NCBI RefSeq assembly: GCF_036030735.1
Contig: NZ_CP107928.1
Coordinates: 7,254,001 to 7,318,000 of the forward strand
Reading direction: 5' to 3'
DNA from: Streptomyces sp. NBC_00425
GTDB lineage: Bacteria; Actinomycetota; Actinomycetes; Streptomycetales; Streptomycetaceae
Length of the DNA stretch: 64,000 nt
The translations under genes were made by a program, and so were the position numbers. Below, in pieces: positions 1-64,000 of this stretch. The first letter of the stretch is position 1. The number at the start of each line of letters is the position of its first letter. The notes below the pieces were generated by a model. That model had not been told where the DNA came from and ran no database searches. It worked only from the letters and a program-made list of their open reading frames with translations.

Positions 1-1466
1 TACGGGCCGATCGGCGCCGGCAGCCGGGAAGTGCCCGTCAGAAGGCGGTCGACGGCCGCCGCCACCGCCCGCCCCTCGGCGATGGCCCACACGATCAGCG
101 ACTGGCCGCGCGCCGCGTCCCCCGCGGCGAAGACGCCGGGGACGTTCGTCGCGAAACCGGCGTCCCGTGCGATCGTCCCGCGAGGCTCCAGGGCCAGCCC
201 GAGCTGTTCGACGAGCCCGTCCTCCCGGTCGGGTCCGGAGAAGCCGAGGGCGAGCAGCACCAGGTCGGTGCGCAGCGCGCGTGCCGTGCCGGCCACCGGC
301 CTGCGGCGTGCGTCCACCTCGGTGAGGTGCAGGGACCGCACGTGACCGGTCTCGTCGCCGGAGAAGCGGAGCGTGGACGCGGCGAACAGCCGGGCGTCCG
401 CGTCCGCGGCCGGCGCGGACCGCAGGTCGCGCGCCTCCTCGTGCGCCGCCGAGAGGCGGTAGATCTTCGGATACGTCGGCCAGGGGTCGGCGTCCTCGTC
501 GCGCTCGGCGCCGGGCTGTGCGTAGATGTCCAACTGGGTCACGGAGGCGGCGCCCTCGCGCACCGCGGTGCCCAGGCAGTCGGCGCCCGTGTCGCCGCCG
601 CCGACGATGACGACGTGCTTCCCGGCGGCGGACATCGGGGACCTCTCCAGATCCCCCTCGCACACCCGGTTGGCGAGCGGCAGATACTCCATCGCCTGGT
701 GTATGCCGGTCAACTCCCGTCCTGGGACGTGCAGTTCGCGCCACTCGGTCGCACCGGTGGCGATCACCACGGCGTCGTAGCGGGAGCGCAGATCGGCGGC
801 CATGACGTCCCGCCCGACCGTGGTAGAGGTGCGGAACTTCGTGCCTTCGGCCCGCATCTGCTCGATCCGTCGTTCGAGATGCCGCTTCTCCATCTTGAAC
901 GCGGGAATGCCGTACCGCATCAGTCCGCCGACGCGGTCGTCCTTCTCGTAGACGGCGACCGTGTGCCCGGCCCGGGTCAACTGCTGCGCGGCGGCCAGTC
1001 CGGTGGGCCCGGAGCCGATCACGGCCACCGTTTTCCCCGACAGCCGGTCCGGCGGCCGCGGCGGGGTCAGTCCGTCGGCCCAGGCCCGGTCGGCGATGGC
1101 CGCCTCGACGTTCTTGATGGTGACGGCGGGCTGGTTGATGGCCAGGACACAACCCGCCTCGCACGGCGCCGGACACAACCGGCCGGTGAACTCGGGGAAG
1201 TTGTTCGTCGCGTGCAGCCGCTCGCCGGCCGCCCGCCAGTCCTCCCGCGACACCAGGTCGTTCCACTCCGGGATCAGATTGCCGAGCGGGCAGGCCTCGT
1301 GGCAGAACGGGACGCCGCAGTCCATGCACCGGTCGGCCTGCTCGCTGATGATGGGCAGCAGCGCCCCGGGGACGTACACCTCGTCCCAGTCCGCGACCCG
1401 TTCCCCGACCGGCCGACGGGGCCAGTCCCGGCGCGGTGTGGTCATGAATCCCTTGGGATCGGCCAT
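1..1466 (-). CDS. gltD: Glutamate synthase small (beta) subunit, GltD type; 3' end cut by window edge
   Basis: FAD- and NADPH-dependent subunit that passes electrons from NADPH to the large glutamate synthase subunit. The start ATG is at 1464-1466. About 488 residues are visible against a usual 480-490, so only a few C-terminal residues are missing. An N-terminal cysteine cluster (Cys47, 50, 55, 59 and 98, 102, 106) matches the 4Fe-4S region. GSGPTG (151-156) is the FAD-binding glycine motif and GGGDTG (289-294) the NADPH-binding motif. The usual gltB partner is absent: the next gene upstream on the same strand is an unrelated DUF1772 protein. This is therefore probably the second, stand-alone GltD copy known from streptomycetes. 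Its electron acceptor cannot be read from the sequence. Confidence 0.93.
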   Translation of the reverse strand, partial: MADPKGFMTTPRRDWPRRPVGERVADWDEVYVPGALLPIISEQADRCMDCGVPFCHEACPLGNLIPEWNDLVSREDWRAAGERLHATNNFPEFTGRLCPAPCEAGCVLAINQPAVTIKNVEAAIADRAWADGLTPPRPPDRLSGKTVAVIGSGPTGLAAAQQLTRAGHTVAVYEKDDRVGGLMRYGIPAFKMEKRHLERRIEQMRAEGTKFRTSTTVGRDVMAADLRSRYDAVVIATGATEWRELHVPGRELTGIHQAMEYLPLANRVCEGDLERSPMSAAGKHVVIVGGGDTGADCLGTAVREGAASVTQLDIYAQPGAERDEDADPWPTYPKIYRLSAAHEEARDLRSAPAADADARLFAASTLRFSGDETGHVRSLHLTEVDARRRPVAGTARALRTDLVLLALGFSGPDREDGLVEQLGLALEPRGTIARDAGFATNVPGVFAAGDAARGQSLIVWAIAEGRAVAAAVDRLLTGTSRLPAPIGP

Positions 1467-1612
1467 GGGCGTGCCCCTTGCGTACGCGTACGACAGGCCG
1501 AGCGTCGTCGGGCGGCACTCTCCAGGCCACGATACGTTCTGTCGGCCCCGTACGCAGGGGGGAGTGATGGGGGAGTGACACAGGTGCTTCGGTCGGATCG
1601 GAGGCGCTTCGG

Positions 1613-2092
1613 TCAGACCAGGGCGAGGAGGTAGACGGCCGCCGAGGCCGCGGACGCGAGCGTGCGCACATGGTTCCACCGCGTCCACTCCCGCAGGTAG
1701 ACGGGCCAGTACGCGACGGCCTCCGGCGTGTCCGCCTCCTTCCGCATCAGCGTCTCGTTGCGGGGCACGTTCGCCATGACGGTCACGCCGAACGCGCCGC
1801 ACAGGTACAGCGCGCTGCCCACCAGCAGGCGCACGGTCCCGTGGTCCGGCCACAACACGAACGTCACCACGGTGATCACCGCGCACAGTGCCGCGGAGCC
1901 GAGGAACAGGACCATGAACACCGGTGTCATCGCCGAGGTGTTGATCGCGTTCATGGCCGCCACGCCCTGCGCGGGCGGCAGCGCGGCGAGCCCTCGCATC
2001 ACCAGGACGGAGAAGGCGCAGAAGACCCCGGCCATCAGTCCCGTCGTCAGTGCGCCCAGCACCGCGAGCACCACATACGGTCCCTCGATCAT
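1613..2092 (-). CDS. DUF1772 (anthrone-oxygenase-like) membrane protein
   Basis: Protein of 159 residues with four hydrophobic stretches, the layout of DUF1772 (anthrone oxygenase-like) integral membrane proteins. The N-terminal segment after MIEGPYV and the segments near residues 50-75, 85-105 and 140-159 look like membrane helices. A short soluble loop carries the family-like NVPRNETL sequence. The ATG at 2092 is chosen because the hydrophobic protein begins there and a GGGAG lies 11 nt upstream; longer in-frame starts would add a low-complexity leader. The function is unknown. The gene lies upstream of gltD on the same strand with a 146-bp gap, so co-transcription is possible but not shown. 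Confidence 0.8.
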   Translation of the reverse strand: MIEGPYVVLAVLGALTTGLMAGVFCAFSVLVMRGLAALPPAQGVAAMNAINTSAMTPVFMVLFLGSAALCAVITVVTFVLWPDHGTVRLLVGSALYLCGAFGVTVMANVPRNETLMRKEADTPEAVAYWPVYLREWTRWNHVRTLASAASAAVYLLALV

Positions 2093-2278
2093 GACAACGT
2101 CAACTCCCACCCGTCGAGCGTGATCCTGCCCGGTACCGCCTCTCACCTCAAGTGAAAACCCGCTCATGATCGTCGACCATCGTCGAGACGCGCGACGGCA
2201 TGCGCGGGCGTCCGGGTCGCCACCGGGTGCCGGGGCGCCCGGCCCCCCGGTGCGCGGGGGCGTCGAAGACATCGGGGC

Positions 2279-2348
2279 GCGGGGCGCCAGACGCGGGGCG
2301 CCAGACGCGGGGCGCGTGGCGCGGGGCGCGTGGCGCGGGGCCCCGGTG
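2279..2348. repeat. 14-bp tandem repeat array in the 2093-2443 intergenic gap
   Basis: Four to five head-to-tail 14-bp units: two identical copies of GCGGGGCGCCAGAC (2279-2306), two of the variant GCGGGGCGCGTGGC (2307-2334), and a decayed fifth copy. They sit in the 351-bp stretch between the DUF1772 and DUF2293 genes, where I see no other gene. The copies differ as two sub-families, which fits slippage expansion. Confidence 0.85.
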
Positions 2349-2443
2349 TCCCAGGCGTCGGAGCGCCGGCGCCCGGCATCGCCGCCCCGTCCCGGTCGTC
2401 CCCTCCGCCCTCTCAGAGCCGCGCGGTACGTACCCCGCCTCTG

Positions 2444-3181
2444 CTAGGCCGCGGTGACGCCGTCCCGGGCCGTCCGGACGTCCCGGTCCCCGCCCCATGT
2501 GCGGATCAGGGTCTCCACGTCCCCCGCGATCCGGCGGCGCGCCTCGTGCCGTGGCACGCCGCTCATCAACAGCCGGTCGTACGGCGTGTCCAGGTGCCGG
2601 ACCGACGCCCTGACCGCGAAGACGACCGCCGCCTCGGACAGCGCCCGCCCGGCGGCGCTGCGGCCGACCCGGCCGCTGCCGCGCAGCGAGGCGTGCGCGG
2701 CGATCCCGTGCGCCCGGTCTTCCGGACAGCCGGGGAACAGCCGCAAGATCTCGGCCGCGAACGACTCGGCGAAGCGCGCGTCCTGCGCAGACCGCAGCCT
2801 GGCGTCGCGCGCCCGGCGCCGGCGCCGGGCCTCCGCGTCCGCCAGGCACCGCTCCTCGGCACGGGCGAGCGCCGCCTCCTCGACCAGGACGCCCTGCCGT
2901 TCGTACCGACCCTTGCGCCGGTTGAACCGGACGACCACCACCGACAGCCCGCTCTCCTCCCGTGACCTGCGCGTCAGCGCCGTGTCGCCGCTCGGCAGGA
3001 ACACCAGGTGCCCGAGGTCGGCGCAGTCCAGGCAGCGCGGCGCGGCGTCCTCCAGGACCAGCATCGGCAACGGCCCGCGTCGGCAACCGGCGCATTGCTT
3101 CCGCCGTAACGGCTGGACGGCCAGAAGGCCGGACCCGACACCGACCGCGGGTCCGGGGGTGGGGAGGGCTGCGCTTGCCAT
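2444..3181 (-). CDS. DUF2293 domain-containing protein
   Basis: Protein of 245 residues. The N-terminal part contains two CxxC pairs (CAGC and, further on, CLDC), arranged like a small zinc ribbon. An arginine-rich helical middle segment follows (residues about 90-140). The C-terminal part has the DUF2293 signature (AAVVFAVRASVRHLDTPYD, then a segment ending in IRTWG). The ATG at 3181 is preferred because GGGGA lies 11 nt upstream; an in-frame GTG at 3208 would add nine residues. The function is unknown. The gene is divergent from the kinase-like gene at 3262, so the 80-bp gap must hold both promoters. Confidence 0.78.
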   Translation of the reverse strand: MASAALPTPGPAVGVGSGLLAVQPLRRKQCAGCRRGPLPMLVLEDAAPRCLDCADLGHLVFLPSGDTALTRRSREESGLSVVVVRFNRRKGRYERQGVLVEEAALARAEERCLADAEARRRRRARDARLRSAQDARFAESFAAEILRLFPGCPEDRAHGIAAHASLRGSGRVGRSAAGRALSEAAVVFAVRASVRHLDTPYDRLLMSGVPRHEARRRIAGDVETLIRTWGGDRDVRTARDGVTAA

Positions 3182-3261
3182 GGGGGTGTCATTCCCCGTC
3201 CCCGGCACAGCGGCACCTGCCCACCTCCGGTCACCTGATCCGCCTGACGCATCATGGCCGT

Positions 3262-3894
3262 GTGCGACTCGAAGCGATCACCTGGGAACGGCTCGGCGAC
3301 GTCCTCACCGAGCGCCTGCTCGAGCTGGAACCGGACGACGGCAGCCCCTGGCGCCGCATCGCCTTCGACGGCGCGCCGGCGGCCCGCCCCGGAGACCTCG
3401 CCGAGCGCGTCGCGGAAGCGCTGCGCACCCGCGGCCGGCCTTCGCGCGTCGTGGACGCGCACGGCTTCCTGCGCCCGGCCTCCCTCCGCCTGGAGTACGG
3501 CCGTCACGACGTGGACGCGTACCTCGACGGCTGGTTCGACACCGGCGCCCTGTGGCGCGAGGTGTTCAACCCGCTCGAGGCCGACGGCGACGGGCGCATC
3601 CTGCCCGACCTGCGGGACCCCGTCACCGACCGTGCCACCCGCAGCGACTACGTCCCGCTGCCGCCGGGAGGCTTTCTGCTGCTGCACGGTCCGCTCCTGC
3701 TGCGGCACTGGTTCCCCTTCGACCTGACGGTCCACGCCCTCCTCTCCCCTGCCGCCCTGCGACGCCGTACCCCCGAAGCCGACCAGTGGACGCTGCCTGC
3801 CTTCGAGCGGTACGCCCAGGAGACCGACCCCGCCGCCACCGCGGATGTGCTCGTCCGGGCGGACGACCCCCGCCACCCGGCCTGGGGCGGCTGA
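3262..3894 (+). CDS. Uridine-kinase-like protein with degenerate P-loop
   Basis: Protein of 210 residues that aligns in layout with the uridine kinase/phosphoribulokinase-like NTPases often annotated as uridine kinase in Streptomyces. The strand before the expected P-loop is present (IAFDG), but the loop itself reads GAPAARPGD instead of GxxxxGK[ST], so the phosphate-binding lysine is missing. Downstream features are kept: an aspartate-rich DVDAYLDGWFDTGAL segment, and LLLHGPLLLRHWFPFDLTVHA, which resembles the conserved core of the family. The GTG start at 3262 is taken as the first start that keeps the family N-terminus; no clear ribosome-binding site is seen. It may be a non-catalytic binding protein. 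Confidence 0.7.
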   Translation: MRLEAITWERLGDVLTERLLELEPDDGSPWRRIAFDGAPAARPGDLAERVAEALRTRGRPSRVVDAHGFLRPASLRLEYGRHDVDAYLDGWFDTGALWREVFNPLEADGDGRILPDLRDPVTDRATRSDYVPLPPGGFLLLHGPLLLRHWFPFDLTVHALLSPAALRRRTPEADQWTLPAFERYAQETDPAATADVLVRADDPRHPAWGG

Positions 3895-4081
3895 CCTCCG
3901 GGACCGCGCGGGCGACTTCGGCGCCGGCGAACCGCCCACGGCAGGGACGGCACCCGGCCTCTCCGCCCGACGAGCCGTGCGGAGTTGAGATGCGGGCGCC
4001 CGGCGGCGCGGCGAGAATGAAGGGCGCCGGGACTGCGGCGCCCCCGCGCCGCGCCGGCCGCCCGGCACCGGGAGGTACGTC

Positions 4082-4516
4082 ATGACCACCGCCGGAGACA
4101 TCATGCACCGGGGCGCCCAGTGGATCCCCGCCCACGAGACCCTCGACCGCGCCGCCCAGCTGATGCGCGAACTGAACGTCGGGGCGCTGCCGATCAGCGA
4201 CGAGAACGAGCGGCTCTGCGGCATCCTCACCGACCGGGACATCGTCGTCGGCTGTGTGGCCGTGGGCCGCGACCCCGCCCAGGTCACCGCCGGGGACATG
4301 GCCCACGGAACACCACGCTGGATCGACGCGCGCGCGGACGTCGGCGAGGTGCTGCAGGAGATGAAGGACCACCAGATCCGCCGGCTTCCCGTCATCGAGA
4401 ACAAACGCCTGGTGGGCATGATCAGCGAAGCCGACCTCGCCCGGCACCTGACCGACGACCAGATCGCCGCCTGGGCGGAGAGCGTCTACGCGAGGAGCGG
4501 GCCGACCCCGGCATGA
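4082..4516 (+). CDS. Tandem CBS-domain protein
   Basis: A stand-alone pair of CBS domains (residues about 8-62 and 72-128) in 144 residues. Each contains the typical LxxAAxLM / VGALPI / GILTDRDI pattern, and the second reads VGEVLQEM then RRLPVIENKRLVGMIS. Such Bateman modules bind adenosine nucleotides and act as energy or stress sensors; no effector domain is attached. GGGAGG 6 nt upstream of the ATG supports the start. The gene is convergent with corA, whose stop lies 22 bp beyond its own. The binding partner cannot be inferred. Confidence 0.9.
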   Translation: MTTAGDIMHRGAQWIPAHETLDRAAQLMRELNVGALPISDENERLCGILTDRDIVVGCVAVGRDPAQVTAGDMAHGTPRWIDARADVGEVLQEMKDHQIRRLPVIENKRLVGMISEADLARHLTDDQIAAWAESVYARSGPTPA

Positions 4517-4537
4517 CGACACCCCGGGCCGCCGCCG

Positions 4538-5665
4538 TCAGAGCCAGCCGTTGCGCCGGAAGCCGCGGTGCAGGATCAGGCAGCCGATGGATATCGCCAC
4601 GATGACCAAGGGATAACCGAACCTCCAGTGCAGCTCCGGCATGGAGTCGAAGTTCATGCCGTACACCCCGCAGACCATCGTCGGCACGGCGATGACCGCC
4701 GCCCACGCCGTGATCTTGCGCATGTCCTCGTTCTGCGCGACCGTGACCTGCGCCAGATGCGCCTGCAGAATCGAGTTGAGCAGCTCGTCGAAGGCCGCGA
4801 TCTGCTCCGTGGCACGCAACAGGTGGTCCGAGACGTCCCGGAAGTAGGCCTGTATCTCCGGGTCGACCACCCGCACCGGCCGGTCCGCGAGGTCCAGCAG
4901 GGGACGGCCGAGCGGGACCACCGCCCGTTTCAGCTGCAGGAGTTCCCGCTTGAGCTGATAGATGCGCCCCGGGTCGGCCCGTGCGCCGTTCTCCGCGAAC
5001 ACGTCCGTCTCGACCTGGTCGATGTCCGCCTGCACGGCGTCGACGACGTGGAGATAGTCGTCGACCACGTGGTCCGCGACGGCGTGCAGCACCGCCGACG
5101 GCCCCTTGGCCAGCTGCGCCGCGTCGGACTCCAGTGCCTCGCGCAACGGTCCGAGCGAGCCGTGCCGCCCGTGCCGCACCGTGATCACGAAGTCCCGTCC
5201 GACGAACACCATGATCTCGCCGGTGTCGACCACCTCGCTCGTCGCGGTCAGCTCCTCGTGCTCGACGTAGCAGACCGTCTTGAACACCGCGAACAACGTC
5301 TCGCCGTACCGCTCGACCTTCGGCCGCTGATGGGCCTCGACGGCGTCCTCGACGGCCAGTGGATGCAGGTCGAAGAGCTGGGCGACGCCGGCGAACTCGT
5401 CGTTCGTCGGCTCGTGCAGACCGAGCCACACGAAGCCGTGACCGCTCCGGCGCACCCGCTCCACCGTGTCGACGAGATCCACGCCGTGCTCGGCCCGCAC
5501 GCCGTCCCGGTACGTCACGCAGTTCACCACCGAGGACCCCAGCGGGGACCGTGCGTGATGGCTCAGGTCGACCCGGGGGCGTCGCCGCGCCAGCCGTGCC
5601 ACCCCACGCAGGCCGCCGACCCTTCCGAGGCCCGTGACCTTCCGCAGATTCCCCGCCATGGTCAT
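4538..5665 (-). CDS. corA: CorA-family magnesium/divalent cation channel
   Basis: Protein of 375 residues with a long soluble N-terminal part followed by two C-terminal membrane helices. The diagnostic GMN motif (336-338, context VYGMNF) ends the first helix and forms the selectivity filter of CorA pentamers. The final positively charged end (HRGFRRNGWL) is typical. The protein imports Mg2+ (also Co2+ and Ni2+) across the cytoplasmic membrane. The start at 5665 has AAGGAG 8 nt upstream; an in-frame ATG two codons later is less well placed. No Mg2+ riboswitch is recognisable in the 233-bp divergent gap. Confidence 0.93.
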   Translation of the reverse strand: MTMAGNLRKVTGLGRVGGLRGVARLARRRPRVDLSHHARSPLGSSVVNCVTYRDGVRAEHGVDLVDTVERVRRSGHGFVWLGLHEPTNDEFAGVAQLFDLHPLAVEDAVEAHQRPKVERYGETLFAVFKTVCYVEHEELTATSEVVDTGEIMVFVGRDFVITVRHGRHGSLGPLREALESDAAQLAKGPSAVLHAVADHVVDDYLHVVDAVQADIDQVETDVFAENGARADPGRIYQLKRELLQLKRAVVPLGRPLLDLADRPVRVVDPEIQAYFRDVSDHLLRATEQIAAFDELLNSILQAHLAQVTVAQNEDMRKITAWAAVIAVPTMVCGVYGMNFDSMPELHWRFGYPLVIVAISIGCLILHRGFRRNGWL

Positions 5666-5898
5666 CCGGGTCTCCTTGCGTGTTTCTTCCCGCGCCGTGA
5701 CCTGCGCCCTGCCGCGCCAGTCTGCCAGGCCCGCGCACGCCGTGGGCAAGCCTGTGGAAAGGAAGGATTCCGCTTTGTTCCCACCTGTGGACGAAGGGAT
5801 TTCGGGCTGCTCAGGGGAGCCGCGCCCGCCTCTCCCGACACATGATCCCGGCCGCGTCGACCACCTCCGGCGGGTCGCACGGCTGGGATGATCGGCGC

Positions 5899-6693
5899 AT
5901 GACGCGACCCGACGGATACCTCCTCGACAACCGGCAGCCCGAGGCGGGGGAACGCTTCGACGCCTTCGCCGCACTCTTCGACCCGACCACGTTCCGTCAT
6001 CTCGAAGGGCTCGGGGTCGGCCCCGGCTGGCGGTGCTGGGAGGCCGGCGCGGGCGGCACCTCCGTCGTGTCCTGGCTGGCGAAGAAGGTCGGTCCGACCG
6101 GCAAGGTCCTCGCGACCGACATCGACACCTCGCGGCTGACGTCGGCCGCCCGCCCGCCGATCGAGGTCCGCGTCCACGACCTCGGCGCCGGCGAGCCGCC
6201 GATGGAGGGCTTCGATCTGGTGCACGCCCGGCTCGTTCTGGTCCACGTGCCGGACCGGGAGCGGGCGCTGCGGTCGATGGTGGGCGCACTGCGCCCGGGC
6301 GGACGGCTGCTGATCGAGGACGCCGACCCCGCCCTGCAGCCGCTGCTCTGCCCCGACGAGCACGGCCCGGAGCAGCAGCTCGCGAACCGTCTGCGGCACG
6401 GCTTCCGTGAGCTCCTCGCCGGCCGGGGTGCCGACCTCTCCTACGGCCGCAAGCTGCCCCGGCTGCTGCGTGAGGCCGGACTGCGCCGAGTCGAGGCCGA
6501 CGCCTACTTCCCCGTCACCTCGCCCGCCTCCGCCGCCCTGGAGTCCGCGACGGTGCGCCAGATCCGCGAGCAGCTCGTCGGGGCGGGCGTCGCGACGGAC
6601 GAGGAGATCGACCGTCATCTGGCGAACGTCGCCGAGGGCAGCATGGACCTGGCGACGGCCCCGATGATCTCGGCCTGGGGACGCAAGGAGTAA
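5899..6693 (+). CDS. Class I SAM-dependent methyltransferase
   Basis: Protein of 264 residues with a Rossmann-type methyltransferase core. Motif I is WEAGAGGTSV (about residues 50-60). An acidic end of strand 2 (ATDIDTSRL) and a late motif (LRPGGRLLIEDADPA) follow. The substrate is not recognisable. The start ATG at 5899 follows the sequence MTRPDGYLLDN common to this family; upstream in-frame codons lack a ribosome-binding site. The gene is divergent from corA and its transcription ends in a GC-rich gap containing a 23-bp direct repeat. Confidence 0.85.
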   Translation: MTRPDGYLLDNRQPEAGERFDAFAALFDPTTFRHLEGLGVGPGWRCWEAGAGGTSVVSWLAKKVGPTGKVLATDIDTSRLTSAARPPIEVRVHDLGAGEPPMEGFDLVHARLVLVHVPDRERALRSMVGALRPGGRLLIEDADPALQPLLCPDEHGPEQQLANRLRHGFRELLAGRGADLSYGRKLPRLLREAGLRRVEADAYFPVTSPASAALESATVRQIREQLVGAGVATDEEIDRHLANVAEGSMDLATAPMISAWGRKE

Positions 6694-6736
6694 CGAGACC
6701 GCAGAGGCCCGCGGAGGGCGCAGGCCGCGCCGCGGG

Positions 6737-6790
6737 AAGGGCGCGCCGCGGAACGGGGGCCCTGGTGAAGGCGCGCCGTGGAACGGGGGC
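6737..6790. repeat. Imperfect 23-24 bp direct repeat
   Basis: Two copies at 6737-6760 and 6768-6790 that share GCGCGCCG and GAACGGGGGC blocks and differ by one G insertion and one C/T change. They lie in the 169-bp gap between the convergent methyltransferase and kinase genes. No function is evident. Confidence 0.7.
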
Positions 6791-6862
6791 GAGGAGAGGC
6801 GCACGGGCGGGGACGGACGACTCGGCGCCCCCCGGAGCGCCCGGCACGGGCGGTGCGTGGCG

Positions 6863-8170
6863 TCAGCCCGCCCGGACGGGCCGGTCCGTCGTCGTCGCCT
6901 TGTCCTCTTCCGGTGTCGGCGGTCTGGCGCCCACCCGTTCCACGGCCCGGGCCCCTGCCCGGCATCCCTCGACCGCCGCGACCGCGGCGTCGACGCCCGT
7001 GAGCAGCGCGGCGAGGAACGCACCGGTGAACGCGTCGCCGGCGCCCGTGGTGTCCCGGGGAGCCGCGGGGGCCGCGGGAACGCGGGCGAGGACAGTGCCC
7101 CCGCGGGCCACCAGCGCGCCGTCCGCCCCCTGCTTGGCCACCACCAGCGGCACATGGCGGCTCAGCTCGGCCGCCGCGTCCGCCCCGTCGGGCACCCCGG
7201 TGAGCAGACGGGCCTCGTCACGGCTGGGCAGCAGCACGTCCACGTCCTGGACGAGGCTCAGGAAGCGGGGGAGGCCCAGTTCCACCAGAAAGCCCGCCGA
7301 CGCGGGATCGAGGCTCACCGGGATTCCGCGCGCGCGTGCCGCCGCCGACGCCGTACGCACCAGCGCCCGTCCCGACTCCGAGAACAGGAGATAGCCGGAG
7401 AGATGGAGCCGGCCGACGCCGTCCAGCAGCGCCTCCGACCAGTCGGCGGGGGCGAGGCGCAGGGAGGCGCCGCTGTCGGTGAGGAACGTCCGCTCCGCTG
7501 CCGCGTCCGTGTCGACGAGGCAGATCACCGTGCCGGTCGGCGCCTGTGGATCCACGACGAGGAGGGGCCGCACCCCGCCGGCGGTCAAAGCCGTTTCGTG
7601 CCAGGTCACCGATTCCGCGCCCACCCGGCCGAGCAGCCGGACGTCCGCACAGCCCCAGTGGGCGGCCCAGCACGCCACGTTGGCGCCCGCGCCGCCCGGC
7701 AGCGTCCGGATCACCGCGACCGTGTCCGTTCCCGAGGCCGGCGTGCCCCTGTGCCGGGCGACGACGTCCGTCACCACGTCCCCGACGACCAGCAGCGCAC
7801 CGCCGATCGGAGGACCCGACGGTGCGCGTCCGGACGTGCCCTCGGACACGGACGCCGCCTTCGGTCCTGCCGTCGCCCCGGCCCGCACGACCGCCCCGGA
7901 TCCGACCCGCACGTCCGCGCCGGACATCCCCTCCGCGCCGGACATCCCCTCCGTGCCGGAGGTCCCCTCCGTGCCGGACATCCCCTCCGTGCCGGAGGTC
8001 CCCTCCGTGCCGGACATCCCCTCCGTGCCGGAGGTCCCCTCCGTGCCGGAGGTCCCCTCCGTGCCGGAGGTCCCCTCCGCGTCCGCGTGCGGCCTCGCGT
8101 CCGCGGACGTCTCCGCGTTCCGGACCGGGCCGGCGTGATGGTGGTGCGCCCCGTCCGGTCGCGCCGTCAC
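6863..8170 (-). CDS. PfkB-family sugar/pseudouridine kinase with repeat-bearing N-terminal extension
   Basis: Ribokinase-like kinase. The core begins near residue 113 ([12 protein letters not shown]). It has the substrate-binding GGAGANVA segment and the catalytic DTTGAGD motif (373-379), whose final Asp is the base. The chosen GTG at 8170 overlaps the psuG stop as GTGA, so translation is coupled. A partner role in pseudouridine breakdown (pseudouridine kinase, supplying PsuG) is likely from position. The oddity is the first ~112 residues: an Ala/His-rich leader, then nine EG[TM]SG[TA] hexapeptides (32-85), absent from ordinary PfkB enzymes. If translation instead starts at an internal Met (52, 64, 76 or 82), the repeat would be partly untranslated. 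The enzyme call is firm; the exact start is not. Confidence 0.85.
7916..8077. repeat. Nine tandem 18-bp repeats inside the PfkB kinase gene
   Basis: Nine uninterrupted 18-bp units, each encoding EG[TM]SG[TA] on the minus strand (residues 32-85 of the kinase). The unit length is a multiple of three, so copy-number change would keep the reading frame. Threonine/methionine alternation at the third residue gives a partial 36-bp higher-order period. Confidence 0.92.
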
Positions 8171-9075
8171 GCCTCGGACCACGCCGTCGCGATCCGCGCC
8201 GCCAGGCGCACGTTGCCGCGGACCGCCGCCAGGTTGGCGCTCAGGGACGCCCCGTCGGTGTGCCGGACCAGGTAGTCGAGCAGGAACGGCGTGACGCCCT
8301 GCCCGGAGACGCCGGCCTCCTCGCACGCGTGCAGCGCGTCGGCGAGCATACGCGCGTGCAGCGCGGGATCCAGCTGCTCCTCCTCGGGGACCGGGTTGGC
8401 GACGATCAGGGCCGACCGGGGCGCCCCGAGCGCGTCCTGGGCCCGCATGACGTCGGCCACCTGCTTCGGACCGTGCAGCGTCCAGTCCACCGGATGACCC
8501 GAGTCGGACAGGTAGAACCCGGGGAAGCGGTCGGTGCCGTACCCGGCGACGGCGACGCCCAGCGTCTCCAGCCGTTGCAGGGTCGCGGGCACGTCCAGGA
8601 TCGACTTGACCCCCGCGCAGACCACCGTGATCCGTGTGCTCGCCAGCAGCCCCAGGTCGGCCGACTCGTCCTGGGTGACCGTCCACTCCCGGTGCACCCC
8701 GCCGAGGCCGCCCGTCGCGAACACCCGGACGCCCGCCAGCGCCGCCAGGAGGGCCGTCGCCGACACCGTGGTCGCCCCGCTCGCACCGGAGCCCACCGCC
8801 AGCGGCAGGTCGCGATGGCCCAGCTTGCGGAACCCGTCCTCGTTGGCGACCCGCTCCAGCTGCTTCTCGTCCAGGCCCACATGGGGCCGCCCGTCCAGCA
8901 CGGCGATCGTCGCCGGCACGGCGCCCTCCGCGCGCACGACGGACTCCAGCTCCAGCGCCACCTGCAGATTGCGCGGGCGGGGCAGCCCGTGCGAGATGAT
9001 CGTTGACTCCAGTGCCACCACGGGTTGACGCGCGTCGACCGCGTTCCGCACCTCTTCCGACACCACCAGCACCAC
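8167..9075 (-). CDS. psuG: Pseudouridine-5'-phosphate glycosidase
   Basis: Splits pseudouridine 5'-phosphate into uracil and ribose 5-phosphate, the second step of pseudouridine salvage. The protein has 302 residues, the normal family length. Family hallmarks include VVALESTIISHGLPRPRN near the start, GRPHVGL, the catalytic-lysine region KLGHRDL, SGATTVSAT and FATGGLGGVHR, and an acidic metal site near STRITVVCAGVKSILD. The GTG start at 9075 has AGGAGG seven bases upstream. The downstream PfkB kinase overlaps its stop by four bases, forming a two-gene psuG-kinase operon. Confidence 0.93.
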   Translation of the reverse strand: MVLVVSEEVRNAVDARQPVVALESTIISHGLPRPRNLQVALELESVVRAEGAVPATIAVLDGRPHVGLDEKQLERVANEDGFRKLGHRDLPLAVGSGASGATTVSATALLAALAGVRVFATGGLGGVHREWTVTQDESADLGLLASTRITVVCAGVKSILDVPATLQRLETLGVAVAGYGTDRFPGFYLSDSGHPVDWTLHGPKQVADVMRAQDALGAPRSALIVANPVPEEEQLDPALHARMLADALHACEEAGVSGQGVTPFLLDYLVRHTDGASLSANLAAVRGNVRLAARIATAWSEA

Positions 9076-9174
9076 GCGCCCGCCTCCTGTCCGTCGGTCT
9101 CCTCTCATCTCTGGCGGGCGGCGCGCCCGGTCAAACCCTTGCGTCCTGTGGGGCAGGACACCAGCCTGGAAGGC

Positions 9175-9603
9175 ATGACGGATCACACGGCACGTCTCGA
9201 CCACGTCGTCCTGTGGGTGCGCGACCCGGCGGCCGCGGCCGGCTTCTACGAACAGGCCGTCGGGCTGACGCCCGTCAGGCTCGCCGAGTTCGTCGCCGGC
9301 GAGGAGCCCTTCCCCTCCGTCCGCGTCAACGAGGACTGTCTGCTCGACCTGATGCCGTCGTCGGCGGCGGAGCGCATGACGATGCTTCCCGGCGCCGCCG
9401 AGAGTGCGGGGCACCCCGTGAACCACGTCTGCCTCGCCCTGCCGAGAGGGGACTTCGACGCCCTGCGCGCCCGCCTGGAGGAACGCGCCGTCCCGGTGTC
9501 GGACCTCGCGCACGGCTCCTTCGGCGCCCGAGGCGACGCCACGCGCAGCTTCTACTTCCGCGACCCGGACGGCAACGTCGTCGAGGCACGGCACTACGAC
9601 TGA
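9175..9603 (+). CDS. VOC-family (glyoxalase/bleomycin-resistance fold) protein
   Basis: Protein of 142 residues with paired beta-alpha-beta-beta-beta modules of the vicinal oxygen chelate fold. LDHVVLWVRDPAAAAGFYEQAVGL opens the first module in the usual way. The metal-ligand positions are His10 in the first strand, HVCLAL in the centre, and Glu near the end in FYFRDPDGNVVEARHY. The substrate is unknown. The start ATG at 9175 follows GGAAGG. The last 10 bases overlap tail-to-tail with the MFS transporter gene. Confidence 0.88.
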   Translation: MTDHTARLDHVVLWVRDPAAAAGFYEQAVGLTPVRLAEFVAGEEPFPSVRVNEDCLLDLMPSSAAERMTMLPGAAESAGHPVNHVCLALPRGDFDALRARLEERAVPVSDLAHGSFGARGDATRSFYFRDPDGNVVEARHYD

Positions 9604-10886
9604 GGAGCCCCGCCCTCGCCGCCGCGCTCCCCGCTCCAGGTGAACAGAGCCAGAGCCGTCAGCGGGAGCAGCAGGGTCGCCGCGGCGACGTTGAGCCACC
9701 CGTAGCTCGCCCGCGCCACCACGAGCCCGGCGATCGCCCCGCCGACACCCGCCGAGGCGTTCATGGTGAGATCGGAGATCCCCTGCGCGGCGGCCCGCGC
9801 GGACTGCGGCACCGCGTCGGTCAGCAGCGCCGAACCGGAGACCAGCCCGGCCGACCAGCCGAGGCCGAGGACGAACAGCCCGGCGGCGGTCTGCCGGTGG
9901 TCGTCGCCGGCCGTGCCGGCCAGGAACAGGGCCAGGACAAGGAGCCCGGCCGCGAGGCCCGTCACCGAGAAGCGCCCCACCCGGTCGGCCAGCCGCCCCA
10001 TCAACGGTGCGAACGCGTACATGCCGGCGATGTGCCCGCTGATGACCAGCCCGATCAGCTCGATGCTCGCGCCGTGGTGGGCGAGGTCCACCGGGGTCAT
10101 CGACATGACGGAGACCATCGCCGTGTGCGACACGGCCACCGTCACCAGCGCCAGCCGCGCGTACGGCGAGGCCGCGACGGCCGCCAGACCCGCCCGCAGC
10201 GAACGGGCCTCGGGGGACCGCTCGTCCTCCGGCGCGAGCGCGCGGGCCGTCAGCAGCGGGTCCGGGCGCAGCAGCACCGCCACCACCAGCGCGGCTATGA
10301 CGAAGATGCCGGCCGCCCACAGGAAGGGTCCGGCCGCCGCGGGTATCCCCAGCCCGGTGACGCTGCGGCCGGCGGGTGCGGCGATGTTCGGGCCCAGGAC
10401 CGCACCGACGGTCGTCGCCCACACGACATGGGAGATGGCCCGGGCGCGGCGCTGCGGCTCGGCGAGGTCGGCGGCGGCGAACCGGGCCTGCAGATTCGCG
10501 GAGGACGCCGCGCCGAACGCGGCCATGCCGCACAGCAGCATCGGAAAGCTCCCGAGGCGCGCCGCCACCACGACGACGCCCGCTCCCAGCGCGCCGACGA
10601 GGTAGGCCAGCACCAGCCCGGGCCGGCGGCCGCGCGCGGTCATCAACGCGGCCATCGGCATCGACAGCACGGCGGTACCCGCGACGGTCGCCGTGGGCGC
10701 GAGCCCGGACAGGGCCTCGGTGCCGCTGACCTGCCGGGCCAGGACGGCGGCCAGCGCGATGCCGGTGGCGACGCCGAGCCCGCCGAGGATCTGGCTGGTG
10801 ATCAGCACGGCGGTCGTGCGACGGCGCAGGGCGGGCAGGTGCACCGCGTCCACGGGCGGTGCCGCGGCGCGTTCGGCGGCGGTCAC
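9594..10886 (-). CDS. Major facilitator superfamily transporter
   Basis: Protein of 430 residues with 12 predicted membrane helices. The typical loop 2-3 motif is degenerate (MTARGRRPG), and the loop 8-9 motif reads MGRLADRVGR. The layout resembles drug/metabolite exporters of the DHA type, but the substrate is unknown. The GTG start at 10886 has GAGGAG six bases upstream. It is the only gene in its transcription unit: the next minus-strand gene upstream (ogt) is 202 bp away. Confidence 0.87.
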   Translation of the reverse strand: MTAAERAAAPPVDAVHLPALRRRTTAVLITSQILGGLGVATGIALAAVLARQVSGTEALSGLAPTATVAGTAVLSMPMAALMTARGRRPGLVLAYLVGALGAGVVVVAARLGSFPMLLCGMAAFGAASSANLQARFAAADLAEPQRRARAISHVVWATTVGAVLGPNIAAPAGRSVTGLGIPAAAGPFLWAAGIFVIAALVVAVLLRPDPLLTARALAPEDERSPEARSLRAGLAAVAASPYARLALVTVAVSHTAMVSVMSMTPVDLAHHGASIELIGLVISGHIAGMYAFAPLMGRLADRVGRFSVTGLAAGLLVLALFLAGTAGDDHRQTAAGLFVLGLGWSAGLVSGSALLTDAVPQSARAAAQGISDLTMNASAGVGGAIAGLVVARASYGWLNVAAATLLLPLTALALFTWSGERGGEGGAPQS

Positions 10887-11088
10887 ATCAGGCTCCTCTC
10901 CACGGCACAGGTCTGCGTCGCCGCACGGACGACCCGCACCACGACAGGGACCTGCGCCACCGCGTGGCCGTGCGCGGCGGTCCGGCCACGCGGACGGACG
11001 GACATGCGGGTCACCGGCGCAGTCTCCCCCCTCTGCCCCGCGCCGCCCAGACCCCGGCGGAGCGGCTCGGACCACCGATGCGAACGGT

Positions 11089-11643
11089 TCAGAACAGCGG
11101 CTCGGGCAGGACGCCCTCCAGAGCGAGCAGCTTCCTCTTGGTCTCCAGACCGCCGCCGAAGCCGCCGATGCCGCCGTCCCTCTCCACCACCCGGTGGCAG
11201 GGCACGACGACCGGCAGCGGGTTGGACCCCATCGCCGCTCCCACCGCCTGCGCCGCCCCCGGCTGCCCCACCCGCTGCGCCAGATCGCCGTAGCCCACGA
11301 CGGCCCCGTACGGAACACCGGACGCCAGCTCGCGCAGCACCTGGCGGTTGAAGCCCGAGATCAGGGACCAGTCCAGGGGCAGCGCGAAGGTCTGCCGCTC
11401 CCCGGAGAAATAGGCCGCGAACTGGCGTGTCGCCTCGGCCAGCAACGGGGAGCCGGGCGCCTCGACGGGCTCCGTGCCCAGCCGCTCCGCAAGCCTGGCG
11501 AGCGCCTTGTCGCGCACCGCGTCGGTGGCGTGGAAGACGACGTTGAGCAGCCCCTCGGGACTCGCCGCCAGCATCAGCGGCCCGATGTCGGTGCCCACGA
11601 CGGCCCACACGACCCGCTGCCCGTACTCCGCATGGCTGTCCAT
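11089..11643 (-). CDS. ogt: Methylated-DNA-[protein]-cysteine S-methyltransferase
   Basis: Suicide repair enzyme that moves alkyl groups from O6-alkylguanine (and O4-alkylthymine) to its own cysteine. The protein has 184 residues. The acceptor motif PCHRV is at 148-152 (Cys149), preceded by the DNA-binding helix-turn-helix with GVPYGAVVGYGDLA and the arginine-finger region. There is no Ada-type N-terminal domain, so this is the Ogt form. The ATG at 11643 lies only six bases after the -10 box of a DNA-damage promoter, so the message is probably leaderless. This fits the absence of a ribosome-binding site. Confidence 0.94.
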   Translation of the reverse strand: MDSHAEYGQRVVWAVVGTDIGPLMLAASPEGLLNVVFHATDAVRDKALARLAERLGTEPVEAPGSPLLAEATRQFAAYFSGERQTFALPLDWSLISGFNRQVLRELASGVPYGAVVGYGDLAQRVGQPGAAQAVGAAMGSNPLPVVVPCHRVVERDGGIGGFGGGLETKRKLLALEGVLPEPLF

Positions 11644-11649
11644 GTGCCC

Positions 11650-11672
11650 ACGGTACGGGCAGCCACCGACAA
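11650..11672 (-). promoter_or_regulatory. RecA-independent DNA-damage promoter of ogt (RecA-NDp/PafBC type)
   Basis: On the minus strand: TTGTCGGTG (11672-11664), exactly 8 bp, then TACCGT (11655-11650). This is a full match to TTGTCRGTG-N8-TAnnnT, the LexA-independent damage promoter known from mycobacteria and controlled there by PafBC. The ATG follows six bases later. Confidence 0.85.
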
Positions 11673-11701
11673 CGCCCCGTGAGGGCCGTACGGCCCGCAC
11701 G

Positions 11702-12574
11702 TCAGTACCAGTACAGCGCCCGCCGCACCACGTCGGGCCTGTCGGTGATGACGCCGTCGACGCCGTACCCGGCGACGGCCCGGGCCGTCGCCGCGGCGTC
11801 GACGGTCCAGGCGAAGACCTTCACCGGCCGCCCGTGCGGCCCGGTGAGCTCGTGCACGGCGGCGACGTACGCCGGGGAGAGGGCGGTGTAGGACGGGTTG
11901 ATCTGGTCGGCGAACACCGAGAACCGGGGCAGGTCCGACAGCGCCGGCATGCCGAGCAGGCCGATCCGCACCTCGGGCATCAGCCGGTGGACCGTCCGCA
12001 GGCAGTCGGCGCTGAAACTCTGCACGATCAACCGGTTGGCGAGGTGGCGCACGTCCAGCCACCCCTCGTCGCCCAGGAGTTCGAGGACGTCCTGCTCGAT
12101 GCCCGGGTACAGCTCGGGGTTCTTGATCTCCAGAAGCAGTTTCTGGTGGTTGCGGTCGACCCGGTCGACGTACTGCGTCAGCGTCGGCACGCGCACGCCC
12201 GCGTAGGCGGGGCCGAACCAGCTTCCCGCGTCGAGCCGCGCGATCTCGGCGGCGGTGAAGTCCTTCACCTTCCAGGGAGCGCGGCCCGGGAAGACCTCTT
12301 CGACGTCGGTCGTCCGGCGGAGGCTGTCGTCGTGGACGACGACGAGTTCGCCGTCACGGGTGCGCTGGACGTCGTTCTCCACCCAGAGGGCGCCCAGCGA
12401 CGCCGCACGGTCGACGGCGTCCAGGGTGTTCTCCGGGGCCAGGGCGGAGGCGCCCCGGTGGGCGATCACCGCAGGCCGCAGCGCGATGCCCGCGCGGGCG
12501 CTGTGTACGGGGAGCAGGAGCGGCACGGCGCCCAGGATCGCGGTGGTCGTGACGGCAACTACGCGTGTGCGCAT
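11702..12574 (-). CDS. Secreted glycerophosphodiester phosphodiesterase
   Basis: Hydrolyses glycerophosphodiesters to glycerol 3-phosphate and an alcohol, releasing phosphate and carbon from lipid debris. The protein has 290 residues. A cleavable signal peptide (residues 1-28, ending AHSARA-type at HSARAG) sends it outside the cell. The GDPD catalytic core opens with VIAHRGASALAPENTL (catalytic His and Arg, metal-binding Glu). ENDVQRTRDGELVVVHDDSL supplies the metal and second His ligands, and LLLEIKN the later Glu/Lys. GAGGAG stands just upstream of the ATG. Such genes are often under phosphate control; I saw no convincing PHO box here. Confidence 0.93.
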   Translation of the reverse strand: MRTRVVAVTTTAILGAVPLLLPVHSARAGIALRPAVIAHRGASALAPENTLDAVDRAASLGALWVENDVQRTRDGELVVVHDDSLRRTTDVEEVFPGRAPWKVKDFTAAEIARLDAGSWFGPAYAGVRVPTLTQYVDRVDRNHQKLLLEIKNPELYPGIEQDVLELLGDEGWLDVRHLANRLIVQSFSADCLRTVHRLMPEVRIGLLGMPALSDLPRFSVFADQINPSYTALSPAYVAAVHELTGPHGRPVKVFAWTVDAAATARAVAGYGVDGVITDRPDVVRRALYWY

Positions 12575-12854
12575 GCGTACTCCTCGCGTCGAGCGATCAC
12601 ATACAGCTCAACTGTGACAGCGAAGAGTTCACGGCGGAGGAGGCGGGGGACGACCACACAAGGGGAGGAGACGCCCGACGCCGCTCACTGGTGCCGCACA
12701 TGTGGGGCAAGGACGTGTTTCTTTGCCGGAAAATCGTTCGACCATTCCGGTGGGAGTCATACTTTCCTTCAGCCTTGACCGCGCGCAGCGGCCCGGAAGG
12801 CCGCGTTCCAGAGACATCGGGCACAATCCGCAACAGGGCGAAGGGCAACCGCGC

Positions 12855-13721
12855 ATGCACGGCACGGTCGACGGTTTCAGCTACGGACTCGTCACCCCGG
12901 TGGTGGCCTACGTCATGGCCTGCCTCGGCGGTGCGCTGGGTCTGCGCTGCACCACCAGAGCCCTGCTCGTCGCCCACTCCTGGCGGCCGGGCTGGCTCGC
13001 CCTCGGCTCCGCGGCGATCGGCTCCGGCATCTGGACCATGCACTTCGTCGCGATGATCGGCTTCAGCGTCCGCGGCGCTCCGATCCACTACGACAAACCC
13101 ATGACCTACGGCAGCCTGGGCGTCGCCGTCGTCATGGTGGGCGTCGGGATCTTCATCGTCGGCTACCGGGGCGCGACCGGAACCGCGCTGTTCACCGGGG
13201 GGACCCTCACCGGTCTCGGCATCGCGTCCATGCACTACCTGGGCATGGCCGGGATGCGTCTGAACGGCACGTTCGAGTACAACACGCTCACCGTCTACGC
13301 CTCCGTCGCCATCGCCATGGCCGCCGCCACCGCCGCCCTGTGGGCCGCGGGGCAGGTCAGGGGCTTCCTGTGGAGCGTGGGCGCCGCTCTGGTCATGGGG
13401 CTCGCCGTCACCGGCATGCACTACACCGGCATGGCCGCCCTCAGCGTCCACCTGCACACGGGCGGGGCGCAGACCCCCGGCGACTCGCCGGCGACCCTGC
13501 TCGCACCGATGCTGATCGGCCCCCTCGCGTTCCTCTGCCTCGCCGGCGCCGTCGTGATGTTCGACCCGCTGATGGTGACGGGCAAGCCCGGCCGGACCCC
13601 CGCCCCGCACAAACCCGGCGTCCCCGCGCGCCCGGCCGTCGGGGACCCGGCGCGCAGCGCCCGCCTCCGTGGCCGCCGCAACGTGACCGGGCGGGAGTCC
13701 CGCACCCCGCAGAACCGCTGA
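12855..13721 (+). CDS. MHYT-domain integral membrane sensor protein
   Basis: Protein of 288 residues with seven membrane helices and three copies of the MHYT signature: MHFVAMIGF, MHYLGMAGM and MHYTGMAAL. The conserved His and Met residues are thought to bind a metal, probably copper, on the outer face and to sense O2, CO or NO. In contrast to many relatives there is no GGDEF, EAL or kinase output domain; the tail (about 245-288) is a basic, disordered stretch. The ATG at 12855 follows AAGGG about 10 bases upstream. The gene ends 42 bp before the uvrB promoter. Confidence 0.9.
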   Translation: MHGTVDGFSYGLVTPVVAYVMACLGGALGLRCTTRALLVAHSWRPGWLALGSAAIGSGIWTMHFVAMIGFSVRGAPIHYDKPMTYGSLGVAVVMVGVGIFIVGYRGATGTALFTGGTLTGLGIASMHYLGMAGMRLNGTFEYNTLTVYASVAIAMAAATAALWAAGQVRGFLWSVGAALVMGLAVTGMHYTGMAALSVHLHTGGAQTPGDSPATLLAPMLIGPLAFLCLAGAVVMFDPLMVTGKPGRTPAPHKPGVPARPAVGDPARSARLRGRRNVTGRESRTPQNR

Positions 13722-13763
13722 GCCGGCGTCCGCGAACGCCCCGAAACCCCTGATCGGACCCCG

Positions 13764-13786
13764 TTGTCAGTGGGGGGTCGTACGGT
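13764..13786 (+). promoter_or_regulatory. DNA-damage promoter of uvrB (RecA-NDp/PafBC type)
   Basis: TTGTCAGTG (13764-13772), 8-bp spacer, TACGGT (13781-13786): a perfect match to TTGTCRGTG-N8-TAnnnT. The uvrB ATG begins seven bases after the -10 box, so a transcript starting at the usual distance would be leaderless. Confidence 0.88.
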
Positions 13787-13793
13787 GGATGGC

Positions 13794-15938
13794 ATGCGGC
13801 CCGTTTCCCACATCGAACGCACGGTGGCGCCCTTCGAGGTCGTCAGTCCCTACCAGCCCAGCGGCGACCAGCCGACGGCCATCGCCGAACTCGCCAAGCG
13901 CGTCGAGGCGGGCGAGAAGGACGTCGTCCTGCTCGGCGCGACCGGCACCGGAAAGTCCGCCACCACCGCGTGGATGATCGAGAAGCTTCAGCGCCCCACC
14001 CTGGTGATGGCGCCGAACAAGACCCTGGCCGCCCAGCTGGCGAACGAGTTCCGTGAGCTGCTGCCGAACAACGCGGTCGAGTACTTCGTCTCGTACTACG
14101 ACTACTACCAGCCCGAGGCGTACGTACCGCAGTCGGACACCTACATCGAGAAGGACTCCTCGATCAACGAGGAGGTCGAGCGCCTGCGCCACTCCGCGAC
14201 CAACTCGCTGCTCACCCGCCGTGACGTCGTCGTGGTCGCCTCGGTCTCCTGCATCTACGGCCTCGGCACCCCGCAGGAGTACGTGGACCGGATGGTCCCC
14301 CTCAGGGTCGGCGACGAGCTCGACCGGGACCAGCTGCTGCGCCGCTTCGTCGACATCCAGTACACGCGCAACGACCTGGCGTTCACCCGCGGCACCTTCC
14401 GGGTGCGCGGCGACACCATCGAGATCTTCCCGGTCTACGAGGAGCTCGCCGTCCGCATCGAGATGTTCGGCGACGAGATCGAGGCCCTGTCCACGCTGCA
14501 CCCGCTCACCGGCGAGATCATCAGCGAGGACCAGCAGCTGTACATCTTCCCCGCCACGCACTATGTGGCGGGCCCCGAGCGTCTCGAGCGGGCCGCGAAC
14601 GACATCGAGAAGGAGCTCGGCGAGCGCCTGGCCGAGCTGGAGAAGCAGGGCAAGCTGCTCGAGGCGCAACGCCTGCGCATGCGCACCACGTACGACCTCG
14701 AGATGCTCCGCCAGATCGGCTCCTGCTCCGGCGTGGAGAACTACTCGATGCACTTCGACGGCCGCTCGCCCGGCTCCCCGCCGAACACACTGCTCGACTA
14801 CTTCCCGGACGACTTCCTGCTCGTCATCGACGAGTCCCATGTCACCGTGCCGCAGATCGGCGCCATGTACGAGGGAGACGCCTCCCGTAAGCGCACCCTC
14901 GTCGACCACGGCTTCCGGCTGCCGTCGGCCCTCGACAACCGCCCGCTGAAGTGGGAGGAGTTCCAGGAACGCATCGGGCAGACCGTGTATCTGTCGGCGA
15001 CGCCCGGCAAGTACGAGCTCTCGCGCGGCGACGGCGTCGTGGAGCAGATCATCCGCCCCACCGGCCTCATCGACCCCGAGGTCGTCGTCAAGCCCACCGA
15101 GGGCCAGATCGACGACCTGGTGCACGAGATCCGCGAACGCGTCGAGAAGGACGAGCGCGTCCTGGTCACCACGCTCACCAAGAAGATGGCCGAGGACCTC
15201 ACGGCCTACTTCCTGGAACTCGGCATCCAGGTGCGCTATCTGCACAGCGACGTCGACACGTTGCGGCGTATCGAGCTGCTGCGCGAACTGCGCGCCGGCG
15301 AGTTCGACGTCCTGGTCGGCATCAACCTCCTGAGGGAGGGCCTGGACCTGCCCGAGGTGTCTCTGGTGGCGATCCTCGACGCCGACAAGGAGGGCTTCCT
15401 GCGCTCCGGAACCTCACTGATCCAGACCATCGGCCGCGCGGCGCGCAACGTCTCCGGTCAGGTCCACATGTACGCCGACAAGATCACCCCGGGCATGGAA
15501 CGGGCCATCGACGAGACCAACCGCCGCCGGGAGCGGCAGGTCGCCTACAACACGGCCCACGGCATCGACCCGCAACCGCTCCGCAAGAAGATCAACGACA
15601 TCGTCGCGCAGATCGCCCGCGAGGAGGTCGACACGGAGCAGCTGCTCGGGTCCGGCTACCGGGCGAAGAAGGACGGCCGCGCCACCAAGGCCCCGGTGCC
15701 CTCCCTCGGCGACAAGGCGGTCAAGGGCGCGAAGTCCGGGCAGGCCAGGGGCAAGGCGGCGGCTACGGTGCCGACCGACCGCCCGGCGGCCGAACTCGCC
15801 GAGCAGATCGAGGAGATGACCGAGCGCATGCGGGCCGCCGCAGCGGACCTGCAGTTCGAGGTGGCCGCCCGGATCCGCGACGAAGTCTCCGAGATGAAGA
15901 AGGAATTGCGCCAGATGAAAGAGGCGGGTCTGGCCTGA
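13794..15938 (+). CDS. uvrB: Excinuclease ABC subunit B
   Basis: Damage-verifying helicase-like subunit of nucleotide excision repair. UvrA loads it on the lesion and it then recruits UvrC. The protein has 714 residues. Walker A is GATGTGKS (48-55). The beta-hairpin region with [10 protein letters not shown] follows, then the DESH box and helicase motifs V and VI ([11 protein letters not shown] and TIGRAARN). A C-terminal UVR motif for binding UvrC closes the protein (last 40 residues). A linker rich in Lys and Ala (about 630-665) precedes the UVR motif. The ATG at 13794 is chosen because the damage promoter leaves no room for a longer leader; a start at 13764 would lie inside that promoter. 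Confidence 0.97.
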
Positions 15939-16019
15939 CGGACCCGTGCGACTCCTGTGCCCCGGCCCCGCGCATGCTGTGTTGCAAGACCGACACAAAG
16001 TGCGGGCCTGGGTGCGGCA

Positions 16020-16042
16020 CTGTCAGTGCCTTTGCGTAGGGT
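16020..16042 (+). promoter_or_regulatory. DNA-damage-type promoter upstream of terD
   Basis: CTGTCAGTG (16020-16028), 8-bp spacer, TAGGGT (16037-16042). This matches TTGTCRGTG-N8-TAnnnT at 14 of 15 fixed positions or better, with only the first T replaced by C. Transcription would start near 16049, giving a ~50-nt leader with a GAGGGG ribosome-binding site. Confidence 0.72.
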
Positions 16043-16099
16043 TTCCGTCAACCGCGGGCGCCGCGGCAACAGGGGACAGCTCGAGAGGGGAATCAGCGC

Positions 16100-16678
16100 G
16101 TGACCGTCAACATGACCAAGGGTCAGGCCATCAGTCTGCAGAAGAACGACGGGGGCAGCCTGACCGCGGTGCGCATGGGTCTCGGCTGGCAGGCGGCCCC
16201 GCGGCGCGGCCTGTTCGGCTCCCGGACCCGGGAGATCGACCTCGACGCCTCCGCCGTCCTGTTCGCGGACAAGCAGCCGGTCGACGTCGTCTTCTTCCGT
16301 CACCTGGTGAGCGACGACGGCTCCGTCCGTCACACCGGTGACAACCTGGTCGGCGGGGTCGGCCAGGGCGGCGACGACGAGGCGATCCTCGTCGACCTCG
16401 CGCGTGTGCCGGTCCACATCGACCAGATCGTCTTCACCGTGAACTCCTTCACGGGCCAGACGTTCCAGGAGGTGCAGAACGCCTTCTGCCGCCTGGTGGA
16501 CGAGACCAACGGCCAGGAACTGGCGCGCTACACGCTCGCGGGCGGCGGAGCGTACACGGCGCAGATCATGGCGAAGGTGCACCGGGTCGGCGGGGGCTGG
16601 AACATGACGGCCCTCGGCACTCCGGCCAACGGCCGTACCTTCCAGGACCTGATGCCCGCGATCCTTCCGGCGCTGTAA
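16100..16678 (+). CDS. TerD-family stress/tellurite-resistance protein
   Basis: Cytoplasmic calcium-binding beta-sandwich protein of the TerD family, 192 residues. It carries the usual opening (KGQAISLQK), a basic insert (AAPRRGLFGSRTREIDLDASA), and the acidic Ca2+-binding stretch GDNLVGGVGQGGDDE (about 79-93). VNSFTGQTFQEVQNAFCRL, characteristic of the family, follows. TerD proteins are tied to resistance to tellurite, oxidants, phage and DNA damage, although the mechanism is unsettled. The GTG start follows GAGGGG by nine bases. It is followed 62 bp later by a TerD-fusion gene and preceded by a damage-type promoter. Confidence 0.93.
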   Translation: MTVNMTKGQAISLQKNDGGSLTAVRMGLGWQAAPRRGLFGSRTREIDLDASAVLFADKQPVDVVFFRHLVSDDGSVRHTGDNLVGGVGQGGDDEAILVDLARVPVHIDQIVFTVNSFTGQTFQEVQNAFCRLVDETNGQELARYTLAGGGAYTAQIMAKVHRVGGGWNMTALGTPANGRTFQDLMPAILPAL

Positions 16679-16740
16679 GGCCGTCGGCCGGCGAGCGGCA
16701 CCACCACAACACCACACGTGACGCAGGGGGACGACAGGCG

Positions 16741-18792
16741 ATGACGGCCGAGCTGGTGCGGGGGCAGAACCACCCGCTCTCCCAGGTCCGGCTCGAGATC
16801 CGGATCTCGGCCGGCAAGCCCGTCGTGGCGACGGCCGTTCTCGGCGACGAGAGCGGCAGAATCCACGGCGTCGAGTGGGTGGCCCATCCGGGCGTGCCCA
16901 CGCTGCCCGGCCTGGAGGTCTCCCGCCAGGCCGCCGCGGATCACCGCCTCGCGGTGGACCTGGACGCCATGCCGGCCGTCGTGCACCGGGTCGGCGTCGT
17001 GCTGGCGCTGCCCACAGGAGTCGGCGGACCGACCGGCTTCGGCGCGGTCGCGGCCCCCTTCGTCGCGGTCACCGGCCTCGACGGGGCAGAGATCGCCACT
17101 TTCACCCTCACCGGACTGGACGCGGAGTCGGCCGTCGTCGCGCTGGAGCTGTACCGGCGGCAGGGCGCCTGGAAGGTGCGCGCCGTCGGCCAGGGCTATG
17201 CGGGCGGCATGGCCGAACTCCTCACCGACCAGGGCCTGCCGCAGGCGCACCGGCTCGCGGCCGAGATCAACGAGGCCGTGGTGCGCGGCCTGGCCCGCTC
17301 GGTGCCGGCCCCGCCGCCGCGCACGCCCGACGGCGACCGCTCCCGGCAGACGGCGGCGTCCGCGCTCGGCCCGGAGCAGAGCGGCTCGCCGTACGGCGCC
17401 CAGAACACCCCCGGCGCCCAGGGAACGCACGGCGCCCAGGGCATCTCGGGGAGCCAGAGCACCGGCGGCCCGTACGGAGCGACGCCGAACCCCCACGGGG
17501 CCGCCGATGCGGCGGGCGGCGCCACGCCGTCCGAACCCGAGCCCGCGCAGTCGGCGTCCGCGGCCGCCGGCGGTCCGATCGACTACAGCCATCCGCGTCG
17601 GCAGAACACGGCCCCGCCTCCGCCGCCGCCCGCCGCGCCCCCGGCGCAGCCCGGGGAACCCGCCCGGCCGGTGGCCGGCGACGCGACCGGCTGGTCCATG
17701 GAGGAGCGGCTCTACAACCAGGTCTGGGGCATGTTCGAGGACCTGGCCCGCAGCACCGCCGCATACCGCAGCGCGGTCGACTTCGCGGACACGCGGATGG
17801 AGAAGGAGCTCGACCAGGTCCTGTCCGACCCGCGCAGCAGGATCGGCGGCCAGGGCGACGCCGCCCGCGAGGCGGCGCAGGCCAAGCACAGCAGCCTCGT
17901 CGATCAGGCCCGGGAGGCCCTGGACCGCGACCTCGGCCAGCTCGGCGCCGAGGCCGACGTCGTCGAACCGGCGCTGCCCGCCGCGTACGCGCGCTGGGAC
18001 AACCCCGTCTGGCACGCCTACCGCGTCCCGATGGAGATGCCCATGGCGCTGCGTCTGGGCGACCTCCACGTGCCCGAGAGCGAACCGCTGCGCATCCCGA
18101 TGCTGGTCCGGCTGCCGCTCGAACGCGGGTTGTGGATCGACAGCGGCCGCACCGGCTCGTCCGACGGGCTGTTCGCCGACTCGCACGACATGCGTCGCCT
18201 GGCCATGGAGTCGGCCGTGGCGCACACGGCCCGGCTGCTCGCGGTGCATCCGGTCGGCGAGTTCACCGTGCACGTCCTCGACCCGGCCGGTTCGGCAGCC
18301 AGGGAGCTGTCGCCGCTGGTGCGGTCCGGGGTCCTCGCGGCCCCGCCCGCGGCCGGTGCGGCGGGCGTTGCGGCGGTCCTGGGGCAGCTCACCGAGCGCG
18401 TCGACCTGGTGCAGATGGCCGTGCGCGGCGGAGTGGCCGACTCCTTGCCGCCGGGGTTCGACACCGCCCAGCAGTTGCTGGTGGTCAACGACTTCCCGCA
18501 CGGCTTCGACGACCGTGCCGTGACCCAGTTGCGCTATCTCGCGGACGAGGGGCCGTCCGTCGGCGTGCACCTGATGATGGTCGCCGACCGGGAGGACGCG
18601 GCCGGTTACGGTCCGTTGCTGGACCCGCTGTGGCGCGGGCTGCTGCGGCTGACCCCGGTGGCGGACGAGCACCTCGCCGACCCCTGGGTGGGCCATGCGT
18701 GGACGTACGAACCGGCCTTGGTCCCGCCCGGCAGCCAGGTGCTGGAGCAGGTGCTGGCACAGGTGGCGGCGGCCCGCACCAACTATTCGTAA
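16741..18792 (+). CDS. Large TerD-domain protein with C-terminal region resembling a FtsK/HerA-like ATPase lacking its P-loop
   Basis: Protein of 683 residues in three parts. Residues 1-165 form a TerD-like beta domain (LDAMPAVVHRVGVVLALP, FTLTGLDAESAVVALELYRR, WKVRAVGQGYAGGM). Residues about 195-310 are a disordered Gly/Gln/Pro linker containing GAQ-rich repeats and a poly-Pro run. Residues about 320-683 are a folded domain: a coiled stretch (EERLYNQVWGMFEDLARST onward), then LRIPMLVRLPLERGLWIDS, HTARLLAVHPVGEFTVHVLDP and LLVVNDFPHGF. The order of these strands is like an FtsK/HerA-type ATPase (P-loop strand, then VLDP, then a Walker-B-like LVVND). However, no GxxxxGK[ST] is present. This resemblance is my inference. 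The gene is probably co-transcribed with terD. Confidence 0.8.
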   Translation: MTAELVRGQNHPLSQVRLEIRISAGKPVVATAVLGDESGRIHGVEWVAHPGVPTLPGLEVSRQAAADHRLAVDLDAMPAVVHRVGVVLALPTGVGGPTGFGAVAAPFVAVTGLDGAEIATFTLTGLDAESAVVALELYRRQGAWKVRAVGQGYAGGMAELLTDQGLPQAHRLAAEINEAVVRGLARSVPAPPPRTPDGDRSRQTAASALGPEQSGSPYGAQNTPGAQGTHGAQGISGSQSTGGPYGATPNPHGAADAAGGATPSEPEPAQSASAAAGGPIDYSHPRRQNTAPPPPPPAAPPAQPGEPARPVAGDATGWSMEERLYNQVWGMFEDLARSTAAYRSAVDFADTRMEKELDQVLSDPRSRIGGQGDAAREAAQAKHSSLVDQAREALDRDLGQLGAEADVVEPALPAAYARWDNPVWHAYRVPMEMPMALRLGDLHVPESEPLRIPMLVRLPLERGLWIDSGRTGSSDGLFADSHDMRRLAMESAVAHTARLLAVHPVGEFTVHVLDPAGSAARELSPLVRSGVLAAPPAAGAAGVAAVLGQLTERVDLVQMAVRGGVADSLPPGFDTAQQLLVVNDFPHGFDDRAVTQLRYLADEGPSVGVHLMMVADREDAAGYGPLLDPLWRGLLRLTPVADEHLADPWVGHAWTYEPALVPPGSQVLEQVLAQVAAARTNYS

Positions 18793-18872
18793 AGTTCCCT
18801 GACCAGCGGACTTGGCCTTTCTTTTGCCATCCGCTTTACCTTCTCTTGGTGATTGGGGTACTCTTCTTCTCA

Positions 18873-19010
18873 CGGAGGGGAGTACTCCCTGCTGCGGTGT
18901 ACCCGTCAATACGGATCAGGCCTGATCCCGGGGCACCGGCCCGTCACGGGTGGAAGAGACCTCCGGCAGCGCGACGGCGCTGTTCACCTGCCGTTACGTA
19001 CTGCCGGAGG
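18873..19010 (+). promoter_or_regulatory. yybP-ykoY (Mn2+) riboswitch and expression platform of terC
   Basis: Leader RNA just upstream of terC. P1 is formed by CGGAGG (18873-18878) and CCTCCG (18960-18965). The family's conserved GGGGAGTA follows the 5' P1 strand, with CGTCAATACGG and the closing GGAAGAGACC. In the platform, CCTCCGGCAG (18960-18969) is the exact reverse complement of CTGCCGGAGG (19001-19010), which contains the Shine-Dalgarno. With metal bound, P1 forms and the ribosome-binding site is free; without it the 10-bp helix hides the site. Assignment rests on these motifs; the direction of control is inferred. Confidence 0.76.
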
Positions 19011-19014
19011 CGCA

Positions 19015-20016
19015 GTGGATGTTTCCGTGAACCTGTGGGTTCTGACCATCGTCGGCCTGGCCGCCCTGATCGCGGTCGACTTCTTCATCGGCCGCAAACC
19101 GCACGACGTCTCGATCAAGGAAGCCGGGATCTGGACGGTCGTCTGGATCGCCCTGGCCGGCCTGTTCGGCCTCGGCCTGTTCCTCTTCTCCGGGGGGCAG
19201 CCCGCCGGAGAGTTCTTCGCGGGCTTCATCACCGAGAAGTCGCTCAGCGTCGACAACCTCTTCGTGTTCGTCCTGATCATGGGCAAGTTCGCGGTCCCGT
19301 CGCAGTACCAGCAGCGGGTCCTGCTCGTCGGCGTCCTGATAGCCCTGGTCCTGAGGGCGATCTTCATCGCGGCGGGCGCGGCGATCCTCGCCAGCTTCGC
19401 CTGGGTCTTCTACCTCTTCGGCGCCTTCCTGATCTGGACGGCCTGGAAGCTCATCCAGGAGGCACGGGCCGACGACGAGGACGAGGAGTTCGAGGAGAAC
19501 AAGCTGCTCAAGGCCGCCGAGCGCAGGTTCGGCGTCGCCGACCGCTACCACGGCACCAAGCTGTGGATCGAGCAGAACGGCAAGCGGGTCATGACCCCGA
19601 TGCTGGTCGTGATGCTCGCGATCGGCACGACCGACGTGCTCTTCGCCCTCGACTCCATCCCCGCCATCTTCGGGCTGACGCAGGACCCGTACATCGTCTT
19701 CACCGCGAACGCCTTCGCGCTGATGGGTCTGCGGCAGCTGTACTTCCTCATCGGCGGTCTGCTGAGGAAGCTGGTCCACCTCAGCTACGGCCTGTCGATC
19801 ATCCTCGGCTTCATCGGCGTGAAGCTGGTGCTGCACGCGCTGCACGAGTCCGGGGTGCACGTGCCCGAGATCAGCATTCCGGTCTCGCTCGGCGTCATCT
19901 GTTCGGTCCTGATCGTCACCACGATCACCAGCCTGCGGGCCTCCCGGAAGCAGGCGGCGGACGAGGAGGCGCAGACGGCGAGTGAAGGCGCTCCGAAGGA
20001 CAGCATCGGAGCCTGA
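19015..20016 (+). CDS. TerC-family membrane protein, probable manganese exporter
   Basis: Integral membrane protein of 333 residues with about nine helices. The two acidic signature segments of the TerC/Alx family are present: SLSVDNLFVFVLIM (about 78-92) and GTTDVLFALDSIPAIF (about 203-218). Their aspartates probably coordinate the cation. A charged DDEDEEFEEN loop lies between the two halves. Relatives of the Alx/MeeF type export Mn2+ and protect metalloproteins at the secretory membrane. The GTG at 19015 lies four bases after GGAGG and gives the family-typical N-terminus. Control by the upstream Mn2+-type riboswitch supports a manganese role rather than tellurite. Confidence 0.93.
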   Translation: MDVSVNLWVLTIVGLAALIAVDFFIGRKPHDVSIKEAGIWTVVWIALAGLFGLGLFLFSGGQPAGEFFAGFITEKSLSVDNLFVFVLIMGKFAVPSQYQQRVLLVGVLIALVLRAIFIAAGAAILASFAWVFYLFGAFLIWTAWKLIQEARADDEDEEFEENKLLKAAERRFGVADRYHGTKLWIEQNGKRVMTPMLVVMLAIGTTDVLFALDSIPAIFGLTQDPYIVFTANAFALMGLRQLYFLIGGLLRKLVHLSYGLSIILGFIGVKLVLHALHESGVHVPEISIPVSLGVICSVLIVTTITSLRASRKQAADEEAQTASEGAPKDSIGA

Positions 20017-20043
20017 CCACGCACGACGTAGGAACAACCACCC

Positions 20044-20084
20044 CCGGGAGCGGTGCGCGGCGAATTGCCGAGCACCGCTCCCGG
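20044..20084 (+). terminator. Hairpin terminator after terC
   Basis: Perfect 13-bp inverted repeat CCGGGAGCGGTGC (20044-20056) / GCACCGCTCCCGG (20072-20084) with a 15-nt loop, 27 bp after the terC stop. There is no long U-run, as is usual in these genomes. Confidence 0.8.
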
Positions 20085-20144
20085 TGCTTCCTTGGTAGCC
20101 GGGCGTTTCCACTCGGGACGCCGCAGCCGGGGGGTGGAGGCACC

Positions 20145-20456
20145 ATGAGCACGTCGCAGAAGTTCGTGCAGATCGTCGACTTCGAGACCGACCGCATCGA
20201 CGAGATGCGCGCTCTCGCCGAGGAAGGGGAACAGGGCTTCGCGGGCCGGGAGGACGCCCCGAAGCGCCGCCTCGTCCTCAGGGACAGGAACCGGCCGGAC
20301 CATTACCTCGTGGTGGTCGAGTTCGACTCCTACGAGGCAGCCATGCGCAACAGCGAGTCCGAGGAGACGGGCAAGTTCGCGCAGCGGATGGCCGCGCTGT
20401 GCACCCGGCCGCCGACCTTCACCGACTGCGACGTCGTGGACGCCGCCGAGTTCTGA
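20145..20456 (+). CDS. Small conserved hypothetical protein (ABM-like fold)
   Basis: Protein of 103 residues. The pattern FVQIVDFET, then RRLVLRDRNRPDHYLVVVEFDSYEAAMRNSES, then a helix and a final strand is like dimeric alpha/beta-barrel (antibiotic monooxygenase-like) proteins. No catalytic residues are recognised. GGAGG lies a few bases upstream of the ATG. It is bracketed by hairpins on both sides, so it is probably a single-gene transcript. The fold is inferred and no function is assigned. Confidence 0.72.
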   Translation: MSTSQKFVQIVDFETDRIDEMRALAEEGEQGFAGREDAPKRRLVLRDRNRPDHYLVVVEFDSYEAAMRNSESEETGKFAQRMAALCTRPPTFTDCDVVDAAEF

Positions 20457-20506
20457 GGACGCCGCCGCAGGGGGCCTTGCCGTACGGGGCCTCAGGGGCC
20501 CTACGG

Positions 20507-20539
20507 GCCGTGCGGGCCGGAGTGCGCGGCCCGCACGGC
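20507..20539 (+). terminator. Hairpin terminator after the small ABM-like gene
   Basis: Perfect 12-bp stem GCCGTGCGGGCC (20507-20518) / GGCCCGCACGGC (20528-20539) with a 9-nt loop, ending 17 bp before the antiporter start. It could also act in the antiporter leader. Confidence 0.65.
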
Positions 20540-20556
20540 TCTGCGACGATCACCGC

Positions 20557-21657
20557 ATGATCGCTCGGCTCAGATCGGTCACGACCCGGTGGACGGCCCT
20601 GGTGCCGGCGCTGGCGGTCGTTCTGCTGGTCCTGACCTGGGGGCGCGACCTGCCGGGCCCGCTGGTCGCGCTGGTGACCCTGGTCCTCGCCGGAGCGGTC
20701 CTGGCCGCCGTGCACCATGCGGAGGTCGTCGCGCACCGGGTGGGTGAGCCCTTCGGCTCGCTCGTCCTCGCCGTCGCGGTGACGATCATCGAGGTGGCGC
20801 TCATCGTCACCCTGATGGTCGACGGCGGAGACAAAAGCTCGACGCTGGCCAGAGACACGGTCTTCGCGGCCGTGATGATCACCTGCAACGGCATCGTGGG
20901 CCTCTGTCTCCTGGTCGCCTCCCTGCGCCACGGCACAGCGGTCTTCAACCCGGAGGGCACGGGAGCCGCCCTGGCGACCGTCGCCACCCTGGCCACGCTG
21001 AGCCTCGTCCTGCCGACCTTCACCACGAGCAAGCCGGGTCCGGAGTTCTCCGGCGTCCAGCTCACCTTCGCCGCCGTCTCCTCGCTGATCCTCTACGGCC
21101 TCTTCGTGGCGACGCAGACCGTACGGCACCGCGACTACTTCCTGCCGGTCACCCGCCAGGGAGACGTGATCACCGCGGACGACCACGCCGGCGTCCCCAC
21201 CTCCAGGACGGCGCTGATCAGCCTCGGGTTGCTCGGTCTCGCCCTGATCGGCGTGGTGGGCCTGGCCAAGGGGGTGTCGCCCACGATCGAGTCCGGGGTG
21301 GAGGCGGCCGGACTCCACCAGGCGGTCGTCGGCGTGGTCATCGCACTGCTCGTACTGCTCCCCGAGACCATCGCCGCACTGCGCTCCGCGCGCCGCGACC
21401 GGGTACAGACCAGCCTCAACCTCGCGCTCGGCTCCGCCATGGCCAGCATCGGCCTGACCATCCCCGCGGTCGCCCTGGCCTCGATCTGGCTCTCGGGACC
21501 CCTCGTCCTGGGGCTCGGCTCCACCCACATGGTGCTGCTGGCGCTCACCATCGTGGTCAGCTCGCTGACGGTGGTCCCGGGACGGGCCACCCCGCTGCAG
21601 GGCGGCGTCCATCTGGTGCTGTTCGCCGCATACCTGGAACTGGCGATCAATCCGTAG
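20557..21657 (+). CDS. Calcium/sodium:proton antiporter, ChaA/CaCA type
   Basis: Protein of 366 residues with 11 membrane helices arranged as two inverted halves. Each half has the alpha-repeat that binds cations: VGEPFGSLVLAVAVTIIEVAL (about 63-83, with the ion-binding Glu) and LLPETIAALRSARRDRVQTS followed by LNLALGSAMASIGLTIP (about 268-305). It exchanges Ca2+ (or Na+/K+) for H+ at the cytoplasmic membrane. The ATG at 20557 opens the first basic segment. It stands next to terC, another cation transporter, but is separated from it by two hairpins and so is not in the same operon. Confidence 0.9.
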   Translation: MIARLRSVTTRWTALVPALAVVLLVLTWGRDLPGPLVALVTLVLAGAVLAAVHHAEVVAHRVGEPFGSLVLAVAVTIIEVALIVTLMVDGGDKSSTLARDTVFAAVMITCNGIVGLCLLVASLRHGTAVFNPEGTGAALATVATLATLSLVLPTFTTSKPGPEFSGVQLTFAAVSSLILYGLFVATQTVRHRDYFLPVTRQGDVITADDHAGVPTSRTALISLGLLGLALIGVVGLAKGVSPTIESGVEAAGLHQAVVGVVIALLVLLPETIAALRSARRDRVQTSLNLALGSAMASIGLTIPAVALASIWLSGPLVLGLGSTHMVLLALTIVVSSLTVVPGRATPLQGGVHLVLFAAYLELAINP

Positions 21658-21752
21658 CGCCGCGGTCCGCTCCCGCGACCGCGGATCACGTACGACGTCG
21701 GGGGCGTCCTCCGGCCGCTCATCGAAGCGCTCGGCACCCTCTTCGCCCAGGG

Positions 21753-23057
21753 TCAGTCCGTGACGGGTTGTGCCGCCTTCACCGCCACCGGACGGGTCTC
21801 CGGCAGCAGCGCGAAGCAGCCCAGGCTGAGCAGCGCGATCCCCGTCAGATACGCCCCGACACCCCACGGGACGCGTCCCGAATGCTCCGCGAGAGCCGTC
21901 GCCACGACAGGCGTGAGCGCCCCTCCGAGGACCCCGCCGAGGTTGTAGCCGACCGACGCACCCGTGCAGCGCACGCGCGGCGCGTACAGCTCCGGCAGAT
22001 AGGCCGCCACCACCGCGAACATCGTGACGAACGCGATCAGCGCGCCGAGGAAGCCGAGGAACATCGGCAGCGGCTCGCCGGTCGAGAGCAGCGCCACCAT
22101 CGGGAACATCCACAGCGCCGCCGCCGCGCAGCCGGCGAGACACAGCGGCCGCCGCCCGTGGCGGTCGCCGAGCAGCGCCATCACGGGCGTCAGCGCCCCC
22201 TTGACCACCACGGCGGCCATGACGCAGATCAGCATGACGGTCCGGCTCACGCCGAGCCGTTCCGTCGCGTACGCCAGCGACCAGGTCGTCACGGCGTAGA
22301 AGACCGCGTACCCGACGGCGAGCGCGCCGCCGGTCAGCAGGACCAGACGCCAGTGGTCGCGCAGCAGCTCGGCCAGTGGCACGCGCGCGTGGTCGTCGAT
22401 CTCCAGGAAGCGGGGGCTCTCGGGCAGCGACGACCTGAGCCACAGCCCGAGCAGGGCGAGCGCGCCCGCCGCCCAGAAAGGCACCCGCCATCCCCACTGC
22501 GCGAACTGCGCGTCGGTCAGCGCCGCCGAGAGCGCCAGCACCGTCCCGTTGGCGAGCAGGAAGCCCACCGCCGGCCCGACCTGGGGGAAGCTCGACCACA
22601 GGGCCCGCCGCCCGGCCGGCGCGTGCTCCGCCGTCAGCAGCACCGCCCCGCCCCACTCGCCGCCGAGCCCCAGCCCCTGCAGGAAGCGCAGCACGAGCAG
22701 CAGCAGGGGAGCGGCCACGCCGATCGCGTCGTACGTCGGCACACAGCCGACCGCGACGGTCGAGGCGCCGGTCAGCAGCAGGGAGACGACGAGGACGGGG
22801 CGTCGTCCGCGGCGGTCCCCGACGTGGCCGAAGACCACCGCCCCGAGCGGCCGGGCCACGAAGCCCACGCCGAACGTCGCGAACGCGGCCAGCGTCCCCG
22901 CGAGCGGCGAGAACGTGGGGAAGAACAGGGGCCCGAGGACAAGTGCGGCCGCCGTCCCGTAGACGAAGAAGTCGTAGAACTCGATGGCGGTCCCGGCGAG
23001 CGAGGCGGCCGCGAGCCGGAGCATGGAGGGCGTCCCCGCGGTGGGTGCGTCGTGCAT
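21753..23057 (-). CDS. MHS-family (metabolite:H+ symporter) MFS transporter
   Basis: Protein of 434 residues with 12 membrane helices. Hallmarks of the metabolite:H+ symporter branch are [21 protein letters not shown] in helix 1 and [18 protein letters not shown] in loop 2-3. [19 protein letters not shown] in helix 4 and a second GDRHGRRP loop complete the pattern. Relatives carry shikimate, dicarboxylates, proline/betaine or citrate; the substrate here is not decided by the sequence. The gene is a single unit on the minus strand, convergent with the antiporter. Confidence 0.9.
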
Positions 23058-23127
23058 GCCGCGTCAACCCGCCCCGGCGACCACCGGTTACGGGGCGCAC
23101 GGGATCACGGCCCGGTGCCCCGTCGGC

Positions 23128-24174
23128 TCAGTAGGTGACCGTGATGCGCCGGGCCGGGCCGTCCACGCGGACCGTGCCGCCGTAGGGGAGGACCAGCTGG
23201 GGGTCGGTGTGGCCGAAGTCGACGTCGAAGACGGCCAGCGTGTCGGGGGCGTAGGCGGCCAGCGCGCGTTCCACCGCCTCGCGCTGTTCGGCGGCGTACC
23301 GGGCTCCCGCCTCGGGGGAGTTGGGTTGCTCGAAGGACCAGGTCCTGGCGCGGGCCATGAGCAGTGCGGGGAAGCGCCGCAGCAGGCCGCGCTCGCCCAT
23401 GCTGCGCAGGACCCGGAAGACCTCCGTGGCGCTCGGCAGCTCCTCCGAGGTCTCGAGGATCAGCACGCCGCCGTCGTACGCCGACGGGTCGGGGGAGACC
23501 TCGCGGTCGGCCATCAGCAGCCAGGACAGGATCTCCAGGCAGCCGCCCCAACTGCGGCCCTCCACCACGCGGTCGGGGCCCCGCCAGGTCCAGCCGCCCT
23601 TCTTCGGGGTCTCCGGCTCGGCCGCGAAGGTCGCCGGATCGGCCCAGTCGCCGTTGACGTCGCCCCACCGCTCGGCGGGCCGCAGCTCGTAGGGGCCCGA
23701 GGTGAACAGCGCGGCCCGCAGGGACTCGGCCGTCTGCGGGTGCATGGCTCCGGGCCGCCCGAACTCGACCATCACGCTCGTGCCGTGGTAGCCGACGACA
23801 CCGGATCGGTACAGGAACGCCAGCAGGTTGGTGTTGTCGCTCATCCCGAAGAACGGCTTGGGGTGGGCCCGGATCAACTCCCGGTCCAGGTGGGGCAGCA
23901 CGGTGATCTGGTCGTCCCCGCCGATCGTCGCGATCACCGCGGTGATGTCCGGGTCGGCGAACGCGGCGTGGATGTCGTCGGCGCGCGCCTGCGGCGTCGC
24001 CCCCATCGTGCGCGTGGTCGGGTACTCGACCGGTTCCAGGCCGAAGTCCTCGCGCAGCCGGGCGAGGCCCAGCTCGTAGGGGCGGGGGTACAACGCGGGC
24101 AGGCCTGCCGAGGGCGACAGGACGGCTATGCGGTCTCCGGGGGAGGGCTTGGGCGGATACGCGGGGGTGGTCAT
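23128..24174 (-). CDS. S66-family LD-carboxypeptidase / microcin-immunity-like protein
   Basis: Protein of 348 residues of the MccF/LD-carboxypeptidase (S66) family. The opening is [12 protein letters not shown]. The nucleophile elbow is GMSDNTNLL (Ser near residue 118). The later Glu (ILETSEE) and His (DFGHTD) complete the Ser-Glu-His triad. Members cut LD-peptide bonds in peptidoglycan recycling or inactivate peptide-nucleotide antibiotics; the sequence does not separate these roles. There is no signal peptide, so it acts in the cytoplasm. The ATG at 24174 is the first plausible start. It is divergent from aroQ, which starts 97 bp away. Confidence 0.9.
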
Positions 24175-24270
24175 GCCCGGAGCGTAGGGCTTTCCGCCCT
24201 GCACTTTCACCGTGATAGACCGGGGTCGAGCGGTGGCCCCGGACGGCCGCCCCGACGGACCGGAGGAACC

Positions 24271-24744
24271 GTGCCCCGCAGCCTGTCCCACGCCCCGATC
24301 ATGATCCTCAACGGCCCCAACCTGAATCTTCTGGGGCAGCGTCAGCCGGAGATCTACGGGTCCGACACCCTGGCCGACGTCGAGGCGATGTGCGTCGAGG
24401 CGGCGGCCGGGCACGGCGCCACGGTGGACTTCCGCCAGTCCAACCACGAGGGCGAGCTGGTCGACTGGATCCACGAGGCGCGGCTGAACCACTGCGGCAT
24501 CGTGATCAACCCGGGCGCCTACTCGCACACGTCCGTGGCGATCCTCGACGCGCTCAACACCTGCGACGGCCTGCCGGTGTTGGAGGTCCACATCTCCAAC
24601 ATCCACCAGCGCGAGTCGTTCCGGCACCACTCCTACGTGTCGCTGCGCGCCGACGGCGTCATCGCGGGCTGCGGGGTGCAGGGGTACGTGTTCGGCGTGC
24701 AGCGGGTCGCGGCGCTGGCGGGACCGGGCAAGGCGAACACGTAG
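24271..24744 (+). CDS. aroQ: Type II 3-dehydroquinate dehydratase
   Basis: Converts 3-dehydroquinate to 3-dehydroshikimate (shikimate pathway or quinate use). The protein has 157 residues, a typical type II length; these form dodecamers. Active-site features are [19 protein letters not shown] with the catalytic Tyr and flexible loop Arg, and the [14 protein letters not shown] helix. [12 protein letters not shown] and [17 protein letters not shown], with the catalytic His, follow. The GTG start has GGAGGA four bases upstream. It is a solitary gene, not in an aro cluster, so it may be the second (catabolic or specialised) copy. Confidence 0.95.
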
Positions 24745-24770
24745 GGACGACCGCACAGCGACGACCACGC

Positions 24771-24850
24771 GCCGCTCCGGAGGATCAGGTCACTCCGTAG
24801 AGGCACAGGCCACTGCGGAGGAGCACGCGTCACTGCGGAGGAGCCGCCGC
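24771..24850. repeat. 20-bp tandem repeat between aroQ and the ABC operon
   Basis: Three clear 20-bp units starting at 24791, 24811 and 24831 that share CACTGCGGAGGAG, with a more decayed unit at 24771. They fill most of the 107-bp gap between the convergent aroQ and ABC genes and run up to the ABC stop codon. Confidence 0.75.
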
Positions 24851-24851
24851 C

Positions 24852-25625
24852 TCAGAGCCGGCCCGCCTCCACGATGCGTCGCAGGAAGCGCCGTGTGCGT
24901 TCCTGCCGCGGGGCGCCGAAGACCTCCTCGGGCGTTCCGCGCTCCAGGACGACGCCGCCCTCGAGGAAGCAGACCTGGTCGGCGACCTCGCGGGCGAAGC
25001 CCATCTCGTGCGTGGCCAGCACCATGGTCATGCCGTCGTCCTTCAGGTCGCGGACCACGTTGAGGACCTCGCCCACCAGTTCGGGATCGAGGGCCGCGGT
25101 GATCTCGTCGAGCAGCAGCAGCCGCGGGCGTACCGCCAGGGCGCGCACGATCGCGACCCGCTGCTGCTGGCCGCCGCTGAGCCGGTCGGGGTACTCGCCC
25201 GCCCTGCCCGCCAGCCCGAGCCGCTCCAGAAGCTCCCCGGCGTGCTCCTCGGCCGCCCTGCGGGCGACGCCGTGCACGCGGCGCGGGGCGAGCGTGATGT
25301 TCTCCAGGACCGTCATGTGCGGGAAGAGGTTGTACGCCTGGAAGACCACGCCGATACGGCGCCGTACCGCGTCCTGGTCGACGCGCGGATCGGTGATCTC
25401 CTCGCCGTCCAGCCAGATCGCGCCGTCGTCGACGTCCTCCAGCAGGTTGGCGCAGCGCAGCAGTGTGGACTTGCCGGAGCCGGAGGCGCCGATCAGCGCG
25501 GTCACCGTGTGCGGTGCGACCTCCAGGTCGACGTCCCGCAGCACGACGGTCGCGCCGAAGGTCTTGCGGACGGACTCCATCCGCAGCACGGGCGCGTCGG
25601 CGGGCGCGGCGGGCGCGTCGCTCAT
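24852..25625 (-). CDS. Polar amino-acid ABC transporter, ATP-binding subunit
   Basis: Protein of 257 residues. Walker A is GASGSGKST (about 47-55), the Q-loop VVFQAYNLFPHMT, the ABC signature LSGGQQQRVAIVRAL, Walker B LLLLDEITAALDPE, and the H-switch ATHEMGFAR. The last of these is diagnostic of polar amino-acid (GlnQ/GluA-type) importers. LLLDEITA replaces the more usual DEPTS. It energises uptake through the adjacent permease. The ATG overlaps the permease stop as ATGA, so the two are translationally coupled. It is the last gene of a binding protein-permease-ATPase operon. Confidence 0.94.
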   Translation of the reverse strand: MSDAPAAPADAPVLRMESVRKTFGATVVLRDVDLEVAPHTVTALIGASGSGKSTLLRCANLLEDVDDGAIWLDGEEITDPRVDQDAVRRRIGVVFQAYNLFPHMTVLENITLAPRRVHGVARRAAEEHAGELLERLGLAGRAGEYPDRLSGGQQQRVAIVRALAVRPRLLLLDEITAALDPELVGEVLNVVRDLKDDGMTMVLATHEMGFAREVADQVCFLEGGVVLERGTPEEVFGAPRQERTRRFLRRIVEAGRL

Positions 25626-26548
25626 GTCGTTCCTCCCTGGGCCCGCTGACGGTCCATCCGGGCCGTCACCCAGTCCGTGAAGCGGGTCATCGGAATGGTC
25701 AGGGCCACGAAGACCAGCCCGGCGACGATGTACGGGGTGTAGTTCAGGCTGCGGCCCACGATGATGTCCGCCGCCCGGACGGCGTCGATCGCACCGCCGA
25801 TCGACACGAGGCCGGTGTCCTTCTGCAGCGACACCAGGTCGTTCAGCAGCGGCGGCACCTGACGGCGCACGGCCTGGGGGAGCACCACGTGGCGCAGCGC
25901 CTGCCGGTTGCTCAGCCCCAGTGAGCGGGCCGCCGCCCGCTGCGAGGGGTGCACGGACTCGATGCCGGCCCGGAACACCTCGGCGACGTAGGCCGAGTAC
26001 GTCAGCGTCAGGGCCGTGCCGCCCAGCAGCACGGGGTCCACGGTGACGCCCTGCAGCCGCAGGGCCGGGACGCCCAGCACCACGATCATCAGGTTGATGA
26101 TCAGCGGCAGACCGCGGAAGAAGTCCGTGTACGCCGCCGCCAGCGCCCGCAGCGGGAAGAACACGGGGCCGCGCAGGGTGCGGGCGATGGCGATGAGCAT
26201 GCCGAGCACCAGTACGGCGGCCCCGCAGACCAGCAGCAGCCGGACGTTCAGCCACAGCCCTTCGAGGACTTTGGGGAACGCCTCGCGCGCGTACTGCCCG
26301 TTGAAGAAGGTCTCCCTGGTGCGCGGCCAGCCGGGCGCACCGATCACGACCAGGTAGAGGACCACGGCCGTGACGAGGGTGGAGAGCGCGGCGATCGCCG
26401 TGGCACGCCGGGCCCGTGTGCGCCGGTAGCGCTCGCGCTCCAGCCGGCGCCGCGACGGGACGTAGGCGTCCCCGGTCGCGCCGCTGCCGGTCATGTCGCC
26501 CGGGTCGTCCGCCCCCTCCCGGCCGGACTCGTCCTTGGTGAGCGTCAC
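25622..26548 (-). CDS. Polar amino-acid ABC transporter, permease subunit
   Basis: Protein of 308 residues of the HisMQ/GlnP permease family. After a charged cytoplasmic N-terminus there are five to six membrane helices. The EAA loop YVAEVFRAGIESVHPSQRAAARSLGLS contacts the ATPase. The GTG start at 26548 overlaps the stop of the binding-protein gene as GTGA, and its own stop overlaps the ATPase ATG. Only one permease gene is present, so the channel is probably a homodimer. The region near residue 95, TDFFRGLPLIINLMIV, is a typical helix of this family. Confidence 0.93.
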   Translation of the reverse strand: MTLTKDESGREGADDPGDMTGSGATGDAYVPSRRRLERERYRRTRARRATAIAALSTLVTAVVLYLVVIGAPGWPRTRETFFNGQYAREAFPKVLEGLWLNVRLLLVCGAAVLVLGMLIAIARTLRGPVFFPLRALAAAYTDFFRGLPLIINLMIVVLGVPALRLQGVTVDPVLLGGTALTLTYSAYVAEVFRAGIESVHPSQRAAARSLGLSNRQALRHVVLPQAVRRQVPPLLNDLVSLQKDTGLVSIGGAIDAVRAADIIVGRSLNYTPYIVAGLVFVALTIPMTRFTDWVTARMDRQRAQGGTT

Positions 26549-27429
26549 TTGAGCACCGGGGCGTCGACGGCGTCGGAGAGCCACCGCTGCTCGATCCGCG
26601 CCAGCGTGCCGTCCTTGCGGAGGGCGTCCACGGCGCCGGACACGCACCCGGTGAGCGCGCTGCCCTTGTCGAGGACCAGCCCGAACTGCTCCGGCGCGCC
26701 GCCCCGGTTCTCGAACTGGCCGACGATCTCGGCGTCGGTCACCTCGGCGGCGGTGATGTAGAAGGCGGTCGGCAGGTCGACGACGATGGCGTCGACCTGG
26801 CCGTTCTTGAGTGCGGACTTGGCCTGGTCGTTCTTCGCGTACACGGCCGCCTGCCGCGTCGGCTTCACCACGTCGTCGATTGTGTCGAGGCTCGTCGTGC
26901 CGACCTGTGCGCCCAGCTTGAGGCCCCGGAGACCGGCGACGCCCGTCACCCCGGCGGCCTTCGAGCCCTTCAGCGCGACGACCGCCTGGCGCACGTCGTA
27001 GTAGCCGGACGAGAAGTCCACGGCCTTCTTGCGCTCGTCGCTGATCGACACCTGGTTGATGTCGAAGTCGAACGTCTTCTCACCCGGTGCGAAAGCCTTG
27101 TTGAACGGCACGCTCTGCCAGACCACGGCGTTCTTGCCGTAACCGAGCTGTCCCGCCACCGCGTAGGCCACCGCCGACTCGAAGCCCTCGCCGTTCGTCG
27201 GCTTGTCGTCCTTGAACCACGGTTCGTAGGCGGGCTCGTCGGTCGCGATCGTGAGCTTGCCGGGGGTTTCGGTGGCCAGTCCGCCCTTGGCGCAGGTGTT
27301 CGCGCGCGAACCGGAGGCGGTGGGGGCCGCCTTCTCCTCGGGCTGCGGGGCGCAACCGACGGCGGTGGCGAGGAGGGCCACGGTGGCGCCGGCGACGGCG
27401 CGGCGCAGGACACGAGGGGCGAGGTGCAT
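26545..27429 (-). CDS. Amino-acid ABC transporter substrate-binding lipoprotein
   Basis: Protein of 294 residues. A lipoprotein signal peptide ends in the lipobox ATAVGC (Cys about 26), so the mature protein is anchored outside the membrane. The periplasmic-binding-protein type 3 fold follows: LTIATDEPAYEPWF, then FNKAFAPGEKTFDFDINQVSIS and LGAQVGTTSLDTIDD. These are usual for glutamate/glutamine/cystine-type binders, and the ligand is not certain. The gene is first in the operon and the permease GTG overlaps its stop. The ATG at 27429 is chosen for the signal peptide; the ribosome-binding site is weak. Confidence 0.92.
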   Translation of the reverse strand: MHLAPRVLRRAVAGATVALLATAVGCAPQPEEKAAPTASGSRANTCAKGGLATETPGKLTIATDEPAYEPWFKDDKPTNGEGFESAVAYAVAGQLGYGKNAVVWQSVPFNKAFAPGEKTFDFDINQVSISDERKKAVDFSSGYYDVRQAVVALKGSKAAGVTGVAGLRGLKLGAQVGTTSLDTIDDVVKPTRQAAVYAKNDQAKSALKNGQVDAIVVDLPTAFYITAAEVTDAEIVGQFENRGGAPEQFGLVLDKGSALTGCVSGAVDALRKDGTLARIEQRWLSDAVDAPVLK

Positions 27430-27730
27430 GGCCGGAGAGTGGCAGCGAAAACCCTGGTTTGTCGAGGTCACGCCGGATTTTGTCCGCATGGTGGGAACAG
27501 GTGTTGCGTTCTTGTGAACCCGGGTGAACGGCGGTGCGCGAGGCGCGCGCGGGCGGCCCCCCCGTGACGCGGTGCGGGGGTTCGCCCGGGCCGCCGGTCG
27601 AGGGCGGGGAACGTGGACCGGCGGCCCATCCGCGCCGGAGCCGTCATCCCGCGCGGGGCTGCAACCAGTTGACCGCGCAACCACGTACAGGGGGAGCGCG
27701 CGTGGAGCGTCGGCGCGTGCACGCGATTCA
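27430..27730. other. Non-coding stretch upstream of the ABC operon
   Basis: About 300 bp carrying the promoter side of the ABC operon. I recognise no gene and no clear sigma-factor box. Codon-like GC3 bias is lost here, and the accessory patch with gene fragments begins to the right. Confidence 0.4.
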
Positions 27731-27765
27731 CACGGGGCGCGCGTTCATCAGGTGCGCGCCCCGTG
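27731..27765. terminator. Strong hairpin at the edge of the fragment region
   Basis: Perfect 12-bp stem CACGGGGCGCGC (27731-27742) / GCGCGCCCCGTG (27754-27765) with an 11-nt loop. It lies 10 bp beyond the stop of the MBL-fold fragment on the minus strand, where that gene's terminator is expected. Confidence 0.65.
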
Positions 27766-27774
27766 CGGGTGGGG

Positions 27775-27900
27775 TCACCACCCGGGCGCGTGCCACTCCG
27801 GCAGATGCGCCCGCTCGGCGCCGAGCGCCGTGTCGTCGCCGTGTCCCGGATAGCCCCAGGTCTCGTCCGGAAGCACGTCGAAGATCTTCGTCTCGGCGTC
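27775..27900 (-). pseudogene. C-terminal fragment of an MBL-fold hydrolase
   Basis: Only about 40 C-terminal codons remain, reading KIFDVLPDETWGYPGHGDD and ending HLPEWHAPGW before a TGA at 27775-27777. They align well with the C-terminus of the intact MBL-fold hydrolase at 33142-33795 (LFDVLPDETWIYPGHGND ... HLAEWRARGW). The metal-binding HxHxDH part is absent. Immediately upstream the other strand carries an unrelated 40-codon tail (LLDVAAADDWTELED onward, stop at 28014-28016), so the fragment ends at a junction near 27900. It is divergent from the intact copy, hence an old paralogue rather than a recent duplication. Confidence 0.7.
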
Positions 27901-28093
27901 TGCTGGACGTCGCGGCCGCCGATGACTGGACCGAGCTGGAGGACGTGGCCGTCCTCGACGTCGACCAGCTCGCCGCGCTCCGGGACGACCTCCCCGACGA
28001 GGGTCCCGCCGCGTGACCCGCCGTGGGTTCGCCGGGTCGGCGGTCGTGGCGGTTGCATGTGCGGTGACATCCGATCCGACCGCTGGAGGCGCG

Positions 28094-28242
28094 GTGGCCG
28101 AGCCCGTCCGTGTACGCAGACTGACCGACCACGAGGGGCAGAAGCTGCAGCAGATCGTGCGCCGGGCCACACGAGTTCGGTGCGCTACCGGCGGGCGATG
28201 ATGCTGCTGGCCTCCGCTGGAGGGGGCACCGGCAGCGGATGA
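28094..28242 (+). pseudogene. Frameshifted N-terminal remnant of an IS630-family transposase
   Basis: Starts GTG GCC and reads VAEPVRVRRLTDHEGQKLQQ then IVRR. It then shifts frame and continues as TSSVRYRRAMMLLASAGG before losing similarity. From memory this is the N-terminal helix-turn-helix region of Streptomyces IS630-type transposases (pattern VRVRRLTD.EGQ.LQQIVRR then SVRYRRAMMLLASAGG). Only ~50 of roughly 350 codons are left, with one frameshift near 28165 and no catalytic DDE part. It is a dead insertion remnant marking past rearrangement of this patch. Confidence 0.72.
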
Positions 28243-28296
28243 TCAGGCGGATCCCGGCCGGCCCGCGGAGCGGGTATGTGCGGCGCTGATGTGTCC

Positions 28297-29340
28297 TCAG
28301 ACGCCCGCTTCCACCAGGTCGTCGGTATGGAAGGTGCGGCGGTAGGAGGCGGGTGAGACACCGAAGGCGGTGCGCATGTGGGCGCGCAGGGAGTTGGCGG
28401 AGCCGAAGCCGCAGCGGTGGGCGACCAGGTCGATGGACAGGTCGGTGGTCTCCAGCAACTGCTTGGCCAGTTCCAGGCGTTGCGCGGTGAGCCACTGCAC
28501 GGGGGTCATGCCGACCTCGTCGCGGAAGCGGCGGGTGAAGGAGCGCAGGCTCATCCGGGCGTGCTCGGCCAGGCGGTTCAGGGAGAGGGGTTCGCCGAGG
28601 TGTTCCAGGGCCCAGGCGCGGGTGGCGGTGGTGGTGGCGGCGGTGGGTTCGGGCACCGGGCGGTCGATGTACTGGGCCTGGCCGCCGTCCCGCCAAGGCG
28701 GGACGACGCACATGCGGGCGGCGCGGTTGGCGGCGGCGGCGCCGTGGTCGCGGCGGATCATGTGCAGGCACAGGTCGACGCCGGCGGCGACGCCGGCGGA
28801 GGTCAGGACGTCGCCGTCGTCGACGAAGAGGACCTCCTCGTCGACCTTGACGCGGGGGTAGGCGCGGCGGAACTCGGGGGCGAGGTTCCAGTGGGTGGTG
28901 GCGGGCCGGCCGTCGAGGAGGCCCGCGGCGGCCAGGACGTAGGAGCCGGTGCAGATGGACACCAGGCGGGTGCCGGGCCGGATGCCTGCGATGGCCGCGG
29001 TGACCTCGGGCGGCAGCGGGCCGCCGCGGCCCAGCTCGGGCATGGCGTGCGTGGGCGGGACGATCACGGTGTCCGCGGCGGCCAGGGCCTCGGGACCGGC
29101 CGCGGGCTGCACGGTGAACCCGGCGTCGCTGAGGACCGGGGCGCCGTCGGCGGTGCAGACGGTGACCTCGTACAGCGGGCGTGAGCCGGCGTCCAGGACG
29201 CTGCCGAAGACGCGGGAGGGGATGCCGAGTTCGAAGGGCGGGACGCCGGGCAGGGCGAGGACGGCGATGCGGTGCCGCCCGGCCGCGTCGGCGCTCGGGT
29301 CGGGCCGGGGGTCGGTGCACGGCCACTGCATCTCGCTCAT
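28297..29340 (-). CDS. GlxA-type AraC-family regulator with DJ-1/PfpI domain
   Basis: Protein of 347 residues. Residues about 25-200 form a DJ-1/PfpI-like (class I amidotransferase fold) sensor domain, with the nucleophile-elbow-like SICTGSYVLAAAGLL segment. Residues about 235-340 form the AraC DNA-binding domain with two helix-turn-helices (LNRLAEHARMSLRSFTRRF and IDLVAHRCGFGSANSLRAHM, then FGVSPASYRR). The ATG at 29340 is the first start; a Met three codons on is possible. It is divergent from the oxidoreductase at 29478 and probably controls it; direct repeats in the gap fit an AraC operator. Confidence 0.92.
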   Translation of the reverse strand: MSEMQWPCTDPRPDPSADAAGRHRIAVLALPGVPPFELGIPSRVFGSVLDAGSRPLYEVTVCTADGAPVLSDAGFTVQPAAGPEALAAADTVIVPPTHAMPELGRGGPLPPEVTAAIAGIRPGTRLVSICTGSYVLAAAGLLDGRPATTHWNLAPEFRRAYPRVKVDEEVLFVDDGDVLTSAGVAAGVDLCLHMIRRDHGAAAANRAARMCVVPPWRDGGQAQYIDRPVPEPTAATTTATRAWALEHLGEPLSLNRLAEHARMSLRSFTRRFRDEVGMTPVQWLTAQRLELAKQLLETTDLSIDLVAHRCGFGSANSLRAHMRTAFGVSPASYRRTFHTDDLVEAGV

Positions 29341-29374
29341 GGCCAGATCCTGTCACATAGTGGCCAGACGGCCA
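29340..29374. promoter_or_regulatory. Candidate AraC-type operator between regulator and oxidoreductase
   Basis: TGGCCAGA occurs as direct repeats at 29340-29347 and 29361-29368, start to start 21 bp, that is two helical turns on one DNA face, as AraC-family monomers prefer. The second copy is part of the palindrome TGGCC-N4-GGCCA (29361-29374). The site abuts the regulator's start codon, which suggests autoregulation as well as control of the divergent gene. Confidence 0.5.
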
Positions 29375-29477
29375 ACACCATGGTGGGGGCGGGTGCCGGA
29401 TCGTGGACTGCGTCGCGCCGGGAAGGGCCCGGGCGGCCCGGTATCCGATCAAGACGGAAAAGAGTGAGGCGGACAGC

Positions 29478-30404
29478 ATGCGTGCGGTGGTCGTGGAGCA
29501 GTGGGGCGGACCGGAAGTGCTCGTGGAGCGTGAGGTCGCCCGGCCCGAGCCGGGACTGAACGAGGTCCTGGTGCGGGTCCACGCGGCCGGTGTGAACCCG
29601 GTGGACTTCAAGACCCGGGCCAGCGGGGCCCTGATCGAGTGGGGCGAGGTCCCGGCGGTCGGCTGGGACGTCTCCGGCACCGTGGAGGCCGTCGGGCCGG
29701 GCGTGGGGATGTTCCGCCCCGGGGACGAGGTGTACGGCATGCCGCTGTTCCCGCGGCAGGCCGGCGCCTACGCCGAGTACGTCGTCGCCCCGGCCCGCCA
29801 CCTCGCGCCCAAGCCGGCGAACCTCACCCACGTGCAGGCGGCGGCGCTGCCGCTGGCCGCGCTGACCGCCTGGCAGGCCCTGGTGGACACCGCCGGGGTG
29901 CGCGCCGGTGAGCGGGTGCTGGTGCACGCGGCGGCCGGCGGGGTCGGCCACCTGGCCGTGCAGATCGCCAAGGCCCGCGGCGCGTACGTCATCGGCACGG
30001 CCAGCGCCGGCAAGCACGACCTGCTGCGGCAGCTGGGCGCGGACGAGGTGATCGACTACCGCACGGTCCGCTTCGAGGACGCCGTCGGGGACGTGGACGT
30101 GGTGCTGGACGGGCTCGGGGGCCAGAACGCCGAGCGGTCCCTGACGGTGCTGCGCCCGGGCGGCCGGCTGATCACCCTGCCCGGCCCCGACGACGTCCCC
30201 GCCGACGTCCCCGGCCACGTGCGGGCGGTGTGGATGCTGGTCGAGCCCGACCACCTGGGTCTGCGCGAGATCGCCGCCCTGGCCGAGCGGGGCGCGCTCA
30301 GGCCCGTGGTCGAGACCGTCGTCCCGCTGGCCGAGGCCGCGAAGGCGCACGAGATCGGCGAGCAGGGCCGCACCACCGGGAAGATCGTCCTGAGCGTCGC
30401 CTGA
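29478..30404 (+). CDS. NADP-dependent quinone oxidoreductase (zeta-crystallin/MDR family)
   Basis: Protein of 308 residues of the zinc-free medium-chain reductase branch. The GroES-like N-terminal half includes VHAAGVNPVDFKTRAS. The Rossmann half has VLVHAAAGGVGHLAVQIAKARGA-type NADPH binding (about 143-160), with a later AGKHDLLRQLGADEVIDY. The C-terminus TTGKIVLSVA is typical. It reduces quinones or enones with NADPH. There are no structural zinc cysteines, consistent with the quinone-reductase branch. The ATG follows GAGG by nine bases. The divergent GlxA-type regulator is its likely controller. Confidence 0.92.
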   Translation: MRAVVVEQWGGPEVLVEREVARPEPGLNEVLVRVHAAGVNPVDFKTRASGALIEWGEVPAVGWDVSGTVEAVGPGVGMFRPGDEVYGMPLFPRQAGAYAEYVVAPARHLAPKPANLTHVQAAALPLAALTAWQALVDTAGVRAGERVLVHAAAGGVGHLAVQIAKARGAYVIGTASAGKHDLLRQLGADEVIDYRTVRFEDAVGDVDVVLDGLGGQNAERSLTVLRPGGRLITLPGPDDVPADVPGHVRAVWMLVEPDHLGLREIAALAERGALRPVVETVVPLAEAAKAHEIGEQGRTTGKIVLSVA

Positions 30405-30459
30405 CGCCGGCCGCCCCGGCCGCCCCGGCCGGGTCGGCTGCGGGCAGGTGGAGCGGGAT

Positions 30460-30493
30460 CGGAGCCCCGGGACAGGTCGGTCCCGGGGCTCCG
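30460..30493 (+). terminator. Hairpin terminator after the quinone oxidoreductase
   Basis: Perfect 14-bp stem CGGAGCCCCGGGAC (30460-30473) / GTCCCGGGGCTCCG (30480-30493) with a 6-nt loop, 55 bp after the stop codon. Confidence 0.82.
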
Positions 30494-30547
30494 GGCGCGG
30501 CCGAACGGGACGGGGCGGACCTGCGGGCACGGCCGGACAGGACGGAA

Positions 30548-30670
30548 CTACTTAACCGTGCCGCTGTTCGAGTTCGCGCGGAAGTCCGCGAAGTCGTCCT
30601 GCAAGTGCCGCTCCAGCTGTGCAAAGTGCTGGTCGTCTATCGGCCTGCCCTTTTCCCGGCTGAACTCCAT
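30548..30670 (-). CDS. Possible small protein or gene remnant (about 40 residues)
   Basis: A 40-codon frame starting at an ATG (30668-30670) and ending in TAG at 30548. It reads EFSREKGRPIDDQHFAQ then LERHLQDDFADF. Its composition looks like real soluble protein rather than out-of-frame GC-rich noise, and the local DNA is less GC-rich than its neighbours. The ribosome-binding site (GAGGT) is too close to the ATG to be convincing, and the frame stays open upstream to 30823. It may be the C-terminal end of a lost gene. I do not recognise the family. Confidence 0.28.
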   Translation of the reverse strand: MEFSREKGRPIDDQHFAQLERHLQDDFADFRANSNSGTVK

Positions 30671-30727
30671 ACCTCGATGCTGAGCCCGCATCGTCTGGAG
30701 GGCGCCGAAATGAGCCGAAGCTCGGGA

Positions 30728-30843
30728 GTTGTCACCAGCGGGACCGGTTGAGCCGGCGAATGGGGACGGTCGGAGCAGTCTGGTTGTCACCAACGAGGCA
30801 TCCGACTTGTCACAGGCGCTCATTCAGCAGTCTTTCTGTCACC
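30728..30843. repeat. Four spaced TTGTCAC-type repeats in the 30405-30955 gap
   Basis: GTTGTCACC at 30728-30736 and 30783-30791, TTGTCACA at 30807-30814, CTGTCACC at 30836-30843, all on the plus strand at irregular spacing. They occupy the stretch before the SDR gene. They could be protein-binding sites or the multiple end repeats of a vanished transposon; neither is proven. The rest of this 551-bp gap holds only the terminator and the doubtful small frame. Confidence 0.5.
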
Positions 30844-30955
30844 GTGAGGCGGGTCTCGCCGCCGAGGCTGGAAGAATGCGTTGGCGGCGATCACCGCGGT
30901 GGCTGCCGCTCGCCAGGCGCTGATTTGACCTTGTCGCTGGCGGCAGGGTTGAACG

Positions 30956-31726
30956 ATGACCGGCATGAGCAACAACACCACACCGCAGACCAGTAGGGTC
31001 GTTGTCGTCACGGGAGCCGGCACCGGGATTGGCCGGGCGACCGCTCGCACCTTCGCCGTCGAGGGCGCCCACGTGGTCGCGATCGGGCGGCGAGCCGAGC
31101 CGCTCCTGGAGACCGCTGCCGAGAACGACCGGATCACAGCGCTGACCGCCGATATCACCGCCGAGGGCGAGCCCGCCCGGATTCTTCAGGCCGTGCTGGA
31201 GCGGCATGGTCGGCTGGACGTGCTGGTCAACAACGCCGGCATTGTGCGCACTGGCGCCCTCGGCATGCTGACGCCGGAGATGATCGAGACTCAGCTTGCC
31301 ACCAACCTCATCGCCCCCATCCTGCTGGCTCAGGCCGCGTTGCCGCTCCTGGAGGCGTCGGGCGGGGTGATCGTCAATGTCAGTACGTCGGTGGGGCAGC
31401 GGGCCTGGCCGGGTAGCTCGGTCTATGCGGCGACCAAGACCGCTCTGGAGCTGCTGACCCGCAGTTGGGCGGTCGAGCTGGCATCCCGCGGGGTCCGGGT
31501 GGTGGCGGTCGCCCCCGGCGCGATCGACACCCCCATCGGTGAGCACCAGGGCCTGGCGCCGGAGCGGATGGTCGCAGTGCGGGAGTGGCAGCTGGCGCAC
31601 ACCCCGCTGGCCCGGATCGGTCGCCCCGAGGAGGTGGCCTGGGCGATCACCCAGCTTGCTGCACCGGCTGCGTCGTTCGTCACCGGAGTGGTGCTTCCGG
31701 TCGACGGGGGAGCGGTCGTGGCGTGA
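30956..31726 (+). CDS. SDR-family NAD(P)-dependent oxidoreductase
   Basis: Classical short-chain dehydrogenase of 256 residues. The cofactor motif is TGAGTGIG (about 19-26). NNAG stabilises the fold, and the catalytic triad is Ser (VNVSTSVGQ), Tyr and Lys (SSVYAATKTAL, YxxxK). The C-terminal SFVTGVVLPVDGG segment is typical. The substrate is unknown. The basic residue pattern after strand 2 (IGRRAEP) favours NADPH. A second Met at codon 4 is an alternative start. A MerR regulator starts 26 bp after its stop with its own GGAGG, so the two form an enzyme-regulator unit. Confidence 0.92.
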   Translation: MTGMSNNTTPQTSRVVVVTGAGTGIGRATARTFAVEGAHVVAIGRRAEPLLETAAENDRITALTADITAEGEPARILQAVLERHGRLDVLVNNAGIVRTGALGMLTPEMIETQLATNLIAPILLAQAALPLLEASGGVIVNVSTSVGQRAWPGSSVYAATKTALELLTRSWAVELASRGVRVVAVAPGAIDTPIGEHQGLAPERMVAVREWQLAHTPLARIGRPEEVAWAITQLAAPAASFVTGVVLPVDGGAVVA

Positions 31727-31752
31727 TAGGAGTGGTCTGGGAGGTGGGATAG

Positions 31753-32232
31753 GTGCGGATCGGTGAGCTGGCCACGGCAACTGGGACGACCGCTCGTGCG
31801 CTGCGGCACTACGAGCAGGCCGGGCTGATCTCTTCCGAACGGGCCTCCAACGGCTACCGCCTCTACGACGAGCAGGCCGTGGTGCGAGTCCGCAACATCC
31901 GCCACCTGCTGGCCGCCGGGCTCACCCTGGACGACGTGCGGGTGTTCCTGCCCTGTCTGGACGGCGATGTGGCTGCCGCACCACCCTCGGACCAGGGCCT
32001 GCGGGTCGCGCTGGAACGGCTGGCGGTCCTCAACCAACGGATCGCTGCCCAGACCGAGGCCCGCGACCGGCTGGAAGCCGCGTTGCGAATAGCTGACGAA
32101 CAACACCGACCGCGTATTCCCAATACCCCTGCTCCAGAAGCACTCGAACAGCCGTCATGCTGTTCGCCCCGCGGTTCAGTACGTGAATGTCGAACTCGAC
32201 CAGCCGATCACCCGAACCATCCGCAGAGTTGA
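31753..32232 (+). CDS. MerR-family transcriptional regulator, 3' end apparently replaced
   Basis: The N-terminal winged helix-turn-helix is intact: MRIGELATATGTTARALRHY, then EQAGLISSERASNGYRLYDE and the VRNIRHLLAAGLTLDDVRVFL segment. A coiled dimerisation helix follows (ALERLAVLNQRIAAQTEARDRLEAAL). After about residue 118 the frame runs into sequence that is coding on the opposite strand, producing a Pro/Cys/Arg-rich tail to residue 159 unlike any MerR. The native C-terminus was probably lost at a junction near 32090, although dimerisation and DNA binding may survive. The GTG start has GGGAGG eight bases upstream. It probably controls the SDR gene upstream. Confidence 0.85.
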   Translation: MRIGELATATGTTARALRHYEQAGLISSERASNGYRLYDEQAVVRVRNIRHLLAAGLTLDDVRVFLPCLDGDVAAAPPSDQGLRVALERLAVLNQRIAAQTEARDRLEAALRIADEQHRPRIPNTPAPEALEQPSCCSPRGSVRECRTRPADHPNHPQS

Positions 32233-32392
32233 TAGCCAACGGTGCCGCGATCGCCACCTCGGACAGCAACTCAAGCGACGGTCGCAAAAACTTCTCCGGA
32301 GACCGCGTAAAGAGAACCCGTGGATTACCCGACTTCCGAGCCTCGGAATTTTTACGGTCCTTCACCGGCTTCCGCCGCCTGCTCTTCGCCAT
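32085..32392 (-). pseudogene. 3'-truncated conserved hypothetical gene colliding with merR
   Basis: Starts at ATG 32392 with a basic leader (MAKSRRRKPVKDRKNSE). It continues as plausible protein: KFLRPSLELLSEVAIAAPLA, then VEFDIHVLNRGANSMTAVRV and LLEQGYWEYAVGVVRQLF. At about 32085 the sequence becomes the antisense of the MerR coding region, and the reading continues only to 32030. The preserved part resembles the N-terminal half of actinobacterial proteins with a helical bundle of the DUF5677 kind, although this is a weak recognition. A recombination event seems to have truncated both genes. Confidence 0.6.
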
Positions 32393-32583
32393 GCCCGACC
32401 GTAGCCGCGCACCCCACCCCGAGCGGAACCATTCACCAGCCGGGCAGGGGTACGAGGATGCGGCCTGCAGCCGCCTGGGTGACGCTGGCGTATGGCTTCC
32501 GTGATGCCCGTGGTCGTGTACCCGCCGGATGAGGACGGCGGGCGGCGGGCCGGAGGAGTGGGGCTACCACCAGGGAGACAACC

Positions 32584-32829
32584 ATGACTGTCCGTACCTA
32601 CGTCTCTACGACTGTGCGGAACGACCGTGTCGACGAGGTTCTCCACGCGCTGGAGAACGTGGATCCGGATGCGATCGTGGCATCCGTCAACCGTTCGGAC
32701 GCTCCCGACGTCCCCGCCGGGGTATCGGTATCGCTGACCGGTGATGCCCGTGAAGCGGTGAAGAAGCAGCTCGATGTGATTCCCGATCTGGAGTTCGAGA
32801 TTGACGTGCGGGACACCGAGGATCTGTGA
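32584..32829 (+). CDS. Small acidic hypothetical protein
   Basis: Protein of 81 residues, acidic, with an alternating strand/helix pattern: TVRTYVSTTVRNDRVDEVLH, then DPDAIVASVNRSD, VPAGVSVSLTGDAREAVKKQ and LEFEIDVRDTEDL. GGGAG eight bases before the ATG and a strong hairpin right after the stop support a real, independently expressed gene. No family is recognised. It could be a small ferredoxin-like (beta-alpha-beta) regulatory or binding protein. Confidence 0.68.
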   Translation: MTVRTYVSTTVRNDRVDEVLHALENVDPDAIVASVNRSDAPDVPAGVSVSLTGDAREAVKKQLDVIPDLEFEIDVRDTEDL

Positions 32830-32842
32830 TCCGGACAAGCGG

Positions 32843-32884
32843 ATGGCCCCCCCGCCCGGTTTTGGTGACCATGCGGGGGGCCAT
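32843..32884 (+). terminator. Hairpin terminator after the small acidic gene
   Basis: ATGGCCCCCCC-GC (32843-32855) pairs with GC-GGGGGGCCAT (32873-32884) with one bulged C. The loop contains TTTT. It lies 14 bp after the stop codon. The remaining ~255 bp to 33141 hold no recognisable gene. Confidence 0.7.
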
Positions 32885-33141
32885 CTGTCACGCCGGCCAG
32901 GAAGACGCGGCGGTTACCTGCTTCGGGCGTACGGCGCCAGGCGTTGTGCGCCCGCCGGCCGACCCGGAGCTTCTTGCCGAGACAAGGCAGCGCAACCCGA
33001 AGAGTGGGACCGCGCCGGGTGGCCATCGGACTGGTCACGGACGGCGGTCATCCTGCAACCACGCTGCCCGAGCGCCGGCGGGCCTGAACGCGCGTCCGTC
33101 CCCGCTTCGGTTTCGAAACGGGGACGGTCGTCGTTGGACGG

Positions 33142-33795
33142 TTACCAGCCTCGTGCGCGCCACTCCGCGAGGTGGGGCCGCTCCGTGCCGATCGTGGTGT
33201 CGTTGCCGTGGCCGGGGTAGATCCACGTCTCGTCGGGCAGGACGTCGAAGAGCTTGGTCTCCAGGCCGCCCATCAGGGAGTTGAACTCCTCCGGACGTGT
33301 TGTCCGACCAGGACCCCCCGGGAACAGGCAGTCGCCGGTGAAGACGTGGGGGTGGCCGTGCGGGTCGTCGTAGACCAGGGCGATCGAGCCCGGCGTGTGC
33401 CCGACCAGGTGGCGTGCCGTCAGCTCCACGTTCCCCACCCGGATGACGTCCCCGTCGACGACCGGGACGTCGGTCGGCACCGGGATGCCGTCGGCGTCCT
33501 CGCGGCCGGCGAAGGTGCGCGCCCGCGTGGCCGCCACGACCTCGGCGAGCGCCTGCCAGTGGTCGCCGTGCTGATGGGTGGTGACGACGGACGCGATGCC
33601 GTCGTCACCGATGGTGCCGAGCAGTGCCTGCGCGTCGTTCGCCGCGTCGATCAGCAGTTGCTCGTCGGTGGCCCGGCAGCGCAGCAGGTAGGCGTTGTTG
33701 TTCATCGGGCCGACCGCGATCTTGGTGATCATCAGGTCCTTGAGCTCGTGCACGTCCGCCGGGCCGCCGACCGTCACCTGTCCGCTGTACGTCAT
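33142..33795 (-). CDS. MBL-fold metallo-hydrolase (glyoxalase II-like)
   Basis: Protein of 217 residues. The metal site THQHGDHW gives the HxHxDH motif (about 73-78). Further ligands are LVGHTPGS, FTGDCLF and YPGHGND, in the order expected for glyoxalase II-like/persulfide dioxygenase-like hydrolases with two metals. The probable role is thioester hydrolysis; in this group a mycothiol conjugate is a plausible substrate. The ATG at 33795 lies only nine bases after the stop of the mycothiol-dependent isomerase-like gene, so the two form an operon and support a shared thiol-dependent pathway. Confidence 0.92.
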   Translation of the reverse strand: MTYSGQVTVGGPADVHELKDLMITKIAVGPMNNNAYLLRCRATDEQLLIDAANDAQALLGTIGDDGIASVVTTHQHGDHWQALAEVVAATRARTFAGREDADGIPVPTDVPVVDGDVIRVGNVELTARHLVGHTPGSIALVYDDPHGHPHVFTGDCLFPGGPGRTTRPEEFNSLMGGLETKLFDVLPDETWIYPGHGNDTTIGTERPHLAEWRARGW

Positions 33796-33804
33796 GGCCG
33801 CAGC

Positions 33805-34491
33805 CTATAGCGGGGGAAGGGCCGGGAGCGGCCCGCCGTCGGTCGTCAGCCCGGCTCCGTCACGGCGTCCGGCGAGCCAGCCGAGGAGGTCCGCCGGGGT
33901 GCCGGTGACGGTCACCTCGGGGACGTCGGCCTTACGGCCCGTGTGCCACGCGCGCGTGCCGTCCGTGAGTCGCGTCGGCGGCACGTCGGGATGTCCGGTG
34001 AACCGCTCGGCGAGGAACGCGGTCTCCCGCTCGGTGAACTCCGCCGGCAGGTCCTCCAGCTCGTAGCCCACGCCGAGGTCCACGGCGTGGAGCTCGACCT
34101 CGACCCAGCGCCGGAACGGCACCCGGGCCGCCGAGTCGACGACGCCGTTGCGCAGCTCCACCGTGCGCGACCAGTCCGCGGGCGCGGCCCCGGCCGACTG
34201 GAAGCGGGCCGCGCTCTCCCGGACGTCCGCGAGCTGGACCCGCAGGGCACGCGGGGCGTCCCGTTCGATGTCGGCGTCGCGCACCTGTGCGTCGGCGTAC
34301 ATGGGACGGCCCTCGAGGACGTTCACCAGGGCGTCCGCGTTGCGGGCGAGGTGGGCGAGGACATGCCCACGGCTCCAGCCGGGCAGTCGTGACGGCTCGG
34401 CGACCGATGCGTCGCTCCATCCGGCGACTGCGCTGAGCAGCCGCTCGGTCGCGGCGTGTACGGACTCCAGGTCATGAGCGTGATCAATCAT
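33805..34491 (-). CDS. Maleylpyruvate isomerase-family mycothiol-dependent enzyme
   Basis: Protein of 228 residues with the DinB-like four-helix mycothiol-dependent domain. The metal-binding histidines appear at GHVLAHLARNADAL (about 43-56) and in WVEVELHAVDLGVGY (about 130-144), in the HxxxE/HxxxD arrangement of the family. The C-terminal SCP2-like part has VTVTGTPADLLGWLAGR. Members isomerise, transfer or detoxify through mycothiol. The exact substrate is unknown. It is first in a two-gene operon with the MBL hydrolase. It is divergent from uvrA with a ~235-bp gap. Confidence 0.9.
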   Translation of the reverse strand: MIDHAHDLESVHAATERLLSAVAGWSDASVAEPSRLPGWSRGHVLAHLARNADALVNVLEGRPMYADAQVRDADIERDAPRALRVQLADVRESAARFQSAGAAPADWSRTVELRNGVVDSAARVPFRRWVEVELHAVDLGVGYELEDLPAEFTERETAFLAERFTGHPDVPPTRLTDGTRAWHTGRKADVPEVTVTGTPADLLGWLAGRRDGAGLTTDGGPLPALPPL

Positions 34492-34647
34492 GCTGCTGAC
34501 CCTAGCCTCGCCACTCGTTCGGGTGAAGGTGGTCGGCCGAGCCCGCTAATCGAATGCACGTGCTATAAGGTCGGTGGCGGCGTCAGGCATGCTGGAAGGC
34601 CGGGGATTGTTGTGAACCGGTGAACCCCGGCTGAATCCCGACCGGCG

Positions 34648-34670
34648 TTGTCAGTGGCTCCCCCTAGTCT
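34648..34670 (+). promoter_or_regulatory. DNA-damage promoter of uvrA (RecA-NDp/PafBC type)
   Basis: TTGTCAGTG (34648-34656), 8-bp spacer, TAGTCT (34665-34670): a perfect match to TTGTCRGTG-N8-TAnnnT. Transcription would start near 34677, leaving a ~49-nt leader before the GTG start of uvrA. Confidence 0.87.
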
Positions 34671-34725
34671 GAGGAAGACGGGGGCCCCGCCCCTGTCACT
34701 TCTCTCAAGAAAGGTGCGGACCGGC

Positions 34726-37700
34726 GTGGCCGACCGTCTCATCGTCCGTGGCGCGCGCGAGCACAACCTCAAGAATGTCTCGCTCGACCTGCCACGCGAC
34801 GCGCTCATCGTCTTCACGGGCCTGTCGGGGTCGGGCAAGTCCTCACTGGCCTTCGACACCATCTTCGCCGAGGGCCAGCGGCGCTACGTCGAGTCCCTCT
34901 CGTCGTACGCCCGGCAGTTCCTCGGGCAGATGGACAAGCCGGACGTCGACTTCATCGAGGGCCTCTCCCCGGCCGTCTCGATCGACCAGAAGTCGACCTC
35001 GCGCAACCCGCGCTCCACCGTGGGCACGATCACCGAGGTCTACGACTACCTGCGGCTGCTCTTCGCGCGCATCGGCAAGCCGCACTGTCCCGAGTGCGCC
35101 CGGCCGATCACCCGCCAGTCGCCGCAGGCCATCGTCGACAAGGTGCTGGAGCTGCCGGAGGGCAGCCGCTTCCAGGTGCTCTCGCCGCTGGTGCGCGAGC
35201 GCAAGGGAGAGTTCGTCGACCTCTTCGCCGATCTCCAGACCAAGGGCTACAGCCGCGCGCGCGTGGACGGCGAGACGGTCCAGCTGTCCAGCCCGCCCAC
35301 GCTGAAGAAGCAGGAGAAGCACACCATCGAGGTGGTCATCGACCGCCTCACGGTGAAGGACACCGCCAAGCGCCGGCTCACCGACTCCGTGGAGACCGCC
35401 CTCGGTCTCTCGGGCGGGATGGTCGTGCTCGACTTCGTCGACCTCGCCCACGACGACCCCGAGCGCGAGCGCATGTACTCGGAGCACCTGTACTGCCCGT
35501 ACGACGACCTGTCCTTCGAGGAGCTCGAGCCGCGCTCCTTCTCCTTCAACTCGCCCTTCGGCGCCTGCCCCGAGTGCTCCGGCATCGGCACGCGCATGGA
35601 GGTCGACCCCGAGCTGATCGTCCCGGACGAGGACAAGTCCCTCGACGAGGGGGCCATCCACCCCTGGTCGCACGGCCACACGAAGGACTACTTCGGCCGA
35701 CTGATCGGCGCGCTCGCCGACGCGCTCGGCTTCCGCACCGACATCCCCTTCGCGGGCCTGCCCCAGCGGGCCAGGAAGGCCCTGCTGTACGGCCACAAGA
35801 CGCAGATCGAGGTCCGCTACCGCAACCGTTACGGCCGGGAGCGGGTGTACACCACGCCCTTCGAAGGGGCCGTCCCGTTCGTCAAGCGCCGGCACGGCGA
35901 GGCCGAGAGCGACGCCAGCCGGGAGCGCTTCGAGGGCTATATGCGGGAGGTGCCCTGCCCCACCTGCCAGGGCACCCGGCTGAAGCCGCTCGTCCTCGCG
36001 GTCACGGTCATGGAGAAGTCCATCGCCGAGGTCTCCGGGATGTCCATCAGCGACTGCGCGGAGTTCCTGGGCGAGCTGAAGCTCGACGCCCGTGACAAGA
36101 AGATCGCCGAGCGGGTCCTCAAGGAGGTCAACGAGCGGCTGCGGTTCCTCGTCGACGTCGGCCTGGACTACCTCTCGCTCAACCGTGCGGCCGGCACGCT
36201 CTCCGGCGGCGAGGCCCAGCGCATCCGGCTGGCCACCCAGATCGGCTCCGGCCTCGTCGGCGTCCTGTACGTCCTCGACGAGCCGTCCATCGGTCTGCAC
36301 CAGCGTGACAACCACCGGCTGATCGAGACCCTGGTCCGGCTGCGGGACATGGGCAACACGCTCATCGTCGTCGAGCACGACGAGGACACCATCAAGGTCG
36401 CCGACTGGATCGTCGACATCGGCCCCGGCGCCGGCGAGCACGGCGGCAAGGTCGTGCACAGCGGCTCCCTGAAGGAGCTGCTGGCCAACGCCGAGTCGCA
36501 GACGGGGCAGTACCTGTCCGGCAAGAAGGCGATCCCGCTGCCGGACGTCCGGCGTCCGCAGGACCCCTCGCGCCGGCTCACCGTCCACGGCGCCCGCGAG
36601 AACAACCTGCAGGACATCGACGTGTCCTTCCCGCTGGGTCTGTTCACCGCGGTCACCGGCGTGTCAGGCTCCGGCAAGTCCACGCTGGTCAACGACATCC
36701 TGTACACGCACCTGGCCCGCGAGCTGAACGGCGCGAGGAACGTCCCGGGACGGCACACGCGTGTGGACGGCGACGACCTCGTCGACAAGGTCGTGCACGT
36801 CGACCAGTCGCCCATCGGCCGCACCCCGCGTTCCAACCCGGCCACCTACACCGGCGTCTTCGACCACGTCCGCAAGCTCTTCGCGGAGACGACCGAGGCG
36901 AAGGTCCGCGGCTATCTGCCCGGCCGCTTCTCCTTCAACGTCAAGGGCGGCCGCTGCGAGAACTGCGCCGGCGACGGCACGATCAAGATCGAGATGAACT
37001 TCCTCCCGGACGTCTACGTCCCGTGCGAGGTCTGCCACGGCGCCCGGTACAACCGGGAGACCCTGGAGGTCCACTACAAGGGCAAGTCCATCGCCGACGT
37101 CCTGAACATGCCGATCGAGGAGGCGACGGAGTTCTTCGAGGCGGTCCCCGCGATCGCCCGCCACCTCAACACCCTGAAGGACGTCGGCCTCGGTTACGTC
37201 CGGCTCGGCCAGGCCGCGACCACCCTGTCGGGCGGCGAGGCACAGCGTGTGAAGCTCGCCAGCGAGCTGCAGAAGCGCTCCACCGGCCGTACGGTCTACG
37301 TCCTGGACGAGCCGACCACGGGCCTGCACTTCGAGGACATCAGCAAGCTGCTGAAGGTCCTCTCGGGCCTGGTCGAGAAGGGCAACACGGTCATCGTCAT
37401 CGAGCACAACCTCGATGTGATCAAGACCGCCGACTGGGTCGTCGACATGGGTCCCGAGGGCGGCGCGGGCGGCGGACTCGTCATCGCCGAGGGCACGCCG
37501 GAGGAGGTCGCCGCGGTGCCGACCAGCCACACCGGGAAGTTCCTGCGTGAGATCCTCGACGCCGACCGGATCAGCGACGGGGCCCCGGTCAAGGCCCCGC
37601 GCAAGACCGCGGCGAAGAAGACGGTCGCGGCCCGGACGACGACGCGGAAGACGGCCGCCACGGCCACCACCGCGGCGAAGTCCGCTGCAGCCAAGTCGGC

Positions 37701-37752
37701 CACGACGAAGGCGACACCCGCGAAGAAGACGGCGCGGGCGCGCAAGGCCTGA
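34726..37752 (+). CDS. uvrA: Excinuclease ABC subunit A
   Basis: DNA-damage recognition ATPase of nucleotide excision repair. The protein has 1008 residues. It has two ABC modules, each with Walker A (GLSGSGKSS at about 32-40, and VSGSGKST near 645) and LSGGEAQR signatures. It also has the zinc modules ([28 protein letters not shown] and CEVCHGARY). After the last family motif the protein carries ~55 residues of Lys/Ala/Thr-rich tail ([25 protein letters not shown]), like a histone-H1 tail. The GTG at 34726 gives the standard [17 protein letters not shown] start and has AAAGG 11 bases upstream. Confidence 0.97.
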
Positions 37753-37802
37753 CGAGGTCACGCGCGCGTGGGCCCGGCCCTGCCGCGCGCAACGGCGCAA
37801 GC

Positions 37803-37836
37803 ACGGCGCCCCGCGGGAACTCCCGCGGGGCGCCGT
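37803..37836 (+). terminator. Strong terminator hairpin after uvrA
   Basis: Perfect 15-bp stem ACGGCGCCCCGCGGG (37803-37817) / CCCGCGGGGCGCCGT (37822-37836) with an AACT loop, 50 bp after the uvrA stop. Confidence 0.9.
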
Positions 37837-38196
37837 CGCGTCTCCTGGCGTGAGCGTGAGCGTCCGACGGCGCGGCCGCGGAGGTTCAGGCCCCCGGCGC
37901 TCGGCTCGACGCCCGCCACGGCGGCATGCAGCGGCATACGGGCGGCTCCGCGGGCCCGGGCGCAGGTGACCGACCGCCGCCGCACGGGTCGCGCGGCGCG
38001 GCAGCCGTCCCAGCCCGTCGGCGCGCCCGGCGCGGCGGGGCGGCCGGGCGCGGCCGGGGGCAGGGCGTCGCGCGCCGAGAAGCCATGCAGCAGGGCTGGC
38101 CGCGGTCACGGCGTCCCCGGCGCCTCCCCGGACGGTGTCCACGACGTCGGCGCGCTCCACCCGCTCACCCGGCCCGCCGAGTCGGCGCGCAGCCGT
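37837..38196. other. Gene-free stretch between the uvrA terminator and the XRE-like gene
   Basis: About 360 bp. Both strands have open frames, but all are Arg/Pro/Ala-rich with no recognisable protein and no ribosome-binding site. I see no structure, repeat or promoter here. Confidence 0.4.
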
Positions 38197-39165
38197 TCAG
38201 TCCCAGTCCCAGCCGATGCCGACCATCCCCGACCGCACCCGCGGCTCCACCAGGTGCACCGAGCGGTGCCGGCCGCTGAGCGGCAGCTCCTGGCGGCCGC
38301 CGCGCGGGGCCGCGGCCGAGTGCTGGGTGAAGCGGTGGCAGCGCACGGGAAGCGCGTTCTCCGTGAAGCGGACCTGCAGGGCGTACTGGCCGCCGGCCCC
38401 CCCGAAGCCGCGCACGTACTCGCGGCACACGCCGGCCGTGCCGTCCTCGACGCCGTAGCGGAAGAGGAAGGTCTCGCCGGTCCGCAGCCTGGTGTCGAAC
38501 AGGAACTCCGCCACGAGCACGCCGGTGTCGTGATGGCGGCGGACGCGTCCGGCCCGGCAGTTCTCCAGGGCGTGCACGGTCATCCGCTCCGGCGCGCATC
38601 CGGGGTCGCCGTGATGGACGGCGACGAAGCGGTCGACGCCGTCGCGATGGGCGCGCACGATGTGCTGCGACTCCCGGCCGGAAAGCTCGCGGCGCGCCCC
38701 GATGCGTACCCGCTCGTGATGGCCGAGTGTGTGCAGACCCCCGTCCACGGAGCACTCCAGTTCGGTGAGCAGTTGTTCGAGAGCTCCGGAGGCCTCCAGC
38801 AGCGAACGGTAGGAGCGGCCCTCGGACGCCCTCGCCGAAGTGGCCCCGTGTCCGTCGTCGGACTCCGCCAGCAGCCGGATGAGGGACTCGTCCGGCAGAT
38901 GCAGGATCTCCTCCAGTGCCCGCACGGCGCGCAGCGACTCGGGGCGCTGCGGCCGCCGGGCGCCCTGCTGCCAGTAGCTCAGGCTCGTCACGCCCACCCT
39001 GACCCCGTACCGCGACAGGTGATGCTGGACGCGCTGCAGCGGCAGTCCGCGGGCGGCGATCGCGGCCCGCAGCGCCACATGGAAGGGGCCGCCCTGCAGG
39101 GCCGTGTCCAGTTCCGCGGCGGGGGCCTGGGCGGCGGTGTCCGCGTGCTGTGTGGCGTGCGGCAT
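38197..39165 (-). CDS. Helix-turn-helix (XRE-like) regulator with large C-terminal domain
   Basis: Protein of 322 residues. Near residues 25-85 lies a helix-turn-helix-like segment: LRAAIAARGLPLQRVQHHL, then GVTSLSYWQQGARRPQRPE, with a helix LRAVRALEEIL. This is the pattern of actinobacterial XRE-type regulators. A short helical linker and an uncharacterised ~190-residue beta-rich domain follow (ERMTVHALENC, FLFDTRLRTGETFLFRYGVE, YALQVRFTENALPVRCHRF). The ATG at 39165 is preferred over the GTG at 39192 because AAAGG lies about nine bases upstream. It is divergent from uvrC, but the uvrC damage promoter is 240 bp away. The target is unknown. Confidence 0.78.
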   Translation of the reverse strand: MPHATQHADTAAQAPAAELDTALQGGPFHVALRAAIAARGLPLQRVQHHLSRYGVRVGVTSLSYWQQGARRPQRPESLRAVRALEEILHLPDESLIRLLAESDDGHGATSARASEGRSYRSLLEASGALEQLLTELECSVDGGLHTLGHHERVRIGARRELSGRESQHIVRAHRDGVDRFVAVHHGDPGCAPERMTVHALENCRAGRVRRHHDTGVLVAEFLFDTRLRTGETFLFRYGVEDGTAGVCREYVRGFGGAGGQYALQVRFTENALPVRCHRFTQHSAAAPRGGRQELPLSGRHRSVHLVEPRVRSGMVGIGWDWD

Positions 39166-39408
39166 GCAAGGGGCCTTTCTGTGAATGCTCACGACGGCTG
39201 GTCGGACCGTTCGTGCGAGGGGCCGGGGCCTTGCCGGCCACGCGGAGCGTCTTCACATCCGTAAGGCGGCGTTCAGGGCCCCGAGTTCCCCCGCATTGAA
39301 GCGTGTTGACCAAGTCCCGACAACACCTGATGCCCGAGTGGCATGTGCGTATGGCCGAGTCGGGTGCCCTCGTCCCCCGCCCCGAGCGTTGTCCACAGCC
39401 CCACCGGA

Positions 39409-39431
39409 GTGTCACCCCGCGCCAGTAGGGT
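39409..39431 (+). promoter_or_regulatory. Degenerate DNA-damage-type promoter of uvrC
   Basis: GTGTCACCC (39409-39417), exactly 8 bp, TAGGGT (39426-39431). The TGTCA core, the spacing and the TAnnnT box fit TTGTCRGTG-N8-TAnnnT, but the first T and the final GTG do not (5 of 9). The ATG starts seven bases after the -10 box, the same leaderless geometry as uvrB and ogt. Confidence 0.5.
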
Positions 39432-39438
39432 GTGAGAC

Positions 39439-41643
39439 ATGGCCGATCCCTCCAGCTACCGCCCCAAGCCGGGACAGATCCCGGACTCTCCCGGGGTGTA
39501 CCGGTTCCGCGACGAGCACCGCCGGGTGATCTACGTCGGAAAGGCGAAGAGCCTGCGCCAGCGCCTGGCGAGCTACTTCCAGGATCTGGCGGGCCTGCAC
39601 CCGCGCACCCGCTCGATGGTCACCACGGCCGCGTCGGTGGAGTGGACGGTGGTGTCCACGGAGGTCGAGGCGCTGCAGCTGGAGTACTCCTGGATCAAGG
39701 AGTACGACCCCCGGTTCAACGTCAAGTACCGCGACGACAAGAGCTACCCGTACCTCGCGGTCACCATGAACGAGGAGTACCCGCGTGTGCAGGTGATGCG
39801 CGGCCACAAGAAGAAGGGCGTCAGGTACTTCGGGCCGTACGCGCACGCGTGGGCGATCCGGGACACGGTCGACCTGCTGCTGCGCGTCTTCCCCGTGCGC
39901 ACCTGCTCCGCCGGCGTCTTCAAGAACGCGTCGCGCACGGGCAGGCCCTGTCTGCTCGGCTACATCGGCAAGTGCTCCGCGCCCTGTGTGGACCGCATCG
40001 ACGTCGACGACCACCGGGAACTGGCCGACGAGTTCTGCGACTTCATGACCGGCCGTACCGGCACCTACCTCCGCCGCCTGGAGAAGCAGATGACGGAGGC
40101 GGCCGAGGAGATGGAGTACGAGCGGGCCGCCCGCCTGCGCGACGACATCGAGGCCCTGAAGAAGGCCATGGAGAAGAACGCGGTCGTGCTGGCGGACGCG
40201 ACCGACGCCGACCTGATCGCCGTCGCCGAGGACGAGCTGGAGGCGGCCGTCCAGATCTTCCACGTCCGCGGCGGGCGCGTGCGCGGTCAGCGCGGCTGGG
40301 TGACCGACAAGGTCGAGGACGTCACGACCGGCGCCCTCGTCGAGCACGCACTCCAGCAGCTGTACGGCGAGGAGCGCGGCGACTCCGTCCCCAAGGAGGT
40401 CCTGGTCCCGGCGCTGCCCGAGCCCGTGGAACCCGTCCAGGAGTGGCTCACCGGGCGCCGCGGGTCGAACGTGTCACTGCGCATCCCGCAGCGGGGCGAC
40501 AAGAAGGCCCTGATGGAGACCGTCGAGCGCAACGCGCAGCAGGCGCTCGTACTGCACAAGACCAGGCGCGCCTCCGACCTGACCACGCGTTCGCGTGCCC
40601 TGGAGGAGATCGCCGAGGCCCTCGACCTGGACAGCGCCCCGCTGCGGATCGAGTGCTACGACATCTCCCACCTCCAGGGCGACGACGTGGTGGCCTCCAT
40701 GGTCGTCTTCGAGGACGGCCTCCAGCGCAAGAGCGAGTACCGCCGCTTCCAGATCAAGGGCTTCGAGGGCCAGGACGACGTCCGCTCCATGCACGAGGTG
40801 ATCACTCGCCGCTTCCGGCGCTACCTCGGCGAGAAGGAGCGGACGGGCGAGTGGACCGACGGCGAGAGCACCCCCGTCACCGCCACGGGGACGCCGCCCG
40901 CCGACGGCGCAGGCACGCCCTCCGCCGACGCCGCGGACGGCATCCCCGCGTACGCCACCGGAAGCACCTCCGCAAGCGCCTCTGCCCACGGCGCGGGGGA
41001 GCTCCTCACGGATGCCGCCGAAGCGCCCCTGCCCAGCAGCCTCAAGGACGAGGACGGTCGTCCCAGGCGCTTCGCCTACCCGCCCCAGCTCGTCGTCGTC
41101 GACGGCGGACAGCCGCAGGTGGCGGCCGCCAGGCGGGCGCTGGACGAGCTGGGCATCGACGACATCGCCGTCTGCGGCCTCGCCAAGCGCCTGGAGGAGG
41201 TCTGGCTGCCGGGGGACGACGACCCGGTCGTCCTGCCCCGCAGCAGCGAGGGCCTCTACCTGCTCCAGCGCGTCCGCGACGAGGCGCACCGCTTCGCGAT
41301 CACCTACCAGCGCGCCAAGCGCGCCAAGCGCTTCCGCTCCGGCCCGCTCGACGAGGTGCCCGGTCTCGGGGAGACCCGCAAGCAGGCGCTGATCAAGCAC
41401 TTCGGCTCGGTGAAGAAGCTGCGGGCCGCGACGGTCCAGGAGATCTGCGAGGTCCCGGGGATAGGCCGCAAGACGGCCGAGACCATCGCCGCGGCCCTCG
41501 TCCGGGCGGCGCCGCCCGCCCCCGCCGTGAACACGGCCACCGGAGAGATCATTGAGGAAGAGGAGCCCGGCACCACGCCGGATTCCCCCGGAGACCCCGT
41601 CACCGCGGGCGCCCCGGAAGAACGACGGGGGCAGGAGACATGA
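39439..41643 (+). CDS. uvrC: Excinuclease ABC subunit C
   Basis: Makes the two incisions flanking a lesion during nucleotide excision repair. The protein has 734 residues. The order is GIY-YIG nuclease (about 17-95; GVYRF, YVGKAK), a Cys-rich stretch ([19 protein letters not shown]), and the UVR motif that binds UvrB (about 205-240). The RNase-H-like 3' nuclease domain ([28 protein letters not shown]) and a C-terminal helix-hairpin-helix pair ([34 protein letters not shown]) follow. A low-complexity Ala/Ser/Thr/Gly insertion (residues about 470-535) splits the RNase-H-like domain. The stop overlaps the rapZ ATG by four bases. Confidence 0.97.
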
Positions 41644-42707
41644 CCGAGCACGACGCAGACCCCACGCACCGGCGGGAACAGCCGCCCACTACTGTGCCGA
41701 CAGCCGCGTCCCAGCAGGGACACAGGGATCCCGGCGAGGATCCTGCCCAGCACCCCGCGGTCCCCGACAGCCCGCAGCAAGAAGCACGCCATGAAGACGG
41801 AGCACAGGTGACTACCGACGTCTCGCCGCCCGGGATCCCCGAGGCGGCCATCCCCGAGCTGGTGATCATCTCCGGCATGTCCGGGGCCGGCCGCTCGACC
41901 GCGGCCAAGTGTCTGGAGGACCTCGGCTGGTTCGTCGTCGACAACCTGCCGCCCGCCCTGATCCCGACGATGGTGGAGCTGGGCGCCCGTTCCCAGGGCA
42001 ACGTGGCGCGGATCGCGGTCGTCGTCGACGTCCGCGGCCGGCGCTTCTTCGACAACCTCCGCGAGTCGCTCGCCGACCTCGAGACCAAGGGCGTCACCCG
42101 GCGGATCGTGTTCCTCGAGTCGTCCGACGACGCCCTGGTGCGCCGATTCGAGGGGGTGCGGCGTCCGCACCCCCTGCAGGGGGACGGCCGCATCGTCGAC
42201 GGCATCGCCGCCGAGCGCGAGCTGCTGCGCGAGCTGCGCGGCGACGCCGACCTGGTCATCGACACCTCCAGCCTCAACGTGCACGAACTGCGCGCGAAGA
42301 TGGACGCCCAGTTCGCTGGCGAGGAGGAGCCCGAGCTGCGGGCCACCGTCATGTCCTTCGGCTTCAAGTACGGCCTGCCGGTCGACGCCGATCTGGTCGT
42401 GGACATGCGCTTCCTGCCCAACCCGCACTGGGTCCCGGAGCTGCGCCCCTTCACCGGGCTCAACGAGGAGGTCTCGGCGTACGTCCTCAACCAGCCCGGC
42501 GCCAAGGAGTTCCTGGACCGGTACGCGGAGCTCCTCCAGCTGGTCGCCGCGGGCTACCGCCGGGAGGGCAAGCGCTATGTGACCATCGCGGTCGGCTGCA
42601 CGGGCGGCAAGCACCGCTCGGTGGCCATGTCGGAGAAGCTCGCCGCGCGCCTCGCGGCCGAGGGCGTGGAGACGGTGGTCGTACACCGGGACATGGGACG
42701 GGAATGA
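41640..42707 (+). CDS. rapZ: RapZ-family RNase adapter / nucleotide-binding protein
   Basis: Protein of 355 residues. A disordered His/Pro/Gln-rich extension (1-70) precedes the P-loop domain. Walker A is GMSGAGRST, with Arg where most homologues have Lys. The domain continues with [13 protein letters not shown] and DVRGRRFF. The C-terminal half contains [16 protein letters not shown] and [11 protein letters not shown], the phosphate/UDP-sugar binding part of RapZ. In enterobacteria RapZ controls GlmZ decay and cell-wall amino-sugar supply; in actinobacteria the role is unclear. It lies in the conserved uvrC-rapZ-yvcK-whiA operon with ATGA overlaps on both sides. Confidence 0.95.
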
Positions 42708-43771
42708 CGGGACGTTCTCCACGGCTCGGCCGGTTGCGCAGGGTCGCCCCGGAGGGGCGCACGGGCCGGCCTGCCGAGGCCCGCGGCGCCAAACCGCGCC
42801 GCCGCGGCGCCCAGCCCAAGGTGGTCGCCCTCGGCGGCGGCATGGGCCTGTCGGCCTCGCTCACCGCACTGCGGCGGATCACCGGCGACCTCACCGGCGT
42901 GGTCACGGTGGCCGACGACGGCGGCTCCAGCGGCCGTCTGCGCGAGGAACTGGGCGTCCTGCCGCCCGGCGACCTGCGCAAGGCGCTCGCCGCGCTGTGC
43001 GGCGACGACGACTGGGGCCAGACCTGGGCCCGGGTCATCCAGCACCGCTTCCAGTCCCAGGGCGAGATCAACGGCCACGCGGTGGGCAACCTGCTGATCG
43101 TCGCCCTGTGGGAACAGCTGGGCGACCACGTCCAGGCCCTGGACCTGGTCGGCCGGCTGCTGGGCGCACAGGGGCGCGTGCTGCCGATGTCCGCCGTGCC
43201 GCTGGAACTCCAGGCGCTGGTGAAGGGGCACGATCCCGAGCGGCCCGACGACGTGGACACGGTCCGCGGGCAGGCGACCGTGGCGCTGACGCCGGGCGAG
43301 GTGCAGTCCGTGCACCTGGTGCCGCACGACCCGCCGGCCGTCCCGGAGGCCGTCGAAGCGGTCCTGGACGCCGACTGGGTGGTGCTGGGGCCGGGCTCCT
43401 GGTTCTCCTCGGTCATGCCGCATCTGCTGGTGCCCGATCTGCTCGACGCGCTCATGGAGACGAAGGCCCGCCGGGTGCTCTCCTTGAACCTCGCTCCGCA
43501 ACCCGGTGAAACCGACGGCTTCTCCCCGCAGCGTCATTTGGAGGTTTTGGGACGACACGCCCCTAAACTCGCCCTGGACGTGGTGCTGGCCGACGAGGCA
43601 GCCGTGCCCGACCGCGACTCGCTGGCCGACGCCGCCAAGAGGTTCGGAGCCGCGGTCGAGCTGGCGCCGGTGGCCCGGCCCGACGGAACCCCGAGGCACG
43701 ACCCGGAGCTGTTGGCCGCCGCGTACGACCGTATTTTTCGGATGCATGGAAGGATCGGCCCATGGCGATGA
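42704..43771 (+). CDS. yvcK: YvcK/CofD-like gluconeogenesis factor
   Basis: Protein of 355 residues. It begins with a basic leader, then the CofD-like Rossmann nucleotide-binding core: [35 protein letters not shown] and [27 protein letters not shown] and [20 protein letters not shown] follow. YvcK proteins bind UDP-sugars and are needed for growth on gluconeogenic carbon and for cell-wall homeostasis. The ATG overlaps the rapZ stop (ATGA). Its last 10 bases overlap whiA, so all three are translationally coupled. Confidence 0.95.
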
Positions 43772-44751
43772 CGGCAGCGGTGAAGGATGAGATCTCCCGG
43801 CTCCCCGTCACCCGGACCTGCTGCAGAAAGGCGGAGGTCTCCGCCATCCTGCGGTTCGCCGGCGGCCTGCACCTGGTGAGCGGGCGCATCGTGATCGAGG
43901 CGGAGCTGGACACGGCGATGGCGGCCCGTCGGCTCAAGCGGGACATCCTGGAGATCTTCGGGCACGGCTCGGAGCTGATCGTGATGGCGCCCGGCGGTCT
44001 GCGCCGCGGTTCGCGCTATGTCGTGCGGGTGGTCGCGGGCGGTGACCAGCTCGCCCGGCAGACGGGGCTCGTGGACGGCCGCGGGCGCCCTATCCGGGGC
44101 CTGCCCCCGCAGGTGGTCTCCGGCGCGACCTGCGACGCCGAGGCGGCCTGGCGCGGCGCGTTCCTGGCGCACGGCTCGCTCACCGAGCCCGGCCGCTCGT
44201 CCTCGCTGGAGGTGACCTGCCCGGGCCCCGAGGCCGCGCTCGCGCTGGTCGGCGCGGCCCGCCGGCTCTCCATCGCGGCGAAGGCCCGCGAGGTGCGCGG
44301 GGTCGACCGGGTCGTGGTCCGCGACGGCGACGCGATCGGCGCCCTGCTCACCCGGCTCGGCGCGCACGAGTCGGTGCTGGCCTGGGAGGAGCGGCGGATG
44401 CGCCGTGAGGTGCGCGCCACGGCGAACCGGCTGGCGAACTTCGACGACGCCAACCTGCGCCGCTCGGCCCGCGCCGCGGTCGCCGCCGGGGCCCGCGTCC
44501 AGCGCGCTCTGGAGATCCTCGGCGACGAGGTGCCCGAGCACCTCGCGGCAGCCGGCCGGCTGCGCATGGACCACAAGCAGGCCTCCTTGGAGGAGCTGGG
44601 CGCGCTCGCGGACCCGCCGCTGACGAAGGACGCGGTCGCCGGGCGGATCCGCCGGCTGCTGGCGATGGCCGACAAGCGGGCCTCGGATCTCGGCATCCCG
44701 GGCACGGAGTGCAACCTCAGCGAGGAGCTCGCCGACAACCTGGTGGGCTGA
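43762..44751 (+). CDS. whiA: Sporulation transcription factor WhiA
   Basis: Developmental regulator that, with WhiB, switches aerial hyphae into sporulation septation. The protein has 329 residues. The N-terminal domain resembles a LAGLIDADG homing endonuclease without catalytic acids ([41 protein letters not shown]). The C-terminal helix-turn-helix contains [19 protein letters not shown] and ends [11 protein letters not shown]. The ATG at 43762 lies inside yvcK, with GGAAGG eight bases upstream. In S. coelicolor whiA also has its own internal promoter; that cannot be judged here. A strong terminator closes the operon. Confidence 0.97.
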
Positions 44752-44762
44752 TCGGTCGTCAG

Positions 44763-44805
44763 AAAGCCGGTGGAGACGTCCGATCGGGCGACTCCACCGG
44801 CTTTT
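44763..44805 (+). terminator. Rho-independent terminator after whiA
   Basis: Stem AAAGCCGGTGGAG (44763-44775) / CTCCACCGGCTTT (44792-44804), 13 bp perfect, with a 16-nt loop and a short T-run, 11 bp after the whiA stop. It ends the uvrC-rapZ-yvcK-whiA unit. Confidence 0.92.
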
Positions 44806-44895
44806 GTCTGGCTATGAGGCGCTCTTGACTGGATCATGAACTGTCATGAGCCTGGCAGAGTTCGCTGCTGTGGCGAACTCACGCTAGGGGGGTTC

Positions 44896-47850
44896 ATGAG
44901 ACCTAGAGCGAGATCGATCCTCGCTGTCGGCGCACTCCTGCTCGGCGGAGCGGCATTCGCGCCCATCGCCCAGGCGCAGCCCGCACCCTCACCGAAGCCC
45001 GATCCGGCCGAGGTCAAGGTGTTCCGTGCCGAGGTCACCGGACAGCAGGTACCCCTGCTGCTGGCGGCCGGACAGGACGGACACGAACTCAGTGAGCAGG
45101 TGCCCGCGAAGGGCACGGCCACCGTCGAGGTCTACCTGACGGACGAACAGGCGAAGAAACTCGGCAGGCAGGGCGTGCGGCTCGCCGAGCACACGTTGTC
45201 CGCCACGTCCGAGAACCGCGTGGCGGCCGCCGCCGAAGGCGTGTTCCGCCCGTACAGCGGAAGCGGCGGCCTGCGGGAGGAGATCCTGCGCACCGGCCGG
45301 CAGAACCCGGGTCTCACCAAGGTCGTCTCCCTCGGCAAGACGGTGAACGGCCAGGACATCCTCGCGGTCAAACTGACCAGGGACGCGAAGAAGTCCGCCG
45401 ACGGCTCCAAGCCCTCGGTGCTGTACATGTCCAACCAGCACGCGCGCGAGTGGATCACCCCCGAGATGACCCGGCGGCTGATGCACTACTACCTGGACAA
45501 CTACCGCACCGACAAGCGCGTCAAGAAGATCGTCGACTCCAACGAGCTGTGGTTCGTCCTGTCGGCCAACCCCGACGGATACGACTACACCTTCAAGAGC
45601 AGAGACAACCGCATGTGGCGCAAGAACCTGCGGGACGTCAACGGCGACGGAGCGATCTCCACCGGCGACGGCGTCGACCTCAACCGCAACTTCGCCTACA
45701 AGTGGGGCTACGACAACGAGGGTTCGTCCCCGAACCCCACCAGCGAGACCTACCGCGGCGCCAAGCCCGCCTCCGAGCCCGAGACCAGGGCGCTCGACGC
45801 CTTCGAGAAGCGCATCGGCTTCACCTACGGCATCAACTACCACTCCGCCGCCGAACTCCTCCTCTACGGGGTCGGCTGGCAGGTCGCCACCGACACCCCG
45901 GACGACGTCGCCTACGAGGCGCTCGCCGGCACGCCCGAGAAGTCGGCCGTCCCGGGCTACCACCCGCAGGTCTCCTCGGAGCTGTACACGACCAACGGGG
46001 AGGCGGACGGCCACGCCTCGAACGTCAACGGCATGGCCATGTTCACCCCCGAGATGTCGACCTGTCAGACCGCTTCGAACGTCGACCCCGACGACCAGTG
46101 GAAGAGCGGGGACTGCCAGTCGGTCTTCACCTTCCCCGACGACGAGAAGCTGATCCAGGCCGAGTTCGCCAAGAACGTCCCGTTCGCGCTCTCGGTCGCC
46201 GAGTCCGCCGCGCGCCCCGACCGCCCGAAGTCCTCGGTCGGTCCGACCGCCGCCGACTTCACCCCGGCGCCGTTCACCACGTCGTACGCGCGCGGCGCGG
46301 ACCAGCAGGTCTCCGTCGTCGTACGCAAGGCGGTCCGCGACAAGGAGCTCAAGTACCGCGTCAACGGCGGCCGTACCCGGGACCAGGCGCTCCGGCACTG
46401 GAAGGGCGGCGAGACCTACGGCGGCGAGGACAACCTCTACTTCGACGCGTACCGGGCCAGGGTGAAGGACGGCAGGCCGGGCGACAAGGTCGAGGTGTGG
46501 TTCACCGGGAAGGCCGAGAACGGCAGGAAGGTCTCCAGCACGCACTTCACCTACACGATCGCCGCGCGGCCCCAGGCCGACACCCTGGTGGTCGCCGAGG
46601 AGGGCGCGGCCGCCACGCAGGCGCAGACCTACCTGGACGCGCTGAAGGCCAACGGCCGCAAGGCGATCGTCTGGGACGTCGCCGCCCAGGGGGCGCCCGA
46701 CCCGCTCGGGGTGCTGAGCCACTTCCGCACGGTCGTCCACTACACGGGCGCGAGTGCCCCCGGCAACCCGACCCAGCTCGCGCTGCGCGCCTTCCTCAAC
46801 GAGGGCGGCAAGCTGATCGAGGCGGGCGAGCTGGCCGGCGGCAGCGTCGCCCTCGCCGACGGCACCCCGTCGAACGACTTCAGCCAGTACTACCTGGGCG
46901 CCTACTCCCGCACCTCGACCCCCGGAGCCACCGGATTCACCGGTTCCGGCAGGCTCGGCGGACTGAGCGCGGCCCTCGGCCCGGCCACGGGCAACCCGCT
47001 CGACAAGGCCGGCACCTACGCGGTCACCTCGGACGAGCTGCCGGCGGCCGCCTTCCCGCAGTTCGCGAGCGCCGGCGCCGGCCAGTTCGCCGGCACGGTC
47101 AACCCCTACGGGCCGTACGCGGGCTCGTACATGGCCGCGGCCGTGCACACCGACGACGCCTACAAGCGGCTCACCCGCACCATCGACCTCAGCGGCGTCG
47201 GCGCGGCGAGCAAGCCGACGCTGCGCACCCGGCTGCTGTGGGACACCGAGCCGGGTTACGACAACGCGATCGTCGAGATCCACACCGTCGGCGGCGACGA
47301 CTGGACCACGCTGCCCGAGGCGGGCGGCGCCACCCGCACCGCGGTGCCCGCGGAGTGCGGGGCCGGCTTCTACGTCGGTGAGCACCCGTGGCTCGGGCAC
47401 TACCTCACCCTCGGCGCGAACGACTGCTCCGCGACCGGGTCCACCGGCGCCTGGAACGCCCTCACCGGCGCCTCCAGCGGCTGGCAGCAGGTGAACTTCG
47501 ACCTGAGCGCGTACGCGGGCAAGAACGTCGAGGTCTCGATCGCCTATGTCACCGACCCGGGCAGCGGCGGACGCGGCGTCCTCGCGGACGACGCCTCGCT
47601 GGTCGTCGGGGGCGGCGCCGTCGAGACCGAGGGCTTCGAGACGTCGCTCGGCGCCTGGAAGGCCGGCGGACCGCCCGCGGGCAGCCCGGCCGTCCTGAAG
47701 GACTGGGCGCGCACCGGCGTCCTGTTCCAGACGTACGGAGCGGTCACCACCGACGACACCGTGCTGCTCGGCTTCGGCCTGGAGCACGTCGCCGCGGCGG
47801 CCGACCGCAAGGCGCTCATCGGAAAGGCCCTCGCCTCACTTGCGCGATGA
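44896..47850 (+). CDS. Secreted M14-family zinc carboxypeptidase, multidomain
   Basis: Secreted protein of 984 residues. A Sec signal peptide (1-28, ending AQAQP) is followed by a propeptide-like region (about 30-110). The M14 catalytic domain (about 115-435) has zinc ligands in NQHAREW (HxxE). It also has the substrate-binding NPDGYDY, DLNRNFAYKWG, and a later His/Glu pair (INYHSAAELLLYG; MFTPEMS). The C-terminal ~500 residues include an immune-inhibitor/MAM-like beta-sandwich pair (VEIHTVGGDDWTTLPEAGG; GWQQVNFDLSAYAGKNVEVS). It releases C-terminal residues from external peptides. The ATG follows a GGGGGG ribosome-binding site. It is transcribed alone, bracketed by terminators. Confidence 0.93.
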   Translation: MRPRARSILAVGALLLGGAAFAPIAQAQPAPSPKPDPAEVKVFRAEVTGQQVPLLLAAGQDGHELSEQVPAKGTATVEVYLTDEQAKKLGRQGVRLAEHTLSATSENRVAAAAEGVFRPYSGSGGLREEILRTGRQNPGLTKVVSLGKTVNGQDILAVKLTRDAKKSADGSKPSVLYMSNQHAREWITPEMTRRLMHYYLDNYRTDKRVKKIVDSNELWFVLSANPDGYDYTFKSRDNRMWRKNLRDVNGDGAISTGDGVDLNRNFAYKWGYDNEGSSPNPTSETYRGAKPASEPETRALDAFEKRIGFTYGINYHSAAELLLYGVGWQVATDTPDDVAYEALAGTPEKSAVPGYHPQVSSELYTTNGEADGHASNVNGMAMFTPEMSTCQTASNVDPDDQWKSGDCQSVFTFPDDEKLIQAEFAKNVPFALSVAESAARPDRPKSSVGPTAADFTPAPFTTSYARGADQQVSVVVRKAVRDKELKYRVNGGRTRDQALRHWKGGETYGGEDNLYFDAYRARVKDGRPGDKVEVWFTGKAENGRKVSSTHFTYTIAARPQADTLVVAEEGAAATQAQTYLDALKANGRKAIVWDVAAQGAPDPLGVLSHFRTVVHYTGASAPGNPTQLALRAFLNEGGKLIEAGELAGGSVALADGTPSNDFSQYYLGAYSRTSTPGATGFTGSGRLGGLSAALGPATGNPLDKAGTYAVTSDELPAAAFPQFASAGAGQFAGTVNPYGPYAGSYMAAAVHTDDAYKRLTRTIDLSGVGAASKPTLRTRLLWDTEPGYDNAIVEIHTVGGDDWTTLPEAGGATRTAVPAECGAGFYVGEHPWLGHYLTLGANDCSATGSTGAWNALTGASSGWQQVNFDLSAYAGKNVEVSIAYVTDPGSGGRGVLADDASLVVGGGAVETEGFETSLGAWKAGGPPAGSPAVLKDWARTGVLFQTYGAVTTDDTVLLGFGLEHVAAAADRKALIGKALASLAR

Positions 47851-47916
47851 CACGCCCAAGTCAACCCTTCGTGACGGTTCGTAACCGGATCGAGTGATCA
47901 GGCCCGTCCGGCCCGT

Positions 47917-47950
47917 GCGGTCCGTACCCCTACTGGCGGGTACGGACCGC
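47917..47950 (+). terminator. Hairpin terminator after the M14 peptidase
   Basis: Perfect 13-bp stem GCGGTCCGTACCC (47917-47929) / GGGTACGGACCGC (47938-47950) with an 8-nt loop, 67 bp after the stop. Downstream, TAGGGT at 48000-48005 is a possible -10 box for gap. Confidence 0.82.
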
Positions 47951-48002
47951 CGTGCCGTGTATGGGCCGACTCGATGTCACTCCGGCGGTCCCGGAGAGGT
48001 AG

Positions 48003-49091
<1,089 letters not shown>

Positions 49092-49120
49092 TCGACAGAG
49101 CGAGCACGTTGATGTGAGAG

Positions 49121-49160
49121 CAGGGCCCGGGCGGCGCAACGACGCGCCGCCCGGGCCCTG
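49121..49160 (+). terminator. Strong hairpin between gap and pgk
   Basis: Perfect 17-bp stem CAGGGCCCGGGCGGCGC (49121-49137) / GCGCCGCCCGGGCCCTG (49144-49160) with a 6-nt loop. It separates gap from pgk-tpiA, either as a full terminator or as an attenuator. Confidence 0.9.
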
Positions 49161-49224
49161 ACTCACGTGCAGACCAGCCCTCTTAGGATCACGAGCACCA
49201 CCAGTCCTCCCGGGAGCCCACTCA

Positions 49225-50436
49225 ATGAAGACGATCGACGAACTTCTCGCCGAAGGCGTCGCAGGCAAGCGCGTCTTCGTCCGCGCCGACCTGAACGTGC
49301 CGCTGGCCGGCACCACCATCACCGACGACGGCCGTATCCGCGCCGTGCTGCCCACCGTCAAGGCGCTGGCCGAGGCGGGCGCCCGCGTGGTCGTCGCCTC
49401 CCACCTGGGCCGCCCCAAGGGCGCTCCGGACCCGGCCTTCTCCCTCGCTCCCGCCGCCGCGCGCCTCGGTGAACTCCTCGGCGCCGACGTGGCCTTCGCG
49501 ACCGACACCGTCGGCGACTCCGCCACGGCCACCGTCGCCGGCCTCGCCGACGGCCGGGTCGCGGTCCTCGAGAACCTGCGCTTCAACGCCGGCGAGACCT
49601 CGAAGGACGACGCCGAGCGGGCCGCCTTCGCCGACCGGCTGGCCGTCCTCGCCGACGTGTACGTGGGCGACGGCTTCGGCGCGGTGCACCGGCGGCACGC
49701 GTCCGTCTACGACCTCCCGGGCAAGCTGCCGCACTACGCCGGCTACCTGATCGCCACCGAGGTCGGCGTCCTGAAGAAGCTCACCCAGGACGTCGCGCGC
49801 CCCTACGTCGTGGCGCTCGGCGGCTCCAAGGTCTCCGACAAGCTCGCCGTCATCGACGAACTGCTCGGCAAGGCCGACCGCATCCTCATCGGCGGCGGCA
49901 TGGCCTTCACCTTCCTCAAGGCCCAGGGCCACGAGGTCGGCGCCTCCCTCCTCCAGGAGGACCAGATCCCGGTCGTCACCGAGTACCTGGAACGCGCCGA
50001 GAAGCAGGGCGTCGAGTTGGTCCTCCCGGTCGACGTCGTGGTCTCGCCCGGATTCCCGGACCTGAAGGCCAAGGCGCCCACCGAGCACGCCGCCGTCGAC
50101 GCGGACAAGATGCCCGAGGGCCGGCTGGGCCTGGACATCGGCCCGAAGACGGGTGAGCTGTACGCGAGCAAGCTCGCCGACGCCGCGACCGTGTTCTGGA
50201 ACGGTCCGATGGGCGTCTTCGAACACCCCGACTACGCCGAGGGCACCAAGGCGGTCGCCCAGGCTCTCATCGACTCGGACGGCTTCACAGTCGTCGGCGG
50301 CGGAGACTCCGCCGCGGCCGTGCGCACGCTCGGCTTCGACGAGAACGCATTCGGCCACATCTCGACCGGTGGCGGCGCCTCCCTCGAATACCTCGAGGGC
50401 AAGACGCTCCCCGGCCTCGCCGCACTGGAAGGCTGA
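49225..50436 (+). CDS. pgk: Phosphoglycerate kinase
   Basis: Transfers phosphate from 1,3-bisphosphoglycerate to ADP. The protein has 403 residues. Substrate-site motifs are RVFVRADLNVPL, SHLGRPKG, LENLRFNAGE and GDGFGAVHRRHAS; the last has an unusual HRRH in place of the more common AHRAH. The nucleotide-site segments are GGSKVSDK, GGGMAFTFLKA and the hinge WNGPMGVFE, closing with GGGDSAAAV and STGGGASLE. tpiA starts six bases after its stop, so the two are co-translated. Confidence 0.97.
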   Translation: MKTIDELLAEGVAGKRVFVRADLNVPLAGTTITDDGRIRAVLPTVKALAEAGARVVVASHLGRPKGAPDPAFSLAPAAARLGELLGADVAFATDTVGDSATATVAGLADGRVAVLENLRFNAGETSKDDAERAAFADRLAVLADVYVGDGFGAVHRRHASVYDLPGKLPHYAGYLIATEVGVLKKLTQDVARPYVVALGGSKVSDKLAVIDELLGKADRILIGGGMAFTFLKAQGHEVGASLLQEDQIPVVTEYLERAEKQGVELVLPVDVVVSPGFPDLKAKAPTEHAAVDADKMPEGRLGLDIGPKTGELYASKLADAATVFWNGPMGVFEHPDYAEGTKAVAQALIDSDGFTVVGGGDSAAAVRTLGFDENAFGHISTGGGASLEYLEGKTLPGLAALEG

Positions 50437-50442
50437 CCCCGC

Positions 50443-51219
50443 ATGACCACTCGTACGCCGCTGATGGCGGGCAACTGGAAGATGAACCTCAACCACCTCG
50501 AGGCCATCGCGCACGTCCAGAAGCTCGCCTTCGCCCTGGCCGACAAGGACTACGAGGCCGTCGAGGTCGCCGTCCTGCCGCCCTTCACCGACCTGCGCTC
50601 CGTGCAGACCCTGGTCGACGGCGACAAGCTCAAGATCAAGTACGGCGCCCAGGACATCTCGGCGCACGACTCCGGCGCCTACACCGGCGAGATCTCCGGT
50701 GCGATGCTCGCCAAGCTGAAGTGCACGTTCGTGGCGATCGGCCACTCCGAGCGCCGGCAGTACCACGACGAGACCGACGAGCTGGTGAACGCCAAGGTCA
50801 AGGCCGCCTACAAGCACGGCCTGACCCCCATCCTGTGCGTCGGCGAGGAGCTGGACGTCCGTGAGGCGGGCAACCACGTCGCCCACACCCTCGCGCAGGT
50901 CGAGGGCGGCCTGAAGGACCTCCCGGCCGAGCAGGCCGAGTCCGTCGTGATCGCCTACGAGCCCGTGTGGGCCATCGGCACCGGCAAGGTCTGCGGCGCC
51001 GAGGACGCGCAGGAGGTCTGCGCCGCCGTCCGCGCCAAGATCGCCGAGCTCTACACCCAGGAGCTGGCCGACAAGGTCCGCATCCAGTACGGCGGCTCCG
51101 TCAAGTCCGGCAACGTCGCCGAGATCATGGCGCAGGCCGACATCGACGGCGCGCTGGTCGGCGGCGCCTCGCTGGACGCGGACGAGTTCGTCAAGATCGT
51201 GCGCTTCCGCGACCAGTGA
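50443..51219 (+). CDS. tpiA: Triose-phosphate isomerase
   Basis: Interconverts dihydroxyacetone phosphate and glyceraldehyde 3-phosphate. The protein has 258 residues, the normal TIM barrel length. The catalytic residues are Lys in GNWKMN, His in AIGHSERR, and Glu in [11 protein letters not shown], with the phosphate-binding YGGSVKSGN and [10 protein letters not shown] loops at the end. It is closely coupled to pgk. secG follows after 158 bp, the arrangement conserved in many actinobacteria. Confidence 0.97.
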
Positions 51220-51377
51220 TCCGAGCTGTGAGTATGCGGTAGCGGCGATCCGTCGTACCCTTGCGGGGGCATAGCGCCATGCGGCACGCCACGCGGCGGA
51301 GCCGCACGAGGAAAGCGGCGCTGTGTCCCCGTTGTCCGTTCCGGTCCTTATCCGAATCCGAGGAAGTTGGTCCAGCC

Positions 51378-51614
51378 GTGGTTTTGGGGTTCTCGATCGC
51401 CCTGATCGTCTTCAGCCTGCTGCTGATGCTGCTGGTGCTGATGCACAAGGGGAAGGGCGGCGGTCTCTCCGACATGTTCGGCGGCGGCATGCAGTCCTCC
51501 GTCGGCGGTTCCTCGGTCGCCGAGCGCAACCTCGACCGCATCACCGTCGTCGTCGGGATGCTGTGGTTCGCCTCCATCATCGTCCTCGGCATCCTGATGA
51601 AGACGAACAACTGA
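51378..51614 (+). CDS. secG: Preprotein translocase subunit SecG
   Basis: Protein of 78 residues with two membrane helices (FSIALIVFSLLLMLLVLMHK and ITVVVGMLWFASIIVLGILM). The characteristic GKGGGLSDMFGGGMQSSVGG loop lies between them, on the cytoplasmic side. It stimulates SecYEG-dependent export. The GTG start at 51378 gives the family length; AGGAAG lies ~13 bases upstream, rather far for a ribosome-binding site. It is immediately followed by a structured leader and an RbpA-family gene. Confidence 0.93.
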   Translation: MVLGFSIALIVFSLLLMLLVLMHKGKGGGLSDMFGGGMQSSVGGSSVAERNLDRITVVVGMLWFASIIVLGILMKTNN

Positions 51615-51643
51615 TCAGCTTCTCACAGGCACGCACATTCCGG

Positions 51644-51798
51644 TACGTAAGGCCCCATGTTCGGTACGCGCAGCAGAGCGCGGCCTATCATGGGGCTTGC
51701 GTCCAGGTGTGGGAGCTGTAACTCCAATCACTGGACGCGCGTTGGGCCTTACGTAGACTGAGGCGCTCGCAGCGAAGCGAAACGCCGACTCGCTTCGC
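51644..51798 (+). promoter_or_regulatory. Structured leader / operator region between secG and the RbpA-family gene
   Basis: Outer helix TACGTAAGGCCC (51644-51655) / GGGCCTTACGTA (51744-51755), 12 bp perfect, centres 100 bp apart. Inside are GCCCCATG (51652-51659) / CATGGGGC (51689-51696) and GCGTCCAG (51699-51706) / CTGGACGC (51731-51738) topped by GGAG/CTCC. Beyond is GCGAAGCG (51772-51779) / CGCTTCGC (51791-51798), just before the ribosome-binding site. The outer and first inner helix share four bases and compete. A possible promoter TGGACG-N16-TAGACT (51732-51759) overlaps the second arm. It may be RNA or DNA control; the type is unknown to me. Confidence 0.6.
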
Positions 51799-51825
51799 GG
51801 CACCATCACGCAGGGAGTTACGACC

Positions 51826-52161
51826 GTGGCAAGTGGCAACGCGATCCGAGGTAGCCGGGTCGGGGCGGGGCCGATGGGCGAGGCCGAGCGGGGCGAGTCC
51901 GCGCCCCGTCTGCGCATCTCCTTCTGGTGCTCCAACGGACACGAGACGGTGCCCAGCTTCGCCAGCGACGCGCAGGTGCCCGAGACCTGGGACTGCCCGC
52001 GCTGCGGCTTTCCCGCCGGGCAGGACCGGGACAACCCCCCGGACCCGCCGCGCACCGAGCCCTACAAGACGCACCTCGCCTATGTGCGGGAGCGGCGCAG
52101 CGACGCGGACGGCGAGGCGATCCTCGCCGAGGCGCTCGCCAAACTGCGGGGCGAGATCTAG
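51826..52161 (+). CDS. rbpA: RbpA-family RNA polymerase-binding protein (RbpB-like paralogue)
   Basis: Protein of 111 residues. The N-terminal IRGSRVGA matches the RbpA start. A zinc-ribbon-like core follows: WCSNGHE and [11 protein letters not shown]. The C-terminal [22 protein letters not shown] corresponds to the sigma-interaction helix with its Arg-Arg pair. RbpA binds the RNA polymerase beta/sigma interface and stimulates initiation with housekeeping sigma factors. The usual THWDMLxERR is altered to [10 protein letters not shown] and the protein is more Cys-rich. It therefore looks like the second Streptomyces paralogue rather than classical RbpA. The GTG start has GGGAG nine bases upstream. 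Confidence 0.85.
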
Positions 52162-52535
52162 GGCCTGTCTCTCGGGTCCTGCCGGAAGTCGCGGGGGCCA
52201 GGAGGTGCCGCAGCTCTGAGCGGCCTGATCCGGAAGAAAGACCCTGGCGACACACCGGCCGGGCGCCCGAGGGCTCCCGGCCGGAACTGTTTCGCGCGCG
52301 GGCCGTCCCCGCCCCGCGGAACGGCCGTCCGCGCTGCCCTCCACGGTTCGCCGGCCCCGTCTCTTCCCACACACCGTCCGCCGGGCTGATACCCGAGCGC
52401 CTCCGGGACGTACCTCCTGTTGCCCCGCGGGCAACGGCACGTCCGCTCGTGCCACCTTCTGATCAACTAGGTTGGGAGCGGCGGGGCAAGGCGTGCGAGG
52501 CAGCACGGACAGGTGAGGAAGGGCTGAAGTCCGAG
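52162..52535 (+). other. Upstream region of pgi
   Basis: 374 bp without a gene. It contains a perfect 7-3-7 palindrome GTTGCCC-N3-GGGCAAC (52419-52435), possibly a regulator site, and TAGGTT at 52468-52473, a candidate -10 box whose start would lie about 55 bases before the pgi ATG. No strong terminator for the RbpA-family gene is seen. Confidence 0.45.
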
Positions 52536-54191
52536 ATGAACGCAGACGGCCGTACGAGGCTGAACCAGACGCCCGAGTGGACCGCTCTGGCCGAACACCG
52601 CGAAGAGCTCGGCGAGGTGCGGCTGCGGGAGCTGTTCGCCGCCGACCCCGACCGCGGCGCCGGTCACACCCTGCAGGTCGGCGACCTGCACATCGACTAC
52701 TCCAAGCACCTGGTCACCGACGAGACGCTGCGACGCTTGCGTGAGCTGGCCGCGGCTGTCGACGTCTTCGGGCTCCGGGACGCCATGTTCCGCGGCGAGA
52801 AGATCAACACCACCGAGGACCGGGCGGTGCTGCACACCGCCCTGCGCGCCCCGCGCGACGCGGTGATCGAGGTCGACGGGGAGAACGTGGTCCCGGCGGT
52901 GCACGCCGTGCTCGACAGGATGGCCGGCTTCGCCGAGCGGGTGCGCTCCGGCGAGTGGACCGGACACACCGGCCGCCGCATCCGCAACGTCGTCAACATC
53001 GGCATCGGCGGCTCCGACCTGGGCCCGGCGATGGCCTACGAGGCGCTGCGCAGCTACAGCGACCGCGACCTCACGGTGCGCTTCGTGTCCAACGTGGACG
53101 GCGCCGACCTGCACGAGGCGGTCCGGGATCTGGACCCGGCGGAGACGCTGTTCATCGTCGCGTCGAAGACCTTCACCACCATCGAGACGATCACCAACGC
53201 CACCTCGGCCCGCTCCTGGCTCCTCGACGGACTGGGCGGCGACGAGAAGGCGGTCGCCCAGCACTTCGTGGCGCTGTCGACGAACGCCGGGAAGGTCGCC
53301 GGCTTCGGCATCGACACGGCCAACATGTTCGAGTTCTGGGACTGGGTCGGCGGCCGCTACTCCTTCGACTCGGCGATCGGCCTGTCGCTCATGATCGCCA
53401 TCGGCCCGGAGCGGTTCCGGGAGATGCTCGACGGCTTCCACCTCGTCGACGAGCACTTCCGCACCGCGCCCGCCGAGTCCAACGCCCCGCTCATCCTGGG
53501 CCTGCTGGGCGTCTGGTACGGCAACCTCCACGACGCGCAGTCGCACGCCGTGCTGCCCTACAGCCACTACCTGTCGAAGTTCGCCGCCTACCTGCAGCAG
53601 CTGGACATGGAGTCCAACGGCAAGTCGGTGGACCGCGAGGGCCGGCCCGTGCAGTGGCAGACCGGACCGGTGGTGTGGGGCACGCCGGGCACCAACGGGC
53701 AGCACGCCTACTACCAGTTGATCCACCAGGGCACGAAGCTCATCCCCGCCGACTTCATCGGCTTCGCCCGGCCGGTCGACGAACTGAGCGGCGAACTCGG
53801 CGCGCAGCACGACCTGTTGATGGCGAACTTCTTCGCGCAGACGCAGGCGCTGGCGTTCGGCAAGACGCCCGAGGAGGTCCGCGCCGAGGGCGTGCCGGAG
53901 GAGCTGGTGGCGCACAAGACGTTCAAGGGCGACCACCCCACCACGACGATCCTGGCGAAGGAACTCACCCCGTCCGTCCTCGGTCAGCTCATCGCCCTCT
54001 ACGAGCACAAGGTGTTCGTGCAGGGCGCGGTCTGGAACATCGACTCCTTCGACCAGTGGGGCGTGGAGCTCGGCAAGGTCCTCGCCAAGCGCGTCGAGCC
54101 GGCCCTGACCGAAGGCGCCGACGTGCCCGGCCTGGACGCGTCCACCCGGGCCCTCGTCGCCGAGTACCGGGAGCTGCGCGGCCGGCGGTGA
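52536..54191 (+). CDS. pgi: Glucose-6-phosphate isomerase
   Basis: Interconverts glucose 6-phosphate and fructose 6-phosphate at the branch of glycolysis and the pentose-phosphate pathway. The protein has 551 residues. SIS-fold motifs are [50 protein letters not shown], and [11 protein letters not shown]. The signature [20 protein letters not shown] and [22 protein letters not shown] with the catalytic Glu/Lys region follow. The ATG at 52536 is preceded by GAAGGG at a long spacing. It runs convergently into the pgl-opcA-zwf-tal-tkt operon, with a shared hairpin between. Confidence 0.97.
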
Positions 54192-54234
54192 GGCGGCCCG
54201 GACCGGAACGTCGCTTCTGACGGTGCGGTGAACG

Positions 54235-54273
54235 AGTCGACGCCGGGTCCCTGGACGGGACCCGGCGTCGACT
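54235..54273. terminator. Bidirectional hairpin between pgi and pgl
   Basis: Perfect 17-bp stem AGTCGACGCCGGGTCCC (54235-54251) / GGGACCCGGCGTCGACT (54257-54273) with a 5-nt loop, between the convergent stops at 54191 and 54292. It can serve both transcription units. Confidence 0.9.
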
Positions 54274-54291
54274 GCTGTTGCGGAGAAGGCG

Positions 54292-55074
54292 TTACGACGA
54301 AGCCGGCGGATACAGCGACCTCGGCAGCTGGGAGGCCGCCGCCGAGTCCAGCAGCCACAGGGTGCGGGCGCGTCCCCGGGCTCCCGCGGCCGGGGCCTGG
54401 ATCTCGCCCGCTCCGGACAGGGCGATCGCCGCGGCCCGGGCCTTGTCCTCGCCGGCCGCGAGCAGCCACACCTCACGGGCCGCCCGGATCGCCGGGAGGG
54501 TGAGGGTGACCCGGGTCGGCGGGGGCTTGGGCGCGCCGCGCACGCCCACCACCGTGCGCTCGGTCTCCCGCACGGCCGGCAGCTCCGGGAAGAGCGAGGC
54601 CACATGGGTGTCCGGGCCGACGCCCAGCATCAGCACGTCGAAGGACGGGACCGTGCCATGGTTCTCGGGACCGGCCGCGCGGGCCAGTTCCTCGGCGTAG
54701 GCGGCCGCGGCCGCCTCCACGTCGGCGCCGTGCGGACCGTCCGACGCGGGCATGGCGTGCACACGCTTCGGGTCCACCGGGACGGAGGCCAGCAGGGCCT
54801 CACGGGCCTGCGTGTCGTTGCGCTCCGGGTCGCCCTCGGGCAGGAACCGCTCGTCGCCCCACCACAGGTCGAGACGGCTCCAGTCGACGGCGTCACGGGC
54901 GGGCGCGGCGGCCAGCGCGGCCAGCAGGCCGTTGCCGTTGCGGCCGCCGGTGAGGACCACGGACGCCTGGCCCCGGGAGGCCTGGGCGTCCACGATCTTC
55001 GTGATCAGACGGGCCGCGGCGGCCTGTGCCATCAGCTCCTTGTCGCGGTGCACGACCAGCTGGGGCGTGTTCAC
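54292..55074 (-). CDS. pgl: 6-phosphogluconolactonase
   Basis: Hydrolyses 6-phosphogluconolactone to 6-phosphogluconate, the second oxidative pentose-phosphate step. The protein has 260 residues of the NagB/SIS-like Pgl family. Motifs are VVLTGGRNGNGLLAALAAAP, RLDLWWGDERFLPEGDPERN, HAMPASDG, and MLGVGPDTHVASLFPELPAV. The usual GxxGMGxDGHxAS becomes GVGPDTHVAS. The GTG start overlaps the opcA stop (GTGA), so it is the coupled last gene of the tkt-tal-zwf-opcA-pgl operon. Confidence 0.96.
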   Translation of the reverse strand: MNTPQLVVHRDKELMAQAAAARLITKIVDAQASRGQASVVLTGGRNGNGLLAALAAAPARDAVDWSRLDLWWGDERFLPEGDPERNDTQAREALLASVPVDPKRVHAMPASDGPHGADVEAAAAAYAEELARAAGPENHGTVPSFDVLMLGVGPDTHVASLFPELPAVRETERTVVGVRGAPKPPPTRVTLTLPAIRAAREVWLLAAGEDKARAAAIALSGAGEIQAPAAGARGRARTLWLLDSAAASQLPRSLYPPASS

Positions 55075-56213
55075 TGCGGATCCGCCTTCCTGACCGGGGG
55101 CATCCGCGCCGGAGACGGCCGGTCGGCGTCACCGGAGCCGGGCGCGGCGACGGCCGGCGCGGCGGGGGCCGCCGGGGCGGAGTCACGGTCGGCGGCAGCC
55201 GGTTCCGGCACCCCGCGGACGGGGAGGGAGGGCGGCGGCTGGGAGGCCGCCTCGGCCCGCTCCGCCACCCGCTCGGCGGCCGACTGGAGACCGCCCAGCC
55301 GGTCCACGCCGAACCGCAGGGCGGACGCGTACGTGTCGTCGGGGTCGAGCCTGCGCAGCTCCTCCGCGAGCAGCTCGGACGTCTCCCGGCGCTTGAGCGC
55401 GACCGCCCGGTCCGGCTGGCCGGGCAGCGCCAGGGTGGCCATCGCCCCGTCCGACCGGTGCAGCGTGATGGGGCCTCCGGTGGTCTCCATCCGCACCTGG
55501 GTCAGACCGGGTCCGGCCGAGACCGCGCGCCGGACGTGCACGTGGAGCCGGTCGGCGAGCCACATGGCGAGCAGCTCGACGCTCGGGTTGGACTCCTCGC
55601 CCGCCACCTCGGCTGACACGATCTCGCAGCTGACCTGGTCGAGCGCGGCGGCCAGCATGGAACGCCACGGGGTGATCCGGGCCCACGCGAGGTCGGTGTC
55701 GCCCGGCTCGTAGCTCTCGGCGCGCGAGCGCAGCTCGTCGACGGGCTTCTCCGCCGTGTAGCTGTCGGTGACCCGGCGCTGGCCCAGGGCGCCCAGGGGG
55801 TCGCCCGCGGGGTCGCGCGGAGCGTCCACCGACCACCAGACCACGACGGGTGCGTCCGGCAGCAGCAGCGGCAGCACCACGGACTGGGCGTGGTCGGACA
55901 CCTCGCCGTACAGCCGGAGGATGACCGTCTCGCCGCTGCCGGCGTCCGCGCCGAGGCGCACCTCGGCGTCGAGGCGGGACTGGGTGCGGCTCCGGGAGGA
56001 GCGGGAGACGCGCTTGATGACCACGAGTGTGCGCGAGGGGTGCTCGTGCGACGCGTCGTCGGCGGCCTTCAGGGCGTCGTAGGCGTTCTCCTCGTCCGTG
56101 ACGACGACGAGGGTGAGCACCATGCCGACGGCGGGTGTGCCTATCGCACGGCGGCCCTGCACCAGCGCCTTGTTGATCTTGCTGGCAGTGGTGTCCGTGA
56201 GGTCCGTTTTCAT
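55071..56213 (-). CDS. opcA: Glucose-6-phosphate dehydrogenase assembly protein OpcA
   Basis: Redox-linked assembly/activation partner of Zwf, found in cyanobacteria and actinobacteria. The protein has 380 residues. Family segments include IVTDTTASKIN-like KIN helices at the start, TLVVIKRVSRSSRSRTQSR, LPLLLPDAPVVVWWSVDAP and LAWARITPWRSMLAAALDQ. The last ~45 residues are a Pro/Ala-rich disordered tail. The ATG overlaps the zwf stop (ATGA) and its own stop overlaps the pgl GTG, giving strict coupling with both. Confidence 0.95.
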   Translation of the reverse strand: MKTDLTDTTASKINKALVQGRRAIGTPAVGMVLTLVVVTDEENAYDALKAADDASHEHPSRTLVVIKRVSRSSRSRTQSRLDAEVRLGADAGSGETVILRLYGEVSDHAQSVVLPLLLPDAPVVVWWSVDAPRDPAGDPLGALGQRRVTDSYTAEKPVDELRSRAESYEPGDTDLAWARITPWRSMLAAALDQVSCEIVSAEVAGEESNPSVELLAMWLADRLHVHVRRAVSAGPGLTQVRMETTGGPITLHRSDGAMATLALPGQPDRAVALKRRETSELLAEELRRLDPDDTYASALRFGVDRLGGLQSAAERVAERAEAASQPPPSLPVRGVPEPAAADRDSAPAAPAAPAVAAPGSGDADRPSPARMPPVRKADPQ

Positions 56214-57733
56214 GGCCGGCGCCAGCTCCGTCCGTCTCGCTCGAGCATCTCGTCGGCCTCGACCGGCCCCCAGGTGCCCGACGGGTACTGCGCGGGCCTG
56301 CCGTTCTTGTCCCAGTGCTGCTCGATCGGGTCGAGGATCTTCCAGGACAGCTCGACCTCCTCCGTGCGGGGGAAGAGGTTCGAGTCGCCCAGCAGCACGT
56401 CCAGGATCAGCCGCTCGTACGCCTCGGGCGAGGACTCGGTGAAGGACTCGCCGTAGGCGAAGTCCATCGACACGTCCCGGATCTCCATGGAGGTGCCGGG
56501 CACCTTGGAGCCGAAGCGGACCGTGATGCCCTCGTCGGGCTGGACCCGGATGACGATGGCGTTCGCCCCGAGCTCCTCGGTGGCCGTGGAGTCGAAGGGC
56601 GAGTGCGGGGCCCGCTGGAAGACGACCGCGATCTCGGTGACGCGCCGGCCGAGCCGCTTGCCGGTGCGCAGGTAGAACGGGACGCCCGCCCAGCGGCGGT
56701 TGTCCACTCCCAGCTTGACGGCCGCGTAGGTGTCGGTCTTCGACTTGGGGTCGATGCCGTCCTCTTCGAGATAGCCGACGGCCTTCTCGCCGCCCTGCCA
56801 GCCCGCCGCGTACTGACCGCGCACGGTGTCGCGGCCCAGGTCCTTCGGCAGCCGGACGGCGCCGAGCACCTTGGTCTTCTCCGCGGCCAGCGCGTCGGCG
56901 TCGAAGGAGGCGGGCTCCTCCATGGCGGTCAGCGCCATGAGCTGCAGGAGGTGGTTCTGGATGACGTCACGGGCGGCGCCGATGCCGTCGTAGTAGCCGG
57001 CCCGGCCGCCGATGCCGATGTCCTCCGCCATGGTGATCTGCACGTGGTCCACGAAGGACCGGTTCCAGATCGGCTCGAACATGGTGTTGGCGAAGCGGAG
57101 CGCCAGGATGTTCTGGACGGTCTCCTTGCCGAGGTAGTGGTCGATGCGGAAGACCTGGTCCGAGCCGAAGACCTCGTGGACGACCTTGTTGAGCTCCTCG
57201 GCCGAGGCGAGGTCGTGGCCGAACGGCTTCTCGATGACCGCGCGTCGCCAGGAGCCGTTCTGCTGGTCGGCCAGCCCGTGCTTCTTCAGCTGCTTGATGA
57301 CCACCGGGAAGGAACGCGGCGGCACCGACAGGTAGAAGGCGAAGTTGCCGCCCGTGCCCTGGGCCCGGTCGAGTTCGTCGATCGTGGCGCGCAGCCGGTC
57401 GAACGCGTCGTCGTCGTCGAAGGTGCCCTGCACGAAGCGCATGCCCTGGACGAGCTGCTGCCAGACCTCCTCGCGGAAGGGTGTGCGGGCGTGCTCCTTG
57501 ACGGCGTCGTGGACCTCCTGCGCGAAGTCCTCGTGCTCCCACTCCCGGCGGGCGAAGCCGACCAGGGAGAAGCCCGGCGGCAGCAGACCCCGGTTCGCGA
57601 GGTCGTACACGGCGGGCATGAGCTTCTTCCGGGACAAATCGCCCGTGACGCCGAAGATGACCAGGCCCGACGGCCCCGCGATACGCGGGAGCCGTCGGTC
57701 GGCGGGGTCACGCAGCGGGTTGCTGCTCGACAA
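56210..57733 (-). CDS. zwf: Glucose-6-phosphate 1-dehydrogenase
   Basis: Oxidises glucose 6-phosphate to the lactone, making NADPH; it enters the pentose-phosphate pathway. The protein has 507 residues. The dinucleotide-binding motif is IFGVTGDLSRKKL (about 26-38). The catalytic RIDHYLGKE contains the active-site His and Lys, and EKPFGHDL is the other signature. The start is TTG at 57733: the sequence SSSNPLRDPADRRL that follows is the conserved family N-terminus, and no ATG or GTG is available between it and the tal stop four bases upstream. A GAAGGG in the tal tail can serve as ribosome-binding site. It overlaps opcA by four bases. Confidence 0.96.
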   Translation of the reverse strand: MSSSNPLRDPADRRLPRIAGPSGLVIFGVTGDLSRKKLMPAVYDLANRGLLPPGFSLVGFARREWEHEDFAQEVHDAVKEHARTPFREEVWQQLVQGMRFVQGTFDDDDAFDRLRATIDELDRAQGTGGNFAFYLSVPPRSFPVVIKQLKKHGLADQQNGSWRRAVIEKPFGHDLASAEELNKVVHEVFGSDQVFRIDHYLGKETVQNILALRFANTMFEPIWNRSFVDHVQITMAEDIGIGGRAGYYDGIGAARDVIQNHLLQLMALTAMEEPASFDADALAAEKTKVLGAVRLPKDLGRDTVRGQYAAGWQGGEKAVGYLEEDGIDPKSKTDTYAAVKLGVDNRRWAGVPFYLRTGKRLGRRVTEIAVVFQRAPHSPFDSTATEELGANAIVIRVQPDEGITVRFGSKVPGTSMEIRDVSMDFAYGESFTESSPEAYERLILDVLLGDSNLFPRTEEVELSWKILDPIEQHWDKNGRPAQYPSGTWGPVEADEMLERDGRSWRRP

Positions 57734-57737
57734 ATTC

Positions 57738-58856
57738 TCAGCCCTTCGAGGGGGCGAGGCGCTGGAGCTCCGCCTCGGTCGACTTGAGCAGGTCGTTCCA
57801 GGACGCCTCGAACTTGTCGACGCCCTCGTCCTCGAGGAGCTGCACCACCTCGTCGTAGGAGATGCCCAGCTTCTCGACGGCGTCGATCTCGGCGCGGGCC
57901 TGCTCGTAGGTGCCGGCGACGGTGTTGCCGGTGATGTCGCCGTGGTCCTCGGCCGCGAACAGGGTCGCCTCCGGCATGGTGTTCACCGTGTTCGGCGCCA
58001 CCAGGTCGTCCACGTACAGGGTGTCCTTGTACGCGGGGTCCTTCACACCGGTGGAGGCCCACAGCGGACGCTGCTTGTTCGCGCCCGCCTTCTCCAGCGC
58101 GGCCCAGCGCTCGCCGGCGAAGACCTCCTCGTACGCCTGGTAGGCGAGGCGGGCGTTGGCGAGGCCGGCCTTGCCGCGGGCGGCCTTGGCCTCGTCGGTG
58201 CCGAGCGCGTCGAGGCGCTTGTCGATCTCGGTGTCCACGCGGGAGACGAAGAAGGACGCCACGGAGTGGATCTTCGACAGGTCCAGGCCGCGGTCCTTGG
58301 CCTGCTCCAGGCCGGACAGGTAGGCGTCCATGACCTGGCGGTAGCGCTCGAGGGAGAAGATCAGCGTGACGTTGACGCTGATGCCCAGGCCGATCACCTC
58401 GGTGATGGCCGGCAGGCCGCCCATGGTGGCCGGGATCTTGATCAGCGTGTTGGGGCGGTCGACCAGCCAGGCGAGCTGCTTGGCCTCGGCGACCGTCGGC
58501 TTGGTGTGGTGTGCGAGGCGCGGGTCCACCTCGATGGACACCCGGCCGTCCTGGCCGCCGGTGGCGTCGAAGACCGGGCGCAGGATGTCGGCGGCGTCGC
58601 GGACGTCCGCCGTCGTGATCATGCGGATGGCCTCTTCGACCGTGACCCCGCGGGAGGCGAGGTCGGAGAGCTGCTGGTCGTAGCCGTCGCCCTGGGAGAT
58701 CGCCTTCTGGAAGATCGACGGGTTGGTGGTGACGCCCACGACGTGCTGCTGGTCGATCAGCTCGGCGAGGTTGCCGGACGTGATCCGCTTGCGCGACAGG
58801 TCGTCCAGCCAGATCGCGACGCCCTCCTCGGAGAGGCGCTTGAGTGCGTCTGTCAT
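57738..58856 (-). CDS. tal: Transaldolase
   Basis: Transfers a dihydroxyacetone unit between sugar phosphates in the non-oxidative pentose-phosphate branch. The protein has 372 residues, the longer actinobacterial type. Motifs are [23 protein letters not shown], the Schiff-base lysine in [24 protein letters not shown], and [17 protein letters not shown]. The end reads [23 protein letters not shown] eight bases upstream supports the ATG at 58856. It sits between tkt (33 bp upstream) and zwf (four bases downstream). Confidence 0.97.
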
Positions 58857-58889
58857 GGAATTACATCTCCTACGGGTCGTGTGTGAGCG

Positions 58890-60977
58890 TCAGCGCTGGG
58901 CGGCGGCGAGGGATTCCCGCGCCTGAGCCGCCACGTTCTCGGCAGTGAAGCCGTACTCCTGGAAGAGGACCTTGCCGTCGGCGGAAGCACCGAAGTGCTC
59001 CAGGGAAACGATGCGGCCGGCGTCGCCGACGTACTTGTGCCAGGTGAGGCCGATACCGGCCTCGACCGACACGCGGGCCCTGACGGACGGGGGCAGGACG
59101 CTGTCCCGGTACCCCTGGTCCTGCTCCTCGAACCACTCCACGGACGGCATGGAGACCACCCGGGTGGGCACGCCGTCGGCTTCCAGCCGCTCGCGCGCCT
59201 CGACGGCGACGTGCACCTCGGAGCCGGTCGCGAGGAGGATCACCTCCGGCGATCCCGTGGAGGCCTCGAAGAGGATGTAGCCGCCCTTGGCGGTGTCCTC
59301 GTTGGGCTCGTAGGTCGGCACGCCCTGACGGGTGAGGACCAGACCGTGCGGGGCGCCCTTGCCGAAGACCTTCGTCCACCGCTTGAGGATCTCGCGCCAG
59401 GCGATCGCGGTCTCGTTGGCGTCGGCCGGGCGGACCACGTTCAGGCCGGGGATGGCGCGCAGCGACGCGAGGTGCTCGACCGGCTGGTGGGTGGGGCCGT
59501 CCTCGCCGAGGCCGATGGAGTCGTGCGTCCACACGTAGGTGACCGGCACGTGCATCAGGGCGGACAGCCGGACGGCGTTGCGCATGTAGTCGGAGAACAC
59601 GAGGAACGTGCCGCCGTAGACGCGCGTGTTGCCGTGCAGCGCGATGCCGTTCATCTCCGCGGCCATGGAGTGCTCGCGGATGCCGAAGTGGATCGTGCGG
59701 CCGTACGGGCTCGCCTCGGGCAGCGGGTTGCCCTCGGGGAGGAACGACGACGTCTTGTCGATCGTCGTGTTGTTGGAGCCGGCGAGGTCGGCGGAGCCGC
59801 CCCACAGCTCGGGGATGACCGAGCCGAGCGCCTGGAGCACCTTGCCGGACGCGGCACGGGTGGCGACGCCCTTGCCGGGTTCGAAGACCGGGAGCTTCTC
59901 CTCCCAGCCGGCGGGCAGCTCGCCCGCGGCGACGCGGTCGAACTCGGCGGCGCGGTCGGGGTTGTTGTCCCGCCACTGCTGGAACGACTTCTCCCACACG
60001 GCGCGGGCCGCCTGGCCGCGGTCCAGGGCGCCACGGGTGTGCCCGATGACCTCGTCGGCGACCTCGAAGGACTGCTCCGGGTCGAAGCCCAGGACGCGCT
60101 TGGTCGCGGCGACCTCGTCGTCGCCGAGCGCCGAGCCGTGCGCGGCCTCGGTGTTCTGCGCGTTCGGCGCGGGCCAGGCGATGATCGAGCGCATCGCGAT
60201 GAAGGACGGCTTGTCCGTCACCAGCTTCGCGGCCTCGATGGCGTCGTAGAGGGCGTGCGGGTCCAGGTCGCCGTCCGGCTTGGGGGCGACGCGCTGCACG
60301 TGCCAGCCGTACGCCTCGTACCGCTTCACCGTGTCCTCGGAGACGGCCGTCTCGGTGTCGCCCTCGATCGAGATGTGGTTGTCGTCCCACAGCAGGACCA
60401 GGTTGCCGAGCTTCTGGTGGCCGGCCATCGAGGACGCCTCGGCGGAGATGCCCTCCTGGAGGCAGCCGTCACCGGCGATGGCGTACACGAAGTGGTCGAA
60501 CGGCGATTCGCCGACCGGGGCGTCGGGGTCGAACAGCCCGCGCTCGTAGCGCGCGGCCATCGCCATGCCGACGGCGTTGGCGACACCCTGGCCCAGCGGG
60601 CCGGTCGTCGTCTCGACGCCCGTGGTGTGGCCGTACTCCGGGTGTCCCGGGGTCTTCGAGCCCCAGGTGCGGAACGCCTTCAGGTCGTCCAGCTCCAGGC
60701 CGAAACCGGCCAGGTACAGCTGGGTGTACAGCGTCAGGGACGAGTGGCCCGCGGACAGCACGAAGCGGTCGCGGCCGACCCAGTCGGCGTCCGCCGGGTC
60801 GTGTCGCATCACCTTCTGGAAGAGGGTGTACGCGGCAGGCGCCAGGCTCATCGCCGTACCGGGATGGCCGTTGCCGACCTTCTGTACGGCGTCGGCGGCC
60901 AGGACGCGGGCGGTGTCCACGGCCCGCTGGTCCAGCTCGGTCCACTCGAGGTCTGTGGTGGTCGGCTTGGTGCTCAC
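58890..60977 (-). CDS. tkt: Transketolase
   Basis: Thiamine-diphosphate enzyme moving two-carbon units in the pentose-phosphate pathway. The protein has 695 residues. It has the substrate His in GNGHPGTAMSLAP and the ThDP-binding GDGCLQEG followed by WDDNHISIEGDTE. The Asp/Glu of the pyrimidine domain lies in GIREHSMAAEMNG, and the THDSIGLGEDGPTHQPVEHL transketolase signature follows. It is first in the operon. The GTG at 60977 is preceded by GAGGAG at about 14 bases, a longish spacing. A 360-bp divergent gap to ctaB must hold its promoter. Confidence 0.97.
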   Translation of the reverse strand: MSTKPTTTDLEWTELDQRAVDTARVLAADAVQKVGNGHPGTAMSLAPAAYTLFQKVMRHDPADADWVGRDRFVLSAGHSSLTLYTQLYLAGFGLELDDLKAFRTWGSKTPGHPEYGHTTGVETTTGPLGQGVANAVGMAMAARYERGLFDPDAPVGESPFDHFVYAIAGDGCLQEGISAEASSMAGHQKLGNLVLLWDDNHISIEGDTETAVSEDTVKRYEAYGWHVQRVAPKPDGDLDPHALYDAIEAAKLVTDKPSFIAMRSIIAWPAPNAQNTEAAHGSALGDDEVAATKRVLGFDPEQSFEVADEVIGHTRGALDRGQAARAVWEKSFQQWRDNNPDRAAEFDRVAAGELPAGWEEKLPVFEPGKGVATRAASGKVLQALGSVIPELWGGSADLAGSNNTTIDKTSSFLPEGNPLPEASPYGRTIHFGIREHSMAAEMNGIALHGNTRVYGGTFLVFSDYMRNAVRLSALMHVPVTYVWTHDSIGLGEDGPTHQPVEHLASLRAIPGLNVVRPADANETAIAWREILKRWTKVFGKGAPHGLVLTRQGVPTYEPNEDTAKGGYILFEASTGSPEVILLATGSEVHVAVEARERLEADGVPTRVVSMPSVEWFEEQDQGYRDSVLPPSVRARVSVEAGIGLTWHKYVGDAGRIVSLEHFGASADGKVLFQEYGFTAENVAAQARESLAAAQR

Positions 60978-61337
60978 CCTGGGTCAGGGCTCCTCTCCAC
61001 ATGTCACGCATGTCGAATACCGGTGCACGCGGCGCCCACCGGCCGTTGTCGAGCCTACCCCCGTCAGAACGTGCATTTTTTCGAGTCATTCCAGACTGCG
61101 GGGTAGCTTCGCGATCCGCCCGCCGACCGGTGAGTTTCCTGTTCAGCAAGTGAATACGGAGCCGCTCGTACGAGTGCTCAACAGAGTGCCTCCCGGCTCT
61201 TCCGGGGGCGCCGTCCAACACGACCCCACCCCCGCGAATATCGGGGTATGGGCAACGTCTACAGTGGCGTGGTACGCGCGAGCCTTTACCCCGTATTCAC
61301 GTGGGGAGCTCGCTGGGAGTCTCTGTCAGGGGTGTGC
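60978..61337. other. Divergent promoter region of tkt and ctaB
   Basis: 360 bp without a gene. Lower GC stretches (ATTTTTTCGAG around 61075, and AATATCGGGGTA near 61238) suggest two back-to-back promoters. TAGGCT on the minus strand at 61057-61052 and TAGCTT on the plus strand near 61105 are possible -10 boxes, but no matching -35 is convincing. No riboswitch or repeat is recognised. Confidence 0.35.
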
Positions 61338-62285
61338 GTGACGGCCGTTGAATCCCGTCCAGTGGGGATTGTCGGGGCGAGTCAGAGCCCGAGCCGGCGG
61401 CCGGTCGGGGCCCGGGTCAAGGCGTTCGTGGCGCTGACCAAGCCGCGGATCATCGAACTGCTGCTGATCACCACCGTCCCGGTGATGTTCCTGGCGCAGC
61501 AGGGCGTTCCGGACCTCGGCCTGGTGGTTCTGACCTGCCTGGGCGGATACCTGTCCGCGGGCGGCGCGAACGCGCTGAACATGTACATCGACCGTGACAT
61601 CGACGCGCTGATGGACCGCACCTCGCAGCGTCCGCTGGTCACCGGGATGGTCAGCCCGCGTGAATGCCTCGCCTTCGGAATCACCCTCGCGGTGGTCTCG
61701 ACCCTGCTGTTCGGCCTGACCGTCAACTGGCTGTCGGCCTGGCTCGCCCTCGGCGCGCTCCTCTTCTACGTCGTCGTCTACACGATGATCCTCAAGCGGC
61801 GCACCTCGCAGAACATCGTGTGGGGCGGCATCGCCGGCTGTATGCCGGTCCTGATCGGCTGGTCGGCCGTGACGAACTCGGTGTCCTGGGCGCCGGTCGT
61901 CCTGTTCCTCGTCATGTTCTTCTGGACGCCGCCGCACTACTGGCCGCTGTCCATGAAGGTCAAGGACGACTACGCGCGCGTCGGCGTGCCGATGCTGCCG
62001 GTCGTCGCCTCCAACAAGGCCGTCGCCAAGCAGATCGTCCTCTACAGCTGGGTGATGGTCGGCGTCTCGCTGCTGCTGCAGCCGCTGGGCTACACCGGCT
62101 GGTTCTACACCGCGGTCGCGCTGCTGGCTGGCGGCTGGTGGCTGTGGGAGGCGCACGGACTGCAGAACCGGGCGAAGGCTGAGGCCACGGGCGGCAAGCT
62201 GAAGGAGATGCGGCTGTTCCACTGGTCCATCACCTATGTGTCGCTGCTCTTCGTGGCGGTCGCGGTGGACCCCTTCCTGCGGTAG
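61338..62285 (+). CDS. ctaB: Protoheme IX farnesyltransferase (heme O synthase)
   Basis: Attaches farnesyl to heme B to give heme O for cytochrome oxidase. The protein is a UbiA-family integral membrane protein of 315 residues with about nine helices. The prenyl-diphosphate site is [20 protein letters not shown] (about 81-100), with the DxxxD acids; a second loop reads [37 protein letters not shown] is the other signature. The GTG at 61338 has AGGGG five bases upstream; GTG at 61332 (adding Val-Cys) is possible. It is divergent from tkt and ends in a strong hairpin. Confidence 0.95.
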
Positions 62286-62317
62286 CCGCTGCGCGGCGCC
62301 CCCTTTCTCCACGGCTC

Positions 62318-62357
62318 ACGGCCGGGGTGCGTGGTCAAGGCCACGCACCCCGGCCGT
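62318..62357 (+). terminator. Strong terminator hairpin after ctaB
   Basis: Perfect 17-bp stem ACGGCCGGGGTGCGTGG (62318-62334) / CCACGCACCCCGGCCGT (62341-62357) with a 6-nt loop, 33 bp after the ctaB stop. Confidence 0.9.
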
Positions 62358-62392
62358 CGCCGTTCGATCTACCCGTCGGTAGCATCCTGGCC

Positions 62393-62749
62393 ATGGCAGA
62401 CACCAAGCAGGTTGACGAGACCGCCGACGCCAAGCAGGCCGCGAAGTCCGAGCGCACGGCGGCACGGCTCGCCCGGCGGATCAGCGCCTTCGCCAAGGAG
62501 CACGGCGGAGCCGAGGGCCAGGTCGCGCACCTCGGCGAGCGCGGCGCCCGTATCGTCCTGGTCGGCGAGGACGGCGGCTGGGGCGACCTGGTGGCCCCCT
62601 CGGTCGCCGTCGCCGGGCAGGCCGTCGAGAAGGCCGGCATCACCGTCCACGAGGCCTTCGACGGGGAGTTCGCGGCGAAGGTGCGCACCGGCCCCTACGA
62701 GTGGACGCGGATGGCGGGCATCCAGGTCGGCGGTCCGAAGAACGGCTGA
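62393..62749 (+). CDS. Small conserved actinobacterial protein of unknown function
   Basis: Protein of 118 residues. A charged helical start (KQAAKSERTAARLARRISAFAKEHGG) is followed by a beta-rich segment (GARIVLVGEDGGWGDLVAPS; GITVHEAFDGEFAAKVRTGP). The end reads WTRMAGIQVGGPKNG. I do not recognise a named family beyond its occurrence next to ctaB in streptomycetes. TAGCAT at 62380-62385 is a likely -10 box; the start point would fall at the ATG itself, so the message may be leaderless. No Shine-Dalgarno is present. Confidence 0.8.
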   Translation: MADTKQVDETADAKQAAKSERTAARLARRISAFAKEHGGAEGQVAHLGERGARIVLVGEDGGWGDLVAPSVAVAGQAVEKAGITVHEAFDGEFAAKVRTGPYEWTRMAGIQVGGPKNG

Positions 62750-62840
62750 GCGGCGAACAGTCGGCCGCCAGCAACACCTGACGCCCCGGTCACCCGTTAG
62801 GACCCGTAGAAGCGACGTGGTCCATCTCCCGGGAGTCCGG

Positions 62841-63947
62841 ATGATCGAAACGCCGTCCTTGGTGGACCAGTACTGCCACGGCGTCCTGCGAACGGAGCTG
62901 GGTCTCGGCACCTTCGAGGCCCAGCTGGCTCTGTCCTCGGGCCCGCCGGCCCCCGGCACGACACTGTTCGACACTCAGACGGGGTTCGCGGTGCGCCGCT
63001 GGTGCCCCCCGCTGCTCGGCCTGGAACCGCACGCGCCGCCCGCGCGCTACCTCGCCCGGCGTCGTGAACTCGGCGCACTGGAGGCGGGCCGCCGGCTGCT
63101 GCGCGGCAGCGGCATCACGACGTACCTGGTCGACACGGGCCTGCCGGGCGATCTCACCGGACCGGGCGAGCTGGCCTCCACGGGCGCCGCCGAGGCCCGC
63201 GAGATCGTGCGTCTGGAACTTCTCGCCGAGCAGGTCGCCGACACCTCCGGCACCGTCGAGTCCTTCCTGGCGAATCTCGCCGAGGCGGTCCACGGTGCCG
63301 CCGCGAACGCCGTGGCGTTCACCTCCGTCGCGGGCCTGCGGCACGGCCTCGCGCTCGCGCCCGAGCCGCCGGGACCGGGGGAGGTGCGCGGCGCGGCGGG
63401 CCGCTGGCTGGCCGCGCGCAGGGTCGGCGGCGAGCTGAGCGACCCGGTGCTGCTGCGGCATCTGCTGTGGAGTGCCGTCGCCTCCGAACTCCCCCTGCAA
63501 CTGCACGCGGGCCTCGGGGCGCCGGGCGCGCGGATCGACCGCACCGACCCCGTCCTGCTCACCGACTTCGTCCGCGCCACCGCCGGCCTCGGCACCGATC
63601 TGGTCCTGCTCCACGGCTACCCCTACCACCGGCACGCCGCCCACCTCGCGGGGGTCTTCCCGCACGTGTACGCCGACTCCGGGGCCGCCCTCGTCAGGAC
63701 CGGCGCCCGCGCGGCGACCGTCCTCGCGGAGATCCTGGAGCTGGCGCCCTTCGGGAAGATCCTCTTCTCCACCGGCGCACACGGGCTGCCCGAACTGCAC
63801 GTGGTCGGGGCCCGGCTGTTCCGCGAGGCGCTGGCGCGGGTGCTGGGCGGCTGGGTCGCGGAGGGCGCCTGGTCGCCCGGGGACGCGCAGCGGGTGGCCG
63901 CACTGATCGCGGCCGGCAACGCCCGCAGGGTGTACCGACTGGGCTGA
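62841..63947 (+). CDS. Amidohydrolase-family protein
   Basis: Protein of 368 residues with the TIM-barrel layout of metal-dependent hydrolases related to the FluG N-terminal/amidohydrolase-2 group. LVDQYCHGVL opens where HxH normally stands. LPLQLHAGLG (His), LVLLHGYPYHR (His) and VYADSG (Asp), with ILFSTGAHGLPE, follow the usual ligand order. The first metal pair is reduced to a single His (QYCHG), so activity is uncertain. The ATG at 62841 is preferred because GGGAG lies six bases upstream; an in-frame GTG at 62817 would add eight residues. The substrate is unknown. Confidence 0.8.
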   Translation: MIETPSLVDQYCHGVLRTELGLGTFEAQLALSSGPPAPGTTLFDTQTGFAVRRWCPPLLGLEPHAPPARYLARRRELGALEAGRRLLRGSGITTYLVDTGLPGDLTGPGELASTGAAEAREIVRLELLAEQVADTSGTVESFLANLAEAVHGAAANAVAFTSVAGLRHGLALAPEPPGPGEVRGAAGRWLAARRVGGELSDPVLLRHLLWSAVASELPLQLHAGLGAPGARIDRTDPVLLTDFVRATAGLGTDLVLLHGYPYHRHAAHLAGVFPHVYADSGAALVRTGARAATVLAEILELAPFGKILFSTGAHGLPELHVVGARLFREALARVLGGWVAEGAWSPGDAQRVAALIAAGNARRVYRLG

Positions 63948-64000
63948 GGCGCCCGGACGGACGGCGGGCGGTCAGGCGCGCGTGCTGCCGGCCGTCGCCT

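What the first reader, a model, noticed from the sequence alone, without database searches (positions are those of the whole stretch)
16020..16678. TerD gene carries the same DNA-damage promoter as uvrA, uvrB and ogt
CTGTCAGTG-N8-TAGGGT at 16020-16042 matches the LexA-independent damage promoter TTGTCRGTG-N8-TAnnnT (RecA-NDp, PafBC-controlled in mycobacteria) in all but the first base. It stands alone upstream of terD, immediately after uvrB. This would place TerD and its large TerD-fusion partner in the DNA-damage regulon, giving a concrete route to the proposed link between Ter proteins and DNA stress. I know of no description of this in Streptomyces.
Basis: partly seen in the sequence, partly recalled or inferred. 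Interest (0 to 1): 0.82.

Follow-up and report, generated by a model that had tools for sequence, protein, structure and literature searches.

The report
Partly conserved damage-promoter match before terD
A Streptomyces stress gene (terD) beside the DNA-repair gene uvrB carries a near-perfect copy of a known DNA-damage promoter, but relatives keep this copy only patchily, while two other pieces of the same promoter, one of unknown function, are kept much more strictly.

Summary
CTGTCAGTG-N8-TAGGGT is at 16020-16042, 57 bp before terD, and differs from the RecA-NDp/PafBC motif only in its first base. Exact motifs precede ogt, uvrB and uvrA in the window. The genome has 27 exact and 110 sites with at most one mismatch, against 9 for the reversed pattern. 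They include recA, uvrA, uvrB, ruvC and ogt, and pafB-pafC are present.

On the same 76 species and tree, the seven fixed box columns changed 0 times at uvrB, 2 at ogt (one mislocated locus, otherwise 0) and 33 at terD. In an evenly drawn genus sample the box is intact in 19 of 56 terD promoters. More conserved are the -10 (TGCGTAGGGT) and a 21-bp element (15979-15999), 37 bp upstream in 125 of 147 loci that have it. Its regulator is unknown.

Best reading: terD has its own conserved promoter, and the PafBC box is a lineage-restricted layer, probably working in this strain and near relatives (31 of 36 intact), not genus-wide. Streptomyces RecA-NDp promoters are already published; my searches found no report of one at terD. 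No expression data were available.

The parts
13764..13786 (+). exact RecA-NDp/PafBC motif of uvrB (TTGTCAGTG-N8-TACGGT); nearly leaderless
   Evidence: all 11 fixed positions in 80 of 80 distinct orthologous upstreams
13788..15938 (+). uvrB (exact start codon uncertain)
   Evidence: Pfam UvrB_inter, UvrB, Helicase_C, UVR
15979..15999 (+). 21-bp upstream element GTGTTGCAAGACCGACACAAA, 37 bp upstream of the terD -10; function unknown
   Evidence: 20-bp core within 5 mismatches in 147 of 198 uvrB-terD loci; spacing to the -10 37 bp in 125 of 147, 35-38 in all 147; one copy in the own genome at up to 3 mismatches
16016..16030 (.). perfect 15-bp palindrome GGCACTGTCAGTGCC overlapping the box; rival reading as dimer operator or RNA hairpin
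   Evidence: not enriched elsewhere in the genome
16020..16028 (+). PafBC-like box CTGTCAGTG (first base C instead of T)
16037..16042 (+). -10 hexamer TAGGGT, preceded by TGCG
   Evidence: 0-7 changes per column on the tree, TGC 2-4, G 12, in 147 element-bearing loci; the hexamer, not the TGCG, was partly selected by the anchoring pattern; 14 of 198 loci had no -10 of that form
16100..16678 (+). terD (192 aa)
   Evidence: Pfam TerD 2.8e-42; fetched beside uvrB in 58 of the 61 genomes
16741..18792 (+). TerD-domain fusion protein (683 aa), probable operon partner
   Evidence: Pfam TerD 9.3e-18; order terD-fusion-terC in 68 of 70 long named loci
18958..20016 (+). terC/alx family membrane protein (start uncertain)
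   Evidence: Pfam TerC 1.8e-52; TIGR03718 1.3e-115; no PafBC-like motif on the + strand upstream at up to 3 mismatches
11650..11672 (-). exact RecA-NDp/PafBC motif of ogt
   Evidence: 76 of 76 distinct orthologous upstreams
34648..34670 (+). exact RecA-NDp/PafBC motif 43 bp before uvrA (gene named from its sequence by recall)

Best explanation
terD and its fusion partner are driven from one conserved promoter just after uvrB. Its fixed parts are the -10 TGCGTAGGGT and a 21-bp element 37 bp upstream. No consensus-like -35 was found, so an unknown activator bound at the 21-bp element most likely recruits the housekeeping polymerase (inferred). In one large group of Streptomyces, including this strain, the space between them also holds a PafBC-type box at the correct 8-bp spacing from the -10. 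There the same -10 can probably also be used by PafBC-adapted polymerase after DNA damage (inferred from the known mycobacterial mechanism). This second input was probably present early and has decayed repeatedly, so damage control of terD would be a lineage-dependent extra, not its core regulation. Shown here: the sequence features, their conservation, the genome-wide motif set and the pafB-pafC genes. Not shown: the start site, PafBC binding, induction, the activator.
For: Motif set real in this genome: 27 exact and 110 within one mismatch against 9 reversed controls. Exact sites front uvrB, ogt (Pfam), a UvrD-type helicase, other helicases, ribosomal protein S6, a DNA polymerase III beta-clamp gene and, named from sequence by recall, recA, uvrA, ruvC and a uracil-DNA glycosylase. 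One-mismatch sites front genes with UvrD, DEAD-helicase, RadA-like, RecD2-like, DnaG, exonuclease, DNA-ligase and exonuclease VII domains among others. PafB and PafC are adjacent genes; their best solved-structure relatives are 7p5x/9fnd and 6sj9 PafBC. At terD the box is intact in 57 of 78 distinct named promoters and 31 of 36 loci of a near clade. Near-misses at the exact offset are in excess among box-less sequences: 30 of 89 within 3 mismatches against 4.4% at other offsets, as expected for decayed boxes. The -10, TGCG and upstream element are more constrained: 2.3, 5.2 and 14.2 changes per column against 22.3 for the box and 27.8 for the gap. Spacing element to -10 is nearly fixed while uvrB stop to element varies 6-493 bp. 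Passages list SCO1965 (the S. coelicolor orthologue by recalled locus order) among detected proteins in studies not about DNA damage (PMC3293853; PMC7244524), which fits a non-damage input.
Against: No expression or binding data. The box may be too weak: its first base is C in 49 of 57 intact named sites and T in 1, while uvrB has T in 79 of 80. T at the second box position evolves at background rate. Many genes behind the motif have no evident tie to DNA repair (see full report), so motif presence alone does not prove a repair role. The upstream element could act in RNA: its flanks pair better than swapped flanks and 19 of 66 representatives have a flank helix of 6 bp or more against 4.3% of coding controls, though folding z-scores do not exceed coding controls. 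The element is absent (more than 5 mismatches) in 51 of 198 loci, including other genera.
Confidence: 0.55

Rival explanations
1. One reading: terD is a full, conserved member of the PafBC damage regulon in Streptomyces, on the same footing as uvrB and ogt.
For: Near-perfect motif, spacing and -10; low genome-wide false-match rate; box columns change half as often as neighbouring columns in the window's 103-locus clade, 6.7 against 13.4, P 0.012 by random columns.
Against: 0, 2 and 33 changes at uvrB, ogt and terD on the same 76 species, the 2 from one mislocated locus; 19 of 56 intact in the even genus sample; 18 changes of state on the tree; 0 of 37 distinct anchored loci without the upstream element have it.
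Confidence: 0.12
2. The box is not read by PafBC at all. It is part of a palindromic operator (GGCACTGTCAGTGCC, symmetric core CNCNGTCNGNG) or of a diverged -35 region for another regulator, and resembles the PafBC box by accident.
For: The 15-bp palindrome is perfect in the window. Its centre scores highest of 42 centres in box-intact loci (5.49 of 7 pairs) and, by a small margin, in box-broken loci (2.92; next 2.75). Flanking columns outside the box (-22C, -21G, -19C) are about as constrained as the box.
Against: A/T columns tend to change faster in this stretch, box or not, which by itself gives an alternating pattern. The palindrome is nowhere else in the genome beyond the control level. 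An eight-base match at exactly the right spacing is unlikely to be accidental.
Confidence: 0.25
3. terD responds to damage because it is read through from the damage-induced uvrB promoter, whatever its own box does.
For: Same strand, 161 bp apart, no terminator-like site found in 15800-16200; uvrB motif invariant; adjacency in 198 of 210 fetched loci, the other 12 being second copies.
Against: A conserved terD-proximal -10 with an upstream element at near-fixed spacing implies an own promoter. Hairpins between the genes could still terminate without a T run.
Confidence: 0.2

Closest known systems
RecA-NDp / PafBC-dependent promoters of mycobacteria (sigma adaptation; passages of PMC11804915, PMC6789036, PMC8223512; exact consensus letters as the finding gives them)
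   Same: box, 8-bp spacer, TANNNT -10, and adjacent pafB-pafC genes in the genome
   Different: first base C; box not held across the genus; extra conserved upstream element and TGCG before the -10
Streptomyces RecA-NDp genes: recA of S. rimosus (cited) and the UV-inducible macrodomain gene SCO6735 (passages of PMC5087735, PMC9411070)
   Same: same promoter class in the same genus
   Different: target is a TerD stress gene; no induction data here
Radiation-responsive Ter proteins of Deinococcus radiodurans (passages of PMC5731708)
   Same: TerB/TerD rise after UVC/vacuum; Ter genes or proteins reported up after gamma irradiation
   Different: other phylum; promoters not compared here

Membership tests
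RecA-NDp/PafBC-dependent promoter | TTGTCRGTG box | tested here: inconclusive
   8 of 9 positions; first base C; first-base variants are abundant genome-wide (hand count) and occur in 14 of 76 ogt boxes
RecA-NDp/PafBC-dependent promoter | 8-bp spacer to a TANNNT -10 | tested here: met
RecA-NDp/PafBC-dependent promoter | pafB and pafC encoded in the genome | tested here: met
   L242:466-1443 and 1462-2535
RecA-NDp/PafBC-dependent promoter | box kept in orthologous promoters as at accepted targets | tested here: not met
   33 changes against 0 (uvrB) and 2 (ogt, one mislocated locus); 19 of 56 intact; kept in most near relatives only
RecA-NDp/PafBC-dependent promoter | induction by DNA damage, dependence on PafBC, start site at the motif | not testable with these tools
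TerD family | TerD domain above Pfam cut-off | tested here: met
   144.7 bits against 25.3
Sigma-70/HrdB promoter with -35 | TTGAC-like -35 at 16-18 bp | tested here: inconclusive
   0 sites in 15800-16200 with at least 9 of 12 consensus bases; a weak -35 would be missed

The most novel reading that the evidence does not exclude
The terD operon of Streptomyces is run by an unidentified activator (or RNA-binding factor) whose 21-bp site has one strong copy per genome, and in one branch of the genus PafBC has been added on the same -10. This makes a Ter stress operon a joint reader of DNA damage and of a second, unknown signal, with natural losses of the damage input in sister species.
Probability: 0.35. 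Interest if true: 0.65.

Novelty: new member of a known kind. Interest (0 to 1): 0.45.

Why it matters
A passage of the 2022 S. venezuelae LexA study (PMC9380542) says that an initial search suggested the PafBC motif is not conserved there and that a LexA-independent response in Streptomyces remains to be shown. The genome studied here has a large PafBC motif set that includes many DNA-repair genes, and the motif is invariant at uvrB in 80 and at ogt in 76 named genomes, nearly all Streptomyces by title. That makes the question directly testable in Streptomyces. terD is a candidate member whose box is present or broken in different species, a natural experiment on the supposed link between Ter proteins and DNA damage. 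The 21-bp element is a separate, unexplained lead on how Ter genes are controlled.

Tried and rejected
Upstream element as a general transcription-factor site: no second copy in the own genome at up to 3 mismatches. In 61 family genomes 13 had a match within 2 mismatches, two of them with a second place. A sequence profile matched 97 of 119 genomes of the order at E up to 0.5; further matches in the same genomes were weak, at most 17.6 bits in the list. Weaker hits were read in 12 fetched stretches: coding sequence, a leader in front of a protein I take by recall for AdpA (about 14 bits), and one unidentified upstream region; judged chance, not proven. CRP and ArgR were considered as binders: half-site spacing does not fit CRP (recalled consensus); the ArgR paper passages give a 20-nt imperfect palindrome, which the element does not look like. 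WhiA (GACAC, recalled) rejected because that base varies A/C.

Rfam: one match under its gathering score, none over, in 15700-16900. Consensus folding of the 5' leader gave no structure on a poor alignment, so the leader is not settled. RNA hairpin round the element: inconclusive. For it: mean flank helix 5.34 bp against 4.78 (sd 0.095) with shuffled partners in 141 sequences; in 66 representatives 5.08 against 4.66, 7 of 500 shuffles reaching it; mean energy -28.1 against -26.3 with swapped flanks. Against it: energy z-scores no better than coding controls (-0.89 and -1.02); the window hairpin alone z -0.04, the 98-nt intergenic piece z -2.17; 23 of 107 element variants carry a C that breaks the apical stem without a matching change (pairing read by eye).

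Rows dropped: of 61 genus genomes four are not in the 57-locus sample: one partial match, one whose only fetched copy (72%) is not beside uvrB, one without a close match, and one (L175) fetched and beside uvrB but left out; its box has 4 mismatches, so it would count as a miss. One of 57 could not be anchored. Of 198 uvrB-terD loci 14 had no -10 of the searched form. The 80 named loci are the best 80 of 569 confirmed, hence close relatives. Of the 121 genomes (106 with a match), 60 loci were fetched, chosen by me across genera. Of 28 other first-base variants listed, 20 were fetched; of 44 other one-mismatch places listed, 20; the list itself shows 73 of 83. 23 of 27 exact-site ORFs were laid out and 20 scanned. 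Of the 34 one-mismatch ORFs, all 16 first-base ones and 4 of 18 others were scanned. The tree is a FastTree of about 800 bp of uvrB, next to the promoter. The upstream element's change count is inflated by loci with 36-bp spacing, aligned on the -10.

Full report
What is there. The window lies at 7254001-7318000 of a 9.8-Mb single-contig genome, Streptomyces by its nearest named relatives. At 16020-16042 stands CTGTCAGTG-CCTTTGCG-TAGGGT, one base off TTGTCRGTG-N8-TANNNT. It follows uvrB (ends 15938) and precedes terD (16100-16678, Pfam TerD). Then come a TerD-domain fusion (16741-18792) and a TerC/Alx protein. This order holds in 68 of 70 long named loci.

Is the motif more than chance? Yes. 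Simulated windows give 0.07 sites within one mismatch on average, against 4 seen. The whole genome has 27 exact and 110 within-one sites, against 9 for the reversed pattern. Exact sites front uvrB and ogt, a UvrD-type helicase, two further DEAD-box helicase genes (one about 4 kb from pafC), a RecD2-type protein, ribosomal protein S6 and a DNA polymerase III beta-clamp gene. Named from their sequence by recall, they also front recA, uvrA, ruvC and a uracil-DNA glycosylase. Against a pure repair regulon: among the 20 exact-site products scanned, at least 10 have no evident tie to DNA repair or no family hit (WD40, a methyltransferase, isochorismatase, DUF2797, SUKH-4, MFS, DUF4132, and three without a hit). 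Among the 16 first-base-variant products about 6 look like DNA repair or replication, the rest not (HisE-type, ABC transporter, FolB, HAD, DUF4253 and others).

Geometry. In 14 of 27 exact sites I count a likely start codon within -2 to 10 nt of the motif end, so many of these transcripts look leaderless. Of 20 fetched first-base variants 13, and of 20 fetched other one-mismatch sites 12, have a candidate start within -5 to 9 nt. terD, with 57 bp, is not of that type, but other exact sites lie 37-61 bp before their gene too (L004, L009, L010, L013, L014, L021, L024, L025). pafB and pafC are adjacent genes matching the solved PafB/PafC and fused PafBC proteins. So the PafBC motif set exists in this genome. 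A passage of PMC9380542 says an initial search suggested the motif is not conserved in S. venezuelae; I could not examine that species itself.

Is the terD site kept? I fetched 210 terD loci; 198 have uvrB directly upstream, and the 12 others are second copies with other upstream regions. Scanning the intergenic sequence freely, 72 of 106 distinct sequences from the first 110 loci, mostly close relatives, have .TGTC.GTG-N8-TA...T. In the even genus sample the box is intact in 19 of 56, within one mismatch in 22 of 56; the upstream element is within 3 mismatches in 46 of 56, and the -10 is TA[AG]GGT in 52 of 56, anchoring having required a -10 of similar form. None of the 37 distinct anchored loci without the upstream element has an intact box.

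The cleanest control is the same species and tree. Over 76 named genomes the seven fixed box columns changed 0 times at uvrB, 2 at ogt and 33 at terD, of which 13 are at the second T and 9 at the T of GTG. The 2 ogt changes come from one locus, L094, whose site that script mislocated; in the wider scan all 76 ogt upstreams are perfect, so ogt is really 0. At the -10 the T, A and final T together changed 0 times at uvrB, 2 at ogt (the same locus) and 0 at terD, where the anchor required them. So the -10 is held at all three, the box at two. The uvrB and ogt sites were located by best match within about 150 bp, terD by fixed offset from its -10, an asymmetry that cannot produce 80 of 80 perfect matches by chance.

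Evidence that the box is nevertheless meaningful near the window: it is intact in 17 of 18, 20 of 22, 31 of 36, 45 of 54 and 73 of 103 loci in nested clades. In the 103-locus clade its columns change half as often as the gap (6.7 against 13.4, P 0.012 for random columns). Box-less sequences keep near-misses at the exact offset seven to eight times more often than elsewhere (30 of 89, 33.7%, against 4.4%). Among the 60 family-sample loci an intact box occurs in one of another genus (L193) and one of the same genus (L236). I read this as an old box that decays repeatedly, kept in some branches. Fresh gains in some branches are not excluded.

What is more strictly conserved. Two pieces: TGCG-TAGGGT, and GTGTtGCArGAnCGmCACAAA, 14 of whose 20 core positions carry at least 1.77 bits over 107 distinct sequences. 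The two are 37 bp apart in 125 of 147 loci and 35-38 in all 147, although the distance from the uvrB stop varies from 6 to 493 bp. In genomes that have it, one strong copy is the rule. A protein site centred about 60 bp upstream of the presumed start, with no consensus-like -35, suggests an activator acting from upstream (inference). A competing view is an RNA hairpin in read-through uvrB transcripts with the element at its tip: flanks pair better than swapped flanks and 19 of 66 representatives have a flank helix of 6 bp or more against 4.3% of coding controls, yet overall folding is no better than coding controls, so this is open.

Mechanism. In mycobacteria PafBC, switched on by single-stranded DNA, sits between sigma-A domain 4 and promoter DNA, PafB reading a -26 motif (passages of PMC11804915). 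The terD box has the right place for this. I put about 0.6 on terD being PafBC-inducible in this strain and about 0.12 on the genus-wide strong claim; these are judgements. Read-through from uvrB could give damage induction with no terD box at all and must be excluded first.

Comparison with what is known. Streptomyces RecA-NDp promoters are in print (S. rimosus recA by citation; SCO6735 with UV induction; passages). The 2002 and 2004 founding papers were not seen, only cited in those passages. Searches for TerD or tellurium resistance with PafBC, RecA-NDp, DNA damage or mitomycin listed no paper that by title and abstract start describes PafBC or RecA-NDp control of terD; one search listed 15 of 65 papers, and supplements were not read. 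SCO1965 is named in two proteome studies (passages), once as lower in an argR mutant, once in a protein cluster discussed as a stress sign of S. coelicolor. Ter induction by radiation is reported for Deinococcus (passages).

Verdict. Observation confirmed; interpretation partly supported. Interest is moderate: one testable new regulon candidate with natural losses, plus an unexplained strictly conserved element that the finding does not mention.

Noticed in passing
15979-15999: 21-bp element, strictly conserved in most Streptomyces loci at near-fixed distance from the terD -10; binder unknown.
   Followed up: partly
L169-L174, L176-L181: Second terD copies not beside uvrB have different upstream regions; L173, L174 and L176 carry a CTACAGTGCTGTAG palindrome, L177 a one-base variant.
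   Followed up: no
L132, L142-L145, L154, L230: A group with an 87-88 bp uvrB-terD gap, where (G/T)GTCAG abuts TAGGGT and the upstream element is gone.
   Followed up: no
L017, L018, L027, L006, L011, L001, L026: Exact PafBC motifs also stand before a SUKH-4 protein, an MFS transporter, DUF4132, DUF3375, SWIM, WD40 and AAA proteins: candidate unusual regulon members.
   Followed up: partly
L266, L274, L279, L282, L285 and others: Many one-mismatch sites have CANNNT instead of TANNNT and a candidate start codon close by, perhaps a second accepted -10 form.
   Followed up: no
16049-16090: terD leader holds a short CCGC...GCGG inverted repeat that recurs in relatives; structure not established.
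   Followed up: partly
17700-18792: C-terminal part of the TerD fusion looks, by eye, like a degenerate FtsK-type ATPase; Pfam shows only TerD; otherwise untested.
   Followed up: no
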